From: an uncultured Flavobacteriales bacterium
GTDB taxonomy: Bacteria; Bacteroidota; Bacteroidia; Flavobacteriales_G; Salibacteraceae
Reading direction: 5' to 3'
Length of the DNA stretch: 64,000 nucleotides
Assembly: GCA_905181855.1 (NCBI GenBank)
Contig: CAJIZE010000020.1
Location: 1 to 64,000, forward strand
This document shows positions 1-64,000 of the stretch, piece by piece. Position numbers and translations under genes: made by a program. The notes below the pieces were generated by a model. The model saw only the letters and a program-made list of their open reading frames with translations, made no database searches and was not told where the DNA came from. Within the stretch, counting starts at the first letter, position 1, and each line of letters starts with the position of its first letter.

Positions 1-115
1 GGCCAACATTTCTGAACTTTAAACCGGAAACGATTGAAGGTGACAATAAATCATCTTGCGCCTTGAGGATAAACAGAAATGTTAATGCAATACAAAGTGT
101 AATTAGTTTTTTCAT
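1..115 (-). CDS. Secreted protein, N-terminal end only (possibly VPS10/BNR-repeat family)
   Basis: Only the first 38 codons lie in the window. They give a clear signal peptide (MKK, a hydrophobic stretch of about 14 residues, then an A-Q-D cleavage region) followed by a segment ending LKFRNVG. That ending resembles the first strand of Bacteroidota sortilin/VPS10-like beta-propeller proteins (LKWRNIGP-type start), but so short a match is only suggestive. The start codon lies 8 bp after the stop of the upstream glycosyltransferase, so it is probably the third gene of the same minus-strand operon. Confidence 0.6.
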   Translation of the reverse strand, partial: MKKLITLCIALTFLFILKAQDDLLSPSIVSGLKFRNVG

Positions 116-123
116 AATGATTC

Positions 124-1221
124 TTAATTTTTCCAATTAGTATTTCCGAAATTAGCTTTAGTAGATGTGAAAATTAGATAAAATGGATAGGCGGCCGAAG
201 CCAACAAAAAATTATTTGCTAAAAACTTTTTATCGAACCTAAATAAGTAAGGTCTTAAATAGAAGTAATCGATCAAAACTTTAAAAAAAAAGACCACTGC
301 AAAATCGGCAGGTGAGCATTTCCTAAATAATATTAAAGCAAACAACGAGACAATAATTAAATTTTGAAATACTACTATCAAAGCCAAAAACTTTAAAAAC
401 GAATCTTTATAGTACTTCGTTTTCGCTCCCCATCTTACTCTCTGATTTATAAACTCTGAAAGGTTTTCTGGTAACCCTGTTTTAACGATAGCCTCATCAC
501 AATCATTAATCAATATCTTATAGTTTTGTTTTTTAAACAGTTGGACCATAAATACATCATCACCTGAATCGGTAGGGATAGCTAACCACTCATCTTTAAT
601 GGTCAGAAATTTATCTTTTCGATAAAGCATGTTAGCGCCACTTGCTAATGAGGGCTTACTAATTAATGCTAAATTGAATTGAGTAGACAGCAAACTTATA
701 TGCTCCAGAGCAAACATTTTTGAGAGAATGCTGTCCGAATTGTGCACTGCTGGCAAAACAATTCCTATAATTAGGTCAACGTTTTTGGTTCTTATAAATT
801 GATCATAAGCCAACAAAAAACCAAGTTGAACCGAACAATCTGCGTCAAGTTGAATAATGAAATTGTTTTTTGCTAATTCAATTCCGGTTAGTAGTGCTTT
901 CTTTTTTCCCGTTCCAAATATATTTTCAGTTACTGCAACATTATCATTTGCTAATTTAGCACAAGTATCTTTCAGGTTCTTCGTTGGATTATCGAGAACT
1001 ACTATAATTTCAAATAAATTAGTATCGTAATTTTGTTGAACTAAACTTTCAATTAAATACGGAAGATTATCATCCTCATCAGTAGCGGGTATAATTAATG
1101 AGAAATTGTTAACCCCTGCTAAATTAACATCAATTTGTTGAGATTTCAACCCTTGATGTTTTGAAAGGTAGAGAAACATGCAAGTGTAAAGCACTCCGAC
1201 AATTACAACAATTACTATCAT
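124..1221 (-). CDS. Membrane glycosyltransferase, GT2 family
   Basis: A 365-residue family 2 glycosyltransferase, predicted to sit in the inner membrane and transfer a sugar from a nucleotide-sugar donor. An N-terminal membrane anchor (about 1-20) is followed by a GT-A domain with SLIIPATDED (41-50), the metal-binding DAD at 126-128, a GDD acid motif at 220-222 and the QRVRW acceptor motif at 260-264 found in processive GT2 enzymes. Two or three membrane segments follow from about residue 275. Its ATG overlaps the TGA of the upstream flippase-like gene by 4 bp (ATGA), implying translational coupling. The sugar and acceptor cannot be told from sequence; exopolysaccharide or glycolipid synthesis is the likely role. 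Confidence 0.85.
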   Translation of the reverse strand: MIVIVVIVGVLYTCMFLYLSKHQGLKSQQIDVNLAGVNNFSLIIPATDEDDNLPYLIESLVQQNYDTNLFEIIVVLDNPTKNLKDTCAKLANDNVAVTENIFGTGKKKALLTGIELAKNNFIIQLDADCSVQLGFLLAYDQFIRTKNVDLIIGIVLPAVHNSDSILSKMFALEHISLLSTQFNLALISKPSLASGANMLYRKDKFLTIKDEWLAIPTDSGDDVFMVQLFKKQNYKILINDCDEAIVKTGLPENLSEFINQRVRWGAKTKYYKDSFLKFLALIVVFQNLIIVSLFALILFRKCSPADFAVVFFFKVLIDYFYLRPYLFRFDKKFLANNFLLASAAYPFYLIFTSTKANFGNTNWKN

Positions 1222-2209
1222 TTATCTGGAAATAATTTGGCTGTCAAGATAATTAATGCTCCTACTATTGAAGGGGTTAATATGTTTATTATCCATAAAC
1301 TCAATGTTGATAAAACTACAGCTACATCATCATCATAATATATTTCACTTAGCTTTAATCCAACCATTTCACGTACTCCTAATTCAGCAAGCGTAATACT
1401 TGGAATAATAGAATTCATAATGAAACTTACAGGTACAAATATCACCGAATTTAATAAATCAAAATTCTCACTGAAGACATAAAGCAGTATCACATACTGA
1501 GCTGTAAAAATTAAATAACGTACAAAACTGAAAGCCAAAATTGTACTCATAGATTTAAATGAAAATCGTTTAGCAACCTTAAGAGCATATATTATCGACT
1601 TAAACCGTTTTGACTTAAACCTAAAGCTTCCTATTTTAGTTAGGTTAAAATAAACTAGCAGCAAAAAAGTCAATACTAGTAAAGCTCCTACAAAAAGTAA
1701 ACTAAAATGATCATATTGAATTTTAAAAAAACAACAACCAACAAAGCAATTATTCCTACTATTAACATGATTAGTAATTGGGACCAACTTATTAAGAGTG
1801 AAGCAACCACTCCCCTGATTCTAAATTTATTTGGGATAAACAATACTCTACCTGCAAATTCAACAGTACGGTTTGGAGAAATTATCCCAAAAGATAAACC
1901 CGATAATGTCCCTTTTAACGCATTTAAAAAAGATATAGAACAGAATTTACTTGTTAAATAATGCCATTTTTTAGATTCAATCATCCAATTTAATGGCATC
2001 ATGATCACTACCAATACCATTAAGTTTCTCTTCTTAATATCTGTTCTGAATTCCAATATTATTTTTGAAAGATTATCAAAAAAGTCAGCTTTACCCTTAA
2101 GTTGTAAATAAATAAAGGTTAATACAATAAGAGTTACTGCAAATTTTATGAGTAAGGCATATTTTTTTAGAGGGTTCCAAAATGTACCTTTGATGAAATT
2201 ATTACCCAT
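1218..2209 (-). pseudogene. Flippase-like/LPG-synthase transmembrane domain protein, split by a -1 frame break
   Basis: Two overlapping frames together encode one polytopic membrane protein of about 330 residues of the lysylphosphatidylglycerol-synthase-TM/AglD-like (flippase-like) family. The N-terminal part runs from ATG at 2209 to a TAG at 1688-1690. The C-terminal part is in the -1 frame down to the TGA at 1218. The switch falls at a T7 run on the minus strand (1731-1725): one more T would join the frames smoothly as VVVFFKIQYDHF. In the zero frame the run also forms the heptamer T TTT TTA (1730-1724), a classic -1 slippery sequence. A base-calling error, a true disruption or recoding are all possible. 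It is the first gene of an operon with the GT2 gene, a pairing common for membrane glycoconjugate synthesis. Confidence 0.75.
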
Positions 2210-2226
2210 TTGTCAAAACTACATTT

Positions 2227-2778
2227 TTGAAAGAAAACAGAATCATATTAGGTATTGATCCAGGAACGAATATAATGGGTTACGGCACGATAAAAATAAT
2301 TGGGAACAAACCTGAACTACTAAACCTTGGAGTAATTCATCTTTCAAAATTCACAGACCATGCTTTAAAACTAAAAAGAATCTATGAACGGGTGTCTTCC
2401 TTAGTTAAAGAATACAAGCCGGACGAGATGGCCTTAGAAGCTCCTTTTTTCGGTAAAAACGTTCAAAGCATGCTTAAGCTTGGTAGAGCACAAGGCGTTG
2501 CAATGGCAGCAGGTTTAGCTTATGATGTTCCTGTTATTGAATATGCCCCACGTAAAATAAAACAATCTATTACGGGAAGTGGAAATGCTTCAAAAGAGCA
2601 GGTAGCAGCAATGTTGAAAAATATTTTCAAATACAAAGAAGACCCCACGCATCTTGATGCTACTGATGGTTTAGCGGTTGCATTATGCCATTTTTATCAG
2701 TCCAATTCAAAAATTAGTACTGGAGGTTATAGTGGTTGGGATTCGTTTGTAAAAAACAACCCTAAGAGAGTGAAATAA
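2227..2778 (+). CDS. ruvC: Crossover junction endodeoxyribonuclease RuvC
   Basis: Holliday-junction resolvase of the RuvABC pathway; cuts four-way junctions symmetrically during recombinational repair. At 183 residues it has the usual length. The RNase-H-like active site is visible: D11 in GIDPG, E71 in ALEAPFF, and D144/D147 in HLDATDG. No ATG precedes the conserved N-terminus, so the TTG at 2227 is the best start. Only 17 bp separate it from the divergent flippase-like gene, so both promoters must overlap coding or lie in those few bases. Its TAA abuts the stop of the convergent HIT gene with no gap. Confidence 0.96.
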   Translation: MKENRIILGIDPGTNIMGYGTIKIIGNKPELLNLGVIHLSKFTDHALKLKRIYERVSSLVKEYKPDEMALEAPFFGKNVQSMLKLGRAQGVAMAAGLAYDVPVIEYAPRKIKQSITGSGNASKEQVAAMLKNIFKYKEDPTHLDATDGLAVALCHFYQSNSKISTGGYSGWDSFVKNNPKRVK

Positions 2779-3171
2779 TTACAGGTTGGATTTAATTGCT
2801 TGCAGAATTTCTTTCATTTCCTTATCAGCAATTTGAATTTTAGGTTTTGAAAAATTAATATCATCAACCTTATTTAACGGAATCAAATGTATGTGAGCAT
2901 GAGGAACCTCAAGTCCAATAATTGCAACACCAATTCTTTCGCACGGTATAGCCTTCTCAACAGCCTTTGATATTTTTTTAGAAAACAAGTGCAATTTAGA
3001 AAATGTTTCGTTATCCAAATCAAACACATTATCAACTTCTACTTTAGGAACTATTAATACGTGACCTTTAACTAATGGAAAGACATCTAAAAAAGCAATA
3101 CAGAATTCATCTTCTGCTATTACATGTGCAGCTATTTCACCATTAATTATTTTAGTGAATACTGAACTCAA
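2779..3171 (-). CDS. HIT family protein (histidine-triad nucleotide hydrolase)
   Basis: A 130-residue histidine-triad protein. The catalytic motif HAHIH lies at 91-95, preceded by the family pattern FLDVFPLVKGHVLIVPK (28-43). Such proteins hydrolyse nucleoside phosphoramidates or dinucleoside polyphosphates; the substrate here is unknown. It overlaps the end of greA by 4 bp (ATG within the greA stop region), so the two are co-translated; the greA-HIT pairing is common in Bacteroidota. Confidence 0.93.
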   Translation of the reverse strand: MSSVFTKIINGEIAAHVIAEDEFCIAFLDVFPLVKGHVLIVPKVEVDNVFDLDNETFSKLHLFSKKISKAVEKAIPCERIGVAIIGLEVPHAHIHLIPLNKVDDINFSKPKIQIADKEMKEILQAIKSNL

Positions 3172-3644
3172 CTCCTTGTTATATCAAGAATTTCAAATTC
3201 AATTACACCGCCAGGCGTAATTATATGTGCAATTTCGCCGATTTTTTTCCCTAATAATCCTTTTCCAATTGGTGATTCTACAGAAATCTTGAAAAGTTTC
3301 AAATTGGCTTCATTCTCAGCTACAAGGGTGTAGCTTAATTCCATTCCATTTTTCTTGTTCTTGATCCTAACTGTAGAAAGAATAAGTGCTTTTGAAGTAT
3401 CAATTAGAGAAACATCTACTAATCTAGCATCAGAAAGAACATCTTTTAACTTAGATATATTTAATTCTAATAGGCCTTGGGCTTCTTTTGCTGCATCGTA
3501 TTCAGCGTTTTCGGACAAATCACCTTTATCTATTGCTTCTCCTATTTGCTTAGATATAGCTGGTCTCTGAACTTTTTCAAGATCTACAAGTTTATCTTTT
3601 AGGCTTTGCAAGCCTTCATTTGTATAGTAGGAAACTTTCCCCAT
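3168..3644 (-). CDS. greA: Transcription elongation factor GreA
   Basis: Binds the RNA polymerase secondary channel and stimulates cleavage of backtracked transcripts. The 158 residues match the family length: an N-terminal antiparallel coiled coil (about 1-75, with DKGDLSENAEYDAAKE carrying the acidic tip) and a C-terminal FKBP-like domain with SPIGKGLLGKKIGE (124-137). It is followed by the HIT gene with a 4-bp overlap. Upstream lies the terminator of the neighbouring barrel gene. Confidence 0.97.
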   Translation of the reverse strand: MGKVSYYTNEGLQSLKDKLVDLEKVQRPAISKQIGEAIDKGDLSENAEYDAAKEAQGLLELNISKLKDVLSDARLVDVSLIDTSKALILSTVRIKNKKNGMELSYTLVAENEANLKLFKISVESPIGKGLLGKKIGEIAHIITPGGVIEFEILDITRS

Positions 3645-3675
3645 TTATATTACTTTAATGTACTTTATAAAAACA

Positions 3676-3700
3676 GAAAACTCCTTTTTAAGGAGTTTTC
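3676..3700 (-). terminator. Intrinsic terminator after the PorV/PorQ-like gene
   Basis: A perfect 11-bp inverted repeat (3676-3686 and 3690-3700, loop of 3) lies 24 bp beyond the stop of the barrel gene. Read on the minus strand the stem is followed by TGTTTTTAT. It probably ends the receptor-secreted protein-barrel operon and separates it from greA. Confidence 0.8.
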
Positions 3701-3723
3701 AAAAAGCAAAAGTATGAAATATT

Positions 3724-4779
3724 TTATATGTTTATCCGAACGGCAATTCCGTGACTTTGAAATGGATTACCTGGCTCAAATGAATAGTCAACATTAAATG
3801 TTGACTTGTTAGCATTTAATGGCGCTTGTATGGTAGCTCCAAATGCGGGACCTGCAAAAGAGGTTGAAGAAGTAACATCATCAAACATTCCCTCTTCATA
3901 AGCCAATCCTGCTCTTAACATCACTATTTCACGAAAAGAATATTCTACACCACCTCTGATTAAATCTTTTCCAAAAGAGTTTGAAGTGAACGTACTTGAA
4001 AAGGTGACTCTATGTTCGGAGTTTAATGCTTTACCGTCTTCATCAACGCGCTCACCAAATAATAAATCATAAGAGATACCCATGTTTAGAATAGATGGCA
4101 ATTCAAAAGCTTCACTTCTATTATTTAATGTGAATTCTTTATTATTAAGAAATACTTTAGTTGCAAAGCCATCACCACTAAATTGCATCTTTGGACCAAC
4201 ATTTCTTAAGGCTATGCCAAATTTTAAATTGTTTCTAACATATCTAATTCCTGCGTCAAAAGCAACTCCAGATGCGCCTGAGCTAGCAATAGACTCAGAA
4301 ATTGACCTAACTGTTAAGCCTCCAAATATACTTTCAGAAAAAGCTCTAGCATAGGACAATCCAAGGTTGATAAATTGCGGCGAAAAGGTTCCAATACCTC
4401 CTTCAGGTAAATCAACTGTTGTGAATTCAATCTCCCCAAAACTCATCGACATTACACTAAGACCCAATACTCCGGAAGAGCCCACCTTTTGAGAAAAACC
4501 AAAGGCATTGATATCTATATCAGAACCACCAATCCATGTTTTATGAGAAAACATAAGTTCTGTTTTGTTTGTAAAGGCAAGACCTGACACATTCCATCTC
4601 AAGGATTCTAACCCCTCAATGGATGCTGAACCAGCTCCAGCCATTCCTGCTGAACGCGTCCAAGGATTTATCAATAATTCTTGCGCTCCCGCTTGTCCTA
4701 TTCTATCTTTATTTCCTGCTTGAACATTCAAACTGGATAATAAAACCAAAGAACCAACTAATAAATATTTCAAATTCAT
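3724..4779 (-). CDS. PorV/PorQ family outer membrane beta-barrel protein
   Basis: A 351-residue outer membrane protein with signal peptide (cleavage after about residue 21, VQA/GN). The opening of the mature protein, with AQELLINPWTRSAGMAGAG near residues 33-51, and later repeated amphipathic strands ending in a short aromatic-poor strand VRINI, are typical of the PorV/PorQ (UPF0164) family. PorV is the shuttle of the type IX secretion system, bringing cargo C-terminal domains to the attachment complex. It is the last gene of a three-gene operon after a TonB receptor and a huge secreted protein, so it may serve that cargo specifically. It is probably not the housekeeping PorV, which usually sits next to porU; no porU is present here. 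Confidence 0.82.
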   Translation of the reverse strand: MNLKYLLVGSLVLLSSLNVQAGNKDRIGQAGAQELLINPWTRSAGMAGAGSASIEGLESLRWNVSGLAFTNKTELMFSHKTWIGGSDIDINAFGFSQKVGSSGVLGLSVMSMSFGEIEFTTVDLPEGGIGTFSPQFINLGLSYARAFSESIFGGLTVRSISESIASSGASGVAFDAGIRYVRNNLKFGIALRNVGPKMQFSGDGFATKVFLNNKEFTLNNRSEAFELPSILNMGISYDLLFGERVDEDGKALNSEHRVTFSSTFTSNSFGKDLIRGGVEYSFREIVMLRAGLAYEEGMFDDVTSSTSFAGPAFGATIQAPLNANKSTFNVDYSFEPGNPFQSHGIAVRINI

Positions 4780-4808
4780 AGAACTAATTTTTAATTATCT
4801 GCTTTTAT

Positions 4809-7800
4809 TTAAAACGAATCTAAATCAATCGGTCTCATCATTCCAAACCATTTTATAATTCTTTCTCCTACTCCGTCTACTTTTACATGAATAACATATA
4901 ATCCAGATGAAATTGGTGTCAAATATCGATTCTTCAAATCCCAATCTATATAGGTTGTTGACGCATCATCTTTACTAAAAGATCTTATCAAAATACCATT
5001 TACAGTGTAAATATTAATATCACATTTAGGAGGTAAATTGGTAATCTTTATTCTGTTATCCAATTTATCCGATTCATATTGAGAATATGCATAATATGGA
5101 TTCGGCACTACATTTATCAATTGCAACGCATCATCTGCTGCAGAAACATTCCCAAACTCTGGTGCCAATCCATCCAAATTAAACTGATATAAAGGAATGC
5201 CTCCATTAACAGTTGCAATAAGGTTATATTCCTTGTCTTGACCCGAAGGCGTAAATGAAGTTGTCCAAGCAACAAAAGATTCACCTCTTGTATACGAGAC
5301 CGTATCATGAATGACGTCTCCTCTATTAACCAAATATCTGGTCCCTATTTCAAGTTTATCTCCAAAACTTTTTCCTTCTTCACCCGAATAAGGTCTATAA
5401 GGCGCATCAACTCTTATCCTAACTATTGCTTCATCTGGAATTAGTCCTTCCTCAACTGAATTCAATTTTGCTCCTTGAGTTAAAAGTGGTAATCCAGCCC
5501 ACATTCCTGCCCGAACAACATTTCTTAGACCCCTAAATGTATTTGATGATAAATTATCATAAATAAATTGACCATAGTCATACATTGGCATTCTATTTTC
5601 AGGATCTTCATATAACGTTTCTTTTTCGTAACGACCATCCTCAACATCGTTGTTGCGATAAACTATTATATAGTGTGAACCACCTAATCTGATATTATCA
5701 AACGGGCCCTCAAACAATTTATCCGTTGGATTCCAAAGCATGTCTCTGCCGTTTTCATTTGCTAAGTAAGAAGCCTCACCAAACGCAATATTTAGTCTTT
5801 CTCCAGTTTCGATATTTACAGCATAACCTGGAAACCACCCCATACCAGTTGGCGCTATAAAAGAAGGATCATTAATGTCTGTTGAAGCAGCAGCTCCTAG
5901 CTCAGCGGATACCCCTCTTTTATCTACAGACGGAGAAGACCTCAATCTCCCTCTTTTTACATCATCCAGCGATAACGTATCTGACATTTCTAGCACCGGT
6001 GAACGTGTCCATTTACTAGTATCACTGGTAAAAACAATATCCACACTTTGTAGGAAGTTCAATTGGTTAGATTCTAGCTCAAATGGTGTATCTTTTGTGA
6101 AGAACAATTCTGACCTATCATTACTTTGTGCGTCAGACCTTTCACTCTTCCAAGTAGGCACAGGACCATAGCTATGATCTGCGGATAATCTATATGGAGC
6201 CCATGTTCCTTCCAGAACGTTCTCATATACTTGCTCATCATCAAGACGGATATTTAGCTCTGCCCCTGAATTAAAGTACCAATCCCAATCATCAAAATTT
6301 GGTTCAAAAGCTCCAGTTAATGGATCATCTTCTGATGCACTTTTCCCAGAAAGTATCCAATTATCAGCAGTAAAACCATCCACATCCATTACCCCAGATA
6401 ACCATTCATTATCGTTAGCAAAATCCATCTTCGAAGAAATAAGTCCATTATTTGAAGTCCCCGGAGTGCCAGGAACTATCGCCTGTTCTAGTGAGATTGA
6501 TATACCCAAATCCAAAAGCAGATTTTCAGTTCCAATCTCAATAAATTTACTATGTACTAATGTATCTTGAATAGAGTCACCATAAATAATATAATAAGCA
6601 TCCTTCAAATCTTTTTGATCATTAGTGTCTACAAACTGTACCGTATAGTTACCACCAACAACATTCAGTGGATCTATAATCTTAACTTTTATAGGACTAA
6701 AACCTGCTTTATAGGTAGGATTTAAAATTTTGAAAGGAGCTTTTGTTGCTTTATCTCTTTCAGAATCCAATAAATCAAGAAAATATCCACCATTACCTGT
6801 ACCTTCAATTCTAGTAACCTCTACCTCTTCGCCAAATTCAGCATTTAATACTGTACCTCCTGATTCAATAATTGATTTATGAGGAATACCAGACACAGTT
6901 TTGATTCCGCCTGATGCAGCCTTACGCGATGCTAAATATGCTCTTGACTGAGCATCATCGCTTGGGTTTTTTGAATCGTATGCTTCAAAGTTGTTATAAG
7001 CATAAGCGATAGCAATAAAATAATAAGACCTATGGTTAATCAATTTATTATCTCCGCTGGCAAATAAGTCATTGGTAACCTTAAACGCCTTGGTAATTCC
7101 TATATTTTCTCCCTCAACCATCAATTCAGGAACTGTCAATCCCAAATCTTCGTCAATAGGATAATTTATAATTCTACTGACATCGTCTTTTACATCACAT
7201 TGAAATATTAAACGAGCCTTGTCAGCATCATCCAAATCAGAAGCAGATACCGTAGCATCAAAGACTTGATATACTTCATAACCTTGAAATGCATATGTAG
7301 CATACTCTTGACGTTCTTTTTCTGTCCAAGTTTTAATAATCGCACCGGAAGTATCAAATTCAATAGTTGGAGCTATGATAAACGGATCCACCTCAGCATA
7401 TGATTCATTGAAATTATTTGAGATAGGTTTGTTTGTGATATACACCAGCAATTCTCCATCTAGCTCTTGGATTTCTAGTTCTGGAGCATCGGGACCACTT
7501 AATATTTTAAAACAATTGTCAAAAAGCGCTTGAGTTTTATCATCAGCCAATCGCAGAGAGGCAACAGAACCAGCTTCGCCGGGTCCTCCACTTTTTGCTC
7601 TTGCCCAAACAACACCAACAGTTATATTATTTAATGCTCCAGGTTGTAAAACAAATGGTCCTGCAGATTGCATAAACCGTCTATCTGCAGCAGTATTTCC
7701 TTCTGTTTCTTCTGTCCATTTTCTTTGTGGAAGTCCAGATGTACCCCAACCAGCAGGATCAGTATCACCAGGAAACATGTAATCCGCCTCTGTATTTGGA

Positions 7801-9128
7801 TCAGCTTGTGGGCTATTTGTGTGTCCCGTACCTCCATAAAGCATTCTGGAGCCATCTTTCCAAAAACCACGCAAGTAATTATAGTACTCTACTCCATTAT
7901 CAGGATTTCCGGTGGCACCACCTGAATTATTGTAGTATAAAAATTTACGCATTCCAAACCTTTCATTATCTGGAATACTATCACCATAACCAATTCCAAT
8001 ACCTTGATAAGGTATACCTGATTCATTTGTAGCAGTCTGAAAATCTGTTGTAAGCGGATTATCTAAACCATCATTATCTTGATAAGGACCTTGAAAAAAG
8101 TCAACTCCAATTGCAGGAGGTTGAATTCCATATCCCTTTGCTCCACCATTATCTTCATCATTGTTGTCTCCATTGTAACAATAACCTAAGCCTCGCTCAA
8201 CATCACAACCTACGTAATCATCTTGTGCATTTCCTAAATCAGGATCAACCCATTGTCCAAAATATGTTTCTGTTAAAGTAAAAGTAGACCGATTTACCAA
8301 CTCATAGTTGTAAAAAGTCATGTTATTTACTTCATCATTAGTAGCAAATGAGAATGCTTGAGCTCTAATTTCCATTCCAATTGCCTCAGATCCCGTCTCA
8401 GTGTGAATGTTTCCTTTATCATTAAAAACCCACCATAGGTTTTGGTCACCATAAATATTTACAATTTTTTCTTTACAATCACTTTCTCCACTTAAATCGT
8501 AAGCAGGATAATCACCATCCTCAACCACATAATTTCCATCTCCGTTTCTGTCAAAAAATGGAGCTAAGTAGTAATCTTCATTGTATGGGTCAAATGGTCT
8601 GCCATGAGCGGGCCACTCCAAAATACTATTGGGTATTTGAAATGAAGGATAAGCATCTGGATCTTCATACCATGCAACAAACTGTGCCACTTCATCCCTA
8701 GTTGTAACATAATGCTTATCATATTCCGAACAAGTCGAAGCATCAACCTCACCTGTAACGGTACTTAAAGGACCCGTCCAATAATCAATACCAGAAGATC
8801 TAAACTGAATTGCTGCAACTTTTAATTGACCACTAACATCTCTTCCACCAAGCCACAGCGAACCCGCGAATAATGCAGTATTTCCAGAATTTTGCGGAAC
8901 CTCATATTGCGGTTGACCAATAAGATTCCACCACATATCACCTCCGGTTTGAATTAAGGCTCTAACATTATTTATATCCAGCTCAGTTGACGCCGTAGCC
9001 GGAGCACAACCTGCAGCCAAACTTTTGGTTCCTTTTACACTTTTAGTGCCTTTTGGAAGGCCGGCATAAGTATTGCTCAACATTAAAGCTGAAGCCACAA
9101 GAGTAAAAACTATCGATAATCGTTTCAT
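4809..9128 (-). CDS. Giant secreted protein with C-terminal type IX-like sorting/FlgD-Ig domain
   Basis: A 1439-residue exported protein of unknown function. It has a signal peptide (1-22), an N-terminal family region with DMWWNLIGQPQYEVP (about 64-78) and SLWLGGRDVSGQL, an acidic calcium-binding-like loop FDRNGDGNYVVEDGDYP near residue 193, and a C-terminal beta-sandwich (about 1345-1425) with VVPNPYYAYS and SGLYVIHV, as in type IX/FlgD-like domains. It ends with an extra tail IKWFGMMRPIDLDSF. Similar large proteins with a DLDxF tail recur in Bacteroidota beside PorV-like barrels. It lies 18 bp after the TonB receptor and 29 bp before the barrel gene, so the three are one operon. Surface attachment or export is inferred; no catalytic domain was recognised. 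Confidence 0.82.
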   Translation of the reverse strand: MKRLSIVFTLVASALMLSNTYAGLPKGTKSVKGTKSLAAGCAPATASTELDINNVRALIQTGGDMWWNLIGQPQYEVPQNSGNTALFAGSLWLGGRDVSGQLKVAAIQFRSSGIDYWTGPLSTVTGEVDASTCSEYDKHYVTTRDEVAQFVAWYEDPDAYPSFQIPNSILEWPAHGRPFDPYNEDYYLAPFFDRNGDGNYVVEDGDYPAYDLSGESDCKEKIVNIYGDQNLWWVFNDKGNIHTETGSEAIGMEIRAQAFSFATNDEVNNMTFYNYELVNRSTFTLTETYFGQWVDPDLGNAQDDYVGCDVERGLGYCYNGDNNDEDNGGAKGYGIQPPAIGVDFFQGPYQDNDGLDNPLTTDFQTATNESGIPYQGIGIGYGDSIPDNERFGMRKFLYYNNSGGATGNPDNGVEYYNYLRGFWKDGSRMLYGGTGHTNSPQADPNTEADYMFPGDTDPAGWGTSGLPQRKWTEETEGNTAADRRFMQSAGPFVLQPGALNNITVGVVWARAKSGGPGEAGSVASLRLADDKTQALFDNCFKILSGPDAPELEIQELDGELLVYITNKPISNNFNESYAEVDPFIIAPTIEFDTSGAIIKTWTEKERQEYATYAFQGYEVYQVFDATVSASDLDDADKARLIFQCDVKDDVSRIINYPIDEDLGLTVPELMVEGENIGITKAFKVTNDLFASGDNKLINHRSYYFIAIAYAYNNFEAYDSKNPSDDAQSRAYLASRKAASGGIKTVSGIPHKSIIESGGTVLNAEFGEEVEVTRIEGTGNGGYFLDLLDSERDKATKAPFKILNPTYKAGFSPIKVKIIDPLNVVGGNYTVQFVDTNDQKDLKDAYYIIYGDSIQDTLVHSKFIEIGTENLLLDLGISISLEQAIVPGTPGTSNNGLISSKMDFANDNEWLSGVMDVDGFTADNWILSGKSASEDDPLTGAFEPNFDDWDWYFNSGAELNIRLDDEQVYENVLEGTWAPYRLSADHSYGPVPTWKSERSDAQSNDRSELFFTKDTPFELESNQLNFLQSVDIVFTSDTSKWTRSPVLEMSDTLSLDDVKRGRLRSSPSVDKRGVSAELGAAASTDINDPSFIAPTGMGWFPGYAVNIETGERLNIAFGEASYLANENGRDMLWNPTDKLFEGPFDNIRLGGSHYIIVYRNNDVEDGRYEKETLYEDPENRMPMYDYGQFIYDNLSSNTFRGLRNVVRAGMWAGLPLLTQGAKLNSVEEGLIPDEAIVRIRVDAPYRPYSGEEGKSFGDKLEIGTRYLVNRGDVIHDTVSYTRGESFVAWTTSFTPSGQDKEYNLIATVNGGIPLYQFNLDGLAPEFGNVSAADDALQLINVVPNPYYAYSQYESDKLDNRIKITNLPPKCDINIYTVNGILIRSFSKDDASTTYIDWDLKNRYLTPISSGLYVIHVKVDGVGERIIKWFGMMRPIDLDSF

Positions 9129-9146
9129 ACGCTAATTTTCTTTCAA

Positions 9147-12100
9147 TTAAAAGTTTATCATAAGCCCTAATCTCATTCTCCTTGGAAGAGAAAAGTTTCT
9201 AGGGTCATTGATTTTCATTGTGTATAAATCTGCAAAAGCCTCTGTATTATTCTGTGAATTAATAAACTGAGAATACTGAGCAGCATTTAAAAATCCATCG
9301 TCATCAGCATTACCAGTAAAACGGTAAACACTAACAATGTTTTTTTGATTTAAAACATTCAGAATTTGCATATATATATTAGCCCCAAACTCTTTTGTTT
9401 TTTCCCCTCCAACAGGAAGTTTTATTTTTATATCTCGATCTATACGAGCATCAATTCTAGCTTGCCATGGCAAACGTGCTCCATTAATAGAACCATCCAA
9501 AAACGCACTATTTCTAGACCCTAAACCAGTTTCAGTAGGGTTACTTTGACCATTGTAAGGAGTTCCTGAGCCAGCATTAACAACAAAATTAGCTCCAGTA
9601 TTAGCTAATATTTGTTTGCCTCCGATTACCGGTCCATCATAATTTTCTCCATTGGAATACCTGTAATCAACGGTCAGAATGATGGTATGCCTTTGATCAA
9701 AATCAAGAGCTGATGTAGTTCTTAGGTTGTCTTTTCCCGCACGTATTAAAGCTTGAGCTGTTCCTTCATCCGAACCAGTACCTTCAGCAAACTGTAAGGT
9801 GTAAGATGCTTTCATCCATATATTACCTGTTCTTCTTAAATCATATGTAAAAGTCATTCCTTTTGTTGTGCCAAAATCAATATTGTCATAGGTATCGTAA
9901 GTTTTCGGATAAGCCGATGTACGTCTAACTAATTGTACTTGATCTCTCATTTCACGATAGAAGGCAGACAACTTTAATGAAGAAGTCTTGGTTAATTTTT
10001 GTTGGAATCCAATTTCATAATCTATTGTTCTTTCTGGTTGAAGATTAGGATTATTCACATTAATACTTGTGATTGATTCTAAATAAACATACTGATGTGG
10101 ATTTAATCTGTTTCCAAAAGTTGGTCTTTTTGTCAAAATATCATAATGAGCAAAAAACAAAGCATCGTCAGAAATTGGGAATGAAAAAGAGATTCTTGGC
10201 ATAAAAATATTTTGTGGCTTAAAATCTCTAAATGCATCTGATCCGATTTCAAGTGAAGCCGTTTTTTCTTTATCTACTAACAAAGGATGAATTCCGGTAG
10301 AATTCTCAATTGATGTTTCTGAATCATCAACCTCTACTCCTGAAGCATTATACCATGTACCTTCATTTCTATAACCTAGAATTGCTGTTGGTTCTTTTTC
10401 ATTATCAACATAAACAACATAATCGTCTCCTATATTATCTGGGTGACCACCATCTGTTAAATCCAAAGCTTCTTGTTCTCCTGCTTTTACAGTTTCAAAC
10501 AAAACCCATGGATCTTTCAAAACTGCTTGATTTGCATCAAACCTATCAATCCTTAAACCTACTGTAAAAACCAAATCATCAAAAGCAAATTTATCTTGAA
10601 TAAAACCAGCTATATAAATTGGGCTGAACGCAGCAACAGGACGAGTATAATTACCGAATTCATCTCTTTCTTTGAAATAATCATCAAATGAAGGGTTCGA
10701 TTTCAATTTCTCACCGTAGTGATTAAATCCATAATAATTATACGATTGAGATGGCATGTAGTAGTTTAATAACTCTTGTGCACTAAAAAACGATAAGTCC
10801 ATCTTATCAGGTGAAATGTTATCAAAATCAATATTATCTACACCATCTTGATTCATATCTAAAGCCCCTCTTAAGTTGTAATCAAAAAAACTTTGATTCT
10901 CTCCCTCTAAAGCAGCATTGTATTTACCAGGTGAAGAATTCAATCTATCATAACTAAATCTTTCTCCTCCAAAACCCAAATCAATGGTAGGATTCCAAAC
11001 GTCTAAATTATTGACATGATTATTACTTAACAACCTACCAAGTGTCCACAAACTGGTGGGTGATATAACAAAATCTCTATCTGTTCTTTGTTCGTACTCT
11101 ACCCCAACTGTAAATGAATGATCTTTAATATCGGCGGAACCCATTGCAGTAAATCTAAATTGAGTATTGTCTACATTTCTATATTGATTGTATTGAGAGC
11201 CCGTAAAACTCCACATGTCATAAACACTTCTTGGTGAGTCACCATTTCTAATTCCTCCATTTTGCTGAAGAGCAGCCATATCTCTCAAGAAGTCATTCTC
11301 TTGCTCAGTCGTTGGATCATCAGCTAAGCTTGGATTTTTAAGGGGGTTTCCCAAGCTATCATAACCTAACCATCCATAAGTTTCGTAATAATCGTTGATA
11401 ATATTGGCTATAATTGGGTTGTTATCAGAAGGTGTGAACCCGGTTAACGTATCCTCGAAAGTTGATTGGAGTAAACCAAAACGTTGTGTTGAAGAATCTA
11501 AACCAAATGTATTGTAAGAAGGTGCTGTAAACCTTTTAAAGGCTCCATAATGACCATATTTAAACAAATCATCTTTAAAATCAGGATCATATTGTTTGAC
11601 TACACGTTGCTGATAATCAACCTGAATTGAATAAAACGCATTTTTTATAGAAGAAGATTTTGCTTCTTCATTTGATTGGCTGGAGTAAAACCTTTGAGTA
11701 AATCTAGCATATGACCTCCAAGTATAGGTCATGTTTTCACCATTATTTCCTGTATTGAATAATAGATTAGCTTCACTGTATCTTTGGTTTTTACCATAGT
11801 TAAAAGTCCCACCAACAGTAAAATTTGTTTTTGGCCCAGTATTAAAATCAAGCTTAGCATTTATATTTACTGAATTTGAAGCAATGTTTGGAGTTGTTTC
11901 AACCTTTTCAAAATCGTTTAACCTTAGATATTCCGCATTGTAAAATACACCTGGTCCATTAGGATTCTTTCTTAATGGATCCTCCTGTATGGAGGTCAAA
12001 ACATCATCTTTGGCTTTCCAGTATCCAATAGGCGAAGGTCTTCCATCAATAATAGATGTTCCGTTACCAGCTAAAAAGAAACCAACAAGAGGCTCTGTTT

Positions 12101-12935
12101 TTTTACCCTCTTCATCTTTTTTCATTACTAAAGGACCCGTCAAACTGAATTCAGCTAAATTATAACCGTATTTATCAAGACCCACTATATTATCTCCAAA
12201 TTTATATCCTGAAGACACGTATTCCAATCCACCTGCAAAATCTTTTGATGGGCCTCTAGTTGTAATACTAACAACCCCACCAGTAACATCACCGTATTGT
12301 GCAGGGATACCTCCCATCATTACAGAAACCTGTTCAATAGAAGATTGAGGTAAGGCTGATGTTCCCCTTACTTTAATACCATCGATAAAGTAGTAATTTG
12401 CATCTGAACGAGAACCTCTCATAAATTGATTTCCTGAGCCATCATCTTTAGAAAACACACCACCAACGGTAGAAGCAACACCTGCAGCACCACGCGAGGG
12501 CATTCTATTTAACTGTTCTTTGGTTATTACACCTCCTGAAACAGTATTTCCTTTATCAATTAAAGGTACAGTATACTCTTGTACCACAAAAACATCTAGA
12601 TCTACTGCGGATGACTCTAAACCTAAATCAAAGAATGTTATTGACTCGGCATTAACCCTAACACCATTGGTTTGGTTTGGCTGAAATCCGATAGATTTAA
12701 CTTTAACAGTATAATCTCCAGGTGTAATAGGTTTGATAAAATATTTTCCATCAAAATCGGTTGCTGCTCCAGCCTTTTGAAGACCGTTTTGTTCAAGAAT
12801 CACATTCACAAAAGGAAGTGGTTCTCCAGTTTTAGAATCAGTGATGGTTCCTTTTAAACCTCCTTGACCTACCTGAGCATTCAGGGAAATCACAAATACA
12901 CTAAAAACCGCAATGAATAGTATTTTTTTAAGCAT
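9147..12935 (-). CDS. TonB-dependent receptor with carboxypeptidase-regulatory-like N-terminus
   Basis: A 1262-residue outer membrane receptor. Order: signal peptide (1-20), CarboxypepD_reg-like beta-sandwich (about 27-112, starting GLKGTITDSKTGEPLPFVNV), a plug with the GGVITKEQLNRMPSRGA and GSRSDANYYFIDGIKVRG segments (about 130-190), then a long barrel ending in the terminal strand MRLGLMINF. The ligand is unknown. It heads the operon with the giant secreted protein and the PorV-like barrel. At this size and with this partner it may work with the secreted protein rather than import a small siderophore. Confidence 0.9.
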   Translation of the reverse strand: MLKKILFIAVFSVFVISLNAQVGQGGLKGTITDSKTGEPLPFVNVILEQNGLQKAGAATDFDGKYFIKPITPGDYTVKVKSIGFQPNQTNGVRVNAESITFFDLGLESSAVDLDVFVVQEYTVPLIDKGNTVSGGVITKEQLNRMPSRGAAGVASTVGGVFSKDDGSGNQFMRGSRSDANYYFIDGIKVRGTSALPQSSIEQVSVMMGGIPAQYGDVTGGVVSITTRGPSKDFAGGLEYVSSGYKFGDNIVGLDKYGYNLAEFSLTGPLVMKKDEEGKKTEPLVGFFLAGNGTSIIDGRPSPIGYWKAKDDVLTSIQEDPLRKNPNGPGVFYNAEYLRLNDFEKVETTPNIASNSVNINAKLDFNTGPKTNFTVGGTFNYGKNQRYSEANLLFNTGNNGENMTYTWRSYARFTQRFYSSQSNEEAKSSSIKNAFYSIQVDYQQRVVKQYDPDFKDDLFKYGHYGAFKRFTAPSYNTFGLDSSTQRFGLLQSTFEDTLTGFTPSDNNPIIANIINDYYETYGWLGYDSLGNPLKNPSLADDPTTEQENDFLRDMAALQQNGGIRNGDSPRSVYDMWSFTGSQYNQYRNVDNTQFRFTAMGSADIKDHSFTVGVEYEQRTDRDFVISPTSLWTLGRLLSNNHVNNLDVWNPTIDLGFGGERFSYDRLNSSPGKYNAALEGENQSFFDYNLRGALDMNQDGVDNIDFDNISPDKMDLSFFSAQELLNYYMPSQSYNYYGFNHYGEKLKSNPSFDDYFKERDEFGNYTRPVAAFSPIYIAGFIQDKFAFDDLVFTVGLRIDRFDANQAVLKDPWVLFETVKAGEQEALDLTDGGHPDNIGDDYVVYVDNEKEPTAILGYRNEGTWYNASGVEVDDSETSIENSTGIHPLLVDKEKTASLEIGSDAFRDFKPQNIFMPRISFSFPISDDALFFAHYDILTKRPTFGNRLNPHQYVYLESITSINVNNPNLQPERTIDYEIGFQQKLTKTSSLKLSAFYREMRDQVQLVRRTSAYPKTYDTYDNIDFGTTKGMTFTYDLRRTGNIWMKASYTLQFAEGTGSDEGTAQALIRAGKDNLRTTSALDFDQRHTIILTVDYRYSNGENYDGPVIGGKQILANTGANFVVNAGSGTPYNGQSNPTETGLGSRNSAFLDGSINGARLPWQARIDARIDRDIKIKLPVGGEKTKEFGANIYMQILNVLNQKNIVSVYRFTGNADDDGFLNAAQYSQFINSQNNTEAFADLYTMKINDPRNFSLPRRMRLGLMINF

Positions 12936-13067
12936 AGTAAAAGTTTTCGATTTTATACTTCAATATTTTGCATTTACCCCCATTTTTCGGGCGCGTAAAG
13001 ATATAAAAATATCAAAACGTTTAACATTTTTTAAGATTAATGCATGCTGCAGTATGTTGTTTTCACA

Positions 13068-13514
13068 TCAGTCATAAGGTCGATTTAAAATGGCATCTGC
13101 GATAACCAAATCTCTTAAACTATAGCTGATCTCATTTGGCTCTTCCTCAACCGATTTATTCTTATTCCGTTGCAGCTCAAAAACCTTTACTCCTTTTGGG
13201 TTTTCCTTTTTTAATAGTTTACTGCTAGCAATAACTGGCTTGCTGCCAATAACCCTCTCCTTATCGCTTTCAAAAGTTGCTTTTGAATTTGTATCGCCTT
13301 GCACTTGATTGCCCGCTCCTGTGATTTCTTTAAACAAATCTTCTAACATTTCCTTGCCCTCATTAGAGCTTTTAGGTTCGGTTTTGCCCTCTATCCGACC
13401 CTGTTTTTTAGCTGCTTCATTTCTCTTTTTAATTAAGGAGTATAATCCACCGATTGCTATCAAAACAAAATATAGAATATCTCCGAAATCAAATGCCGCT
13501 ATCTTCCTATCCAT
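13068..13514 (-). CDS. Conserved Bacteroidota membrane-anchored hypothetical protein
   Basis: 148 residues with one N-terminal membrane helix (about 10-26) and then a long charged, probably disordered cytoplasmic region. It ends with SLRDLVIADAILNRPYD, a tail I recall as conserved in small Bacteroidota proteins of this type. Function unknown. Its start overlaps the end of the upstream basic protein by 16 bp, so the two are probably one transcription unit. Confidence 0.75.
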   Translation of the reverse strand: MDRKIAAFDFGDILYFVLIAIGGLYSLIKKRNEAAKKQGRIEGKTEPKSSNEGKEMLEDLFKEITGAGNQVQGDTNSKATFESDKERVIGSKPVIASSKLLKKENPKGVKVFELQRNKNKSVEEEPNEISYSLRDLVIADAILNRPYD

Positions 13515-13723
13515 TTTTTAAATTTTATTTGAAATTTAAATGCCTTTTTACCTGACAAGGGTTTCTTTCTATTTCGATTTAAACGTTCAGCTTTTTTAAG
13601 GCTTGCCTTCATTCTTTTTTGAACACCCTTTGATTGGTTCTCTTGATGCTTTTCTTTTAAATAAATTGATACATCTTGCTCCTCTTTTTCCTGTTCTTCT
13701 TTTTTTGCTTCCAAATTTTTCAT
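13499..13723 (-). CDS. Small highly basic protein; true N-terminus probably upstream beyond a T10 run
   Basis: From the first ATG this is a 74-residue, Lys/Arg/Glu-rich protein with coiled-coil-like spacing and no recognised domain. In the same frame upstream lies an apparent signal peptide (LILIGLPYTSQGQ) that has no usable start codon because a TAG precedes it. If the T10 run on the minus strand (13806-13797) held 11 Ts, the frame would extend back to a TTG at 13854, giving MKIIQQIYQLSRLINLFF before that sequence. The mature protein may therefore be exported, about 118 residues in precursor form. The TTG lies only 5 bp from the divergent lipoprotein gene. Confidence 0.6.
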   Translation of the reverse strand: MKNLEAKKEEQEKEEQDVSIYLKEKHQENQSKGVQKRMKASLKKAERLNRNRKKPLSGKKAFKFQIKFKKWIGR

Positions 13724-13859
13724 TCTCTTACGCAGAGATTCTTGTTTGGGCGGTTTATTTTGACCTTGAGAGGTGTAAGGTAAGCCGATAAGTATTAAAA
13801 AAAAAACAGATTGATTAAACGGCTAAGCTGGTATATTTGTTGGATGATTTTCAAGTTTT

Positions 13860-14288
13860 ATGCATAAATATACCGCAATAATAACATTTGTATTGCTATT
13901 TTCTGGTTTTAGCTGCAACAAGAATAATGATGTGTATAGCATTTTACCAAATGTTAGGGTTAATATTTACGCATACCTAAGTCAGCCAGAATATTTCCCG
14001 ATAGGAGTTGTTGGGGGTTGGATGTATACAAATGGTGGATCAAAGGGTATAATTATTTATCGCAAAAATATTGATGAGTTTATTGCCTTCGAAAGACATG
14101 TTCCTCACAAGGCAGACGAGTCATGCTCTCTTGCAACTGTTGATTCTGCTTCACTATACATTATAGAAGGTTGCGATGGTTCTGTTTATCTAATTAATGA
14201 TGGCTCAGTTATAGATGGTATTGCTATAATTGGCTTAAAACAATATGTTACTTCATTTGATGGTGACCTTTTACATATTTACAATTAA
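13860..14288 (+). CDS. Small lipoprotein with Rieske-like fold but no cluster ligands
   Basis: 142 residues: a lipoprotein signal with lipobox FSC (Cys19), then a compact domain. The C-terminal half (ERHVPHKADESC, EGCDGSVYLINDGSVIDG, then a final strand DLLHIYN) resembles the Rieske [2Fe-2S]-like lipoproteins common in Bacteroidota. The Cys-x-His plus Cys-x2-His ligand pairs of true Rieske proteins are not present: the first pair is replaced by VPH and the second by GCDGS. The fold assignment is an inference from pattern, not a proven match. It is a single gene, divergent from the small basic protein. Confidence 0.6.
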   Translation: MHKYTAIITFVLLFSGFSCNKNNDVYSILPNVRVNIYAYLSQPEYFPIGVVGGWMYTNGGSKGIIIYRKNIDEFIAFERHVPHKADESCSLATVDSASLYIIEGCDGSVYLINDGSVIDGIAIIGLKQYVTSFDGDLLHIYN

Positions 14289-14365
14289 CCAAAGAATTAG
14301 GGTAAACACTCTAGTTTGCCTTCTCTCTTTAAATCTACTTTTGCTTATATCTCTTTGATGCTGTT

Positions 14366-14397
14366 AAACGGGTATCCGATTTATTGAGTACCCGTTT
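14366..14397 (+). terminator. Possible terminator between the convergent lipoprotein and transporter genes
   Basis: A 9-bp perfect inverted repeat (14366-14374 and 14389-14397, loop of 14) with GC-rich core lies between two convergent genes. T tracts on both sides are weak (GTTTACTTATT on the plus strand), so it may act in either direction or only stabilise RNA ends. Confidence 0.45.
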
Positions 14398-14402
14398 ACT
14401 TA

Positions 14403-15797
14403 TTAAAACAGCAGTAATCCGATTGAAAACACAACCGCCCCTACCACCAACAATATAAATGTATATGGCAACAGTTGCTTTGCCTTCAATTGCGTTATAC
14501 CAAGTAATGGCAACGCCCAAAATGGCTGCACCATATTCGTTAACTGGTCACCATAGGCTAAAGCCATTATTGCTTTACTCAAAGGAATATTTAGTTCTGT
14601 AGCAGCTTTTACGATTAATGGACCTTGGATTGCCCATTGCCCACCTCCACTTGGAACAAAAAAATTAACAATACCAGCACTGATAAACGTAAAAACAGGA
14701 AATGTAGTTTCATTTGATATCGAAACAAAAAAGTCAGACATATTATTGACTAACCCTGAATGATTCATGATGCCCAGAATACCAAAATATAGAGGGAACT
14801 GAATTAGGATTCCACTTACCCCGCCGATAGCTTTATCTATTGTGTTTAAAAAAATACTGAAGTTCGAGTGAAGCACCAACCCTAATCCAAGAAGCATGAA
14901 ATTAATGTTATTTGGAGTGAAGTAACTCAAAAAATTTGAAGACCCAATTTGATAGAACTTGTAAATAACACCCCCTAATACAACGAGTCCAAAATACAAT
15001 GCCAACCATTTAGAGTGGTCCAACCTTTCTGCACCAACAATCTTGGTAAGACCAGGGTTAACCTGCACATCCTCATGTTTAATTGTAATTTCGGTTGACT
15101 TCACCTTTTTACCAACCAAGTATAATGTTAGTGGTACAGAAATTAATATCAAAATTGAAACAACCATATTCATTGTACCAAATACAGTTTCGGAATATGA
15201 TATTGATGTTGGCAGAGTGTTTAATAGGGTGTTTGATGCTCCTGCTTCTTGAAGTAAATTAATTAAGTGGTTTGGCTCGGCAACTTTTACAAGTGAACTT
15301 CCTGATAAGCCCCCGTGCCAAACCAACATCCCGGAATAACCAGCGGCTGCAACCATTGGATAGTTAATTTTCACTTTCCTTTCCAGAGCATCCTCTGCTA
15401 CTTTTCGTGAAAAAATAGCACCGAATATCAGCCCAAGCCCCCAATTAAATAGGGCTACTAACATGGTCATAAACGAAACAATTGCTACGGCCCTTGAGGT
15501 AGTTGAGCAGAACTCAGAAAAATATTTTATTATTTTATTGACAGGTTTTGTTAAGGCCAACGCATGGCCCAATACCAACATCAACATCATTTGTACTGCA
15601 AAAACCAACAGCCCTGCGTTCCATAATCCCTGTTCCCAGTAATTAAAAAGCAGAAATGATTTAGTAATCAAATCTGCTTCTTTATTTGTAAATATTAAGG
15701 CAATAAAAAAAGTGGTAATTGATAAAATTACCGCTATAGTAAAAGGATTCGGTAAGAACTTTTTAAATATTTTATAAACAAGTTCTGTTGCCTTCAT
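14403..15797 (-). CDS. atoE: Short-chain fatty acid transporter, AtoE/TIGR00366 family
   Basis: A 464-residue inner membrane protein with about 10-12 hydrophobic helices. The conserved pieces of the AtoE family are visible: FNWGLGLIFGAIFSR (about 116-130), AAGYSGMLVWHGGLSGS (about 150-166), and FFVPSGGGQWAIQGP with GDQLTNMVQPFWALP near the C-terminus. The family is thought to take up acetoacetate or short-chain fatty acids such as butyrate. It ends 6 bp before a DUF3127 gene in the same direction, but that neighbour gives no hint of substrate. The beta-oxidation operon lies about 26 kb away. Confidence 0.85.
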   Translation of the reverse strand: MKATELVYKIFKKFLPNPFTIAVILSITTFFIALIFTNKEADLITKSFLLFNYWEQGLWNAGLLVFAVQMMLMLVLGHALALTKPVNKIIKYFSEFCSTTSRAVAIVSFMTMLVALFNWGLGLIFGAIFSRKVAEDALERKVKINYPMVAAAGYSGMLVWHGGLSGSSLVKVAEPNHLINLLQEAGASNTLLNTLPTSISYSETVFGTMNMVVSILILISVPLTLYLVGKKVKSTEITIKHEDVQVNPGLTKIVGAERLDHSKWLALYFGLVVLGGVIYKFYQIGSSNFLSYFTPNNINFMLLGLGLVLHSNFSIFLNTIDKAIGGVSGILIQFPLYFGILGIMNHSGLVNNMSDFFVSISNETTFPVFTFISAGIVNFFVPSGGGQWAIQGPLIVKAATELNIPLSKAIMALAYGDQLTNMVQPFWALPLLGITQLKAKQLLPYTFILLVVGAVVFSIGLLLF

Positions 15798-15802
15798 GTT
15801 TT

Positions 15803-16174
15803 TTAAAATGGTAACCCGTCGTCCTCATCATCCATTCCTGCTGGCTCTTCAAATGCAGGAATATTATCCATTGCCTTAGGAGCCCCTGCTGCGGTTAGCA
15901 CCACGTCTTGAGCTTGCTTATCAACTTTCCAAGCTTGAAGGTTCACAAAGTATCTTCCTTGGTACTCATTACCTCTTACGTTAAAAGCTACGTTTACTAA
16001 ATCACCTGGAGTTAAAGCATCTAGCATCGCAATTTTATCTTTAATACACTCAAATTTTACATCTTGAGGGTATTGTTCTTGCGTAGTCACAACAAACTCT
16101 CTTTTCTCAAAGCCACTGCTAAATGTTTGTTTGTCTATTAGTAACTTTACTTTTCCTTGAATTTCTAAACTCAT
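15803..16174 (-). CDS. DUF3127 domain protein (OB-fold-like)
   Basis: A 123-residue cytoplasmic protein. Residues 1-90 match the DUF3127 pattern: a short beta-rich domain starting LEIQGKVKLLIDKQTFSSGFEKREFVV and continuing LTPGDLVNVAFNVRGNEYQGRYFVNLQAWKV, OB-fold-like. The C-terminus is an acidic tail ending DDEDDGLPF, the same kind of ending seen in single-stranded DNA binding protein SSB. A nucleic-acid-related role is therefore attractive but unproven. It is followed by the atoE-like gene and preceded 14 bp upstream by the flavin reductase gene. Confidence 0.8.
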   Translation of the reverse strand: MSLEIQGKVKLLIDKQTFSSGFEKREFVVTTQEQYPQDVKFECIKDKIAMLDALTPGDLVNVAFNVRGNEYQGRYFVNLQAWKVDKQAQDVVLTAAGAPKAMDNIPAFEEPAGMDDEDDGLPF

Positions 16175-16188
16175 GTTTCTATTATTTA

Positions 16189-17085
16189 TTAATTATTAAA
16201 TGACAATAAAGTCTTCCATGCTTTCAATACCTGACCTTTTTCTAATTGTAAATGTGCAAGTTTATGAAGCTCGACTTCTAAAGTAACTGCATCGTCCTCA
16301 TATTGCTGAAACAAACCTGACAACTCCATTAGCTTGTATTCGTTAACATCTGTTTCATTAGGCAACTCTTGAATATTCCCTAATCGACCTAAGTCGTTTC
16401 CTGTTAAAAATTTACTCAACCGAATATCATCAGGTATCCTATCCACGCCTATACCTAGGTTTCTGATTGGTTTTTCAACTTCAAACAAAGCCTCTCCGCT
16501 TGCACGAACATACCAATCGCCTCCTAGTCTTCCAACCAAATCAATTTTATTCTGATCAATTTTTCCGTTTTCATCTAAAACAGATTCATTGATGTGCATC
16601 ATTTTAATTTCACAAATAATCAAATTACCTGCTCCGCCTTCTTGACCTGTTTCAACTATTTCTTTAACAACACACTCTAGCTGAACCGGTGATTCTTTAA
16701 CACGAAACGGTTTTATTGTTTCTGACTCAACAGGCGTCAAACCAGATTTAATAAACTCGTTAACTCCATCTCCATATTCAGTGCTAGATAGAGACATTTG
16801 CTGAACGATATCGTAGTTCACAACATTTATAACCACTTCTTTGGTGGCTTTCGCATTGTCTAAAGTATGCTTAGTGGTGTTGTTCCTTACCCTACGAGCA
16901 GGAGAAAAAATTGCGATTGGAGGGTTTGCACTAAAAACATTAAAAAAACTAAATGGACTTAAGTTAGGATTCCCTTCCTCATCAATGGTACTAGCCAAAG
17001 CTATAGGCCTAGGACCTACAGCGCCTAAGAGGTATCCATGAAATTGAGGTGTTGGTATTGTACCGGGAACTACTTTTAGCATCAA
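16189..17085 (-). CDS. Flavin reductase family protein (FMN-binding split barrel)
   Basis: 298 residues. The first 200 form a flavin-reductase-like split barrel: GAVGPRPIALASTIDEEG (22-39), NLSPFSFFNVFSANPPI, and RVRNNTTKHT are typical FMN-contact segments. The last 90 residues are an extra helical region of unknown role also found in Bacteroidota homologues. It probably uses NAD(P)H to reduce flavin or carries FMN itself; partner enzyme unknown. ATG ATG at the start leaves two possible initiation codons one codon apart. Confidence 0.85.
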   Translation of the reverse strand: MMLKVVPGTIPTPQFHGYLLGAVGPRPIALASTIDEEGNPNLSPFSFFNVFSANPPIAIFSPARRVRNNTTKHTLDNAKATKEVVINVVNYDIVQQMSLSSTEYGDGVNEFIKSGLTPVESETIKPFRVKESPVQLECVVKEIVETGQEGGAGNLIICEIKMMHINESVLDENGKIDQNKIDLVGRLGGDWYVRASGEALFEVEKPIRNLGIGVDRIPDDIRLSKFLTGNDLGRLGNIQELPNETDVNEYKLMELSGLFQQYEDDAVTLEVELHKLAHLQLEKGQVLKAWKTLLSFNN

Positions 17086-17174
17086 ATTATTTTACGCAAA
17101 GTTAATTATTGCCTGCTTTTTCTTGATGCTTTTAGCTGATATATAAACTTAAAAAATCCTTTATGAAAAGTTGA

Positions 17175-17203
17175 TTTGTAAATTCACATTAATATTATAT
17201 TTG
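17175..17203 (+). promoter_or_regulatory. Promoter of tRNA-Leu
   Basis: A Bacteroidota-type promoter: TTTG at 17175-17178, a 17-bp spacer and TATATTTG at 17196-17203, about 30 bp before the mature tRNA. A short CCCC/GGGG hairpin (17207-17220) lies in the leader. Confidence 0.75.
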
Positions 17204-17232
17204 CAGCCCCTTCTCAGGGGAAGGTTCTTTTT

Positions 17233-17314
17233 GCGGGTGTGGTGAAATTGGTAGACACGCTAGACTTAGGATCTAGTGCTTCACGGCTTGGGGGTTCGAG
17301 TCCCTTCACCCGCA
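17233..17314 (+). tRNA. tRNA-Leu (anticodon UAG)
   Basis: 82 nt class II tRNA. The acceptor stem pairs GCGGGTG (17233-17239) with CACCCGC (17307-17313), followed by discriminator A. The anticodon stem CTAGA/TCTAG encloses loop CTTAGGA with anticodon TAG at 17267-17269. The variable arm is long, as expected for Leu, and the T arm carries GGTTCGAGTCC. CCA is not encoded. Confidence 0.97.
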
Positions 17315-17322
17315 CATAAATT

Positions 17323-17355
17323 AAAACCTGTTCATTAAATTGAGCAGGTTTTTTT
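17323..17355 (+). terminator. Terminator after tRNA-Leu
   Basis: A 12-bp stem with one G-T pair (17323-17334 and 17341-17352, loop of 6) ends in a seven-T run (17349-17355). It follows the tRNA by 8 bp and faces the convergent anti-sigma gene, for which it may also serve. Confidence 0.85.
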
Positions 17356-17367
17356 GTTTATATAAAT

Positions 17368-18492
17368 CTAAAACTCAATCTGATACTTAATCTTATTGCT
17401 AAAACCCACTTCCCAAACAGGACCTTTCTGAATTAACCGGATAGCTTCTTCATTACAGCCAAAGCCTAAACCTTTAATTACTGTTACGTTTTTAGGTTTA
17501 CCGTTTTCATCAACTTCAAAACTTAGCTTAACAATACCTGTTATATTGTTATTGCTTGCTTTTTTAGGCATTTTTAACTTCCTAGAAATATATTTTCCAT
17601 ATGACTTGAAACCTCTCACAGGAGTAGCACTTTTAATTTTATCTGCTAGTGAATCAGAATTAAACAATGTAGAAGATTTCACACTTTGTTGAATTAAAGC
17701 TGGAGCTAATTTCATTTCTGGTTTTGAGATTTCTACAACGGCCAGTTCATCACTTCCCGAATTAGTTTCGGTAAAATCTTTTATTACTATTGAATCCTCC
17801 TCCAATGTTTTTAGTTGATCGGTTTCAATTGGGGTTTCATCAGCAACTTCTTCATCTAGCATAACTAGCGTCTCTTCAACTTCTTCATCTGAACTTGCCA
17901 GTTCTACTTCTAATATTTTAAAACTTTGTTCTGAATTTGAAAAAGCAGAAACCGATGAAGTAGGCGTAGAATAGTTTGATTGTACTTCGGCTACATTAAA
18001 ATTAGCAACAGGCACAATGACAGGCTTAATGATAATTGAATCGAAATATTCAGTGTTTTTATTTAATGTATCAAGGTTTGATTTTGATAAAACCAAATCG
18101 GCAATACTTGATTTCACTTCTTCTTTTTGTTTAGATTTCCTTTCAGACAATAATGGTTTATTTGAACTAACATCGGTAAACAAAAACACCATAAATCCAA
18201 CACCAATTAATATTATAACATTAGCTGCAATACCAAGTATTTTTAAATACGCTGGTTTCGTTTTTTGGCCAGCAACTTTATTATCAATCCTTGTCTGCAA
18301 AATATCAACATCGTCATGAAAACCATAAACAGTCTTTGACGAATCAATCCCCTCAACGGCAGCAGAGCAAAACTCACAATCAAGTAAATGTCTTTCCACC
18401 CTATTCATTTCCTCATCGGTCATACGGGCAGCAACATAATTCTCAATTTGCTGAGCTGTTATGTGCTTGATATGTTCTTCTTCGTTATTCAC
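17368..18492 (-). CDS. Anti-sigma factor with zinc-finger N-terminus and periplasmic TonB-like C-terminal domain
   Basis: 374 residues in three parts: a cytoplasmic zf-HC2 anti-sigma zinc finger with H35, C39 and C42 in HLLDCEFC; one membrane helix (about 85-106); and a long acidic, low-complexity periplasmic linker (about 110-270) leading to a TonB_C-like domain (about 295-374, with GIVKLSFEVDENGKPKNVTVIKG and the terminal IKYQIEF). The first part should hold the ECF sigma factor encoded immediately upstream (8-bp overlap); the last part resembles the domain that contacts TonB boxes of outer membrane receptors. How the two are linked in signalling is inference. Confidence 0.85.
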   Translation of the reverse strand: MNNEEEHIKHITAQQIENYVAARMTDEEMNRVERHLLDCEFCSAAVEGIDSSKTVYGFHDDVDILQTRIDNKVAGQKTKPAYLKILGIAANVIILIGVGFMVFLFTDVSSNKPLLSERKSKQKEEVKSSIADLVLSKSNLDTLNKNTEYFDSIIIKPVIVPVANFNVAEVQSNYSTPTSSVSAFSNSEQSFKILEVELASSDEEVEETLVMLDEEVADETPIETDQLKTLEEDSIVIKDFTETNSGSDELAVVEISKPEMKLAPALIQQSVKSSTLFNSDSLADKIKSATPVRGFKSYGKYISRKLKMPKKASNNNITGIVKLSFEVDENGKPKNVTVIKGLGFGCNEEAIRLIQKGPVWEVGFSNKIKYQIEF

Positions 18493-19069
18493 TATTTGAT
18501 TCTAAACAAATTTTCAAATTCCTTTTCCCGTTTTGTATATGGCTTTTAACTTTTTTCAATTCATAAGAAGTAGTTTCAACGATTTGCCTGTATGAACTAG
18601 ATTTTAAATAAAAAAGACTTACACACTCCTTTTGTTCTTTTACTAATGTTTCGATGCATTTTTCAAGTGCTTGCAAATCATCTTCCAAAGTAGTTTCTTT
18701 TTCATCATGATGCGAAATCAACGCATTTTCCATAATTGAATTTAACTCCCCTACTTCTTTAATAGAAAAATTAGCTTTGGATGCACGTATTTTCATCATA
18801 CAAAAGTTCTTAGCATAAACATACAACCAACTACTGAAATTATTGATCTCAAATCGATTCACATCACCAATGAGCTTTTCAAAAATTTCCATTACTCCAT
18901 CTTGTGCATCGTCCTTGTTTTTGAAATACTTAAGGCACACACCGTAAACCAAATGAATGTATCTGTTGTAAAGTTCACCTAAGTCTTCCAAATCATGTCT
19001 TTTACCAAGGCTTTCTGAAAGCTCAGCATTCGTCAATTCGATTCTACTTTTTTGGTTAAAAAACATCAT
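18485..19069 (-). CDS. ECF-type RNA polymerase sigma factor (sigma-70 family)
   Basis: 194 residues. Sigma region 2 is seen at about 25-95 (LYNRYIHLVYGVCLKYFKNKDDAQDGVMEIFEKL and WLYVYAKNFCMMKIR) and region 4 at about 130-185 (LVKEQKECVSLFYLKSSSYRQIVETTSYELKKVKSHIQNGKRNLK), the helix-turn-helix that reads the -35 element. Overlap of 8 bp with the anti-sigma gene implies coupled synthesis of regulator and inhibitor. It is divergent from a vWA gene remnant, and in relatives such sigma/anti-sigma pairs often accompany YfbK-like vWA genes. Confidence 0.92.
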   Translation of the reverse strand: MMFFNQKSRIELTNAELSESLGKRHDLEDLGELYNRYIHLVYGVCLKYFKNKDDAQDGVMEIFEKLIGDVNRFEINNFSSWLYVYAKNFCMMKIRASKANFSIKEVGELNSIMENALISHHDEKETTLEDDLQALEKCIETLVKEQKECVSLFYLKSSSYRQIVETTSYELKKVKSHIQNGKRNLKICLESNSE

Positions 19070-19115
19070 TTATTACTCTGAGATTTGAATGCCCAAGATA
19101 ATTTTTTTTAATTGA

Positions 19116-19307
19116 GTTTATGAAAATTCAGGGCAAATCCCACAAAAAAATATGATTAGAATTGAGGAAATGGTCAATTACTTTGATTACGATTACCCTC
19201 AACCAAAAAACGAAAAACCTTTTTCAATTACCACAGAATTATCGCAGGCTCCATGGAACACGAAACGCCAGTTGGTTCACATAGGATTACAAGGTAAATT
19301 GGTTTGA
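19116..19307 (+). pseudogene. Remnant of a YfbK-like vWA domain protein gene
   Basis: An open stretch from 19116 to a TGA at 19305-19307, with an internal ATG at 19152, encodes about 63 residues. Within it NSGQIPQKNMIRIEEMVNYF and FDYDYPQP, SITTELSQAPWN and LVHIGLQGK closely follow the region just before the vWA domain of YfbK-type proteins (usual pattern GQLPPKDAVRIEEMINYF). The signal peptide before it and the vWA domain with its DxSxS motif after it are absent, so this is a fragment of a gene of 500-700 codons. It probably marks a deletion. The rest of 19070-19400 holds the upstream region of the sigma gene and of fdhD, with nothing else recognised. Confidence 0.75.
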
Positions 19308-19400
19308 TTGGCATCTAAACTAAGTGTTTTTTATCGCCGCTAAGGCTTAAGTTACTACTAGGAGTGAAATTGCATTAATTTAGCCGAACAAAGAAAACAA

Positions 19401-20252
19401 ATGACCTCCAAAGTAGCTCCTATAAAATTAGTTCGTTGGGAAAAAGATCAATTCATCACAGCAAGCGATCTTCTGGCCACTGAAGAACCAATGGAAATAA
19501 GACTTGGTTATGGTGAAATGGATAACCGCCTTGAAAAAACTATTGCTGTTACAATGAGAACACCCGGCAATGATTTTGATTTGGCTCTGGGCTTTCTTTT
19601 TACTGAAGGTATTGTTCACTCTTATGAAAGCATTCTTAGTGTAAAATACTGCTCGGACCATGGCAAAGAAGAAAGTAAAAACAACATCGTTCGAGTTGAG
19701 TTAAGGCCAGAAGTTGTTCCTGATTTAAATCTGAGCGAACGAAATTTTTATACTACCTCATCTTGTGGGATTTGTGGGAAAGCTTCAATAGATAACATCA
19801 AAACAGTTTGCCAATTTGATGAAAACACCAATCAATCTGAGCAACTTAAAGTTTCAGCTAAAACTATTGCATCGTTACCTGAAAAATTAAAAACAAAACA
19901 GCTTATTTTTGAACATACTGGTGGTTTGCATTCCTCCGTTTTATTCGATTTAAATGGAACTTTAACTTCCTTATACGAAGATGTTGGTAGACACAATGCC
20001 CTCGATAAAATAATCGGTTGGGCACTTCAAAAAGGTCAACTTCCTCTTAAAAATAACATTCTTTTGGTTAGCGGTAGAACCAGTTTTGAGCTAATTCAGA
20101 AAGCATATATGGCAGGAATACAGATAGTTGTAGCTATAGGAGCTCCAAGTTCATTAGCTGTTGATTTTGCCAATGAAATTGGAATCACGTTAGTTGGTTT
20201 CACCAAAAAGGATAGATTTAATGTTTACTCAAACCCTAATCGGATCGTCTAA
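19401..20252 (+). CDS. fdhD: Formate dehydrogenase accessory sulfurtransferase FdhD
   Basis: 283 residues. FdhD passes sulfur from IscS to the molybdenum/tungsten cofactor of formate dehydrogenase, which is needed for activity. The sulfur-carrying CxxC, C122 and C125 in SSCGICG, matches C121/C124 of the E. coli protein. EDVGRHNALDKIIG (196-209) and SGRTSFELIQKA further on are the cofactor-binding motifs. It is convergent with fdhA; the two stop codons overlap by 4 bp. The neighbour supports the assignment strongly. Confidence 0.97.
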   Translation: MTSKVAPIKLVRWEKDQFITASDLLATEEPMEIRLGYGEMDNRLEKTIAVTMRTPGNDFDLALGFLFTEGIVHSYESILSVKYCSDHGKEESKNNIVRVELRPEVVPDLNLSERNFYTTSSCGICGKASIDNIKTVCQFDENTNQSEQLKVSAKTIASLPEKLKTKQLIFEHTGGLHSSVLFDLNGTLTSLYEDVGRHNALDKIIGWALQKGQLPLKNNILLVSGRTSFELIQKAYMAGIQIVVAIGAPSSLAVDFANEIGITLVGFTKKDRFNVYSNPNRIV

Positions 20253-23029
20253 ACCATCTCATTAGCATTTCGCATATGTGTTTTTTTTGCTTTACGGATG
20301 TTTACTGAAACAACTTTATACTCTGGGCACATTGCTTCAGAATCATGAATGTCAGAAGTAATATTGTTTACCATTATTTCAGGGAAATGAAAAGTTGTAC
20401 TCAGAACTCCTTCTTTAATGCCATCGGTTATCATTGCTTTAATATCAACTTTTCCACGAGCAGATTCTATACAAACTAAATCACCATCAGCAATACCATT
20501 GTCTGCAGCATCTTTTGGATGGATCCACAGTACATCTTCAGTATGAATCAATACATTGTCTGTTCTACGGGTCATTGCTCCACAGTTGTAGTGTTCCAAA
20601 TCTCTATTGGTTGTTATAATGTATGGATACTCTTTGCTATGTTCGACTATTTCTTTTGATTCTTCCCAATCAAAATAGGCGAATTTCCCTTTACCTCTTC
20701 TAAACTCTTCACGATGTAAAATTTTGGTATCGGTACCATCTTTTAGCACAGGCCATTGTTTTCCGTTATCACCTAACTCATCCCATTTAACACCTGCAAA
20801 AAACGGCACAATCTGGCAGATTTCCTCAAGCATGGTTTTAGCATCGTATTTCGCTTGTTCATATCCCATTCTGTTCATTACATCAATGATAATCTGACCG
20901 TCAATCTTTGTCCCTTTTATCGGGTCAACTGCAGCCTGAACTCTTTGGATACGTCTTTCACCATTTGTAAAAGTTCCACTTTTTTCTAAGAAAGAAGCTC
21001 CAGGTAAAATAACATCAGCGTACTTAGCCGTTTCGGTCATAAAAAGCTCCTGAACGATCACCATATCGGTTGCATTCAATGCTTTAATTACCTTTTGGGT
21101 GTTAGGGTCAGTCTGAACTACATCCTCACCAATAATCCATAATGCTTTTAAGTTGCCACTTATTGCGGCAGCGAACATTTCGGGAATTTTATAACCTATT
21201 TCTTTAGGCATATCAACCCCGTAAAAATCTTCGTATTGTTTCTGAACATCTGGCTTGGTAATGTCCATGTATCCAGCTCCTTGGTGTGGTTGAACACCCA
21301 TGTCAGCTGAACCTTGAACGTTGTTTTGTCCACGTAATGGATTTACTCCAACGCCTAACCTACCAATGTTACCTGTAATCATTGCTAAATCAGCAATCTG
21401 TATTACGGTAAAAGTTCCTTGGCTGTGTTCTGTAACACCTAATCCATGAAAAGACATTGCTGTTTCTGCCGACGCATAAGCAATGGCTGCTGCTCTTACC
21501 TTTTCTCTTGGAACACCTGAAACGGACTCCATTTTATCTACATCTAAAGCTAAAATTTGCTTTTCAAAACCATCGTAACCTTCAGTTCTTGATTCAATAA
21601 AAGATTCATCAGCCAAATCTTCTTTAATAATGTAATACAGCATCATGTTGAGAACAGCCACGTTTGTACCTGGTCTTAATTGTAAATGATGTTGAGCTAG
21701 AATAGCAAGTTCGGTTTCACGAGGATCAATTACAATAAGTGTTGCCCCCTTGAATGCACGTTGCTTTATTTTCGCTCCAGTTACCGGATGAGCAGCCGTT
21801 GGGTTCGCCCCAATGATCATCATGCATTCAGTAAAATCAATGTCTTTAATTGAGTTGGTTGCCGCACCTGTTCCGAAAGTTCGTTGCATGCCCAACGCAG
21901 TAGGTGAATGACAAACCCTTGCACAACCATCAATATTGTTGGTTCCTACCACTGCTCTGATGAATTTTTGCATCAAATAGTTTTCTTCGTTAGTACAACG
22001 TGATGACGAAATACCTGCAATTTGATCTGGTCCGTTTTCTTTAATCACTTTAGTTAAGTGATCGGTAATATGGTCGTAAGCTTCATCCCAAGAAACTTCT
22101 TCAAACTCACCGTTCCGTTTTATCATTGGTGACCTTAACCTTTCAGGATGGTCGTAAAACTTAAAGGCATATCGTCCTTTCAAACAAGTATGGCCTCCAT
22201 TTGCTTCTGCATCAAGTGGAGCTTGTATTGATAATATTTCTTGATTTGTAGTAGATACTTCAAGATTACACCCTACTCCACAATACGTACAAACGGTTCT
22301 CGTTTTTTCTTCTGCGACTATACTTTTTGATTGATAAACATCTGAAATTGCTGATGTTGGACAAGCCTGAGCACAAGCACCGCAGCTAACACAATCCGAT
22401 TCAAAAAAGCTAACTCCATCTCCTTTTACTATCTGTGAATCAAAGCCTCTACCAGCCATTGACAATATAAACTGCCCTTGAACCTCATCACAAGCTCTAA
22501 CACATCTGTAACAGTTAATGCATTTCGATAAATCGGATGTCATATAAGGATGGCTTAAATCTTTTTTTCTATCCAAATGGTTTTCACCTGCCGGATACCT
22601 TACATCTCTTATTCCAACTTCTGCCGCAACTGTTTGCAGTTCACAGTTACCATTGACCTCACAGGTTAAGCAATCAAGTGGATGGTCAGTCAATACCAAC
22701 TCAATGATGTTTTTTCTTAGTTTTTTAATTTTTGGAGAACCAGTAAAAATGAACATTCCTTCAGACACCGGCGTGTGGCAAGATGCCATTGTTTTTCTTG
22801 GGCCATCTTCTTTAAGAGCTACATCAACAGAGCATACTCTGCATGAGCCGAATGCTTCCAGATTGGGAGCATCACACAAAGTGGGAATCAATTTGCTGCT
22901 TTTCGTCCTTTTCACAAAATCAAGAATGGTTTCATCTTCAGCATAACAGAAAGATTCACCATCAATGGTGGCTTTCATTTCTGTTAACTTAAATTGACTG
23001 TATTCTATAGCTTGTGCAAGTAAATTCAT
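20249..23029 (-). CDS. fdhA: NAD-dependent formate dehydrogenase, catalytic alpha subunit (NuoG-like N-terminus, Cys active site)
   Basis: 926 residues, cytoplasmic (no Tat signal). In order: a [2Fe-2S] domain (C52, C63, C66, C84); a NuoG-type His-Cys cluster (H116, C120, C123, C129); two [4Fe-4S] ferredoxin motifs (C170-C180 and C213-C223); the molybdopterin domain's own cluster (C247, C250, C254, C282); and the bis-MGD catalytic domain with active-site C373 in RVCHSP where selenocysteine occurs in other versions. The last 120 residues form the cofactor-capping domain. An alternative start is the Met at residue 18 (22978), just before the 2Fe-2S domain. It oxidises formate to CO2 and passes electrons to the FdhB subunit encoded upstream. 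Confidence 0.94.
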   Translation of the reverse strand: MNLLAQAIEYSQFKLTEMKATIDGESFCYAEDETILDFVKRTKSSKLIPTLCDAPNLEAFGSCRVCSVDVALKEDGPRKTMASCHTPVSEGMFIFTGSPKIKKLRKNIIELVLTDHPLDCLTCEVNGNCELQTVAAEVGIRDVRYPAGENHLDRKKDLSHPYMTSDLSKCINCYRCVRACDEVQGQFILSMAGRGFDSQIVKGDGVSFFESDCVSCGACAQACPTSAISDVYQSKSIVAEEKTRTVCTYCGVGCNLEVSTTNQEILSIQAPLDAEANGGHTCLKGRYAFKFYDHPERLRSPMIKRNGEFEEVSWDEAYDHITDHLTKVIKENGPDQIAGISSSRCTNEENYLMQKFIRAVVGTNNIDGCARVCHSPTALGMQRTFGTGAATNSIKDIDFTECMMIIGANPTAAHPVTGAKIKQRAFKGATLIVIDPRETELAILAQHHLQLRPGTNVAVLNMMLYYIIKEDLADESFIESRTEGYDGFEKQILALDVDKMESVSGVPREKVRAAAIAYASAETAMSFHGLGVTEHSQGTFTVIQIADLAMITGNIGRLGVGVNPLRGQNNVQGSADMGVQPHQGAGYMDITKPDVQKQYEDFYGVDMPKEIGYKIPEMFAAAISGNLKALWIIGEDVVQTDPNTQKVIKALNATDMVIVQELFMTETAKYADVILPGASFLEKSGTFTNGERRIQRVQAAVDPIKGTKIDGQIIIDVMNRMGYEQAKYDAKTMLEEICQIVPFFAGVKWDELGDNGKQWPVLKDGTDTKILHREEFRRGKGKFAYFDWEESKEIVEHSKEYPYIITTNRDLEHYNCGAMTRRTDNVLIHTEDVLWIHPKDAADNGIADGDLVCIESARGKVDIKAMITDGIKEGVLSTTFHFPEIMVNNITSDIHDSEAMCPEYKVVSVNIRKAKKTHMRNANEMV

Positions 23030-23117
23030 GTTATTTTTATTTCAGTTGTTCTGTATTCTCTTCTCGGTAATCATTTCTAATGTAATCTGTTTTCGGTTTG
23101 TCTGTTTTTCTAGCTTT

Positions 23118-24788
23118 CTAATTACTTACAACCGATTCTTCAAAATAAGGATTAAATTCTTCAACAAAATATTGAAGTGCATTTTTAATCGGCAAAGGCA
23201 AACCTCCACCTAAGGCACACAACGAACCTGATTCTAATGTTTCGAGTAAATCATCCAATAATTCTCTGTCTATTTTATAATCTCCTTTAAGCGCTTGTTC
23301 AAACATTTCTTCTCCTCTTTTACTACCTAATCTGCAAGGGAAACATTTACCACAACTTTCATCTGACGTAAACTTAAAAAGATGTTTCACATATTCTGCT
23401 AAAGGAAAATCGTTAGGAATACAAACTACAGAAGCATGACCAAGCAGAAAACCGTTTTCTGCAAAAGATTCAAAATCAATGGTTAAATTAAACCATTTTT
23501 CTTTTGGGACCAACCCTCCTAATGGGCCACCAATATGCATCGCTTTTATTTCGGTGTTTAAACCTTGTCCACATTCATTAACAACATCTTCGAAAGCATA
23601 CCCCATTGGTACTTCATAAATACCTGGTCTGTTAAAAAAGCCATCTAATGATATTAATTTTGTTCCGGTTGAACGACCACGACCAATGGCAGAATAAGCA
23701 TCACCACCTTGTTCTAAAATAAATGGCAAGTTGGCTAAACTCTCTACATTGTTAACCACGGTTGGCTTGCTGAACAGCCCTTTTTGCGTTGGGTAAGGTG
23801 GCCTTACTCTAACTTCAGCTCTTTGACCTTCAATTGAAGATAAAAGCGATGTTTCTTCTCCACATATATAAGCACCTCTTGCCTTTATTGTTTTAAAGTA
23901 AAAATCGAAACCTGACCCTAATATATTCTCTCCAATCAACCCTTCTTTCTCTAGCTCAGCAATGGCTTCATTTATTATTGATAAACTATCCGGGTATTCA
24001 TAACGGATGTACAATACACCCCATTGAGCTCCTACTACATAACCTGCTATCATCATTCCTAACAACAACTTCAAAGGCTGCTGTTCCATGATGTATTTAT
24101 CTGAATAAGCTCCTGGATCTCCCTCATCAGCGTTACAAACTATGAAGCGCTCGTCTGATGGAGTGTTTTTACATGATTCAAGTTTAAACCCAATTGGAAA
24201 ACCGGCGCCACCTCTGCCTCGCATACCTGATTTTTTTATTTCATCAAGTGCATCATTGTCTGATTTCTCAAACATATCGGTTAGTACTCCTTTGAAGTTT
24301 TCAATACCGCCAAACTCACTTGTTAAAATTGCTTCGCCAAAAGCTTCAACATGGTATTCATCTTCTTGAATCGGTTTGTCTTTTACAATTTCTTTGATAT
24401 TATCTATTGCATCACCAGAGTAATTTTTACCATCATAGTGGAAAGCTGAATTTTCATGACATCTTCCTAGGCAACAAATGTGACCTACTTCTTCTTCCTT
24501 AAAATTGTTTTTTAACGTTGAAACGACACCTTCTTGGGTTTTAGCAGTCAAACAAGAACTGCCGTTACAGTAATACACCTTTTTACCCTTGTTAGCCGGC
24601 TTCAAAAAATCGTAAAAGCTTGTTGCGCCATAAGTATTTGCATTACCCATCAAATATTTTTCCGCGAGCTTTTTTAATTCTTTAGGATCTGGGGTTCCAT
24701 CATTCTGCTCTGCTAAATCACCTAGATTTTCATATAGGTTCTCATCCATTCCTTTTCGCCCACTCAATCCACTTAAATTCTTCGACAT
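23118..24788 (-). CDS. fdhB: NAD-dependent formate dehydrogenase beta subunit (NuoE-NuoF fusion)
   Basis: 556 residues combining two complex I modules. Residues 20-125 are a NuoE-like thioredoxin-fold [2Fe-2S] domain with ligands C74, C79, C106 and C110. Residues 150-556 are NuoF-like: FMN/NADH site GRGGAGFP (191-198), ADEGDPGAYSD (220-230), GAYICGEETSLL (305-316), then the [4Fe-4S] ligands C479, C482, C485 and C524. It should take electrons from FdhA and reduce NAD+. The gene precedes fdhA by 88 bp in the same direction. No membrane or cytochrome subunit is present, fitting a soluble enzyme. Confidence 0.93.
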   Translation of the reverse strand: MSKNLSGLSGRKGMDENLYENLGDLAEQNDGTPDPKELKKLAEKYLMGNANTYGATSFYDFLKPANKGKKVYYCNGSSCLTAKTQEGVVSTLKNNFKEEEVGHICCLGRCHENSAFHYDGKNYSGDAIDNIKEIVKDKPIQEDEYHVEAFGEAILTSEFGGIENFKGVLTDMFEKSDNDALDEIKKSGMRGRGGAGFPIGFKLESCKNTPSDERFIVCNADEGDPGAYSDKYIMEQQPLKLLLGMMIAGYVVGAQWGVLYIRYEYPDSLSIINEAIAELEKEGLIGENILGSGFDFYFKTIKARGAYICGEETSLLSSIEGQRAEVRVRPPYPTQKGLFSKPTVVNNVESLANLPFILEQGGDAYSAIGRGRSTGTKLISLDGFFNRPGIYEVPMGYAFEDVVNECGQGLNTEIKAMHIGGPLGGLVPKEKWFNLTIDFESFAENGFLLGHASVVCIPNDFPLAEYVKHLFKFTSDESCGKCFPCRLGSKRGEEMFEQALKGDYKIDRELLDDLLETLESGSLCALGGGLPLPIKNALQYFVEEFNPYFEESVVSN

Positions 24789-24915
24789 ATAATGTTATTT
24801 GAAAGTTTAAAAATATGAATTTATTAATAGTATGCCGGATTCTGGATTTAAAAGAAAACCAAATCACATTTTTTAAAAAATAATCGAAACCATAGCTTTA
24901 CTTTTACCAATTAAT

Positions 24916-25557
24916 ATGCTGACCGAAGTTTTCATTTGTACCCCAAGTGTTGTTGTTGCAACAGGAATTAAAACGCTTTGTAAGAAGCTTTCTAAAAAAA
25001 CAAAATTCACAACAGCTTCAAGTTTCGAAGAGTTAACATCACTGCTTCTTAAATCAGATAAACAAAACATAATTTTTGATTCTAATTGCATTAAGTTCAC
25101 TGATTTTGAGTCTGAAACAACTACTAAATTCTTATTAGAACATAAAGTTATTCTGTATTCAAACTTCAATAAAAAAGTTATCTATGATCTGCACCGGTTA
25201 AATCTGCAAGGCTATATAACTGATGAGTCGTCAAACGATGATTTTGCAAAAGCATTGGAATCGTTTGAAAGCAATCAAAAATTCTATACTCAAAAAGTTG
25301 TTGGTGTCTTAATTGAAATGAGCATGAAACATGCTACATTAAAAGCGGAGACCAAAGCTCATGATGATCTTTCAATACGAGAAATGGAAGTATTTAAGCT
25401 TGTAACAGAAGGTAAAACGGCTCAAGAAATTGCAGATCAGTTTAATCTTAGTATCCACACCGTTTATACACATCGTAAAAACATACTTAAAAAGCTTTCT
25501 TGCAGCAGCGCATCAGAACTGATCAACTACGCATACGATAAAAACATCTTTCGGTAG
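24916..25557 (+). CDS. LuxR/NarL-type transcriptional regulator with degenerate receiver
   Basis: 213 residues. The C-terminal 60 form a LuxR-type helix-turn-helix (DDLSIREMEVFKLVTEGKTAQEIADQFNLSIHTVYTHRKNILKKL, about 149-193). The N-terminal 120 look like a response-regulator receiver: D55 could be the phosphoacceptor, but the usual acidic pair near residue 9 is missing (ICTPS) and the conserved Lys is not found in GYITDESS. It may therefore be activated without normal phosphorylation. It is divergent from fdhB (127-bp gap) and 97 bp upstream of the HmuY/HmuR-like operon in the same direction; either is a candidate target. Confidence 0.85.
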   Translation: MLTEVFICTPSVVVATGIKTLCKKLSKKTKFTTASSFEELTSLLLKSDKQNIIFDSNCIKFTDFESETTTKFLLEHKVILYSNFNKKVIYDLHRLNLQGYITDESSNDDFAKALESFESNQKFYTQKVVGVLIEMSMKHATLKAETKAHDDLSIREMEVFKLVTEGKTAQEIADQFNLSIHTVYTHRKNILKKLSCSSASELINYAYDKNIFR

Positions 25558-25567
25558 TTCACTTGAA

Positions 25568-25585
25568 ATACCTAAAGTTAGGTAT
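25568..25585. promoter_or_regulatory. Palindromic operator candidate 1 upstream of the heme operon
   Basis: A perfect 8-bp inverted repeat with 2-bp spacer, ATACCTAA-AG-TTAGGTAT. It lies 10 bp after the regulator gene and 22-23 bp (centre to centre) before a second copy of the motif. Confidence 0.6.
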
Positions 25586-25590
25586 AGAGT

Positions 25591-25607
25591 TTACCTAATA
25601 TTGGTAA
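25591..25607. promoter_or_regulatory. Palindromic operator candidate 2, abutting the -33 box
   Basis: TTACCTAATATTGGTAA, an imperfect dyad sharing TACCTAA with candidate 1. It ends exactly where the -33 TTG of the heme operon promoter begins, a common position for an activator. Confidence 0.55.
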
Positions 25608-25638
25608 TTGTATGAGAATTTTAGCGCCGCTACTTTTG
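25608..25638 (+). promoter_or_regulatory. Promoter of the heme-uptake operon
   Basis: TTG at 25608-25610, a 20-bp spacer and a perfect TACTTTTG -7 box at 25631-25638, 17 bp before the ATG of the first gene. The leader must be very short, about 10 nt. Confidence 0.7.
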
Positions 25639-25647
25639 TCGCTAAAA
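25619..25647. promoter_or_regulatory. Inverted repeat straddling the -7 box
   Basis: TTTTAGCG (25619-25626) and CGCTAAAA (25640-25647) form a perfect 8-bp inverted repeat whose 13-bp centre contains the -7 box. A repressor bound here would block RNA polymerase; it is different in sequence from the two upstream dyads. Confidence 0.5.
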
Positions 25648-25654
25648 TAATTAT

Positions 25655-26890
25655 ATGAAAAAATACACGAAACTAAGTTTAGCTTTATTAATTTCTGGAA
25701 ATTTATTAGCTCAAACCAACGACAACATTAGCTACAAATCAGGATACACAAATAGTGTTTATTACAGCTTAGAATATGGCGAAATAGCTACAAGCAAAAC
25801 TTCTGATTGGGACTTGGCAGTTGCGATTTACTCCACTCAAACTGCTTCAATAATCATAAACGGAGGATTTGGAACTGAGCTGTATCAGTATACCGCAGGC
25901 GATACATCTGATTGGAAATCACTTGACACAGTTGGCTTGTATTCCTCATCCCGTTATAAGCAATGTTTTGATACAGACACTTCTCATTACCTCAGCGCGT
26001 TCGAATACAACTCATCCGGGCATCCAAATTATGGATGGGGCATGTACAATAGCATTACGCACAATGTAATAGGGACTTCATTATTTGTATTAAAAACCCA
26101 ACTTGGTAAGTATAAAAAGGTTTGGATAGTTGAGCAGCAAGCCATGCAACAAACTACTACAATTAAAACCTCAGACCTTGATAACTCGAACGAAAAAACA
26201 TTGGTAATTGACAGAAAAGTACCGAACAGAAATTACCTGTATGTTGATATAGAAGCTAATACGGTGGAAGACCTTGAACCTTCAAATCAATCTTACGACC
26301 TTATTTTCACTAAATACCTTGGTGACTTCGGAACATTTACTTATCCTGTTTCTGGCGTGCTTTCTAACATAGGTGTTTCAGTTGCAGAGTCTAGAGGTGT
26401 CGATATTGCAGAGGCAGACATGAATGCTAATCCTTTTAGCAAAAGAATGAATGTAATTGGCTCAGACTGGAAAAGCTTCAATAACAGCTCTTTTCAATAT
26501 GACTTGACGGATTCGTTGTCATTTTTTATTGAAGATAAAGCTAGTAATGTATGGCACCTGTGGTTTACAAGTTTCGAAGGCTCATCAACAGGTAATGTAG
26601 AATTCGTAAAGCAAAAAGTACTTTCCACTTCAGTTTCAAATGATTTGTTAGAATCCAAATTAAACGTTCTAGTATTTCCTAATCCTGCCAACGAGACTTT
26701 AAAAATTAATCTACCCAATGAAAAAACTTTTACCGTAGAGTTAATCAGCGTCACAGGTAAAACCATAATGCACTCAGAAAACCTTAAAGGCAAGCTAAGA
26801 CTTGATGCATCAGGTTTTGATAGTGGAATTTATTTACTTAAAGTTGAGAATTCAGAATTTACCAGTATTCAAAAAATAGTTTTGCAATAA
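25655..26890 (+). CDS. HmuY-like protein with C-terminal type IX sorting domain
   Basis: 411 residues: signal peptide (1-19), HmuY-like domain (about 30-330) and a type IX secretion sorting domain (about 340-411, VFPNPANETLKINLPNEK... SGIYLLKVEN... QKIVLQ). The HmuY family pattern is seen in SVYYSLEYGEIATSKTSDWDLAV (34-56), the YKKVWIV strand, SYDLIFTKYLGDFG and NVIGSDWKSF followed by WHLWFTSFEGSSTG. HmuY in Porphyromonas gingivalis is a heme-binding lipoprotein that feeds the HmuR receptor. Here the lipid anchor is replaced by a sorting domain, so the protein is probably surface-attached or released. It heads the operon; the receptor gene starts 1 bp after its stop. Confidence 0.8.
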   Translation: MKKYTKLSLALLISGNLLAQTNDNISYKSGYTNSVYYSLEYGEIATSKTSDWDLAVAIYSTQTASIIINGGFGTELYQYTAGDTSDWKSLDTVGLYSSSRYKQCFDTDTSHYLSAFEYNSSGHPNYGWGMYNSITHNVIGTSLFVLKTQLGKYKKVWIVEQQAMQQTTTIKTSDLDNSNEKTLVIDRKVPNRNYLYVDIEANTVEDLEPSNQSYDLIFTKYLGDFGTFTYPVSGVLSNIGVSVAESRGVDIAEADMNANPFSKRMNVIGSDWKSFNNSSFQYDLTDSLSFFIEDKASNVWHLWFTSFEGSSTGNVEFVKQKVLSTSVSNDLLESKLNVLVFPNPANETLKINLPNEKTFTVELISVTGKTIMHSENLKGKLRLDASGFDSGIYLLKVENSEFTSIQKIVLQ

Positions 26891-26891
26891 G

Positions 26892-29111
26892 TTGATTTTA
26901 AGAGTTTGCTATTTATTCTTTTTAATCATATTTACGCTTAACAATCTTGTAGGACAAGTTACCCTGCAAGTGGTTGACGAAAACAACCATCCGCTTGCAG
27001 GGGCTCATGTTGTCTCAAACGCTGACGACAAAAATAGAGCTCAATTTAGTGTGACTAATTTTAAAGGTTGGGTTGAACTAAATGTAAAAAAGAATTCAAT
27101 CATTAAAGTTTCACACGTAGGTTTTTATGATTTTATCGATACGCTAAAATCATCTATCAACAGAACAATTAAACTAACCCCTAATTCGGAATTAATTAAT
27201 GAGTTTGTTGTGACCGCAACGAATGGTAAAACCCGTTCAAATGAGCATTTACACCAGGTGAAAATAATAAACGCTAAAACCATTGCTAGTAAAGGTGCGG
27301 TCACATTAAAAGACGCATTAACCAACGAATTAAACTTAAATTTATCTCAAGATCAATTTTTAGGCACTGGCTTAACTTTAAATGGTTTAGGTGGTGAAAA
27401 CATAAAAATTTTAATTGATGGTGTACCAGTTATTGGACGATTAAATGGCAACATTGATTTAAGTCAAATCAACCTTAACAATATTGAGCAAATTGAAATT
27501 ATTGAAGGGCCTGTTTCAGTTGATTATGGCAGTAATGCCTTAGGTGGAGTAATTCATCTAATTAGCAAAAAAAACATCCCTAAATCTAAGTTTGTTCTTA
27601 ATTCTTTTTACGAGTCAGTTGGCAATTACAACATTGATGGCCTATTAGGCTTAAAGCACAAAAACTTAAACTTTGGTGTTTTTGCAGGAAGAAATTTCTT
27701 TGATGGCTTCAATCCTAACCCATTCGATGTTCGATTTTTACTTTGGAAACCAAAAGAGCAGTATTTTGGAAAAGCCAATGTGGCATTAAATCTTAATAAA
27801 TCAATTTTAAAAATATCATCCAAAGTATTTCGAGAAATCATCCAAAGCAAAGGTTCTCCGCTCGCCCCTTTTAATGAAACGGCCCTTGATCAATATTTCA
27901 CGACCTACAGAATAGATAACGATTTTAGTTTCACTAAATACATTAATCAGAACCAGAAAATTGAAATTACATCAGCTTATAATTTGTACAAACGTACTTC
28001 TCAAACTTTTTTTAAAAATCTGGTTACTCTAGCTGAAACCGAAAACTACAATCGTGATGATGAGTTCAAGTTAATTTTCAGTAGAGGAATATATAGTTTC
28101 GATAACAACAATAAATTCATACGCTTCAAAGCAGGCTATCATTTTAACAAAGAAATTTCAGAAGGAGAACGAATTGAATCAAACATTCAGTCTATTACCG
28201 ATATGGCAATTTTTAGCACAGCAAATTTTTCCTTTTTCAATAACAAAAGCTTAACCTTTAAGCCAGGATTAAGGTATAGCTATAATTCTGCATTTAAATC
28301 ACCATTAATACCTTCGATAAATATTAAATATGATTTCCCAAAAAATATAATTTTTAGAGCTTCTTACTCAAAAGGGTTCAGGGCTCCGTCTTTAAAAGAA
28401 CTTTACTTTGTTTTTGTTGACATTAACCACAATATTCTTGGAAATAAAGAATTAAAATCAGAGTCAGGCAACCATTTCACGGGCTCTGTCAATCTATCAA
28501 TAAAAAATATGCATGTTAAGATTAGTGGGTTTCATAACAGTATTAAAAATCAAATTCAGTCGGTCCAAAAATCTATACTTAGCGATTCTCAAGAATATCA
28601 ATTTCAAAATATTGCAGCTTTTAAATCCAAAGGAGGCTCTGTCAATTTCGCCAAAAACCTTAAGCAACTTTCAGTTTCAGTTGGAGGAAGTTATATTGGC
28701 TTAAATCAGAATGCCGAGATTAGTTCATCTAACTTTATTTGTTATCATGAACTGCAGTCTAATGTTTCTTATGATTTTACTAAATACAAAACTAAAGCAG
28801 CTGTTTATTTTAAGAATACAGGCAAACAACCCTTTTTATACTCTGAGTTTTCACCCTCCAATAATTCCGAACTAGTTAAAAAAGGTTTTATTGAAGCCTA
28901 CAATTCTCTCGATGCGAGTATTTCATTCTCTATTTTTAAACAAAAGCTAAACATTGTTTTTTTTGCTAAAAACCTTTTTAATATCACAAATTTAAATCAA
29001 AATGGTACTTTAAACGCTTCCGCTCACTCTACAAACCAAAGTTTAATACCTTCCTTTTGGGGTAGAAGTTTTGGAGCGAAATTATCATACCATATGAGTA
29101 AAAATAAATGA
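26892..29111 (+). CDS. TonB-dependent receptor, probable heme receptor (HmuR-like)
   Basis: 739 residues: signal peptide (ending about residue 22, VGQ), a carboxypeptidase-regulatory-like domain (23-105), plug (about 110-230, with LGGENIKILIDGVPVIGRLNG and GPVSVDYGSNALGGVIHLISKK) and a 22-strand-type barrel. The heme/hemoglobin receptor signature is present: FRAPSLKELYF, a His a few residues later in DINHNILGN, and KEL in place of NPNL. Start is TTG at 26892, 1 bp after the HmuY-like stop; it overlaps the next gene by 4 bp. Flanking HmuY-like genes support heme as ligand. Confidence 0.85.
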   Translation: MILRVCYLFFLIIFTLNNLVGQVTLQVVDENNHPLAGAHVVSNADDKNRAQFSVTNFKGWVELNVKKNSIIKVSHVGFYDFIDTLKSSINRTIKLTPNSELINEFVVTATNGKTRSNEHLHQVKIINAKTIASKGAVTLKDALTNELNLNLSQDQFLGTGLTLNGLGGENIKILIDGVPVIGRLNGNIDLSQINLNNIEQIEIIEGPVSVDYGSNALGGVIHLISKKNIPKSKFVLNSFYESVGNYNIDGLLGLKHKNLNFGVFAGRNFFDGFNPNPFDVRFLLWKPKEQYFGKANVALNLNKSILKISSKVFREIIQSKGSPLAPFNETALDQYFTTYRIDNDFSFTKYINQNQKIEITSAYNLYKRTSQTFFKNLVTLAETENYNRDDEFKLIFSRGIYSFDNNNKFIRFKAGYHFNKEISEGERIESNIQSITDMAIFSTANFSFFNNKSLTFKPGLRYSYNSAFKSPLIPSINIKYDFPKNIIFRASYSKGFRAPSLKELYFVFVDINHNILGNKELKSESGNHFTGSVNLSIKNMHVKISGFHNSIKNQIQSVQKSILSDSQEYQFQNIAAFKSKGGSVNFAKNLKQLSVSVGGSYIGLNQNAEISSSNFICYHELQSNVSYDFTKYKTKAAVYFKNTGKQPFLYSEFSPSNNSELVKKGFIEAYNSLDASISFSIFKQKLNIVFFAKNLFNITNLNQNGTLNASAHSTNQSLIPSFWGRSFGAKLSYHMSKNK

Positions 29112-30112
29112 AAAAAAAGATTCTCTTTATTTGCCTTATTTTTACTCTATCAGGTTGTTTTAAAGAGGACCTCCCGATTGAAGCTTATCAATCATCCTCT
29201 GATATTTTTACCAATCAAGTAGAAGTTGGGCCTTTTTACAGAAATCAAGTTTTCTTCGATCTTGAAACCAATAAAATTATATCAAGTAACGACCGTTCTG
29301 TTTGGGACTTAGCGTTTGTAAACGAAGTAGCCTCAAGTGCTATTTTTTTAAACTCCTCAAAATTCATGAAAGTTGGCATCACAAATTCAACCGACTTTGT
29401 TACTTGTTCTGAAAAAGAGATCTATGAATGGAAATTTGATAATCCTTCAGGTGACAAAAATGAGTCAGCACTATCTAGTTTTATTGTCGATTTCGATAAC
29501 CTCAAAACCGCAACCAAAAAAGTCTTTTTTATTGATCGAGGTTATACACCAGATGGGAATGAAATTGGTTTAATAAAACTACAAATTATTAATTTTACGG
29601 ATTCAACTTACAGTATTAAATTTTGTAACGTAAGCAACAACATAATTTACGAACATCAAATATTGAAATCAGAATTAACCTCCTTTAATTATTTCAGCTT
29701 TGATGACGGTGGCAAAACTGTTAAGGTTGCTCCTCCAAAAACTCAATGGGATCTTCAATTTACGCAATACACAACTAGAGTCCAGCAAACCGCAACCGGA
29801 ATCACAGAAGATTACTTGGTAAATGGCGTTTTATTAAACACTGAAAGCACATTTGCCGTTTTAGAAGATTTAAAAGAATTTGATCAAATAAATCACAAAG
29901 ACCTACCCAATTACTCTTTATCAAATCAATACGATGTAATCGGATACGATTGGAAGGAATATAATTTCCAAACCCAGAGTTATGAAATATTAGATGACAA
30001 TACATATTTAATAAAAACTCAAGAAGGGAATTTCTTCAAACTTCGCTTTACTTCATTTTTAAATAATACTGGTGAAAGAGGTTTTCCAACTTTTAACTTT
30101 AGCAAGTTTTAA
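29108..30112 (+). CDS. HmuY-like lipoprotein
   Basis: 334 residues with lipobox LSGC (Cys17), followed by the HmuY-like pattern FFDLETNKIISSNDRSVWDLAFVNE (about 55-79), the strand KVFFIDRGY, TQWDLQFTQYTTRVQ and YDVIGYDWKEYN ... FFKLRFTSFLNNTGERGFPTF at the end. It should be anchored at the outer membrane, most likely on the surface, and bind heme or a related porphyrin. The ATG overlaps the receptor stop by 4 bp. It differs from the first gene of the operon in being lipid-anchored and lacking a sorting domain. Confidence 0.82.
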   Translation: MKKKILFICLIFTLSGCFKEDLPIEAYQSSSDIFTNQVEVGPFYRNQVFFDLETNKIISSNDRSVWDLAFVNEVASSAIFLNSSKFMKVGITNSTDFVTCSEKEIYEWKFDNPSGDKNESALSSFIVDFDNLKTATKKVFFIDRGYTPDGNEIGLIKLQIINFTDSTYSIKFCNVSNNIIYEHQILKSELTSFNYFSFDDGGKTVKVAPPKTQWDLQFTQYTTRVQQTATGITEDYLVNGVLLNTESTFAVLEDLKEFDQINHKDLPNYSLSNQYDVIGYDWKEYNFQTQSYEILDDNTYLIKTQEGNFFKLRFTSFLNNTGERGFPTFNFSKF

Positions 30113-30234
30113 AACCACTTTATCTTGAATAGAGCAACGACCAATAATCACCTTTGGGCTTGATTTGTTTAATTAACATATTTTGGGAATGCAAATACAA
30201 ATTGCTAAGCAACTTTTAATACAATCAAAAAAGC

Positions 30235-30242
30235 TACTTTTG
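30235..30242 (+). promoter_or_regulatory. -7 box of the tig-clpPX promoter
   Basis: TACTTTTG, a perfect match to TAnnTTTG, 26 bp before the tig ATG. A -33 element is weak (CTTTT ending 17 bp upstream). Confidence 0.5.
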
Positions 30243-30268
30243 CACTCCATTTTTAAAAACCAAATTTG

Positions 30269-31678
30269 ATGGATGTAAATCAGAACAACATTGACGCAAA
30301 TAATGCTAAAGTTACCGTAAAAGTAACTCCTGAAGATTACGAAGCACAAGTAAAAAAAATCTTAGTAGATTACCAGAAAAAAGCTAACATGCCAGGTTTC
30401 AGACCGGGAAAAGTTCCTTTTGGAATGGTTAAAAAAATGTACGGTAATTCAGTTTTAGCAGAAGAAATAAATAAAGTTTTAATGGATGGCCTGTATAAGC
30501 ACATTAACGACAATAAATTAGCCGTTTTAGGAAATCCAATGCCAAATGAGGAGGAAGGAAATAAAATTGACATTGAAAACGACACAACATTTGAATTTTC
30601 ATACGATTTAGGTTTATCCCCAGAGTTTGATATTAATCTTTCAGAAAAAGACAAATACAACTTTTACAACATCACTATTGATGATGATTTAATCAAAAAG
30701 TACACGAAGGATATCGCTAAAAGATATGGCAAAGTGGAAGAAGCTGAAGCTACCATTGACACAGATATGATTTCAGGTGAGTTCAAAGAACTCAACGACG
30801 ATGGTTCTGTTAAAGAAGGTGGGATTAGTCATACTTCAACAATTGCTATCGAGTATATTGAGGATAAAAAAGCACAGAAAACCTTAATTGGTCTTAAAAA
30901 AGATGATACTTTAACTGTTGACCCAGTTAAGTTAAGTAAAGGTACTGCCGATTTAGCAGCTATGCTAAACGTCAGCAAAGCAAAAGCAGAAAACATAAAA
31001 GGTAAGTATAGTGTTTCTATAAAGCACATTTACAGAATGGCTCCTGCCGAGGTAAATCAAGAATTGTTTGATAAAGCTTTTGGAGAAGGAACAGTTAAAA
31101 CTACTGAAGAGTTTGAAACAAGAATTTCTGAAGAATTAACCAAAGCGCTAAGTGAAGATGCTGACAAGTTTTTGAAAAAAGAAGTTGCAGATGCGCTAAT
31201 GGGTAAACTAAAATTAGAATTGCCTGATGCTTTCTTGAAAAGATGGTTAATGGAGACCAACAAAGACAATGACAAACTTACTCCTGAAACTTTGGTTGAA
31301 GAGTATCCTGAATATGCAAAAGGATTACGTTGGACATTGATTGAAAATAAATTAGTTGAAAACAATGGCATTAAAATAGAGCCTGAAGAAGCAGAAAATA
31401 AAGCCAAGGAATTGTTTAAGATGCAAATGTCACAATATGGTTACCCTGAGGTATCAGATGAGCAATTAACTGAGGCCGCAAAAAATATTCTTGGAAAAGA
31501 GGAAGATGCGAAACGTATTTACGATGATTTAATGGACAAAAAGATGGTTACTTTCTTTAAAGATACATTGACTTTAAAAGAAAAAGAAGTGTCATTCGAC
31601 GAATTTGTTAAATTAGCCTCTGGCAAACCTGCAAAAGGAAAAGTAATGGAAGCCTTAGGAAACTTAGTTAAATTCTAA
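30269..31678 (+). CDS. tig: Trigger factor
   Basis: Ribosome-associated chaperone for nascent chains; about 469 residues. The N-terminal ribosome-binding domain carries the GFRPGKVP signature at 43-50. The middle FKBP-like peptidyl-prolyl isomerase domain is divergent, as usual in Bacteroidota. The C-terminal helical chaperone arms follow (about 250-430). The TTG just before the ATG could add one residue; the ATG at 30269 fits family starts (MDVxQNNID). It is followed 13 bp later by clpP, the usual tig-clpP-clpX order. Confidence 0.95.
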   Translation: MDVNQNNIDANNAKVTVKVTPEDYEAQVKKILVDYQKKANMPGFRPGKVPFGMVKKMYGNSVLAEEINKVLMDGLYKHINDNKLAVLGNPMPNEEEGNKIDIENDTTFEFSYDLGLSPEFDINLSEKDKYNFYNITIDDDLIKKYTKDIAKRYGKVEEAEATIDTDMISGEFKELNDDGSVKEGGISHTSTIAIEYIEDKKAQKTLIGLKKDDTLTVDPVKLSKGTADLAAMLNVSKAKAENIKGKYSVSIKHIYRMAPAEVNQELFDKAFGEGTVKTTEEFETRISEELTKALSEDADKFLKKEVADALMGKLKLELPDAFLKRWLMETNKDNDKLTPETLVEEYPEYAKGLRWTLIENKLVENNGIKIEPEEAENKAKELFKMQMSQYGYPEVSDEQLTEAAKNILGKEEDAKRIYDDLMDKKMVTFFKDTLTLKEKEVSFDEFVKLASGKPAKGKVMEALGNLVKF

Positions 31679-31691
31679 CAACAATATTATA

Positions 31692-32369
31692 ATGAATAAA
31701 GAAGAGTTCAGAAAATACGCCATAAAACATAAAGGAATCAGCAGCATGGTTGTTGATCCATTTATTGAATCAACAGCTAAAGGTTATGTTAATTCCATGA
31801 CTCCATATATTATTGAGGAACGACAGTTAAATGTTGCTCAAATGGATGTTTTTTCGCGTTTAATGATGGATAGAATCATCTTTTTAGGAACTGGTATTGA
31901 CGATCAAATTGCCAACATCATACAAGCTCAACTTCTCTTTTTAGAGTCGGTTGATAATAAAAAAGATATCCAAATTTATTTGAATTCTCCTGGAGGATCT
32001 GTTCATGCAGGTTTAGGCATTTATGACACTATGCAATACATCAATTGTGATGTTGCAACAATTTGCACTGGTATGGCTGCCTCAATGGGTGCTGTTTTAC
32101 TTTGTGCTGGTGCAGATGGTAAACGTACTGCCTTACCTCACGCTCGTGTTATGATTCATCAACCAATGGGCGGTGCTCAAGGTCAAGCTTCTGATATGGA
32201 GATTACGGTAAGAGAAGTACTTAAACTTAAAAAAGAGCTTTACGACATTATTTCTAAACATTCAAAACAAGGTTTTAATAAAGTTCAGAAAGATAGTGAT
32301 CGTGATTATTGGATGACTGCCAAAGAAGCGAAAGCTTATGGTATGATAGATGAAGTTTTAGGAGCTTAA
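31692..32369 (+). CDS. clpP: ATP-dependent Clp protease proteolytic subunit
   Basis: 225-residue serine protease that forms the two-ring barrel of ClpXP/ClpAP. The catalytic triad is visible: S131 in MAASMGA, H156 in MIHQPMGG and D205 in DRDYW. An N-terminal stretch of about 30 residues before the core may be a propeptide. It is followed by clpX after 1 bp. Confidence 0.97.
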
Positions 32370-32370
32370 G

Positions 32371-33603
32371 ATGCGCGAACAAGATACAAAGTGTTCGTTT
32401 TGTGGTCGACCTAAAACTGAGGTAAATGTTCTAATTGCTGGCATCTCAGGTCATATTTGTGATAGGTGCATAGGCCAAGCAAAGCAGATAGTTCACGAAG
32501 AGGAAACTAGCATTGCAAGTACTCAGATTTCGCAAAGCATTAACTTGCTTAAACCTCATGATATAAAAGCGCATCTTGATGAGCATGTTATTGGTCAGGA
32601 TGATGCTAAGAAAGTACTATCAGTTGCAGTTTACAACCACTACAAAAGACTAACACAAAAAGCCTCTGATGACGATGTTGAGATTGAAAAATCGAATGTT
32701 GTTTTAGTTGGTGAAACTGGAACAGGTAAAACACTTTTAGCGAAAACTATTGCTAAGGTCCTTAACGTTCCGTTTTGTATTGCCGATGCAACTGTAATTA
32801 CTGAAGCAGGTTATGTTGGTGAAGATGTTGAAGCCATCTTAACCAAATTGTATCAGTCGGCTGATTATAATGTTGACCAAGCTCAAAGAGGAATTGTCTT
32901 TATTGATGAAATTGATAAAATATCACGTAAAAGTGATAATCCTTCAATAACACGTGATGTTTCAGGTGAAGGCGTTCAACAAGCTTTGTTAAAGTTACTG
33001 GAAGGTTCAGAAGTTGGAGTTCCGCCTCAAGGAGGAAGAAAACATCCTGAACAAAAATTGGTTCAAATCAACACCAAAAATATATTATTTGTTTGTGGAG
33101 GCGCCTTTGATGGAATGGACAAAATTATTGGTAGAAGACTAAATACCACAGCTGTTGGCTATAGCTCAACGATGGATCGCGAAAGAATAGATTCAGAAAA
33201 CCTGTTGAAGTATATTACTCCTACGGATCTGCGTAAATTTGGATTGATTCCTGAGTTAATTGGTCGTTTCCCAGTATTATCTTTTTTAAATCCGTTAGAT
33301 CCGGTTACACTGAGACGAATTCTAACCGAGCCAAAAAATGCCATCATCAAACAATACATTAAGTTGTTTGAAATGGAAAACATTACACTTTCTTTTGAGA
33401 AAAAAGTATTGGATTACATGGTTGAAAAAGCAATGGAGTTTAAACTTGGTGCTCGTGGATTAAGATCTATATGTGAAAACATTATGCTTGATGCAATGTA
33501 TGACATGCCTTCAGCTAAAGATATAAAAGAGTTTAAAATTACGCTTGGTTACGCTAAAAAGCAGTTTGAGAAATCTAGTTTAAACCAATTGAAGGTTGCT
33601 TAA
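32371..33603 (+). CDS. clpX: ATP-dependent Clp protease ATP-binding subunit ClpX
   Basis: 410-residue AAA+ unfoldase that feeds tagged proteins to ClpP. The zinc-binding domain holds C8, C11, C30 and C33. Walker A is GETGTGKT (114-121) and Walker B IVFIDE (175-180). GYVGEDVE is the pore-1 loop region and RFG-like/IGRFP sensor segments follow. The stop abuts the stop of the convergent lipoprotein gene with no spacer. Confidence 0.97.
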
Positions 33604-34422
33604 TTAATCGATAGTAATATCGAATTCTTTTACTCCTATATTTACCTGAACAAGATTTTCACATAGGCCTTCGCCAAAATCAATCTCTCTGAAAAGAACA
33701 TTTTCGGGTTGCATTAAAATTGTTCCAAAGTTTATCCAGTTACATGATAATGTCCAAATCATTGATTTAGTAGTTTCTGCTCGGTATGAACTTCCATTGT
33801 AGGCTAGTGCTTTAACTTTATCATCAACGAAATAGATATCATCATCGTATGTTGCTGTTGTATGGCCTGCCTGCCACGACCAAGTTTTATTAGCACTCCA
33901 CTCTACAATTATTGTATCAGCAAACATGTGCCCTTTTCTTATTGTTGATTCGTATGTTTTAAAGCCATCTACAATACCAATATTTAAAACGGTATCTTCT
34001 ATTTCTAATTCAATATCATTGATAAAATAGTTTCGGGAAATGACCCGAAACGAAGATTTGTTGTTTTTAAAAGCACTCCAAATTTTTATTTTCAACTCAC
34101 CATTACGAGTTCTACCATCCAAGCAAACATTATTGCTGTCAGCACCAAAATTAACAGTTACTTCAACAGGATAAGTTGTATTCGAATAAGTTAAGGATTT
34201 TATAGCCGTTTCATTCTTTTTTAATTCGGTAATGGCTGTCAAAAAATCACCGTCAGAAAACACCTTGTGTGCCCAAATAAAGCCATCAGAGAAGTACTGT
34301 TCTGACATTATATGGCTTTTAGCTCCTGAAACATCAGTATCCTGATTTCTTATATTGTCATCACAAGAGGACAATGAGGCTATCAAAAGTAATAGTACCG
34401 CTATATTTTTAATGCTCAGCAT
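33604..34422 (-). CDS. Hypothetical lipoprotein
   Basis: 272 residues with a clear lipobox (LSSC, Cys20) followed by Asp residues, which in Bacteroidota often favours inner-membrane retention or is neutral. The rest is beta-rich with several WSANKTW, WSWQAGHTT, IWTLSCNWINFG segments; no known domain recognised. It is convergent with clpX and 22 bp downstream of folA in the same direction, so it may be the last gene of the thyA-folA operon. Confidence 0.75.
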   Translation of the reverse strand: MLSIKNIAVLLLLIASLSSCDDNIRNQDTDVSGAKSHIMSEQYFSDGFIWAHKVFSDGDFLTAITELKKNETAIKSLTYSNTTYPVEVTVNFGADSNNVCLDGRTRNGELKIKIWSAFKNNKSSFRVISRNYFINDIELEIEDTVLNIGIVDGFKTYESTIRKGHMFADTIIVEWSANKTWSWQAGHTTATYDDDIYFVDDKVKALAYNGSSYRAETTKSMIWTLSCNWINFGTILMQPENVLFREIDFGEGLCENLVQVNIGVKEFDITID

Positions 34423-34444
34423 AATTCTTTAAAACCCGAAAGTA

Positions 34445-34954
34445 TTAATTCTTTTTTATATAAGTTACATAATCAAACGAATGAGGATGCTTATCATCCA
34501 TACCATGGTGAATTCGCTCAACTTCTTGCCATTTATCTTTATCAAATTCAGGGAAAAGCACATCGCCTTCAAAGGCTTGGTTAATTTCAGTGATGTACAT
34601 TTTATCAACTAAATTTAAATCTAAGCAGTCTTTATAAATTTGACCTCCCCCAATTATAAAGGCTTCATCTTCATTTTGTTCAACACAATAATCCAATGAA
34701 CTTTCAATCGTATCAAATTTGGTGCAACCTGGAGCTTCATACTGCTCATCTCGAGTTAGAATTATATTTGGTCTACCTTTAAAAGGTCTGAATGCAGGAG
34801 GAATTGAATCATAATTCTTACGACCCATTATTACATGATGACCCATCGTTTTTTTAACAAAAAACTTCATATCATCAGGTAATCTCCAAATCAATCTATT
34901 GTTTTTACCTATTGCTCTATTGCTTGCTACTGCAACTATAATTGATCTTATCAT
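34445..34954 (-). CDS. folA: Dihydrofolate reductase
   Basis: 169 residues; reduces dihydrofolate made by thymidylate synthase back to tetrahydrofolate with NADPH. Seen: [28 protein letters not shown] near the N-terminus with catalytic acid D27 or D28, [12 protein letters not shown], and [11 protein letters not shown] as the NADPH-binding glycine loop. It overlaps thyA by 4 bp, which fits their shared pathway. Confidence 0.97.
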
Positions 34955-35745
34955 ATTGCAACAGCTGCTTTTATATGAGGGTGAGGTTCATATCCTTCCA
35001 AGGTGAAATCTTCGTATTTAAAACTAAATATATCCTTTACCTTAGGATTAATTTTCATCGCAGGCAACGGTCTAAATTCTCTTGAGAGTTGTAATTCGGT
35101 TTGTTCTATATGATTTGAGTATAAATGTGCATCGCCAAAAGTGTGTACAAAATCGCCTACTTCAAGACCACAAACTTGAGCAACCATCATAGTCAATAAG
35201 GCGTAACTTGCAATGTTAAAAGGAACGCCTAAAAAGGTATCAGCACTTCTTTGATAAAGTTGACAGGAGAGTTTACCATCTGCAACATAAAATTGAAAAA
35301 AAGTATGGCAGGGTGGTAAAGCCATATTATCAACTTCCGCAACATTCCAAGCAGAAACTATATGACGTCTCGAATTTGGATTGTTTTTTATTTGCTCGAT
35401 AACCTTCGAAATTTGATCTATCTGTCCTCCTGAAGGTGTTGGCCAGCTTCTCCATTGATGACCATAAACTGGACCTAAATCTCCATTCTCATCCGCCCAA
35501 TCATCCCAAATACGAACACCGTTATCTTTAAGATATTTTATATTAGTATCGCCCTGTAAAAACCAAAGTAGTTCATGAATGATAGACCGTAAGTGAAGCT
35601 TTTTAGTTGTAATCACAGGAAACCCTTGACTTAAATCAAACCTCATTTGATAACCAAAAACGCTCGTTGTTCCAGTTCCCGTTCTGTCTCCTTTTTGAGT
35701 TCCTTCTTTGAGAATATGCTGCAGAAGATTGTGGTATTGTCGCAT
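34951..35745 (-). CDS. thyA: Thymidylate synthase
   Basis: 264 residues, the same length as the E. coli enzyme. Makes dTMP from dUMP with methylene-tetrahydrofolate. The nucleophile C146 lies in [18 protein letters not shown] (20-25) and [20 protein letters not shown] are phosphate- and substrate-binding segments. Its stop overlaps the start of folA by 4 bp. Confidence 0.98.
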
Positions 35746-35785
35746 AAAAATGTTCTTTCTGCAAAGATGGCTGGTGATTGAATTT

Positions 35786-35811
35786 AAAGAATCATCTCAA
35801 CGAGATTCTTT
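35786..35811 (-). terminator. Possible terminator between the 175-aa protein and thyA
   Basis: A bulged hairpin: AAAGA and ATCTC on one side pair with GAGAT and TCTTT on the other (loop AAC). It lies 69 bp beyond the upstream gene and 41 bp before thyA on the minus strand. T tract is poor, so termination is uncertain. Confidence 0.35.
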
Positions 35812-35879
35812 TAAACAAAAAGCAATTATTTATTAAGAAAATTGAATTCGGTATTCACTTCAAAACCCTTGAATGGATC

Positions 35880-36407
35880 CTAGAACATTCTTCTCATCTC
35901 TTTTTTAAGGTATGAAATTGCAACCGTGGTTGGTAAATTCTTCACTTCTGATGTTTTCTCAACAATTATCTTACTTAAATCGTTAGCCGTTGCATCTTTC
36001 TGAAGTCCCGCTGTGGCTACGTTAACCAACTTAAGCATTTCTTCTTTTGCCCCTGTTACCATTTGCCATGCTGGGTGGGAAATATACAGTTGTTGCACCA
36101 AATTGTGCTCATATTCTGTTCTGATGGTTTTTATTAACTCTAAGTGTAAATATCTAGCGCTCATTCCCGTTTTGTGAGTTCTTAGAATCATATTGTTTGG
36201 CGATATTCTTTCTAAAAATAAAATTAAACGCTCGAAAGCCTGTAACTGAATTGGCGTAAAATCTTTTGCTTTCTCTTTTCGTATTTGCAATTTCATTTTT
36301 TCACGTTCCTGTTCAAGCATTTTACGCATAACATAGTATCCAGAAATAAACACCAACAAAGGTGGGATCAATATTTTCAATAACTCAATAACAAGTTCCA
36401 TATTCAA
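35880..36407 (-). CDS. Conserved Bacteroidota membrane-anchored hypothetical protein
   Basis: 175 residues. One N-terminal membrane helix (about 5-26) is followed by a charged coil (EQEREKMKLQIRKEKAK) and a helical cytoplasmic domain with FTPIQLQAFERLILFLERISPNNMI and YEHNLVQQLYISHPAWQMV. I recognise this as a protein widely conserved in Bacteroidota without known function. It lies upstream of thyA-folA in the same direction and divergent from the aminotransferase. Confidence 0.75.
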   Translation of the reverse strand: MNMELVIELLKILIPPLLVFISGYYVMRKMLEQEREKMKLQIRKEKAKDFTPIQLQAFERLILFLERISPNNMILRTHKTGMSARYLHLELIKTIRTEYEHNLVQQLYISHPAWQMVTGAKEEMLKLVNVATAGLQKDATANDLSKIIVEKTSEVKNLPTTVAISYLKKEMRRMF

Positions 36408-36512
36408 AATTTAGCACAAATGTAAATTGATTAATTAGTAAAAAAACGAACTTAACAAATTGTAATTTATTGTTGATAAACATAACATCGAATACATTGC
36501 TCTAAAATTGTA

Positions 36513-36541
36513 TTGCTGCATTAATACATTAATTAATTTTG
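36513..36541 (+). promoter_or_regulatory. Promoter of the aminotransferase operon
   Basis: TTG at 36513-36515, 18-bp spacer, TAATTTTG at 36534-36541. It lies 15 bp before the ATG at 36556, which rules against using the upstream in-frame TTG at 36508 as start. Confidence 0.7.
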
Positions 36542-36555
36542 CTTTTTTAAACAAC

Positions 36556-37752
36556 ATGAATAATCTACTATCAGACAGAGCATTAAACTTAACCGAATCT
36601 GCTACCATAGCAATGTCGCGTAAGAGTAGAGAGTTAAAAGAACAAGGTGTTAATGTAATCAGCTTAAGCCTGGGTGAACCTGATTTTAATGTACCCGAAT
36701 TTGTAAAAGAAGCAGGAATTTCTGCTATAATTCAAGATTTCTCTAAATATCCACCTGTTCCTGGTTATAAAGATTTAAAAGAAGCTATTTCTGCTAAATT
36801 CAAAAGAGACAATAATCTTGACTATACAATGGATCAAATTGTTGTTTCAACAGGTGCAAAGCAATCTATAATGAATGTTGTACTTTCACTAATAAATGAT
36901 GGAGATGAGGTTATTCTGCCTGCGCCATATTGGGTAAGTTATGCTGAAATGGTGAAATTTGCTGGAGGAGTTCCAGTAGTTATTGAAACCAATATTGAAA
37001 ACGACTTTAAACTTACACCTCAGCAACTTCAAAAAGCAATTACGCCAAAAACAAAACTAATGATCTTTAGCTCCCCTTGTAATCCATCGGGCGCAGCATA
37101 CACGAAGGATGGACTTGGTGAATTAGCAAAAGTTATTAGTGGTAACGATAATTTTATGGTTATTGCTGATGAGATATACGAATACATAAATTTTTCAGGA
37201 AAACATTATAGTTTAGCTAGTTATCCCGCTATGTATGAAAGAGTAATAACTATTAATGGTGTGTCAAAAGGATTTGCCATGACAGGTTATAGAATCGGAT
37301 ATATGGGTGCCCCAAAATGGGTTGCTGATAGTTGTACTAAAATACAAGGTCAATTTACTTCAGGAGCTTCAAGCATTGCACAAATGGCAGCAAAAAAAGC
37401 TGTGCTTACTGATCCCTCAGAAATCAGTTTTATGCGAGATGCTTTTATGAAACGAAGAGATCTTGTAAAAACCCTTTTAGACGAGATTAAAGGCGTTATA
37501 ACTAATGTACCTGAAGGTGCTTTTTATCATTTCCCAGATGTTTCAGCGTTGTTTGGTAAATCGGCAAATGGAATTACTGTTAATAGCTCAAGCGACCTAG
37601 CCATGTATTTACTATCAGAGGCTCATGTTGCTGTTGTTGGTGGTGACTCTTTTGGTAATCCAAAAAACATTCGTTTGTCATACGCAGCATCCGAAGATGA
37701 TTTAAAGGAAGCTTTATCTAGAATGAAAATAGCCATCGAAAAACTATCATAA
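36556..37752 (+). CDS. Pyridoxal-phosphate aminotransferase class I/II (aspartate aminotransferase type)
   Basis: 398 residues from the ATG at 36556. The PLP lysine is K238 in GVSKGFAMTGYRIGY; N176 in CNPSG and the DEIYEY segment (205-210) bind the cofactor and R-containing RLSYAASEDDL near the end binds substrate carboxylate. The opening LSLGEPDFNVP is typical of the AspB/AspC-like subgroup I-gamma enzymes. It probably transfers the amino group between aspartate and 2-oxoglutarate, although substrate range cannot be read. The next gene follows after 1 bp. Confidence 0.9.
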   Translation: MNNLLSDRALNLTESATIAMSRKSRELKEQGVNVISLSLGEPDFNVPEFVKEAGISAIIQDFSKYPPVPGYKDLKEAISAKFKRDNNLDYTMDQIVVSTGAKQSIMNVVLSLINDGDEVILPAPYWVSYAEMVKFAGGVPVVIETNIENDFKLTPQQLQKAITPKTKLMIFSSPCNPSGAAYTKDGLGELAKVISGNDNFMVIADEIYEYINFSGKHYSLASYPAMYERVITINGVSKGFAMTGYRIGYMGAPKWVADSCTKIQGQFTSGASSIAQMAAKKAVLTDPSEISFMRDAFMKRRDLVKTLLDEIKGVITNVPEGAFYHFPDVSALFGKSANGITVNSSSDLAMYLLSEAHVAVVGGDSFGNPKNIRLSYAASEDDLKEALSRMKIAIEKLS

Positions 37753-37753
37753 A

Positions 37754-38743
37754 TTGAATCAGTCAGAAATAACCAGAGTCTTTAAATCGTTTGAATCCAA
37801 AAACGTACTTATAGTTGGTGATGTAATGATTGACGCTTATTTAATAGGTAAGGTTAATAGAATTTCGCCTGAAGCACCAGTGCCAATAGTAAGCGTAACT
37901 GAGCGCGAAAAAAGACTTGGTGGCGCTTCTAATGTAGCATTAAACATTAAAGCTCTAGGAGCTAATCCAATAATGGCTTCAGTAATTTCAGATGATGACG
38001 TTGCTATCGAATTCATAAAACTATTAACTGATCAAAACTTAACCACCGAAGGAATTGTTCAATCTAAAAGCAGAGTCACATCTACCAAAACTAGAATCAT
38101 TTCAAATTATCAGCAATTAATTAGGGTTGATGAAGAAATTGAAGATGATTTAAGTAATGCAGATGAACAAACATTCATTAATCACCTTAACGCAGTTTTT
38201 AAAAACAACTCGATTGATGTTGTAATTCTTCAAGACTACAACAAAGGCGTTTTAACTAAAAGAATAATAGAGCATGTAATTGAATTGGCGGCTCAAAAGA
38301 ACATTCCAATTTCTGCTGACCCAAAAAAGCGCAATTTTCTAAGCTTTAAAAATGTGACACTTTTTAAACCCAATTTAAAAGAACTTTCTGAAGGTCTTAA
38401 TATAGACGCAGAACCTACTTTGAACTCTTTAACAAACTCAATAACTGAGCTTCAAGAATTGATGCCCTGCAAAAACTGCTTAATTACTTTATCTGAAAAA
38501 GGAGTTTTTATTTCATCACCTAATCAAGCATTCATTTATCCCGCTCATTTAAGAAACATTGCTGATGTTTCGGGTGCTGGAGATACAGTAATTGCAGTTG
38601 CATCATTGTGTTTAACTACCAATTTATCTATTGAAGATACCGCCAAACTTGCCAACTTATCAGGAGGTTTGGTTTGTGAAAAAATAGGTGTGGTTCCTAT
38701 TGATAAAGAAAGATTAATGGAAGAAGCTATTGCAGTTTCTTAA
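37754..38743 (+). CDS. rfaE1: PfkB-family carbohydrate kinase, heptose-7-phosphate kinase type (RfaE domain I)
   Basis: 329 residues beginning at TTG, 1 bp after the previous stop. The PfkB fold is seen in VLIVGDVMIDAYLIGKVNRISPEAPVPIV (19-47) and the catalytic GAGD at 274-277. The RISPEAPVPIV segment is specific to D-glycero-beta-D-manno-heptose-7-phosphate kinases, the first domain of HldE/RfaE, which supply ADP-heptose for lipopolysaccharide core. The second (adenylyltransferase) domain is absent and would be encoded elsewhere. Confidence 0.87.
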   Translation: MNQSEITRVFKSFESKNVLIVGDVMIDAYLIGKVNRISPEAPVPIVSVTEREKRLGGASNVALNIKALGANPIMASVISDDDVAIEFIKLLTDQNLTTEGIVQSKSRVTSTKTRIISNYQQLIRVDEEIEDDLSNADEQTFINHLNAVFKNNSIDVVILQDYNKGVLTKRIIEHVIELAAQKNIPISADPKKRNFLSFKNVTLFKPNLKELSEGLNIDAEPTLNSLTNSITELQELMPCKNCLITLSEKGVFISSPNQAFIYPAHLRNIADVSGAGDTVIAVASLCLTTNLSIEDTAKLANLSGGLVCEKIGVVPIDKERLMEEAIAVS

Positions 38744-38777
38744 AAAACAATTATAGATCTACCCTGTTTTAATTAAA

Positions 38778-39512
38778 ATGAAGGATTCGAAAACAGTTAC
38801 TCCTTATGGAGAATCAAACAAAACAAAAAAGCAAGAAGTTGCAGAAATGTTTAACAATATTGCATCAAAATACGATTTCTTAAACCACTTTTTATCGATG
38901 GGAATCGATATTCTTTGGAGAAAAAAGGCCATCCGTATTCTGAAAAAAGAAAACCCTCAAATCATTTTAGATGTAGCGACTGGTACTGGTGATTTTGCGA
39001 TTGAAGCTGTCGCTACAGATGCAAAAAAAATAATCGGAGTGGATATTGCACGCGACATGTTCAAAATTGGCGAACAAAAAGTTGCCAAAAAGAATTTATC
39101 GCATATTATTTCCTTTGACTATGGAGATTCTGAAAACCTCCAATTTGATGATAATCATTTTGACGCTATTACGGTTTCTTTTGGAGTAAGAAATTTCGAG
39201 AACCTAAACAAAGGTTTAGCTGAGATGAATAGAGTATTGAAGCCAGGAGGAAGCCTCGTGGTAATTGAATTCTCAAAACCTACAACCTTCCCAATCAAAC
39301 AACTCTATAATTTCTATTTTAAATTTATTTTACCAACACTAGGCAAGCTGATTTCAAAAGATCAAAGAGCTTATACCTACTTGCCAGAAAGTGTTGAAGC
39401 TTTTCCTTTCGGTCAGGTCTTTTTAGATAAAATGCTATCGGTAAATTTTAGGGATGTCAAAAACATACCCCTAACTTTTGGCATTGCAAGTATTTATATT
39501 GGCAAAAAGTAA
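38778..39512 (+). CDS. ubiE: Demethylmenaquinone methyltransferase UbiE/MenG
   Basis: 244-residue SAM-dependent methyltransferase for the last step of menaquinone synthesis. SAM motif I is DVATGTGDF (65-73); YDFLNHFLSMGIDILWRKKA (32-51), FGVRNFENLNKGL and the C-terminal YTYLPESVEAFP are UbiE signatures. It is followed by porT, the usual Bacteroidota order. Confidence 0.96.
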   Translation: MKDSKTVTPYGESNKTKKQEVAEMFNNIASKYDFLNHFLSMGIDILWRKKAIRILKKENPQIILDVATGTGDFAIEAVATDAKKIIGVDIARDMFKIGEQKVAKKNLSHIISFDYGDSENLQFDDNHFDAITVSFGVRNFENLNKGLAEMNRVLKPGGSLVVIEFSKPTTFPIKQLYNFYFKFILPTLGKLISKDQRAYTYLPESVEAFPFGQVFLDKMLSVNFRDVKNIPLTFGIASIYIGKK

Positions 39513-39555
39513 TATCTCCTAACAATTGCAGTTTGGTTATTTTTACGCTCTATTC

Positions 39556-40275
39556 ATGACAAAAAAAAGTCTCTTATTTTTCTTTCTGCTTTTGTTCGTT
39601 GCTTCTAGCGGATACTCGCAAGGTAAGAAATATGAAAACTTGGGTGACTTTGATAAAAAGAAAATTCACTTTGGGTTTTCGTTAGGTTTAAATGGTGCTA
39701 ATTTCTTAAGCGATGTTGACATATCTAAAGTTGATTCTTTGATTAATGTTGATATTTTAACACAAAATGGCTTTAGTCTTGGGGTCGTTACTGATTTCCA
39801 TATCACTCCCGAATTAAACCTAAGAGTTATATTCCCAACATTATCCTTTGGTGACCGAAGGATTGAATATCTTTTTCTTAAAAGTGGTGGTGGTTTAACT
39901 TCAATTGTCAAACCTGTTGAATCTACTTACCTAGATGTTCCGGTAAATTTAAAATACAGATCTATTCGATATCAAAATTTCGCTGCGTATGTTTTAGCTG
40001 GAGGTATGTATAGCTACGATTTAATATCTCAAAAAGACGTTATTAATAGCAACACTAACTTAGCTGATATGGTTATCAAGCTTAACAATCATAATTTTTA
40101 CTACCAAATAGGTTTTGGATTTGATTTCTTCTTAGAATATTTTAAATTTTCTCCGGAATTAAAATTAAGTTATGGCTTGAACAATGTTGCCTTAAAAGAT
40201 GGCTCCATTCTATCTGAGCCATTCACAAGTCTCAAATCAAAAATTTTCTTAATCTCCTTGACTTTCGAAGGTTAA
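39556..40275 (+). CDS. porT: Type IX secretion protein PorT (outer membrane barrel)
   Basis: 239 residues from the ATG at 39556 (an in-frame TTG 30 bp upstream is less likely because the signal peptide begins at MTKKS). Signal peptide 1-21, then IHFGFSLGLNGANFLSDVDIS and a small beta-barrel of about eight strands, ending ISLTFEG. PorT is required for type IX secretion in P. gingivalis and Flavobacterium. The position right after ubiE matches other Bacteroidota and supports the name over a generic PorT-fold barrel. Confidence 0.85.
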   Translation: MTKKSLLFFFLLLFVASSGYSQGKKYENLGDFDKKKIHFGFSLGLNGANFLSDVDISKVDSLINVDILTQNGFSLGVVTDFHITPELNLRVIFPTLSFGDRRIEYLFLKSGGGLTSIVKPVESTYLDVPVNLKYRSIRYQNFAAYVLAGGMYSYDLISQKDVINSNTNLADMVIKLNNHNFYYQIGFGFDFFLEYFKFSPELKLSYGLNNVALKDGSILSEPFTSLKSKIFLISLTFEG

Positions 40276-41301
40276 ATGGATTCATTAAGCCAGATTGTTT
40301 TAGGCGCTAGTGTAGCTGAAGCTTCAATAGGCCGGAAAGTTGGCAATAAAGCCATGTTTTGGGGAGCGGTTGCAGGCACCATTCCAGATTTAGATGTTTT
40401 CTCGAAATATGTAGTTGATACCGTTGGCTCCCTATGGTTTCACCGCACGGTAACGCACTCTTTGATTTTTTGTATTGTATTTGCACCAATACTAGGGTGG
40501 ATTATCCATAAAATCCATAAGAACGGATCTGCCACTTGGAAAGATTGGTGTTTAATGAGCTTTTGGTGTTTGGTTACACACCCTATATTGGATTGCTTTA
40601 CAACTTGGGGAACCATGTTCTTTTGGCCTTTTAGTGAGTTCAAAATTGCTTGGAAAACAGTTTTTGTTGTTGACCCGATGTACACGATTCCATTTTTAGT
40701 TTTAGTTGTTTGGGCTATGTTTTACAATCGAACTCACTATAAACGAAGTAAATTAAACAATTGGGGGTTGGGCATCAGCAGCTTTTATTTGTTCCTTACC
40801 ATTTTCAGTAAACAAGCGGCAGATGCTAATTTCAATAAAGGTTTTGAAAGTGCAGGTATAACACCTGTTCAATACGACACAAGACCTACTCCACTAAACA
40901 ACATTCTTTGGACAACCAATGCCGAAATTGAAAATGAATATCTGATTGGTTATTATTCTCATTTTGATACAAGTCACAATTCTGATTTCCAGTTTTTCAA
41001 TAAGAACCATCATTTATTGGAAACCTATTCTGAAAACAAAAAGCTTCAAACTTTAATTGAATTAACTCAAGGCTATTATACGGTTGAGCAAATTGATTCC
41101 GTTACTTACCATATAAGTGATTTACGCTTTGGTCAAGTTTATTCACACACCAACAAAGAAGGGTTCTTTGTTTTTACTTACGTAATTGATACTTCAACAT
41201 TTAAAGATACAGGTGAGTTAACAATTACCCAAAAGCCAAACGAATTTAAGGGGGCGGGTACTTTTATTAGCGAATTATGGAACCGCATATTAGGTCAATA
41301 G
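40276..41301 (+). CDS. Membrane-bound metal-dependent hydrolase, YdjM family
   Basis: 341 residues, starting directly after the porT stop. Putative metal ligands are in AGTIPDLDVF (33-42), HRTVTHS (56-62) and THPILDCFTTWGT (about 99-111). Four or five membrane helices occupy the first 180 residues; the rest is a soluble domain. E. coli YdjM is LexA-regulated but its substrate is unknown. Function here is not known either. Confidence 0.88.
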   Translation: MDSLSQIVLGASVAEASIGRKVGNKAMFWGAVAGTIPDLDVFSKYVVDTVGSLWFHRTVTHSLIFCIVFAPILGWIIHKIHKNGSATWKDWCLMSFWCLVTHPILDCFTTWGTMFFWPFSEFKIAWKTVFVVDPMYTIPFLVLVVWAMFYNRTHYKRSKLNNWGLGISSFYLFLTIFSKQAADANFNKGFESAGITPVQYDTRPTPLNNILWTTNAEIENEYLIGYYSHFDTSHNSDFQFFNKNHHLLETYSENKKLQTLIELTQGYYTVEQIDSVTYHISDLRFGQVYSHTNKEGFFVFTYVIDTSTFKDTGELTITQKPNEFKGAGTFISELWNRILGQ

Positions 41302-41347
41302 GGGTATAAAATATATAAATCATGTTTCTTCTGCAAACAGATTTATT

Positions 41348-41379
41348 TTTGCTCTGCATGCAGAGCATTTGTAATTTTT
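41348..41379 (+). promoter_or_regulatory. Promoter of the marR-fad operon
   Basis: TTTG at 41348-41351 and TAATTTTT at 41372-41379 with a 20-bp spacer that is almost filled by a 16-bp palindrome. A second possible -7 box, TACATTTG (41382-41389), ends 5 bp before the GTG start and would give a leaderless mRNA but has no well-placed -33 element. Confidence 0.5.
41351..41366. promoter_or_regulatory. Palindromic operator, probable MarR site
   Basis: GCTCTGCATGCAGAGC, a perfect 16-bp palindrome between the -33 and -7 boxes, 29 bp before the marR start. The position and symmetry fit autorepression by the MarR dimer. Confidence 0.65.
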
Positions 41380-41394
41380 CATACATTTGGAAGC

Positions 41395-41823
41395 GTGAAA
41401 CCAGAAGAAACCATAGATTTTCAGATAAAATGGGCTTGGCATAAGATTTCAAAAATCTACAACTCATTAGCCTTTACCAGAGGAATGACTCTAGCCATGG
41501 GGCATGCACTTTTAAATATTGATTTAAAAAACGGGACGCCCTCTACTAGTTTAGGCCCAAAAATGGGCATGGAACCCAAAAGCTTATCCCGCTTAATCAA
41601 TACACTTGAAGAACGTCAATGGATCGTTCGAGAAAAAGACAAGTCTGATGGCAGGGTAACCAAAATAAAGCTCACAGAAGAAGGCTTTAAGTTCAGAAAT
41701 TACGCTAAGCAAACGGTTGTTGCATTTAACACTCAGTTAAAAGAACAATTACCAGACAGTAAACTTCAAGCATTTTTTGAGGTTATGGAAGCAATAAAAA
41801 CATTCGAATTAAAAACATCATGA
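41395..41823 (+). CDS. MarR family transcriptional regulator of the fad operon
   Basis: 142 residues from a GTG start. A winged helix-turn-helix covers about 50-105 (LGPKMGMEPKSLSRLINTLEERQWIVREKDKSDGRVTKIKLTEEG), with the wing tip KSDGR typical of MarR proteins. Dimer helices flank it. It overlaps fadB by 4 bp (ATGA), so regulator and enzymes are co-translated. It most likely represses its own operon and releases on an acyl-CoA or fatty acid; the ligand is inference from context. Confidence 0.9.
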   Translation: MKPEETIDFQIKWAWHKISKIYNSLAFTRGMTLAMGHALLNIDLKNGTPSTSLGPKMGMEPKSLSRLINTLEERQWIVREKDKSDGRVTKIKLTEEGFKFRNYAKQTVVAFNTQLKEQLPDSKLQAFFEVMEAIKTFELKTS

Positions 41824-44228
41824 AAACCAGAAGAATAAGAAAAGTAGCGGTATTGGGAAGCGGAATAATGGGGTCTCAGATTGCTTGTCATTTTGCTAAT
41901 GTTGGCGTTCAAGTTTTGCTTTTGGATATTGCACCAAATGAACTAGCTGATACCGAAAAAGCAAAAGGATTGAATTTAGAGAACAAATTGGCTCGAAACA
42001 GGATAGTAAATACTGCTTTACAAACCACCCTTAAATCAAATCCATCACCCATCTATTCAAAATCTTTTGCCAAACGAATAACAACAGGGAATTTTGATGA
42101 CGATTTGGCTAAAGTTAAAGACGCCGACTGGATAATAGAAGTAATTATTGAAAATTTAGATATTAAACATTCATTATTTGAAAAAGTTGAAAAGTTCAGA
42201 ACCCCCGGTACTTTAATTAGTTCTAATACTTCTGGTATTCCAATTCATTTAATGGCCTATGGCAGATCCAATGATTTTAAAAGTCATTTTTTCGGTAGTC
42301 ATTTTTTTAATCCTCCTAGATATTTAAAGCTTCTTGAACTGATACCAGCCAAAGACACAAATCAAGAAGTCTTGGATTTCACCTTAGATTATGGTGAAAG
42401 GTTTTTGGGTAAAACAACGGTGCTTTGTAAAGATACGCCAGCATTTATTGCTAACAGAATTGGTGTTTATTCCATTATGGATTTGTTTCACAACGTTACC
42501 AAATTAGGCTTGACTGTTGAAGAAGTTGACAAACTTACAGGTTCAATACTTGGCAGAGCAAAATCAGCAACATTCAGAACAGCTGATGTTGTTGGTCTAG
42601 ATACGTTGGTTAAAGTAGCCACAGGTGTTGAACAAAGTTGTCCCAACGACGAGAAAAACAAAACATTTGAGTTGCCAGACTATTTGCAACAAATGGTTGC
42701 CAGAAAATGGCTAGGAAGCAAAACAAAGCAAGGTTTCTATAAAAAAGTAAAAAGTGATGATGGCTCATCTAAAATACTTTCACTAAACCTTGAAACTTTT
42801 GAATACCAAGATCAAAAGAAAGTAAGATTTAACTCTTTTGAAATGGCTAAAGCTGAAGATAATTTAGTTACAAGGACTAAAATTCTTTTTAATGCAAAAG
42901 ATATTTCTGGTGAATTTTACAGAACCTCGTTCACAAACTTATTCACTTATGTAAGTAATCGCATCCCTGAAATTAGTGATACGCTTTATCAAATTGATGA
43001 AGCAGTTAAAGCAGGATTTGGGTGGAAACTTGGACCATTTGAAACTTGGGATGCCGTTGGATTAGATGCTGCAATAACCTTAATTGAAGAATCAGGAAAC
43101 AAGCCCAAACAATGGGTTTATGAAATGAAAGAATCAAGTATTGATTCTTTTTACAAAATAGAAAATGGACTAAAATATTTTTACGACATTGAATCAAAAT
43201 CATACAAAGAGGTTCCAGGTCAAAACGCAAGTATTTCACTTGAAATTTTAAGACCTACCAACATCGTTTGGAGAAATAGCGGAACTACCATTACTGATTT
43301 AGGCGATGGAATTTTAAATTTAGAGATCCATACAAAAATGAACACTATTGGTTCTGATGTAATTCAAGGAATCAACAAAGCCTTTGATTTAGCCGAAGAA
43401 AGTTACAAAGGATTGGTAATTTCAAATGAAGGTGATAATTTTTCTGCAGGTGCAAACGTTGGGCAGATATTTATGATGGCTGTTGAACAGGATTATGATG
43501 AACTAGCAATGGCTATTCAAGTTTTTCAAAAAACCATGATGCGTGCGAGGTATTCATCTATTCCTGTAGTATCTGCTCCTCACAACCTCACTTTAGGTGG
43601 AGCTACTGAACTTAGCATGCATGCCGATAAAGTTGTAGCTCATTCCGAAACATACATGGGGTTGGTTGAATTTGGTGTAGGTGTTATCCCTGGTGGTGGA
43701 GGAACCAAAGAGTTTGCGGTAAGACTCAACGATGAGTATAAAGCCGGTGACATAAAACTTAACCAATTGCGTACAAGATTTTTAACTATTGGACAAGCCA
43801 AAGTCTCAACATCAGCTGAAGAAGCTTTTGAATTAGGCTATTTAAGAAGAGGAGTTGACGAATGGATTGTAAACCGAAAAAATCAACTAGCCTATGCTAA
43901 AAAATGTGCGTTAGAACTTGCAGACAAAGGTTACACTATGCCAAAACCAAGAACCGACATTGAGGTTCTAGGAAATGAGGGGTTGGGAATCATTTATTCT
44001 GGAGTAGACCAAATGCAAGCGGGCAATTACATTTCAGAACACGATCAACTTATAGCGGAAAAACTGGGATTTGTGATGTGCGGAGGCGACTTGAGCCAGC
44101 CTACCAAAGTATCAGAAGATTATTTACTTGCATTGGAACGTAAAGCATTTGTTGAGCTCTGCGCAACACGAAAAACACTAGAAAGACTACAAAGTATTAT
44201 TCAAAAAGGAAAAGTATTAAGAAATTAG
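41820..44228 (+). CDS. fadB: 3-hydroxyacyl-CoA dehydrogenase/enoyl-CoA hydratase (FadB/FadN type)
   Basis: 802 residues carrying out two beta-oxidation steps. The NAD-binding GSGIMG lies at 13-18, so the dehydrogenase domains come first (about 1-420) and the crotonase domain last (about 490-690: SAGANVGQIF, LTLGGATELSMHADKVVAH, GLVEFGVGVIPGGGG). This order is the reverse of E. coli FadB and the same as B. subtilis FadN. It is followed 4 bp later by the thiolase. Confidence 0.93.
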   Translation: MKTRRIRKVAVLGSGIMGSQIACHFANVGVQVLLLDIAPNELADTEKAKGLNLENKLARNRIVNTALQTTLKSNPSPIYSKSFAKRITTGNFDDDLAKVKDADWIIEVIIENLDIKHSLFEKVEKFRTPGTLISSNTSGIPIHLMAYGRSNDFKSHFFGSHFFNPPRYLKLLELIPAKDTNQEVLDFTLDYGERFLGKTTVLCKDTPAFIANRIGVYSIMDLFHNVTKLGLTVEEVDKLTGSILGRAKSATFRTADVVGLDTLVKVATGVEQSCPNDEKNKTFELPDYLQQMVARKWLGSKTKQGFYKKVKSDDGSSKILSLNLETFEYQDQKKVRFNSFEMAKAEDNLVTRTKILFNAKDISGEFYRTSFTNLFTYVSNRIPEISDTLYQIDEAVKAGFGWKLGPFETWDAVGLDAAITLIEESGNKPKQWVYEMKESSIDSFYKIENGLKYFYDIESKSYKEVPGQNASISLEILRPTNIVWRNSGTTITDLGDGILNLEIHTKMNTIGSDVIQGINKAFDLAEESYKGLVISNEGDNFSAGANVGQIFMMAVEQDYDELAMAIQVFQKTMMRARYSSIPVVSAPHNLTLGGATELSMHADKVVAHSETYMGLVEFGVGVIPGGGGTKEFAVRLNDEYKAGDIKLNQLRTRFLTIGQAKVSTSAEEAFELGYLRRGVDEWIVNRKNQLAYAKKCALELADKGYTMPKPRTDIEVLGNEGLGIIYSGVDQMQAGNYISEHDQLIAEKLGFVMCGGDLSQPTKVSEDYLLALERKAFVELCATRKTLERLQSIIQKGKVLRN

Positions 44229-44232
44229 AGAT

Positions 44233-45408
44233 ATGGAAGCATACATCATAGCAGCAAAAAGATCAGCAGTAGGTAAAGCAAACAAAGGCATTTTTCGCTT
44301 TACACGACCAGATGATTTGGCATCTGAAGTAATTCAAGCTTTGCTTAAAGAGGTTCCTAATCTTGACAAAGAAGAAATTGACGATGTAATTGTTGGCAAC
44401 GCCATGCCTGAAGCTGAACAAGGTTTAAATATGGGGCGCCTAATTTCATTAATGGCGCTTAACACTGATTCCGTTTCCGGTATGACCGTGAACAGATACT
44501 GTGCATCAGGATTGGAAACTATTGCCATTGCAAGTTCAAAAATAAACGCAGGTTTATCAGACTGTATAATTGCAGGCGGTGCTGAATCAATGAGCGAAAT
44601 ACCAATGGGTGGTTGGCGAATTGTTCCGAACCCTAAAGTAGCTAAAGAACACCCAACATGGTATTGGGGAATGGGACTTACTGCAGAACAAGTTGCTAAA
44701 GAATACAAGGTAAGCAGAGAAGATCAAGATGAGTTTGCATTGAACTCTCACCTAAAAGCAGTTGCTGCAATCAAAGAAGGCAAATTTGAAAAACAAATTG
44801 TTCCTGTTACTATAAAAGAAGTTTATGTTGACGAAAACATGAAAAGGCAAACAAGAGAATATGTTGCGAAACAAGATGAAGGACCAAGGAAAAACACCAA
44901 TTTACAAGCTTTAGCCAAGCTTAAGCCGGTATTTGCTGATGGTGGTTCAGTTACCGCAGGTAACTCTTCCCAAACCTCCGATGGAGCAGCTTTTGTTTTA
45001 ATTGTTTCTGAAAAAATGCTGAAAAAATTAAATGTCGAACCTATAGCTAAATTGGTGTCATACGCAACTGCAGGTGTACCTCCCCGCATTATGGGAATCG
45101 GTCCAATCGCGGCCATCCCAAAAGCTCTTGACAAAGCAAAACTTAAACAAAACAACATTGATTTAATAGAATTAAACGAAGCTTTTGCTTCACAAAGCTT
45201 AGCGGTGGCAAGGCATTTAGACTTAAACACTGAAATTCTGAACGTAAACGGTGGAGCTATTTCATTAGGCCACCCTCTTGGATGTACAGGAGCAAAACTT
45301 ACTACCCAAATTATCAACGAGGCTAAAGCTCGAAATGCTAAATACGGCATGGTTACTATGTGTGTTGGTACCGGACAAGGAGCAGCAGGCATTTTCGAAA
45401 TCTATTAA
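44233..45408 (+). CDS. fadA: Acetyl-CoA acyltransferase (3-ketoacyl-CoA thiolase)
   Basis: 391 residues; cleaves 3-ketoacyl-CoA to acetyl-CoA and a shortened acyl-CoA. Nucleophile C90 in VNRYCASGLE, H347 in GHPLG and C377 in MCVGTGQG complete the thiolase active site. It lies between fadB and the acyl-CoA dehydrogenase, with which it forms a complete beta-oxidation cycle. Confidence 0.96.
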   Translation: MEAYIIAAKRSAVGKANKGIFRFTRPDDLASEVIQALLKEVPNLDKEEIDDVIVGNAMPEAEQGLNMGRLISLMALNTDSVSGMTVNRYCASGLETIAIASSKINAGLSDCIIAGGAESMSEIPMGGWRIVPNPKVAKEHPTWYWGMGLTAEQVAKEYKVSREDQDEFALNSHLKAVAAIKEGKFEKQIVPVTIKEVYVDENMKRQTREYVAKQDEGPRKNTNLQALAKLKPVFADGGSVTAGNSSQTSDGAAFVLIVSEKMLKKLNVEPIAKLVSYATAGVPPRIMGIGPIAAIPKALDKAKLKQNNIDLIELNEAFASQSLAVARHLDLNTEILNVNGGAISLGHPLGCTGAKLTTQIINEAKARNAKYGMVTMCVGTGQGAAGIFEIY

Positions 45409-45437
45409 CTCACAAATCAACTAATAATACTAAGAAA

Positions 45438-47213
45438 ATGGAAACAATAAAAGGAGGCGAATTTTTAATCAAAGAAAGCATTCCAGAAAACGTATTTATT
45501 CCCCATGAATGGGATGAAGAACAAAAAATGATTGCTCAATCTTGTTCTGATTTTATGGCTCAAGAGGTAGAGACCAAATTAGATGAAATGGATGCTATGC
45601 AAGAAGGTTTGATGCCTTCACTACTCAAAAAAGCAGGAAAGCTAGGCATGTTAGGTGTTTCGGTTCCCGAGCAATATGGTGGTTTCGGTAAAGACTTTGT
45701 TACTTCAATGATGGTGACTGAACTATCTGGTTCTGGTCATTCTTTTTCTGTTGCTTTTTCTGCTCATACAGGAATAGGAACGCTTCCTATACTTTATTAT
45801 GGCAATGAAAAACAAAAGCAAAAATACTTACCAAAATTAGCCACTGGCGAATGGGCTGCGGCATATTGTTTAACAGAACCAGGTTCCGGTTCAGATGCTA
45901 ACTCAGGAAAAACCAAAGCCACGCTTACTGATAATGGCAAACATTATATCATCAATGGTCAAAAAATGTGGATTACTAACGCAGGCTTTGCCCATGTTTT
46001 TACGGTATTTGCTAAAATTGATGGTGACGAAAATTTAAGCGCATTTATCTTAGAGGCTGATTATGATGGTCTTACTTTAAACCCTGAAGAGAAAAAAATG
46101 GGAATTAAAGGATCGTCTACCCGCCAAGTGTTTTTTAACAACGTTAAAGTGCCAGTTGAAAACCTTCTTTCTGAGCGTGGTAATGGTTTTAAAATTGCCT
46201 TAAACATTCTTAATATTGGTAGAATAAAACTTGGTGGCGGTGTTTTAGGTGGTGCAAAAAAAGCTTGTGGTATCTCTGTGAAGTATGCTAACGAGCGTGA
46301 GCAATTCGGTAGAGCAATATCTAAATATGGTGCTATTCGATATAAAATTGCTGAACAAGCAATTCAAATCTATGCTCTTGAATCAGCAGTTTACAGAGTT
46401 TCAAGAAATGTTGATGAGGCTATCACTTCACTTGAAAAAGGCGGAATGAGCCATGCTGACGCCAATCTTAAAGGAATAGAAGAATACGCTTCCGAAGCGG
46501 CAATTATTAAAGTTCTAGGCTCTGAAGTTTTAGACTATGTTGTTGATGAAGGTGTACAAATTTATGGTGGAATGGGTTATTCAGCAGAATCTCCTGTTGA
46601 AAGAGCTTACCGCGATTCTAGAATCAATAGAATTTTTGAAGGCACTAATGAGATTAACAGAATGTTGATAGTTGACATGTTGCTTAAACGTGCGATGAAA
46701 GGACAACTAGACTTAATGACTCATGCACAAAAGGTGGCTAGCGAGTTATTCGATTTACCTACTTTTAATGATCCAACTGGAGAATTATTTGAAAACGAAT
46801 CCAAGTATGTTAAGAACTTCAAGAAAGCTGTTCTTATGGTTGCTGGTTCTGCGGTTCAAAAATTAATGATGACTCTTTCAAAAGAGCAAGAAATATTGAT
46901 GAATATAGCCGATATGATTATTCTAACTTATTCTGCAGAAAGCACTTTGCTACGTGTAAAAAAATTAGCTGGCTTAAAAGGGGAAGAAAACATCACAGAT
47001 CAAATAGCAATAGCGAAAACTTACATTTACGATGCTGCTGATAAAATAAACAAATACGGAAAAGACGCATTAACAGCGTTTGCTGAAGGTGATGATTTAT
47101 CAATTCAGTTGATGGGACTCAAAAGGTTCACGAAAACTAAACCATTAAATACCAAAAAATTAAGACAACAAATCGCTCTTGCGTTAATCGATAAAAATGA
47201 TTACTGCTACTAA
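45438..47213 (+). CDS. Acyl-CoA dehydrogenase
   Basis: 591 residues from the ATG at 45438; an upstream in-frame start inside fadA is unlikely. The core FAD enzyme (about 20-440) shows AAYCLTEPGSGSDANSGKTKA and the catalytic Glu in RIFEGTNEINRML. About 150 extra C-terminal residues form a helical domain, as in very-long-chain acyl-CoA dehydrogenases. It performs the first oxidation of beta-oxidation. Electron acceptor (ETF) genes are not in the window. Confidence 0.94.
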   Translation: METIKGGEFLIKESIPENVFIPHEWDEEQKMIAQSCSDFMAQEVETKLDEMDAMQEGLMPSLLKKAGKLGMLGVSVPEQYGGFGKDFVTSMMVTELSGSGHSFSVAFSAHTGIGTLPILYYGNEKQKQKYLPKLATGEWAAAYCLTEPGSGSDANSGKTKATLTDNGKHYIINGQKMWITNAGFAHVFTVFAKIDGDENLSAFILEADYDGLTLNPEEKKMGIKGSSTRQVFFNNVKVPVENLLSERGNGFKIALNILNIGRIKLGGGVLGGAKKACGISVKYANEREQFGRAISKYGAIRYKIAEQAIQIYALESAVYRVSRNVDEAITSLEKGGMSHADANLKGIEEYASEAAIIKVLGSEVLDYVVDEGVQIYGGMGYSAESPVERAYRDSRINRIFEGTNEINRMLIVDMLLKRAMKGQLDLMTHAQKVASELFDLPTFNDPTGELFENESKYVKNFKKAVLMVAGSAVQKLMMTLSKEQEILMNIADMIILTYSAESTLLRVKKLAGLKGEENITDQIAIAKTYIYDAADKINKYGKDALTAFAEGDDLSIQLMGLKRFTKTKPLNTKKLRQQIALALIDKNDYCY

Positions 47214-47348
47214 TTAAACTTGTTCAGCACTAGTCGTTTCTAATACTTCCATATTATAGTTGTCTTCGCATTGTAGGAAGATAACTTTTGGTATTTGTAC
47301 TGCTCCAAGTTTACGCTTTTCAAGATCCGCTGAATAACCAACACTTTG
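47214..47348 (-). pseudogene. Possible gene remnant (C-terminal end, minus strand)
   Basis: An open stretch of 44 codons without a start codon, ending at TAA 47214-47216. The translation (QSVGYSADLEKRKL..., IPKVIFLQCEDNYNMEVLETT) has protein-like composition and looks like the end of a real gene, but I do not recognise the family. Its 5-prime end meets another start-less stretch running the opposite way. Confidence 0.35.
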
Positions 47349-47445
47349 CTACAACCTAATTGATGCAAGACCCGTTGATTTTGGTAATCTAAAATTTGTT
47401 GCTATGATTGGTGATTTGTTTAATATTCTAATGAGTAAAAAATAA
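47338..47445 (+). pseudogene. Possible gene remnant (C-terminal end, plus strand)
   Basis: 35 codons with no start at the 5-prime end, ending at TAA 47443-47445; it reads NLIDARPVDFGNLKFVAMIGDLF near the middle. A further stretch to about 47577 (LHEVIEWFNLKAYLKIRSQIIVDLN) is also protein-like in another frame. No family recognised. The remainder of 47446-47633 appears to be the upstream region of the helicase gene. Confidence 0.3.
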
Positions 47446-47633
47446 GTTTCGAATTTAAATTTTTCACTAATCTTCATGAAGTAATAGAATGGTTCAATTT
47501 AAAAGCATACCTTAAAATAAGGTCACAAATTATTGTAGATCTTAATGCCCAGAACAGCGGTTTTCAGAATAACTAAAGTTAATTCATAGTTATCAAATTT
47601 ATAGTGCTATTTTGTGGTTCTAAAATAAAATAA

Positions 47634-48857
47634 TTGAAATTTTCAGAATTTAACTTACCCGAAAAAATCATTGAAGCTATTGATTTTATGGGTTTTCAAA
47701 CAGCCACAAAAATTCAAGAGATGGCTATTCCAACCATTATTAATGGAAAGGACTTAATTGGTTGTGCTCAAACTGGCACTGGAAAAACTGCAGCTTTTTT
47801 AATACCTCTTCTTGCGAAAATTAATGAAAATAAATCGACTGGAGTTAAGGCGCTTGTCATAGTTCCAACTAGAGAACTTGCTCAACAAATTGATGAACAT
47901 TTTGAAGCGTTATCGTATTTTTTAGACATTGGATCGGTTGCCGTATATGGCGGAAATCAGCCTGAGCTTTTCAACCGCCAAAAGAAAGCGATTCAAAATG
48001 GTGTTGATGTAATTATTGCAACTCCAGGACGACTTATTGCTCATTTGAACTTAGGTTACCTTTCATTAAAAAGTGTCGACACATTAATTTTAGATGAGGC
48101 AGATAGAATGTTAGAAATGGGCTTTATTGGCGATATTCTAAAAATTATCGGTTACCTTCCTGAAAAAAGGCAAAATTTAATGTTTTCAGCTACAATGAAA
48201 GCAGATATACGAAAGTTAGCTCATCAAGTATTACATGAACCTGAGCAAATTAACATTGCGGTAAGTAAGCCTGCTGAAGGTTTAGTGCAGCAAGCCTTTA
48301 TGGTTTATGAAAACAGTAAACCTGACTTTCTTCTTTATTTAATTAAAAACTTGGAAATAACCAACATGGTTGTTTTTGTATCACGTAAAGTCAAAGTAGA
48401 CGAAGTTCATAGGCACTTAGTGAAAGCTGGGATTAAATGTGAAGCAATGCATTCGGGTAAAGAACAAGATCAGCGTAATGAAGTAATAAGACATTTTAGA
48501 GCAGGGAACTTTAAGATATTGATAGCTACTGACGTGATGAGCAGAGGTATTGATATTGATGGAATTAGTCACGTAGTAAATTATGATATACCTGATGATC
48601 CAGCCGATTATGTTCACCGAGTTGGAAGAACTGCTCGTGCGGAAAGAACAGGTGCTGCAATTACATTAATTAATGAAACAAAGGATCAACTATACTTTTA
48701 CAATATTGAAGAACTTATTGAGAAAAAGTTAGAAAAGAATTCGATTCCTGAAGCAGTTGGGTCTAGTCCTGATTATAACCCGGAAAAATTCCTAAGAAAA
48801 CCTAAACAAGGCAATTTCAATAAAAAGCAAAAATCATTTCATAAAAAAAGCAGGTAA
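47634..48857 (+). CDS. rhlE: DEAD-box RNA helicase, RhlE type
   Basis: 407 residues from TTG at 47634. Motifs: Q motif region FQTATKIQEMAIP (21-33), Walker A AQTGTGKT (45-52), PTREL (78-82), DEAD (154-157), SAT (185-187), and VHRVGRTAR in the second RecA domain, followed by a short basic tail (KPKQGNFNKKQKSFHKKSR) for RNA binding. Acts in ribosome assembly or RNA turnover. Its stop codon sits in the loop of the terminator it shares with gltA. Confidence 0.93.
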   Translation: MKFSEFNLPEKIIEAIDFMGFQTATKIQEMAIPTIINGKDLIGCAQTGTGKTAAFLIPLLAKINENKSTGVKALVIVPTRELAQQIDEHFEALSYFLDIGSVAVYGGNQPELFNRQKKAIQNGVDVIIATPGRLIAHLNLGYLSLKSVDTLILDEADRMLEMGFIGDILKIIGYLPEKRQNLMFSATMKADIRKLAHQVLHEPEQINIAVSKPAEGLVQQAFMVYENSKPDFLLYLIKNLEITNMVVFVSRKVKVDEVHRHLVKAGIKCEAMHSGKEQDQRNEVIRHFRAGNFKILIATDVMSRGIDIDGISHVVNYDIPDDPADYVHRVGRTARAERTGAAITLINETKDQLYFYNIEELIEKKLEKNSIPEAVGSSPDYNPEKFLRKPKQGNFNKKQKSFHKKSR

Positions 48858-48869
48858 ACCTGCTTTTTT
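48844..48869. terminator. Bidirectional terminator between rhlE and gltA
   Basis: A perfect 11-bp stem (48844-48854 and 48859-48869) with loop TAAA; A/T runs at both ends give T tracts on either strand. The rhlE stop codon occupies 48855-48857, inside the loop. Confidence 0.9.
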
Positions 48870-48875
48870 ATTTTT

Positions 48876-50165
48876 TTATCTATCGCTCATCTTAACGAAA
48901 GACCTTTGTGTACGACCTGTGTAAACTTGGCGAGGTCTGCCAATTGGTTCGTTATTTTCACGCATTTCTTTCCATTGTGCAATCCAACCGGGTAAACGAC
49001 CCATTGCGAACATAACAGTAAACATTTGAGTTGGTATTCCTAACGCACGATATATTATACCTGAATAGAAATCAACATTTGGATATAAAGATCTAGAAAC
49101 AAAGTACTCGTCTTTTAGAGCTACTTCTTCCAATTGTTTAGCAATATCTAGTACCGGGTCATGAACACCTAGTTTCTCAAGCACATTGTCTGCAGCTTTC
49201 TTTATGATTTTTGCTCTTGGATCAAAGTTTTTATAAACTCTATGTCCAAATCCCATCATTCTGAAAGGGTCATTTTTATCTTTTGCTTTAGCTATCCATT
49301 TAGCAAGATTGCCTCCATCTTCTTTAATTGCCTCAAGCATTTCAATAACAGCTTGATTTGCTCCACCATGTAATGGCCCCCAAAGAGCACTAACTCCTGC
49401 AGATACAGAAGAATACAAACTAGCATGCGAAGACCCAACAATACGTACCGTTGAAGTAGAACAGTTTTGTTCATGATCTGCATGTAAAATAAGCAACTTG
49501 TTAAGAGCATCAGATAATAATGCATCCGGCTCATACTTATCAGTAGGCACAGCGTACATCATTTTCAAAAAATTTGAACAATAATCTAAACTATTATCAG
49601 GATAATTTACAGGCTGACCTTTTTCATTTTTATATGTCCAAGCAGCAAGCGTAGGCAACTTGGCAAGTATTCTTATAATGCTCGTGTTAACCTCTTCTCC
49701 ACTTCTATTTGGATCTAAAGAATTAGGGTAAAAAGCAGTTAATGCACCAATAAGCGAAGACAAAACACCCATTGGATGAGCTTTTGAAGGAAACCCGTCT
49801 AGAATACTCTTAACCTCTTCATGCACCATTGTATGTTTGGTTATATCCCCAACAAATTGACTGTACTCATCTTTGGTTGGCAATTCACCATATATAATCA
49901 AATAGGCTGTTTCCAAAAAACTAGAATGCTCTGCCAATTCTTCAATCGAATAACCTCGGTATCTTAATATTCCTTTTTCACCATCCAGAAAAGTTATAGC
50001 ACTCGTTGTTGCGCCAGTGTTTTTGTACCCATAGTCTAATGTTATCAATCCGGACTGAGCTCTAAGTTTCCCAATATCTAACGCCTTTTCATTTTCTGTT
50101 CCCTCTACTACTGGAATTTTGTACACTTTTCCCTCGAAGTGCAATTCTGCATGCTGCTCTGCCAT
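48876..50165 (-). CDS. gltA: Citrate synthase
   Basis: 429 residues, hexameric type II length. Condenses acetyl-CoA and oxaloacetate at entry to the TCA cycle. Seen: LHADHEQNCSTSTVRIVGSSHA (about 232-253), WGPLHGGANQAV, MGFGHRVYKNFDPRA with catalytic His, and the C-terminal PIGRPRQVYTG. It is 59 bp after eno on the same strand, so probably the last gene of the ribosomal-carA-eno-gltA string. Confidence 0.97.
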   Translation of the reverse strand: MAEQHAELHFEGKVYKIPVVEGTENEKALDIGKLRAQSGLITLDYGYKNTGATTSAITFLDGEKGILRYRGYSIEELAEHSSFLETAYLIIYGELPTKDEYSQFVGDITKHTMVHEEVKSILDGFPSKAHPMGVLSSLIGALTAFYPNSLDPNRSGEEVNTSIIRILAKLPTLAAWTYKNEKGQPVNYPDNSLDYCSNFLKMMYAVPTDKYEPDALLSDALNKLLILHADHEQNCSTSTVRIVGSSHASLYSSVSAGVSALWGPLHGGANQAVIEMLEAIKEDGGNLAKWIAKAKDKNDPFRMMGFGHRVYKNFDPRAKIIKKAADNVLEKLGVHDPVLDIAKQLEEVALKDEYFVSRSLYPNVDFYSGIIYRALGIPTQMFTVMFAMGRLPGWIAQWKEMRENNEPIGRPRQVYTGRTQRSFVKMSDR

Positions 50166-50224
50166 AACTTTCTATTTTACTCTAATAACGATATATAACT
50201 TATTTTGTTCCAACTAAAAGTAAT

Positions 50225-52641
<2,417 letters not shown>

Positions 52642-52650
52642 GGTATAAAC

Positions 52651-52681
52651 AAAAAAAGGATAGCAGTTAGGCGCTATCCTT
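52651..52681 (-). terminator. Terminator/attenuator between rplQ and carA
   Basis: A 9-bp perfect stem (52656-52664 and 52673-52681, loop of 8) followed on the minus strand by a T7 run (52657-52651). The carA ATG comes only 9 bp after the T run. It fits an intrinsic terminator of the ribosomal operon that could also act as an attenuator for carA. Confidence 0.8.
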
Positions 52682-52716
52682 CAATTAATATTTAGTATGA
52701 TTGAAATTCAAAAATA

Positions 52717-53241
52717 CTATTCACTCTTATTCTCTTCGCTTTTGTTTTCAGCTTTTTCTTTCACTTCTTCAATCGGCTCAACAGTTTCCGCAATATCAAC
52801 TTTAGGTGCTGCAGTTGCGGCTCCACTTCCTCTTCTACTTCTTCTGGTAGTTTTCTTCTTAGAATTTCCTGACTCATAGATTTCGTTGTAATCGACTAAT
52901 TCAATCATAGCCATTTCAGCAGCATCACCTAAACGATGACCCAACTTTATTATTCTTGTGTATCCTCCCGGTCTGTCAGATATTTTTGGTCCTATTTCTC
53001 TAAAAAGCTCAGTCACTGCATACTTACTTTGTAAGTATTTAAAAACTGTTCTTCTAGAATGAGTAGAATCATCTTTAGCCTTGGTAATAATTGGTTCAAT
53101 ATAACCTCTTAACGCCTTAGCTTTCGCAAGAGTGGTATTAATGTGCTTGTGCTCTATTAACGAACTGGCCATATTTGCCATCATCGCTTTTCTATGAGCA
53201 GATTTTCTACCGAGTGGGTTTAGTTTTTTTCCGTGTCTCAT
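52717..53241 (-). CDS. rplQ: 50S ribosomal protein L17
   Basis: 174 residues; the core (1-120, with [20 protein letters not shown] at the start) is followed by a Bacteroidota-type Ala/Lys/Glu-rich tail of about 50 residues absent in E. coli. It lies 24 bp after rpoA and closes the alpha operon before the terminator. Confidence 0.97.
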
Positions 53242-53265
53242 TTCAATTATCGTTTAAACGATTAC

Positions 53266-54258
53266 TTATTCCTTATCAAGTTTGTATTTTGAAACATTCA
53301 TTCCAAAAGTTAAACCTTTTACTTCAACTAATTCTTCTAATTCAGTAAGTGATTTCTTACCAAAATTTCTGAATTTCAACATGTCGTTCTTCTCATACTG
53401 CACAAGGTCTCCTAATGTTTCGACATCGGCAGCTTTTAAACAATTCAAGGCTCTTACGGATAAATCTAAATCAACTAACTTAGATTTCAATAATTGGCGC
53501 ATATGAAGTGATGTTTCATCAAACTCTTCTTCAGCAGCTTTCTCCTCGGTGTCAAGTGTAATCCTTTCGTCAGAGAACAACATAAAGTGGTGAATCAAAA
53601 TTTTAGCAGCCTCTTTCAAAGCATCTTTAGGATTAACCGAGCCATCGGTTTCAACTTCAAAAACCAACTTTTCATAATCCGTTTTCTGCTCAACACGATA
53701 ATTTTCAATGTTGTATTTAACATTTTTTATCGGTGTAAAAATAGCATCAATAGACATTTCGCCAAGAACTGAAGTGTCCACTTTTCCTTCTTCAGCAGGA
53801 ACATATCCTCTTCCTTTGTTGATAACCAATTCAATTTGAAAATCAACATTGGTTGCCATGTCACAAATTACATGATCTGGATTAAGTACTTGAAAAGCTG
53901 AAGTGAATTGTCCAATATCACCAGCAGTAAATTTATCTTTTCCTGAAACTCTTACTTTAACTCTTTCTGAATCGATGTCATCAATTTGACGCTTGAAGCG
54001 CACTTGCTTCAACTGAAGGATGATATCTGTAACATCTTGAACAACTCCTTTAATAGTTGAGAATTCATGATCAACGCCTTCAATTTTAATTGAAGTAATT
54101 GCAAATCCTTCTAAAGATGAAAGCAAAATTCTTCTTAATGAGTTACCGATAGTAATACCATAACCTGGTTCTAGCGGACGGAACTCAAAATGACCGTTTT
54201 GTCCATCAGAGTTAATCATGATAACTTTATCGGGTCTTTGGAAATCTAATATTGCCAT
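53266..54258 (-). CDS. rpoA: DNA-directed RNA polymerase alpha subunit
   Basis: 330 residues. The N-terminal domain (about 1-230, [24 protein letters not shown]) dimerises and assembles beta and beta-prime; an acidic linker leads to the C-terminal domain (about 255-320, [23 protein letters not shown] and [12 protein letters not shown]), which touches activators and UP elements. Lies between rpsD and rplQ, as usual. Confidence 0.98.
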
Positions 54259-54282
54259 AGTGTGAATACTTTTTTTTAGTTA

Positions 54283-54891
54283 TTATTTAGAATACAATTC
54301 AACAATTAATTGCTCTTTGATGTTCTCTGGAATGTTTTCTCTTTCAGGGGCATGTAAGAATGTACCTGCTCTTTGTTCTTTTTCTAAAGCTACCCAAGGA
54401 AACTTAGAAGCATCAGAAGTAGATAAAGCATCCAAGATAATTTCTAGTGATTTAGATTTCTCTCTTACTTCAATTTTATCACCTGCTTTCAAAGTATAAG
54501 ATGGAATATTTACTAATTCACCGTTTACCTTTAAATGTCTGTGTGTCACCAATTGTCTAGCTTGTCTTCTAGAATTAGCCATTCCCAATCTAAAAACAGT
54601 GTTGTCCAATCTAGATTCACAAAGTTGTAGCAGAATTTCACCTGTAATACCTTTTGATTTAGACGCTTTGCTAAACAAGTTAGCAAACTGGCGTTCCAAT
54701 ATACCATAAGTGTATTTTGCCTTTTGCTTTTCTTGAAGCTGAACAGCATATTCAGACTGTTTCATTCTCCTCTTGTTCGGACCATGTTGACCCGGAGGGT
54801 AATTTTTCTTATCAAGTGCTTTATCAGGACCAAAAATTGGTTCACGAAATTTTCTAGCTATCTTGGACTTAGGGCCTCTATATCTTGCCAT
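54283..54891 (-). CDS. rpsD: 30S ribosomal protein S4
   Basis: 202 residues; primary 16S rRNA binder. The S4 RNA-binding domain lies at about 92-155 ([32 protein letters not shown]). No zinc-binding Cys cluster at the N-terminus (the only Cys is in the middle), so it is the zinc-free form. 18 bp after rpsK. Confidence 0.97.
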
Positions 54892-54909
54892 ATCAATATT
54901 ATAATCTAA

Positions 54910-55293
54910 TTAAACTCTTCTTCTTTTTGGTGGACGACATCCGTTGTGTGGTATTGGTGTTACATCAACTATTTCAGTAACTTCTATACCAGCATTATGA
55001 ATTGTTCTTATTGCTGACTCACGACCTGAACCTGGACCTTTAACATAAAGTTTTACTTTTCTAAGCCCACCTTCATATGCAACTTTAGCACAATCTGAAG
55101 CAGCTTGTTGAGCAGCATAAGGCGTATTTTTTTTTGATCCTCTAAATCCCATTTTACCGGCTGAAGACCAAGAAATAACTTGTCCTGATGAGTTTGTTAG
55201 TGTGATAATAATGTTATTGAACGAAGCTTGTATATGAGCTTCTCCATAAGCATTAATTACAACTTTACGTTTTTTAGCAGATGCTTTTGCCAT
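54910..55293 (-). CDS. rpsK: 30S ribosomal protein S11
   Basis: 127 residues; part of the 30S platform near the E site. Conserved [23 protein letters not shown] and the C-terminal [18 protein letters not shown] are present. 12 bp after rpsM. Confidence 0.98.
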
Positions 55294-55305
55294 AATTTAT
55301 ATTTA

Positions 55306-55683
55306 TTATTTAGTTGCTTTTTTCTTGTTAGCAACAGTTTTTCTTTTTCCTTTTCTTGTTCGACAGTTATTCTTAGTACGCTGCCCTCTTAATGGTAAAC
55401 CATTACGATGTCTAATACCTCTATAACTACCTATATCCATCAATCGCTTGATGTTTAATTGAATTTCTGATCGAAGAGAACCCTCAACTTTAAAACTATC
55501 GTTAATAACAGTTCTTATGTTGGTTAATTCTTCATCATTCCATTCATTTATTTTTTTGTTGGGATCAACACCAGCTTTTTCTAATATTTGCTCAGCTGAT
55601 GAGCCACCTATACCAAATATATAGGTTAATCCAATAACCCCTCTTTTATTTCTTGGTAAATCTATTCCTGCAATCCTTGCCAT
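55306..55683 (-). CDS. rpsM: 30S ribosomal protein S13
   Basis: 125 residues; 30S head protein contacting the 50S subunit and P-site tRNA. Begins [25 protein letters not shown] and ends with the [18 protein letters not shown] basic tail. 14 bp after rpmJ. Confidence 0.98.
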
Positions 55684-55697
55684 ACTTCTAGTTTATT

Positions 55698-55814
55698 TTA
55701 GCCTTGACGCTGTTTAAATTTTGGATTTTTTTTGTTGATAACGTAAAGTCTCCCCTTACGACGAACGATCTTGCAATCTTCGCTACGCTTTTTTAACGAT
55801 GCTCTTACTTTCAT
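55698..55814 (-). CDS. rpmJ: 50S ribosomal protein L36
   Basis: 38 residues, [10 protein letters not shown] at the start and KFKQRQG at the end. Of the four zinc ligands of classic L36 (C11, C14, C27, H33) only C14 remains; S11, N27-region and F take the other places, so it is the zinc-independent form usual in Bacteroidota. 8 bp after infA. Confidence 0.95.
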
Positions 55815-55822
55815 TTTAGCAC

Positions 55823-56041
55823 TTATTTATATCGGAAAGTTATTCTTCCCTTAGTTAAATCATATGGAGACATTTCAACCTTTACTCTATCCCCAGGTAA
55901 TATTTTAATATAATGCATTCTCATTTTTCCTGAAATATGAGCTGTAATAACATGCCCGTTTTCCAGTTCTACTCGAAACATTGCATTTGATAATGCTTCG
56001 ATTATTTCTCCATCTTGCTCTATTGATGCTTGTTTTGCCAT
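55823..56041 (-). CDS. infA: Translation initiation factor IF-1
   Basis: 72 residues, one OB-fold; binds the 30S A site during initiation. [31 protein letters not shown] is the family core. It lies between secY and rpmJ; the adk and map genes that some bacteria carry here are absent. Confidence 0.98.
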
Positions 56042-56050
56042 ATCTAATTC

Positions 56051-57379
56051 TTAACCTGTCATTCCAAAGGCTGATGAAGACCTTCCTTTGATTTTACCTG
56101 ATTTCATTAAACCATCATAATGACGCATCAATAAATGACTTTCAATTTGCTGTAATGTATCTAAGACCACACCCACCATAATCAGTAGTGAAGTTCCTCC
56201 GAAGAAATAAGCAAATCCTGTAGATATGCCAGCAATCATTGCAAAAGCTGGCAATATTGCTACGATTGCCAAGAAAAAAGATCCTGGTAAAGTAATCTTT
56301 GAAATGATACCATCTAAAAACTCCGCTGTTTTCTTTCCTGGTTTAATACCGGGGATAAAACCACCGTTCTTTTTGAGATCATCTGCAATTTGTTGCGGAG
56401 AAAAAGTAATAGCTGTATAGAAATATGTAAACGCTATAATTAATACAGCAAAAACAAAGTTGTACCAAAATCCAGTTATATCAGCGAATGCTGCGGCAAA
56501 TGATGTTGTAAGATCCGATTCTGAGAATCCAGCCACTGTTATTGGCACAAACATTAATGCTTGGGCAAAGATTATAGGCATCACTCCAGCAGCATTAACT
56601 TTTAATGGAATATATTGTCTAACCCCCCCATATTGCTTGTTTCCAACGACCTTTTTCGCGAAATTGACGGGAACCCGCCGGGTGCCTTGAATCAGCAAAA
56701 TCGTTGCTATAGTAACAAGTAAGAGGAAAACAATTTCAACTAAAAACATAACCAAACCGCCACTATCAAGACGCGCTCCAAATTCAAAGAAAAACGCTGT
56801 GGGTAATTGAGCAATAATTCCAATCATAATGATTAATGAAATACCATTTCCTAAACCTTTATCCGTGATTCTTTCCCCTAGCCACATTACAAACATGGTA
56901 CCTGTTACCAAGATAATGTATGTTGAAATTCTCCAAAATATGGTATCATTAACAATTGCGCTTGCAGGAACTTGTGTAGCTAAAAAACCCGGAGCCTGAG
57001 CTAACGTTATGGCTACAGTTAATAGTCTAGTCCATTGGTTAAGCTTTTTACGTCCACTTTCACCATCTTTTTGTAATCGCTGTAAACTAGGAACAGCTAT
57101 ACCCAATAACTGCATTACAATAGAAGCAGATATGTAAGGCATAATTCCTAATGCAAAAATCGAGGCTCTTGAAAAAGCTCCTCCAGCAAAAAGATTAAGA
57201 ATTGCAGCTATACCTTGAGCGCCTTCACTTTGCGCTTGCAAAGCTACAGAATCAACACCTGGTAATACTACAAACGAGCCTAATCGATAGATTAATAAAA
57301 ACCCAAGAGTGTTAAAAATTCTAACTCTAAGATCTTCAATCTTATAAATATTAACTAATGTATCAATAAACTTTTTCAT
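56051..57379 (-). CDS. secY: Protein translocase subunit SecY
   Basis: 442-residue inner membrane channel with ten predicted helices. Family segments: LGIMPYISASIVMQLL (about 77-92), GERITDKGLGNGISLIIM (about 168-185) and PGIKPGKKTAEFLD in a cytoplasmic loop. Forms SecYEG for export and membrane insertion. 5 bp after rplO. Confidence 0.98.
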   Translation of the reverse strand: MKKFIDTLVNIYKIEDLRVRIFNTLGFLLIYRLGSFVVLPGVDSVALQAQSEGAQGIAAILNLFAGGAFSRASIFALGIMPYISASIVMQLLGIAVPSLQRLQKDGESGRKKLNQWTRLLTVAITLAQAPGFLATQVPASAIVNDTIFWRISTYIILVTGTMFVMWLGERITDKGLGNGISLIIMIGIIAQLPTAFFFEFGARLDSGGLVMFLVEIVFLLLVTIATILLIQGTRRVPVNFAKKVVGNKQYGGVRQYIPLKVNAAGVMPIIFAQALMFVPITVAGFSESDLTTSFAAAFADITGFWYNFVFAVLIIAFTYFYTAITFSPQQIADDLKKNGGFIPGIKPGKKTAEFLDGIISKITLPGSFFLAIVAILPAFAMIAGISTGFAYFFGGTSLLIMVGVVLDTLQQIESHLLMRHYDGLMKSGKIKGRSSSAFGMTG

Positions 57380-57384
57380 CCGGT

Positions 57385-57831
57385 TTATGCGATTGTTGCT
57401 GTCCCACCATTAGCTTCAATTGCTGCTTTCGCAGTAGCTGAGAAACCATGAACAGAAATATTTATTTTAGCAGTTAGTGTGCCATTACCTAAAATTTTCA
57501 CAAGGTCATTTTTAGAAACCAATCCGTTTTCTATTAAAGTTTGAATAGTGATTTCAGTGATTTCTTTGTTATCAACTAACGTCTGAATATTACTTAAATT
57601 AACTCCCTGATATTCTTTTCGGTTTATATTTTTAAAACCAAATTTAGGAACCCTTCTTTGTAGTGGCATTTGTCCACCTTCAAATCCTGATTTTCTACTA
57701 TATCCGGATCTTGATTGAGCTCCATTATGCCCTCTCGATGCAGTCCCCCCTTTTCCGCTTCCTTCTCCTCTACCAAGTCTTTTCTTTGTTTTGGTAGATC
57801 CACTTGCTGGTCTAAGATTATTTAATTTCAT
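57385..57831 (-). CDS. rplO: 50S ribosomal protein L15
   Basis: 148 residues from the ATG at 57831 ([12 protein letters not shown]), 1 bp after the rpmD stop; an upstream in-frame TTG would lie inside rpmD and is unlikely. The glycine/arginine-rich N-terminal extension [20 protein letters not shown] penetrates 23S rRNA. Confidence 0.97.
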
Positions 57832-57832
57832 T

Positions 57833-58012
57833 TTAAAGCTTTTCAACGTTTAATAAATGATCTATTTTTTTAACCATCCCTAAAATTTGAGGAGTTGCCT
57901 CAACTTCCACTGAATGATTCATCTTTTTTAGGCCTAAAGCAATCAAAGTTCTTTTTTGATCAGCAGGTCTTCTGATGTTTGAACGAACCTGTGTTATTTT
58001 AATCTTACTCAT
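57833..58012 (-). CDS. rpmD: 50S ribosomal protein L30
   Basis: 59 residues, [20 protein letters not shown] at the start, [16 protein letters not shown] in the middle. The length and position between rpsE (2 bp) and rplO (1 bp) fit the bacterial spc operon. Confidence 0.96.
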
Positions 58013-58014
58013 AA

Positions 58015-58533
58015 TTATCCGTTAAAAACTTTATTCATAGAAACTCCTCTGTGTTGAGCTACAGTTGCCGCATCGCGTAATTCGCCAAGCGCTTTAATTG
58101 TTGCTTTAACCACATTGTGAGGGTTAGAGGATCCTTTTGATTTTGCAAGAACATCAGTAATTCCAACACTTTCAAGAACTGCCCGCATTGCACCACCTGC
58201 AATCACACCAGTACCATTTGCAGCTGGTTTGATAAAAACAAACGCACCACTATACTTGCCTAATTGTTCGTGTGGAATCGTTCCATTGATAATAGGAACT
58301 TTAATCAAATTCTTTTTTGCATCGTCGATACCTTTTGCTATTGCAGTTGTCACCTCTTTAGCTTTACCTAAACCATGACCAACAACACCATTTTCGTTCC
58401 CTACGACGACAATTGCAGAAAAACCGAAGGTTCTACCACCTTTTGTTACTTTGGTAACTCTATTAATGTTAACCAAGCGGTCTTTTAACTCTATTTCGCT
58501 TGATTTTACTCTTTTAATGTTTGCGTTTGCCAT
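58015..58533 (-). CDS. rpsE: 30S ribosomal protein S5
   Basis: 172 residues; involved in decoding accuracy and helicase activity at the mRNA entry. The double-stranded-RNA-binding-like N-terminal domain has [21 protein letters not shown] and [13 protein letters not shown]; the C-terminal half [15 protein letters not shown] is also standard. 3 bp after rplR. Confidence 0.98.
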
Positions 58534-58536
58534 ACC

Positions 58537-58890
58537 TTAAAATTTTAAGCCCCCTTCACGAGCAGCTTCAGCTAATGCTTTTACTCTACCATGATATAAA
58601 TAACCGCTTCTATCAAAAACTACAGATTCAACACCTGCACTTTTAGCAACATCGGCTATCATTTTACCAACAACAGCGGCTTGTTCAGTTTTAGTTTGTC
58701 CTTTCAACTCTTTAACATTTAAAGAACCATAAGAAGCTAATGTTTTACCATTTACATCATCAACTACTTGAGCGTAAATATCCTTATTACTTCTAAAAAC
58801 CGCCAGTCTTGGACGATTTGCTGTACCAGAAATTGTTTTTCTGATTCTGCGTTTTATTCTTATTCTTCTATCAGTCCTAGTTAATGCCAT
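58537..58890 (-). CDS. rplR: 50S ribosomal protein L18
   Basis: 117 residues; binds 5S rRNA with L5. [20 protein letters not shown] and the C-terminal [24 protein letters not shown] are the family hallmarks. 5 bp after rplF. Confidence 0.98.
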
Positions 58891-58895
58891 CTTTC

Positions 58896-59450
58896 TTATT
58901 TTTTAGCTGCTGATTTACCTGCTTTTCTTCTAATTTGCTCGCCTTTAAAGCGTATACCTTTACCTTTATATGGTTCAGGCTTTCTAAACGATCTAATTTT
59001 TGCTGCAACAGCACCAATTAGTTGTTTATCATGACACTCAAGAGCTATTGTAGGGTTTTTTCCTCTTTCTGCAGTCGTTACTACCATAATTTCGGTAGGT
59101 AACTGAAAAATTATATTATGAGAAAACCCTAAAGTTAATTCTAGATTTTGACCTTGAGTTGATGCTCGATAACCTACACCGACAAGCTCCAAATCTAATT
59201 TATATCCTTTTGAAATCCCTTCAATCATATTACTGATCAAAGAGCGATATAAACCATGCTTGGACTTAGTATCCTTAAGTTCATCACCTCTGACAACAGT
59301 TAGTGTGCTGCCTTCAATTTTAACCTCAATATTACCTAGTATTTCCTCGCTAAGTTCCCCTTTGGCCCCTTTTACTGTAACCACATTTCCGTTAACTTTA
59401 ACATCAACTCCTGCAGGTATAGCAATTATCGCATTTCCTATTCTTGACAT
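58896..59450 (-). CDS. rplF: 50S ribosomal protein L6
   Basis: 184 residues in two similar domains; near the factor-binding site. The second domain ends [21 protein letters not shown]. 7 bp after rpsH. Confidence 0.98.
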
Positions 59451-59457
59451 ACTCTAA

Positions 59458-59856
59458 TTATTTTACGTAACAAATTACTTCGCCACCTACGTTCTGAACT
59501 TTAGCTTCCTTTTCAGTCATCATACCCTTAGAAGTTGAAATTATTGCAACTCCAAGACCATTAAGAACTCTTGGTAAAGTACTAACACCTGTGTATTTCC
59601 TTAACCCTGGCTTACTTATTCTAGTAATTTCCTTGATTGCTGGAGTTTTTGTTACAGGATGATATTTTAATGCTATTTTAATATTTCCTTGATGTCCTAC
59701 ATCCTCGAACTTATAGTTCAAAATGTAACCTTTATCAAAAAGTATTTTAGTTATTTCCTGCTTAGTATTTGAAGCTGGAATATCTACAACACGGTGCTTA
59801 GCACTAATCGCGTTTCTAACTCTTGTTAAGTAATCTGCTATTGGATCAGTATTCAT
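59458..59856 (-). CDS. rpsH: 30S ribosomal protein S8
   Basis: 132 residues; binds the central domain of 16S rRNA and in many bacteria represses the spc operon mRNA. NTDPIADYLTRVRNAI at the start and GVAIISTSKGMMTEKEAKVQNVGGE near the end are standard. 12 bp after rpsN. Confidence 0.98.
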   Translation of the reverse strand: MNTDPIADYLTRVRNAISAKHRVVDIPASNTKQEITKILFDKGYILNYKFEDVGHQGNIKIALKYHPVTKTPAIKEITRISKPGLRKYTGVSTLPRVLNGLGVAIISTSKGMMTEKEAKVQNVGGEVICYVK

Positions 59857-59868
59857 CTTAATTATTTT

Positions 59869-60138
59869 TTACCAACTGGCTTTTTTAACACCTGGGATTA
59901 AACCTTCAACGGCCATTTCTCTAAAAGTTACTCTTGAAATTCCGAATTGACGCATATATCCTCTAGGTCTTCCAGTAAGTTTACATCTATTATGCAACCT
60001 AACTTTTGATGAGTTTTTTGGTAATTGTTGTAATTTTTCCCACTCACCATCGGCTTTTAATTGAGCTCTTTTATCAGCTAATTTTGCAACTAACCTTTCG
60101 CGTTTTCTTTCGCGAGCTTTCATTGATTCTTTTGCCAT
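59869..60138 (-). CDS. rpsN: 30S ribosomal protein S14 (zinc-free form)
   Basis: 89 residues, the long form without CxxC zinc motifs (a single Cys). Ends [24 protein letters not shown], the 16S-binding part. 4 bp after rplE. Confidence 0.98.
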
Positions 60139-60142
60139 TCTC

Positions 60143-60691
60143 TTATTTTTTAAACGGTAAACCGAATTCAGTTAATAATTCAAGTGCCTCTTTGTCATTA
60201 TTGGTAGAAGTAACAATTGTTATATCCATACCATTAATTTGTTTCACTTTATCTATTTCAATTTCAGGGAATATAATTTGTTCTTTTACACCCAAATTAT
60301 AGTTTCCTCTGCCATCAAATCCTTTAGGATTAACTCCTCTAAAATCTCTGGTTCTTGGCAAAGAAACTGAAATAAATCTATCTAAAAACTCAAACATTTG
60401 ATCACCACGTAATGTAACCTTAGCGCCAATTGGCATGCCTTTACGAAGTTTAAAATTCGAAATATCCTTTTTCGCTAGAGTCGCTACCGCTTTTTGACCA
60501 GAAATAATTGTCATTTCATCAACAGCGTAGTCCACAATCTTTTTATCTGCAACCGCTTGACCTAAACCTTGACTTAATACAATCTTGGTAATTTTCGGCA
60601 CCTGCATAGGAGACTTATACTTATTTCTTTCGATTAAAGTTGGAACGATTTTATCGCGATATTCAACTTTAAGTCTTGCAACGTGATTCAT
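60143..60691 (-). CDS. rplE: 50S ribosomal protein L5
   Basis: 182 residues; binds 5S rRNA and contacts P-site t[49 protein letters not shown] and the C-terminal [18 protein letters not shown] are family segments. 1 bp after rplX. Confidence 0.98.
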
Positions 60692-60692
60692 C

Positions 60693-61010
60693 TTAAATTT
60701 CCTCCCCTGATTTTACAGAAATACGTATCGTTTTTCCGTCGTTATTTTTCGCTTTTCTTATTCTAGAAGCAACACCTTTACTATCAACTAACATTAAGTT
60801 AGAAATATGAATTGGGGCCTCTTTATGAACGATTCCACCTTCTTGGTTTTTTGCGTTTGGCTTTTCATGCTTGGTAACCATATTCAAGCCTTCAATAATA
60901 GCTCTGAATTTTTTACGGTCAACAGAAAGCACTCTGCCTTCCTTACCTTTTGCGTTACCAGACAAAACCTTAACCGCATCGCCTTTTTTTATGTTTACTT
61001 TTAACTGCAT
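60693..61010 (-). CDS. rplX: 50S ribosomal protein L24
   Basis: 105 residues; assembly initiator protein with an N-terminal KOW motif ([21 protein letters not shown], 8-28). 9 bp after rplN. Confidence 0.97.
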
Positions 61011-61019
61011 TTTCTTAAT

Positions 61020-61388
61020 TTATAACACCTCAGGCGCTAATGATACAATCTTCATGAATTTCTTGTCACGTAGTTCACGAGCAACAGGGCCAAAAATACG
61101 CGTTCCAATCATTTCACCAGTCGTATTTAATAAAACTACTGCGTTGTTATCAAACCTGATGTATGTTCCATCAGCTCTTCTAACCTCTTTTCTAGTTCTA
61201 ACAACCACTGCCTTTGAGACGGTACCTTTTTTTATATTACCAGATGGCATCGCATCTTTTACCGTTACTACTATTTTGTCACCAACAGAAGCATATCTTC
61301 TTTTGGATCCTCCAAGTACATTAATACATAGTACCTCTTTGGCTCCACTATTATCGGCAACTTGTAATCTTGATTCGCTTTGTATCAT
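61020..61388 (-). CDS. rplN: 50S ribosomal protein L14
   Basis: 122 residues, the exact usual length. [28 protein letters not shown] at the start; near the subunit interface. 21 bp after rpsQ. Confidence 0.98.
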
Positions 61389-61409
61389 CTTCTTATCTTT
61401 TCAATCAGA

Positions 61410-61664
61410 TTATTTAGCTTTTTCTAAAATTTCAACCATTCTCCATCTCTTGAGTTTACTAAGAGGTCTGGTTTCCATGATTTTAACAGTATCGCCTGTA
61501 TGGCTTTCTTGTTTTTCATCATGAGCAACAAATTTCTTTGTTTTCTTAACGAATTTACCGTACATTGGGTGTTTTTCTCTCACCTCAACCTTAACAACAA
61601 CACTTTTATCCATGCTATCACTAACCACTATACCCACTCGTTCTTTTCGGAGATTTCTTTCCAT
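61410..61664 (-). CDS. rpsQ: 30S ribosomal protein S17
   Basis: 84 residues, OB-fold 16S binder. [22 protein letters not shown] and [27 protein letters not shown] are characteristic. 15 bp after rpmC. Confidence 0.97.
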
Positions 61665-61679
61665 AACTTAACGCTTAAT

Positions 61680-61874
61680 TTATTTTGCTAACTCGCGTTT
61701 ACGCAATTCTGTTTTAATTCTAGAAATAGTCCTTCTTTTCATTTGAATAGTTAAAGGGTTTTCAAGTTGAGAAACCGTATGACTAATTTTCATTTTGTCA
61801 TATTGCTCTAACTCAAGTTGAAGTTTTTCAACTAATTCGTCCGATTTCATTTCTATAATTACTGACTGTTTCAT
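61680..61874 (-). CDS. rpmC: 50S ribosomal protein L29
   Basis: 64 residues, two-helix protein near the exit tunnel, where trigger factor and SRP dock next to L23. Ends with RRTISRIKTELRKRELAK. 18 bp after rplP. Confidence 0.95.
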   Translation of the reverse strand: MKQSVIIEMKSDELVEKLQLELEQYDKMKISHTVSQLENPLTIQMKRRTISRIKTELRKRELAK

Positions 61875-61892
61875 ATATCTTTATTTAAACGA

Positions 61893-62315
61893 CTATTTTC
61901 CGTCGTAATCGTTTCTCACTACAAATCTAGTCTTAACCGGAAGCTTTTGAGCAGCTAACCTTAAAGCCTCTTTTGCTTTTTCTAAACCAATACCTTCTAT
62001 TTCAAATAGAACTCTACCAGGTCTAATAGGGGCAACCCAATGATCTAAAGCACCTTTACCTTTACCCATACGTACTTCTGCAGGTTTATTAGTTATCGGT
62101 TTGTCAGGGAAAATTCTAATATAAACTCTTCCTTCTCTACTCATATGTCTGTTTGCAGCGATACGCGCAGCTTCAATTTGGCGAGAAGTAATTCTACCCG
62201 GCGCTAAAGTTTTGATTCCAAATGAACCATAAACTAAAGTTGCTCCTCTTTGTGCATTGCCCTTAATACGGCCTTTTTGCACTCTTCTCCACTTAACTTT
62301 TTTAGGTTGTAACAT
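61893..62315 (-). CDS. rplP: 50S ribosomal protein L16
   Basis: 140 residues; organises the A site and 5S/23S contacts. [46 protein letters not shown] are conserved. 20 bp after rpsC. Confidence 0.98.
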
Positions 62316-62335
62316 AACTAGTTATCTTGATCCTA

Positions 62336-63043
62336 TTATTTTTTATTATTTCTATTTGGTCTCACCCTTCCTTTTGGATCTCTAGTTGGTTTATCTACAG
62401 TTGGCGATAAATCTCGCTTTCCATAAACTTCACCATTACAAATCCATACTTTAACACCCAATCTACCATAAGTAGTATGAGCTTCACATAAAGCATAATC
62501 AATATCTGCTCTAAAAGTATGAAGAGGTGTTCTTCCTTCCTTAAAGTGCTCCGTACGGGCCATTTCAGCGCCATTTAATCTGCCTGCAACCGAAATCTTA
62601 ATGCCTTCTGCCCCCATTCTAGATGCCGCAGCTAAAGCCATTTTAGAAGCCCTTCTGTAAGATATACGACCTTCAATTTGTCTCGCTACACTAGCCGCAA
62701 CTAACTTAGCATCTAATTCAGGTCTTTTAATTTCGTAAATGTTGATTTGAACATCTTTTTGAGTGATTTTTTTTAATTCCTCTTTCAGCTTATCAACTTC
62801 CTGTCCACCTTTACCAATGATAATTCCTGGTCTAGCAGTTTTAATAGTAACAGTAATTAACTTTAAAGTTCTTTCAATAATTATTCTTGAAACACTAGCC
62901 TTTTCAAGTCTAATATTAAGGTATCTTCTTATTTTATGATCTTCAACTAATTTGTCTGCGTATTTACGCCCACCGTACCAATTAGAATCCCATCCTCGAA
63001 TAAAACCTAATCTGTTTGCTATTGGATTTGCTTTTTGTCCCAT
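62336..63043 (-). CDS. rpsC: 30S ribosomal protein S3
   Basis: 235 residues; at the mRNA entry. The KH domain holds GKGG at 77-80. The C-terminal domain shows [37 protein letters not shown]. 4 bp after rplV. Confidence 0.98.
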
Positions 63044-63047
63044 TGAA

Positions 63048-63446
63048 CTATTCTTTGATGGTTGATTCTAATACAACCGTTACGTGATTTGATCTTTTTC
63101 TTATTCTATGAGCACGCCCTTGAGGTGCAGGTTGAACCCTTTTTAACATTCTACCACTATCAACAAATATTTCTTTTACGCTCAAATTTGCTGACTCCCA
63201 AGAGTTACCAGATTTTTGTTCGTAATTATTTATTGCCGACCAAAGTAACTTCTCAACTCTCTTAGCTGCTTCTTTCTTACTAAATTGCAACAAAAAAGAT
63301 GCTTTCTCAACTTGAACGCCTCTAATCATATCTGCAACTAATCTCATCTTTCGAGGTGATGTTGGACAATTTCTCAATTGTGCACTATACACTTCTTTGT
63401 TAGCCTCTTTAAGATTTTCGGCTTGTATTTTCTTTCGCGCTCCCAT
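63048..63446 (-). CDS. rplV: 50S ribosomal protein L22
   Basis: 132 residues; lines the exit tunnel. [18 protein letters not shown] and the tunnel hairpin [29 protein letters not shown] are present. A longer N-terminus of about 20 residues is usual in Bacteroidota. 7 bp after rpsS. Confidence 0.97.
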
Positions 63447-63453
63447 CGATCAA

Positions 63454-63726
63454 TTATTTTTTATTCTTTTTACCACCATGACCTCGCCACAAACGTGTCG
63501 GTGCAAATTCACCTAATTTGTGTCCTACCATGTTTTCTGTAACATATACAGGAATAAACTTATTCCCATTATGAACTGCAAATGTTAATCCTACAAAGTC
63601 TGGAGTAATCATTGACGCTCTGGACCAGGTTTTGATAACATTTTTCTTTCCTCCCTCTTGAGTTTCTATAACTCTTCTGTTCAATTTATAATGAACAAAC
63701 GGTGGTTTCTTTAACGATCTAGCCAT
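63454..63726 (-). CDS. rpsS: 30S ribosomal protein S19
   Basis: 90 residues; 30S head protein. [14 protein letters not shown] at the start and [20 protein letters not shown] near the end are standard. 9 bp after rplB. Confidence 0.98.
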
Positions 63727-63735
63727 AGTTTGCTA

Positions 63736-64000
63736 TTATTTTCGTTTAGTAATTATAAATTTATTAGATAACTTCTTCTTGTTACGAGTTTTGAATCCTT
63801 TAGCAGGAATACCATTTCGTGATCTCGGATGACCACCAGAAGCTCTACCTTCTCCACCACCCATTGGGTGATCTACAGGATTCATAACAACACCTCTTGT
63901 TCTAGGCCTTCTACCTAACCATCTTTTTCTGCCGGCTTTACCATGTTTTTCTAATGCATGTTCAGCATTTGATACACTTCCAACAGTAGCTAAACAAGTT
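63736..64000 (-). CDS. rplB: 50S ribosomal protein L2, C-terminal part (cut by window edge)
   Basis: The last 87 codons lie in the window, ending at TAA 63736-63738. They read [24 protein letters not shown], then [21 protein letters not shown] and the basic end NKFIITKRK, the peptidyl-transferase-centre part of L2 with its conserved His. It starts the S10-operon order rplB-rpsS-rplV-rpsC seen downstream. Confidence 0.98.

Follow-up and report, generated by a model that had tools for sequence, protein, structure and literature searches.

A candidate heme-uptake operon of Bacteroidota with a type IX-tailed and a lipid-anchored HmuY-fold protein around one TonB-dependent receptor

The Hmu system of Porphyromonas gingivalis couples a HmuY-fold lipoprotein hemophore to a neighbouring TonB-dependent receptor that carries FRAP/NxxL boxes and a loop histidine, and its single HmuY, of about 190 residues, has His134 and His166 as heme ligands. 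A related arrangement is the hfpR-DoxX-hfpY operon of Flavobacterium psychrophilum, in which a HmuY-family protein is co-transcribed with a TonB receptor (PMC9331221); HfpY binds heme 1:1, HmuY relatives vary in their ligands, with HfpY suggested to use an original mechanism, and motifs of the FRAP...His...NxxL type are associated with heme receptors (PMC9331221). Riemerella anatipestifer has an iron- and Fur-regulated hmuY-hmuR pair (RAYM_06175/06180); the Riemerella Fur box is TTTAGA-N5-TCTAAA, EMSA showed that Fur binds its target promoters, and a third, unnamed gene appears to share the box in the opposite orientation, with no T9SS-tailed HmuY stated (PMC5609570). P. gingivalis also possesses the Iht system (IhtA/IhtB), where the putative heme-binding, CbiK-like lipoprotein IhtB (PMC10913741) is found beside a TonB receptor. 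The direct precedent for one of the proteins described below is C6N29_01035 of Flavobacterium columnare, which combines a HmuY domain with a Por_Secre_tail and is reported to be secreted by the type IX secretion system (T9SS); its deletion caused no growth defect in iron-limited medium, and the accessible text of that report describes a single HmuY and discusses neither a partner lipoprotein nor a receptor trio (PMC9618737). The earlier note on the DNA analysed here, in which known HmuY systems are said to rely on a single lipoprotein, is accordingly only partly right, since the F. columnare protein has been published as a T9SS-secreted HmuY. Whilst T9SS export of HmuY (in F. columnare) and classical HmuY-receptor operons are therefore already known, the locus presented here adds to the Hmu kind an apparently new form, in which two conserved HmuY paralogues, one T9SS-tailed and the other lipid-anchored, flank a single receptor; searches of the open-access literature, outside which most subscription journals lie, revealed no account of such a pair or of a two-halved HmuY architecture.

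The locus lies in a 64,000-nucleotide stretch of DNA (hereafter the window), contig 20 of a Bacteroidota assembly (1.43 Mb, 55% complete), and comprises the following features.

24916-25557, plus strand: gene for a LuxR/NarL-type DNA-binding regulator, 213 aa (GerE, E 9e-17)
25569-25584, no strand: operator-like palindrome TACCTAAAGTTAGGTA (TACC-N8-GGTA), kept in a genus mate (G001:C231:4311-4326)
25631-25638, plus strand: putative Bacteroidota -7 box TACTTTTG (TAnnTTTG), from which the distance to the palindrome is taken
25655-26890, plus strand: P2, 411 aa, ATG start, HmuY-fold protein predicted to be T9SS-exported
26060-26062, plus strand: P2 His136, candidate heme ligand by conservation (93%)
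26663-26887, plus strand: P2 type A C-terminal sorting domain (Por_Secre_tail, E 3e-13, residues 340-409)
26892-29111, plus strand: TonB-dependent receptor, 739 aa, TTG start, Plug and barrel
28377-28454, plus strand: FRAP...His513...GNxxL loop motif, GNKEL in the window receptor
29108-30112, plus strand: P4, 334 aa, ATG start, HmuY-fold lipoprotein with lipid-anchor Cys17
29366-29368, plus strand: P4 Met87, candidate heme ligand by conservation (82%)

The three genes are packed together, with 1 bp between P2 and the receptor and a 4-bp overlap (ATGA) between the receptor and P4, exactly the operon layout that the earlier note had read from the open reading frames. We interpret them as a heme- or porphyrin-acquisition operon in which two surface hemophore-like proteins serve a single TonB-dependent receptor, an interpretation to which we assign a probability of roughly 0.6. 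In contrast to P. gingivalis Hmu, there are two enlarged paralogues, one of them T9SS-exported, and no hmuSTUV genes in the window, where no other Hmu gene adjoins the trio and neither a heme ABC importer nor HemS is found beside the operon. Unlike the case in F. psychrophilum, for which no T9SS-tailed partner is described in the operon, the receptor here is flanked by both kinds of protein. Translations of the genes downstream of P4 indicate an unrelated set, the first trigger-factor-like and followed by ClpP and ClpX. Elsewhere in the window, formate-dehydrogenase-like and NuoF-like genes near the heme operon (20249-24788) form, together with FdhD (19401-20252), an apparent NAD-linked formate dehydrogenase cluster, and a 1439-aa protein encoded on the minus strand at 4809-9128 has no Pfam match.

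P4 matches the HmuY family (PF14064) with 74.4 bits over residues 44-331, above the curated cut-off, and its lipobox Cys17 is invariant in 57 relatives, all 57 of which match HmuY and none of which carries a sorting tail; a lipobox was recognised by regular expression in 59 of 64. These observations bear out the assignment of P4 as a lipid-anchored HmuY-like protein. P2 is not a lipoprotein and instead has a signal peptide at about residues 1-20 (read from the sequence, with an N-terminal helix at 2-16 in the AlphaFold2 model), a HmuY-like region at about 21-325 and a sorting domain at about 337-411. Its Por_Secre_tail match (see above) and its score against TIGR04183 (49 bits, cut-off 23) confirm the type IX sorting domain that had been claimed, and the last 75 residues of the predicted model match the C-terminal domains of T9SS substrates (NucA CTD 8glk_D: VIA Z 12.5, 1.4 Å, 74 residues). 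A signal peptide combined with a sorting domain at the extreme C-terminus is the make-up of a T9SS type A substrate (TIGR04183/PF18962), the same genome encodes T9SS machinery (SprA_N, 521 bits) alongside 54 Por_Secre_tail matches, and the sorting domain is present in all 55 aligned P2 relatives.

The HmuY-like character of P2, also claimed previously, holds by profile comparison and predicted fold and is weak by sequence match: PF14064 gave a marginal 27.7 bits (cut-off 27) in a six-frame genome search and went unreported for P2 by hmmscan, and 33 of the 55 aligned relatives match HmuY. Structure prediction, which the earlier note had proposed for both HmuY-like domains, returned a HmuY-family fold in each model (AlphaFold2 mean pLDDT 91.8 for P2 and 93.8 for P4). 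P4 finds its best PDB matches in HmuY, PinO, Tfo and Bacteroides relatives (Z 12.7-16.1, against 5.8 for the first unrelated structure), with VIA Z 16.1, 2.5 Å and 138 residues for P. gingivalis HmuY (3h8t); the P2 model matches the same group (Z 10.4-12.9), with Z 12.4, 3.1 Å and 134 residues for 3h8t (182 residues). A Foldseek search with the whole P2 model yielded mostly sorting-domain matches and unrelated beta proteins.

Profile-to-profile comparison relates the P2 and P4 families with E 2e-49 over 274 columns, and because the joint tree splits them cleanly into separate clades (support 1.0, long separating branch) we regard them as ancient paralogues, each of which exceeds classical HmuY in length. 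Each comprises about 300 mature residues, and within each protein the N- and C-terminal halves are related to one another (hhalign E about 1e-7). HmuY structures align across model residues 30 to 334 using about half of the residues, such that the roughly 180 residues of a HmuY extend over almost all of the protein ahead of any C-terminal domain, with about 135 residues aligned, in P2 and P4 alike; roughly half of each therefore lies outside the classical HmuY fold. The length, the related halves and this half-use of residues rule out a plain single-domain HmuY, and both proteins are enlarged, two-halved HmuY relatives.

Judged from the family alignments, the His/Met ligands of classical HmuY and Tfo appear not to be conserved, and each family seems to have a near-invariant candidate of its own: in P2 His136, accompanied by Tyr131 (100% conserved) within a GWGxYNxxTH segment missing from P4, and in P4 Met87. 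The C-terminal halves of both families hold no strongly conserved His or Met column, the best being P4 position 313, His in 61% of sequences and Arg in the window. These data bear on the alternative that survives best, namely that P2, rather than carrying heme, caps the receptor complex or binds a hemoprotein or an extracellular source of heme, with P4 alone being a heme-binding hemophore. The greater distance of P2 from HmuY (27.7 versus 74.4 bits), the long branch between two fully supported clades, which is consistent with different jobs, and the segment peculiar to P2 would all suit such a division; however, the predicted P2 model retains a HmuY-type fold, and its almost invariant histidine and invariant tyrosine are of the heme-ligating kind, so that we consider this alternative unlikely.

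The gene trio extends well beyond the source genome. Of 100 genomes (the source genome and relatives), 36 encode a P2 homologue over its full length at E below 1e-20, and in 35 of these 36 a P4 match shares the contig, mostly no more than about 9 kb away. From the genome collection 80 receptor loci were kept, 50 of them with enough flanking sequence; P4 lies downstream of the receptor in 48 of these 50, and in 43 P2 also lies upstream, a fraction that holds for this receptor clade because the loci were picked by receptor similarity. In 31 loci the three genes follow one another without interruption, and several of these loci reproduce the 1-bp and -4-bp spacing of the window exactly; records with the receptor include assemblies of Flavobacteriales, Bacteroidales, Chitinophagaceae, Cytophagales, Kapabacteria and Ignavibacteria. 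A search for the same gene order in other Bacteroidota, as the earlier note had suggested, thus finds it; the recurrence across the phylum is far beyond chance, rules out uniqueness to the source genome, and identifies a widespread, little-described design in place of a one-genome oddity.

So wide a distribution would also suit an alternative in which P2 is redundant within a Hmu/Hfp-type heme system of the ordinary sort, the trio being no more than the usual Bacteroidota form of that system, overlooked by annotation; the T9SS-secreted HmuY of F. columnare, whose knock-out had no growth phenotype, points the same way. Against redundancy, the strict split between a T9SS tail in every aligned P2 relative (55/55) and a tail-less HmuY in every P4 relative (57/57), kept around one receptor in distant lineages, implies selection for both proteins, and we think this account rather improbable.

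The receptor itself has Pfam TonB Plug (2e-20) and barrel (9e-26) domains. The FRAP...His...GNKEL heme signature that had been claimed for it is present, and all 80 aligned receptors share Arg497, Pro499, His513, Gly517 and Leu521; with FRAP and NxxL boxes and a conserved histidine between them, the receptor is HmuR-like, its motif being intact where that of F. psychrophilum HfpR is partial and loop 7 of the latter extended. Its best NCBIfam match is the heme receptor family TIGR01785, in which it is not filed because the score (108.7 bits) falls below the curated cut-off of 316.85, and NCBIfam scores proved uninformative as a guide to cargo, the heme (109 bits) and B12 (97 bits) models being too close for clear separation.

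The neighbourhoods of relatives give further indications of cargo. Genes inserted between P2 and the receptor encode DUF6607, DUF6686, CbiX lipoprotein-like, PepSY_TM, hemerythrin and FMN_bind/Fer4_5 proteins; in Taibaiella soli (L104) a Peripla_BP_2 protein, a FecCD permease, a heme ABC ATPase (HmuV-type; 306 bits against NF010068, cut-off 261) and HemS/ChuX occupy this position, and HemS/ChuX recurs in two further loci (L107, L142). One relative (L110) has DoxX between the receptor and P4, the gene order of F. psychrophilum hfp. DUF6607 and DUF6686, each in about ten loci (L103:4259-5179, L141:5396-5728 and homologues), are families likely to be linked to heme or iron uptake. CbiX-domain proteins account for 8 of the 52 inserted proteins scanned; chelatases of this type with a lipoprotein-like N-terminus lie inside the operon at L070:3353-4255 and L125:4476-5414 and, by analogy, could possibly act as surface or periplasmic heme-demetallating enzymes, resembling IhtB in concept. 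In this respect the relatives are similar to P. gingivalis Iht, although the latter has no HmuY-fold proteins and the window operon no CbiX gene. A Fur-box-like TTTAGA-N5-TCTAAA, identical in sequence to that of R. anatipestifer, is found ahead of the operon in 9 of the 62 loci, compared with a mean of 0.05 in shuffled sequences, and has no match in the promoter region of the window. The cobalamin riboswitch expected upstream of a BtuB operon is absent, at gathering score, from the window and from 10 related loci.

Taken together, the receptor motif, the neighbouring genes in relatives and the lack of a cobalamin riboswitch suggest, by analogy, heme or a related porphyrin as the best candidate cargo. 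Uptake of some other substrate by repurposed HmuY folds, for instance a corrinoid (B12) or an iron-siderophore, would accommodate the nearly equal B12 scores of the receptor, the occurrence of CbiX chelatases in cobalamin and siroheme pathways and the fit of CbiX, PepSY_TM and FMN_bind neighbours to generic metal or tetrapyrrole uptake, but is very improbable given the presence in related clusters of HemS/ChuX and of a heme ABC ATPase that scores above its cut-off, the fully conserved receptor loop histidine, the missing riboswitch and the Fur boxes upstream of relatives.

As regards regulation, 29 of the 62 regions preceding P2 contain a TACC-N4..8-GGTA palindrome, against a mean of 0.45 (maximum 2) in shuffles. 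Its distance ahead of the -7 box is fixed in most cases, at 46 bp in the window as well as in four near relatives and at 23-24 bp in many others. The TACC-N8-GGTA form resembles a NarL-type 7-2-7 site, and is probably a site, albeit a putative one, of a LuxR/NarL-type regulator. Many related loci have a plus-strand LuxR-type homologue immediately ahead of P2, and the palindrome occurs in 9 of 13 loci with a local LuxR gene and 20 of 47 without one, a link that is only suggestive; the LuxR-type protein of the window is nevertheless likely to be the operon regulator. Pfam finds no receiver domain in this protein, and amongst its homologues upstream of the operon one is present in L090 and missing in L063. 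A role for the palindrome as the site of a global regulon is unsupported, with 19 sites in the genome as a whole compared with 29 for controls.

Under the preferred interpretation of a heme- or porphyrin-acquisition operon, P2 would be directed by its signal peptide to the type IX system, cross the outer membrane and be released or attached outside the cell, where it may take heme from the surroundings or from hemoproteins. P4 would be lipid-anchored in the outer membrane beside the receptor, presumably facing outward; heme would pass to P4, to the His513 loop of the receptor or to both, and be imported by the receptor with TonB energy, the adjacent LuxR-type regulator putatively controlling the operon through the TACC-N8-GGTA site. 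A two-stage relay from P2 to P4 to the receptor is a plausible hypothesis, and its extension to the phylum, whereby an ancient duplication yielded free T9SS-exported and anchored hemophores with distinct ligands (His136/Tyr131 and Met87) serving one receptor, is at present tentative. Nevertheless, the two-halved duplication of HmuY makes ligand evolution testable and, if both proteins bind heme, the trio would represent a standard two-tier design for heme scavenging in many Bacteroidota, with a logic comparable to that of soluble HasA and its receptor plus a built-in membrane-anchored intermediate, and would give the T9SS a clear nutritional role outside pathogens.
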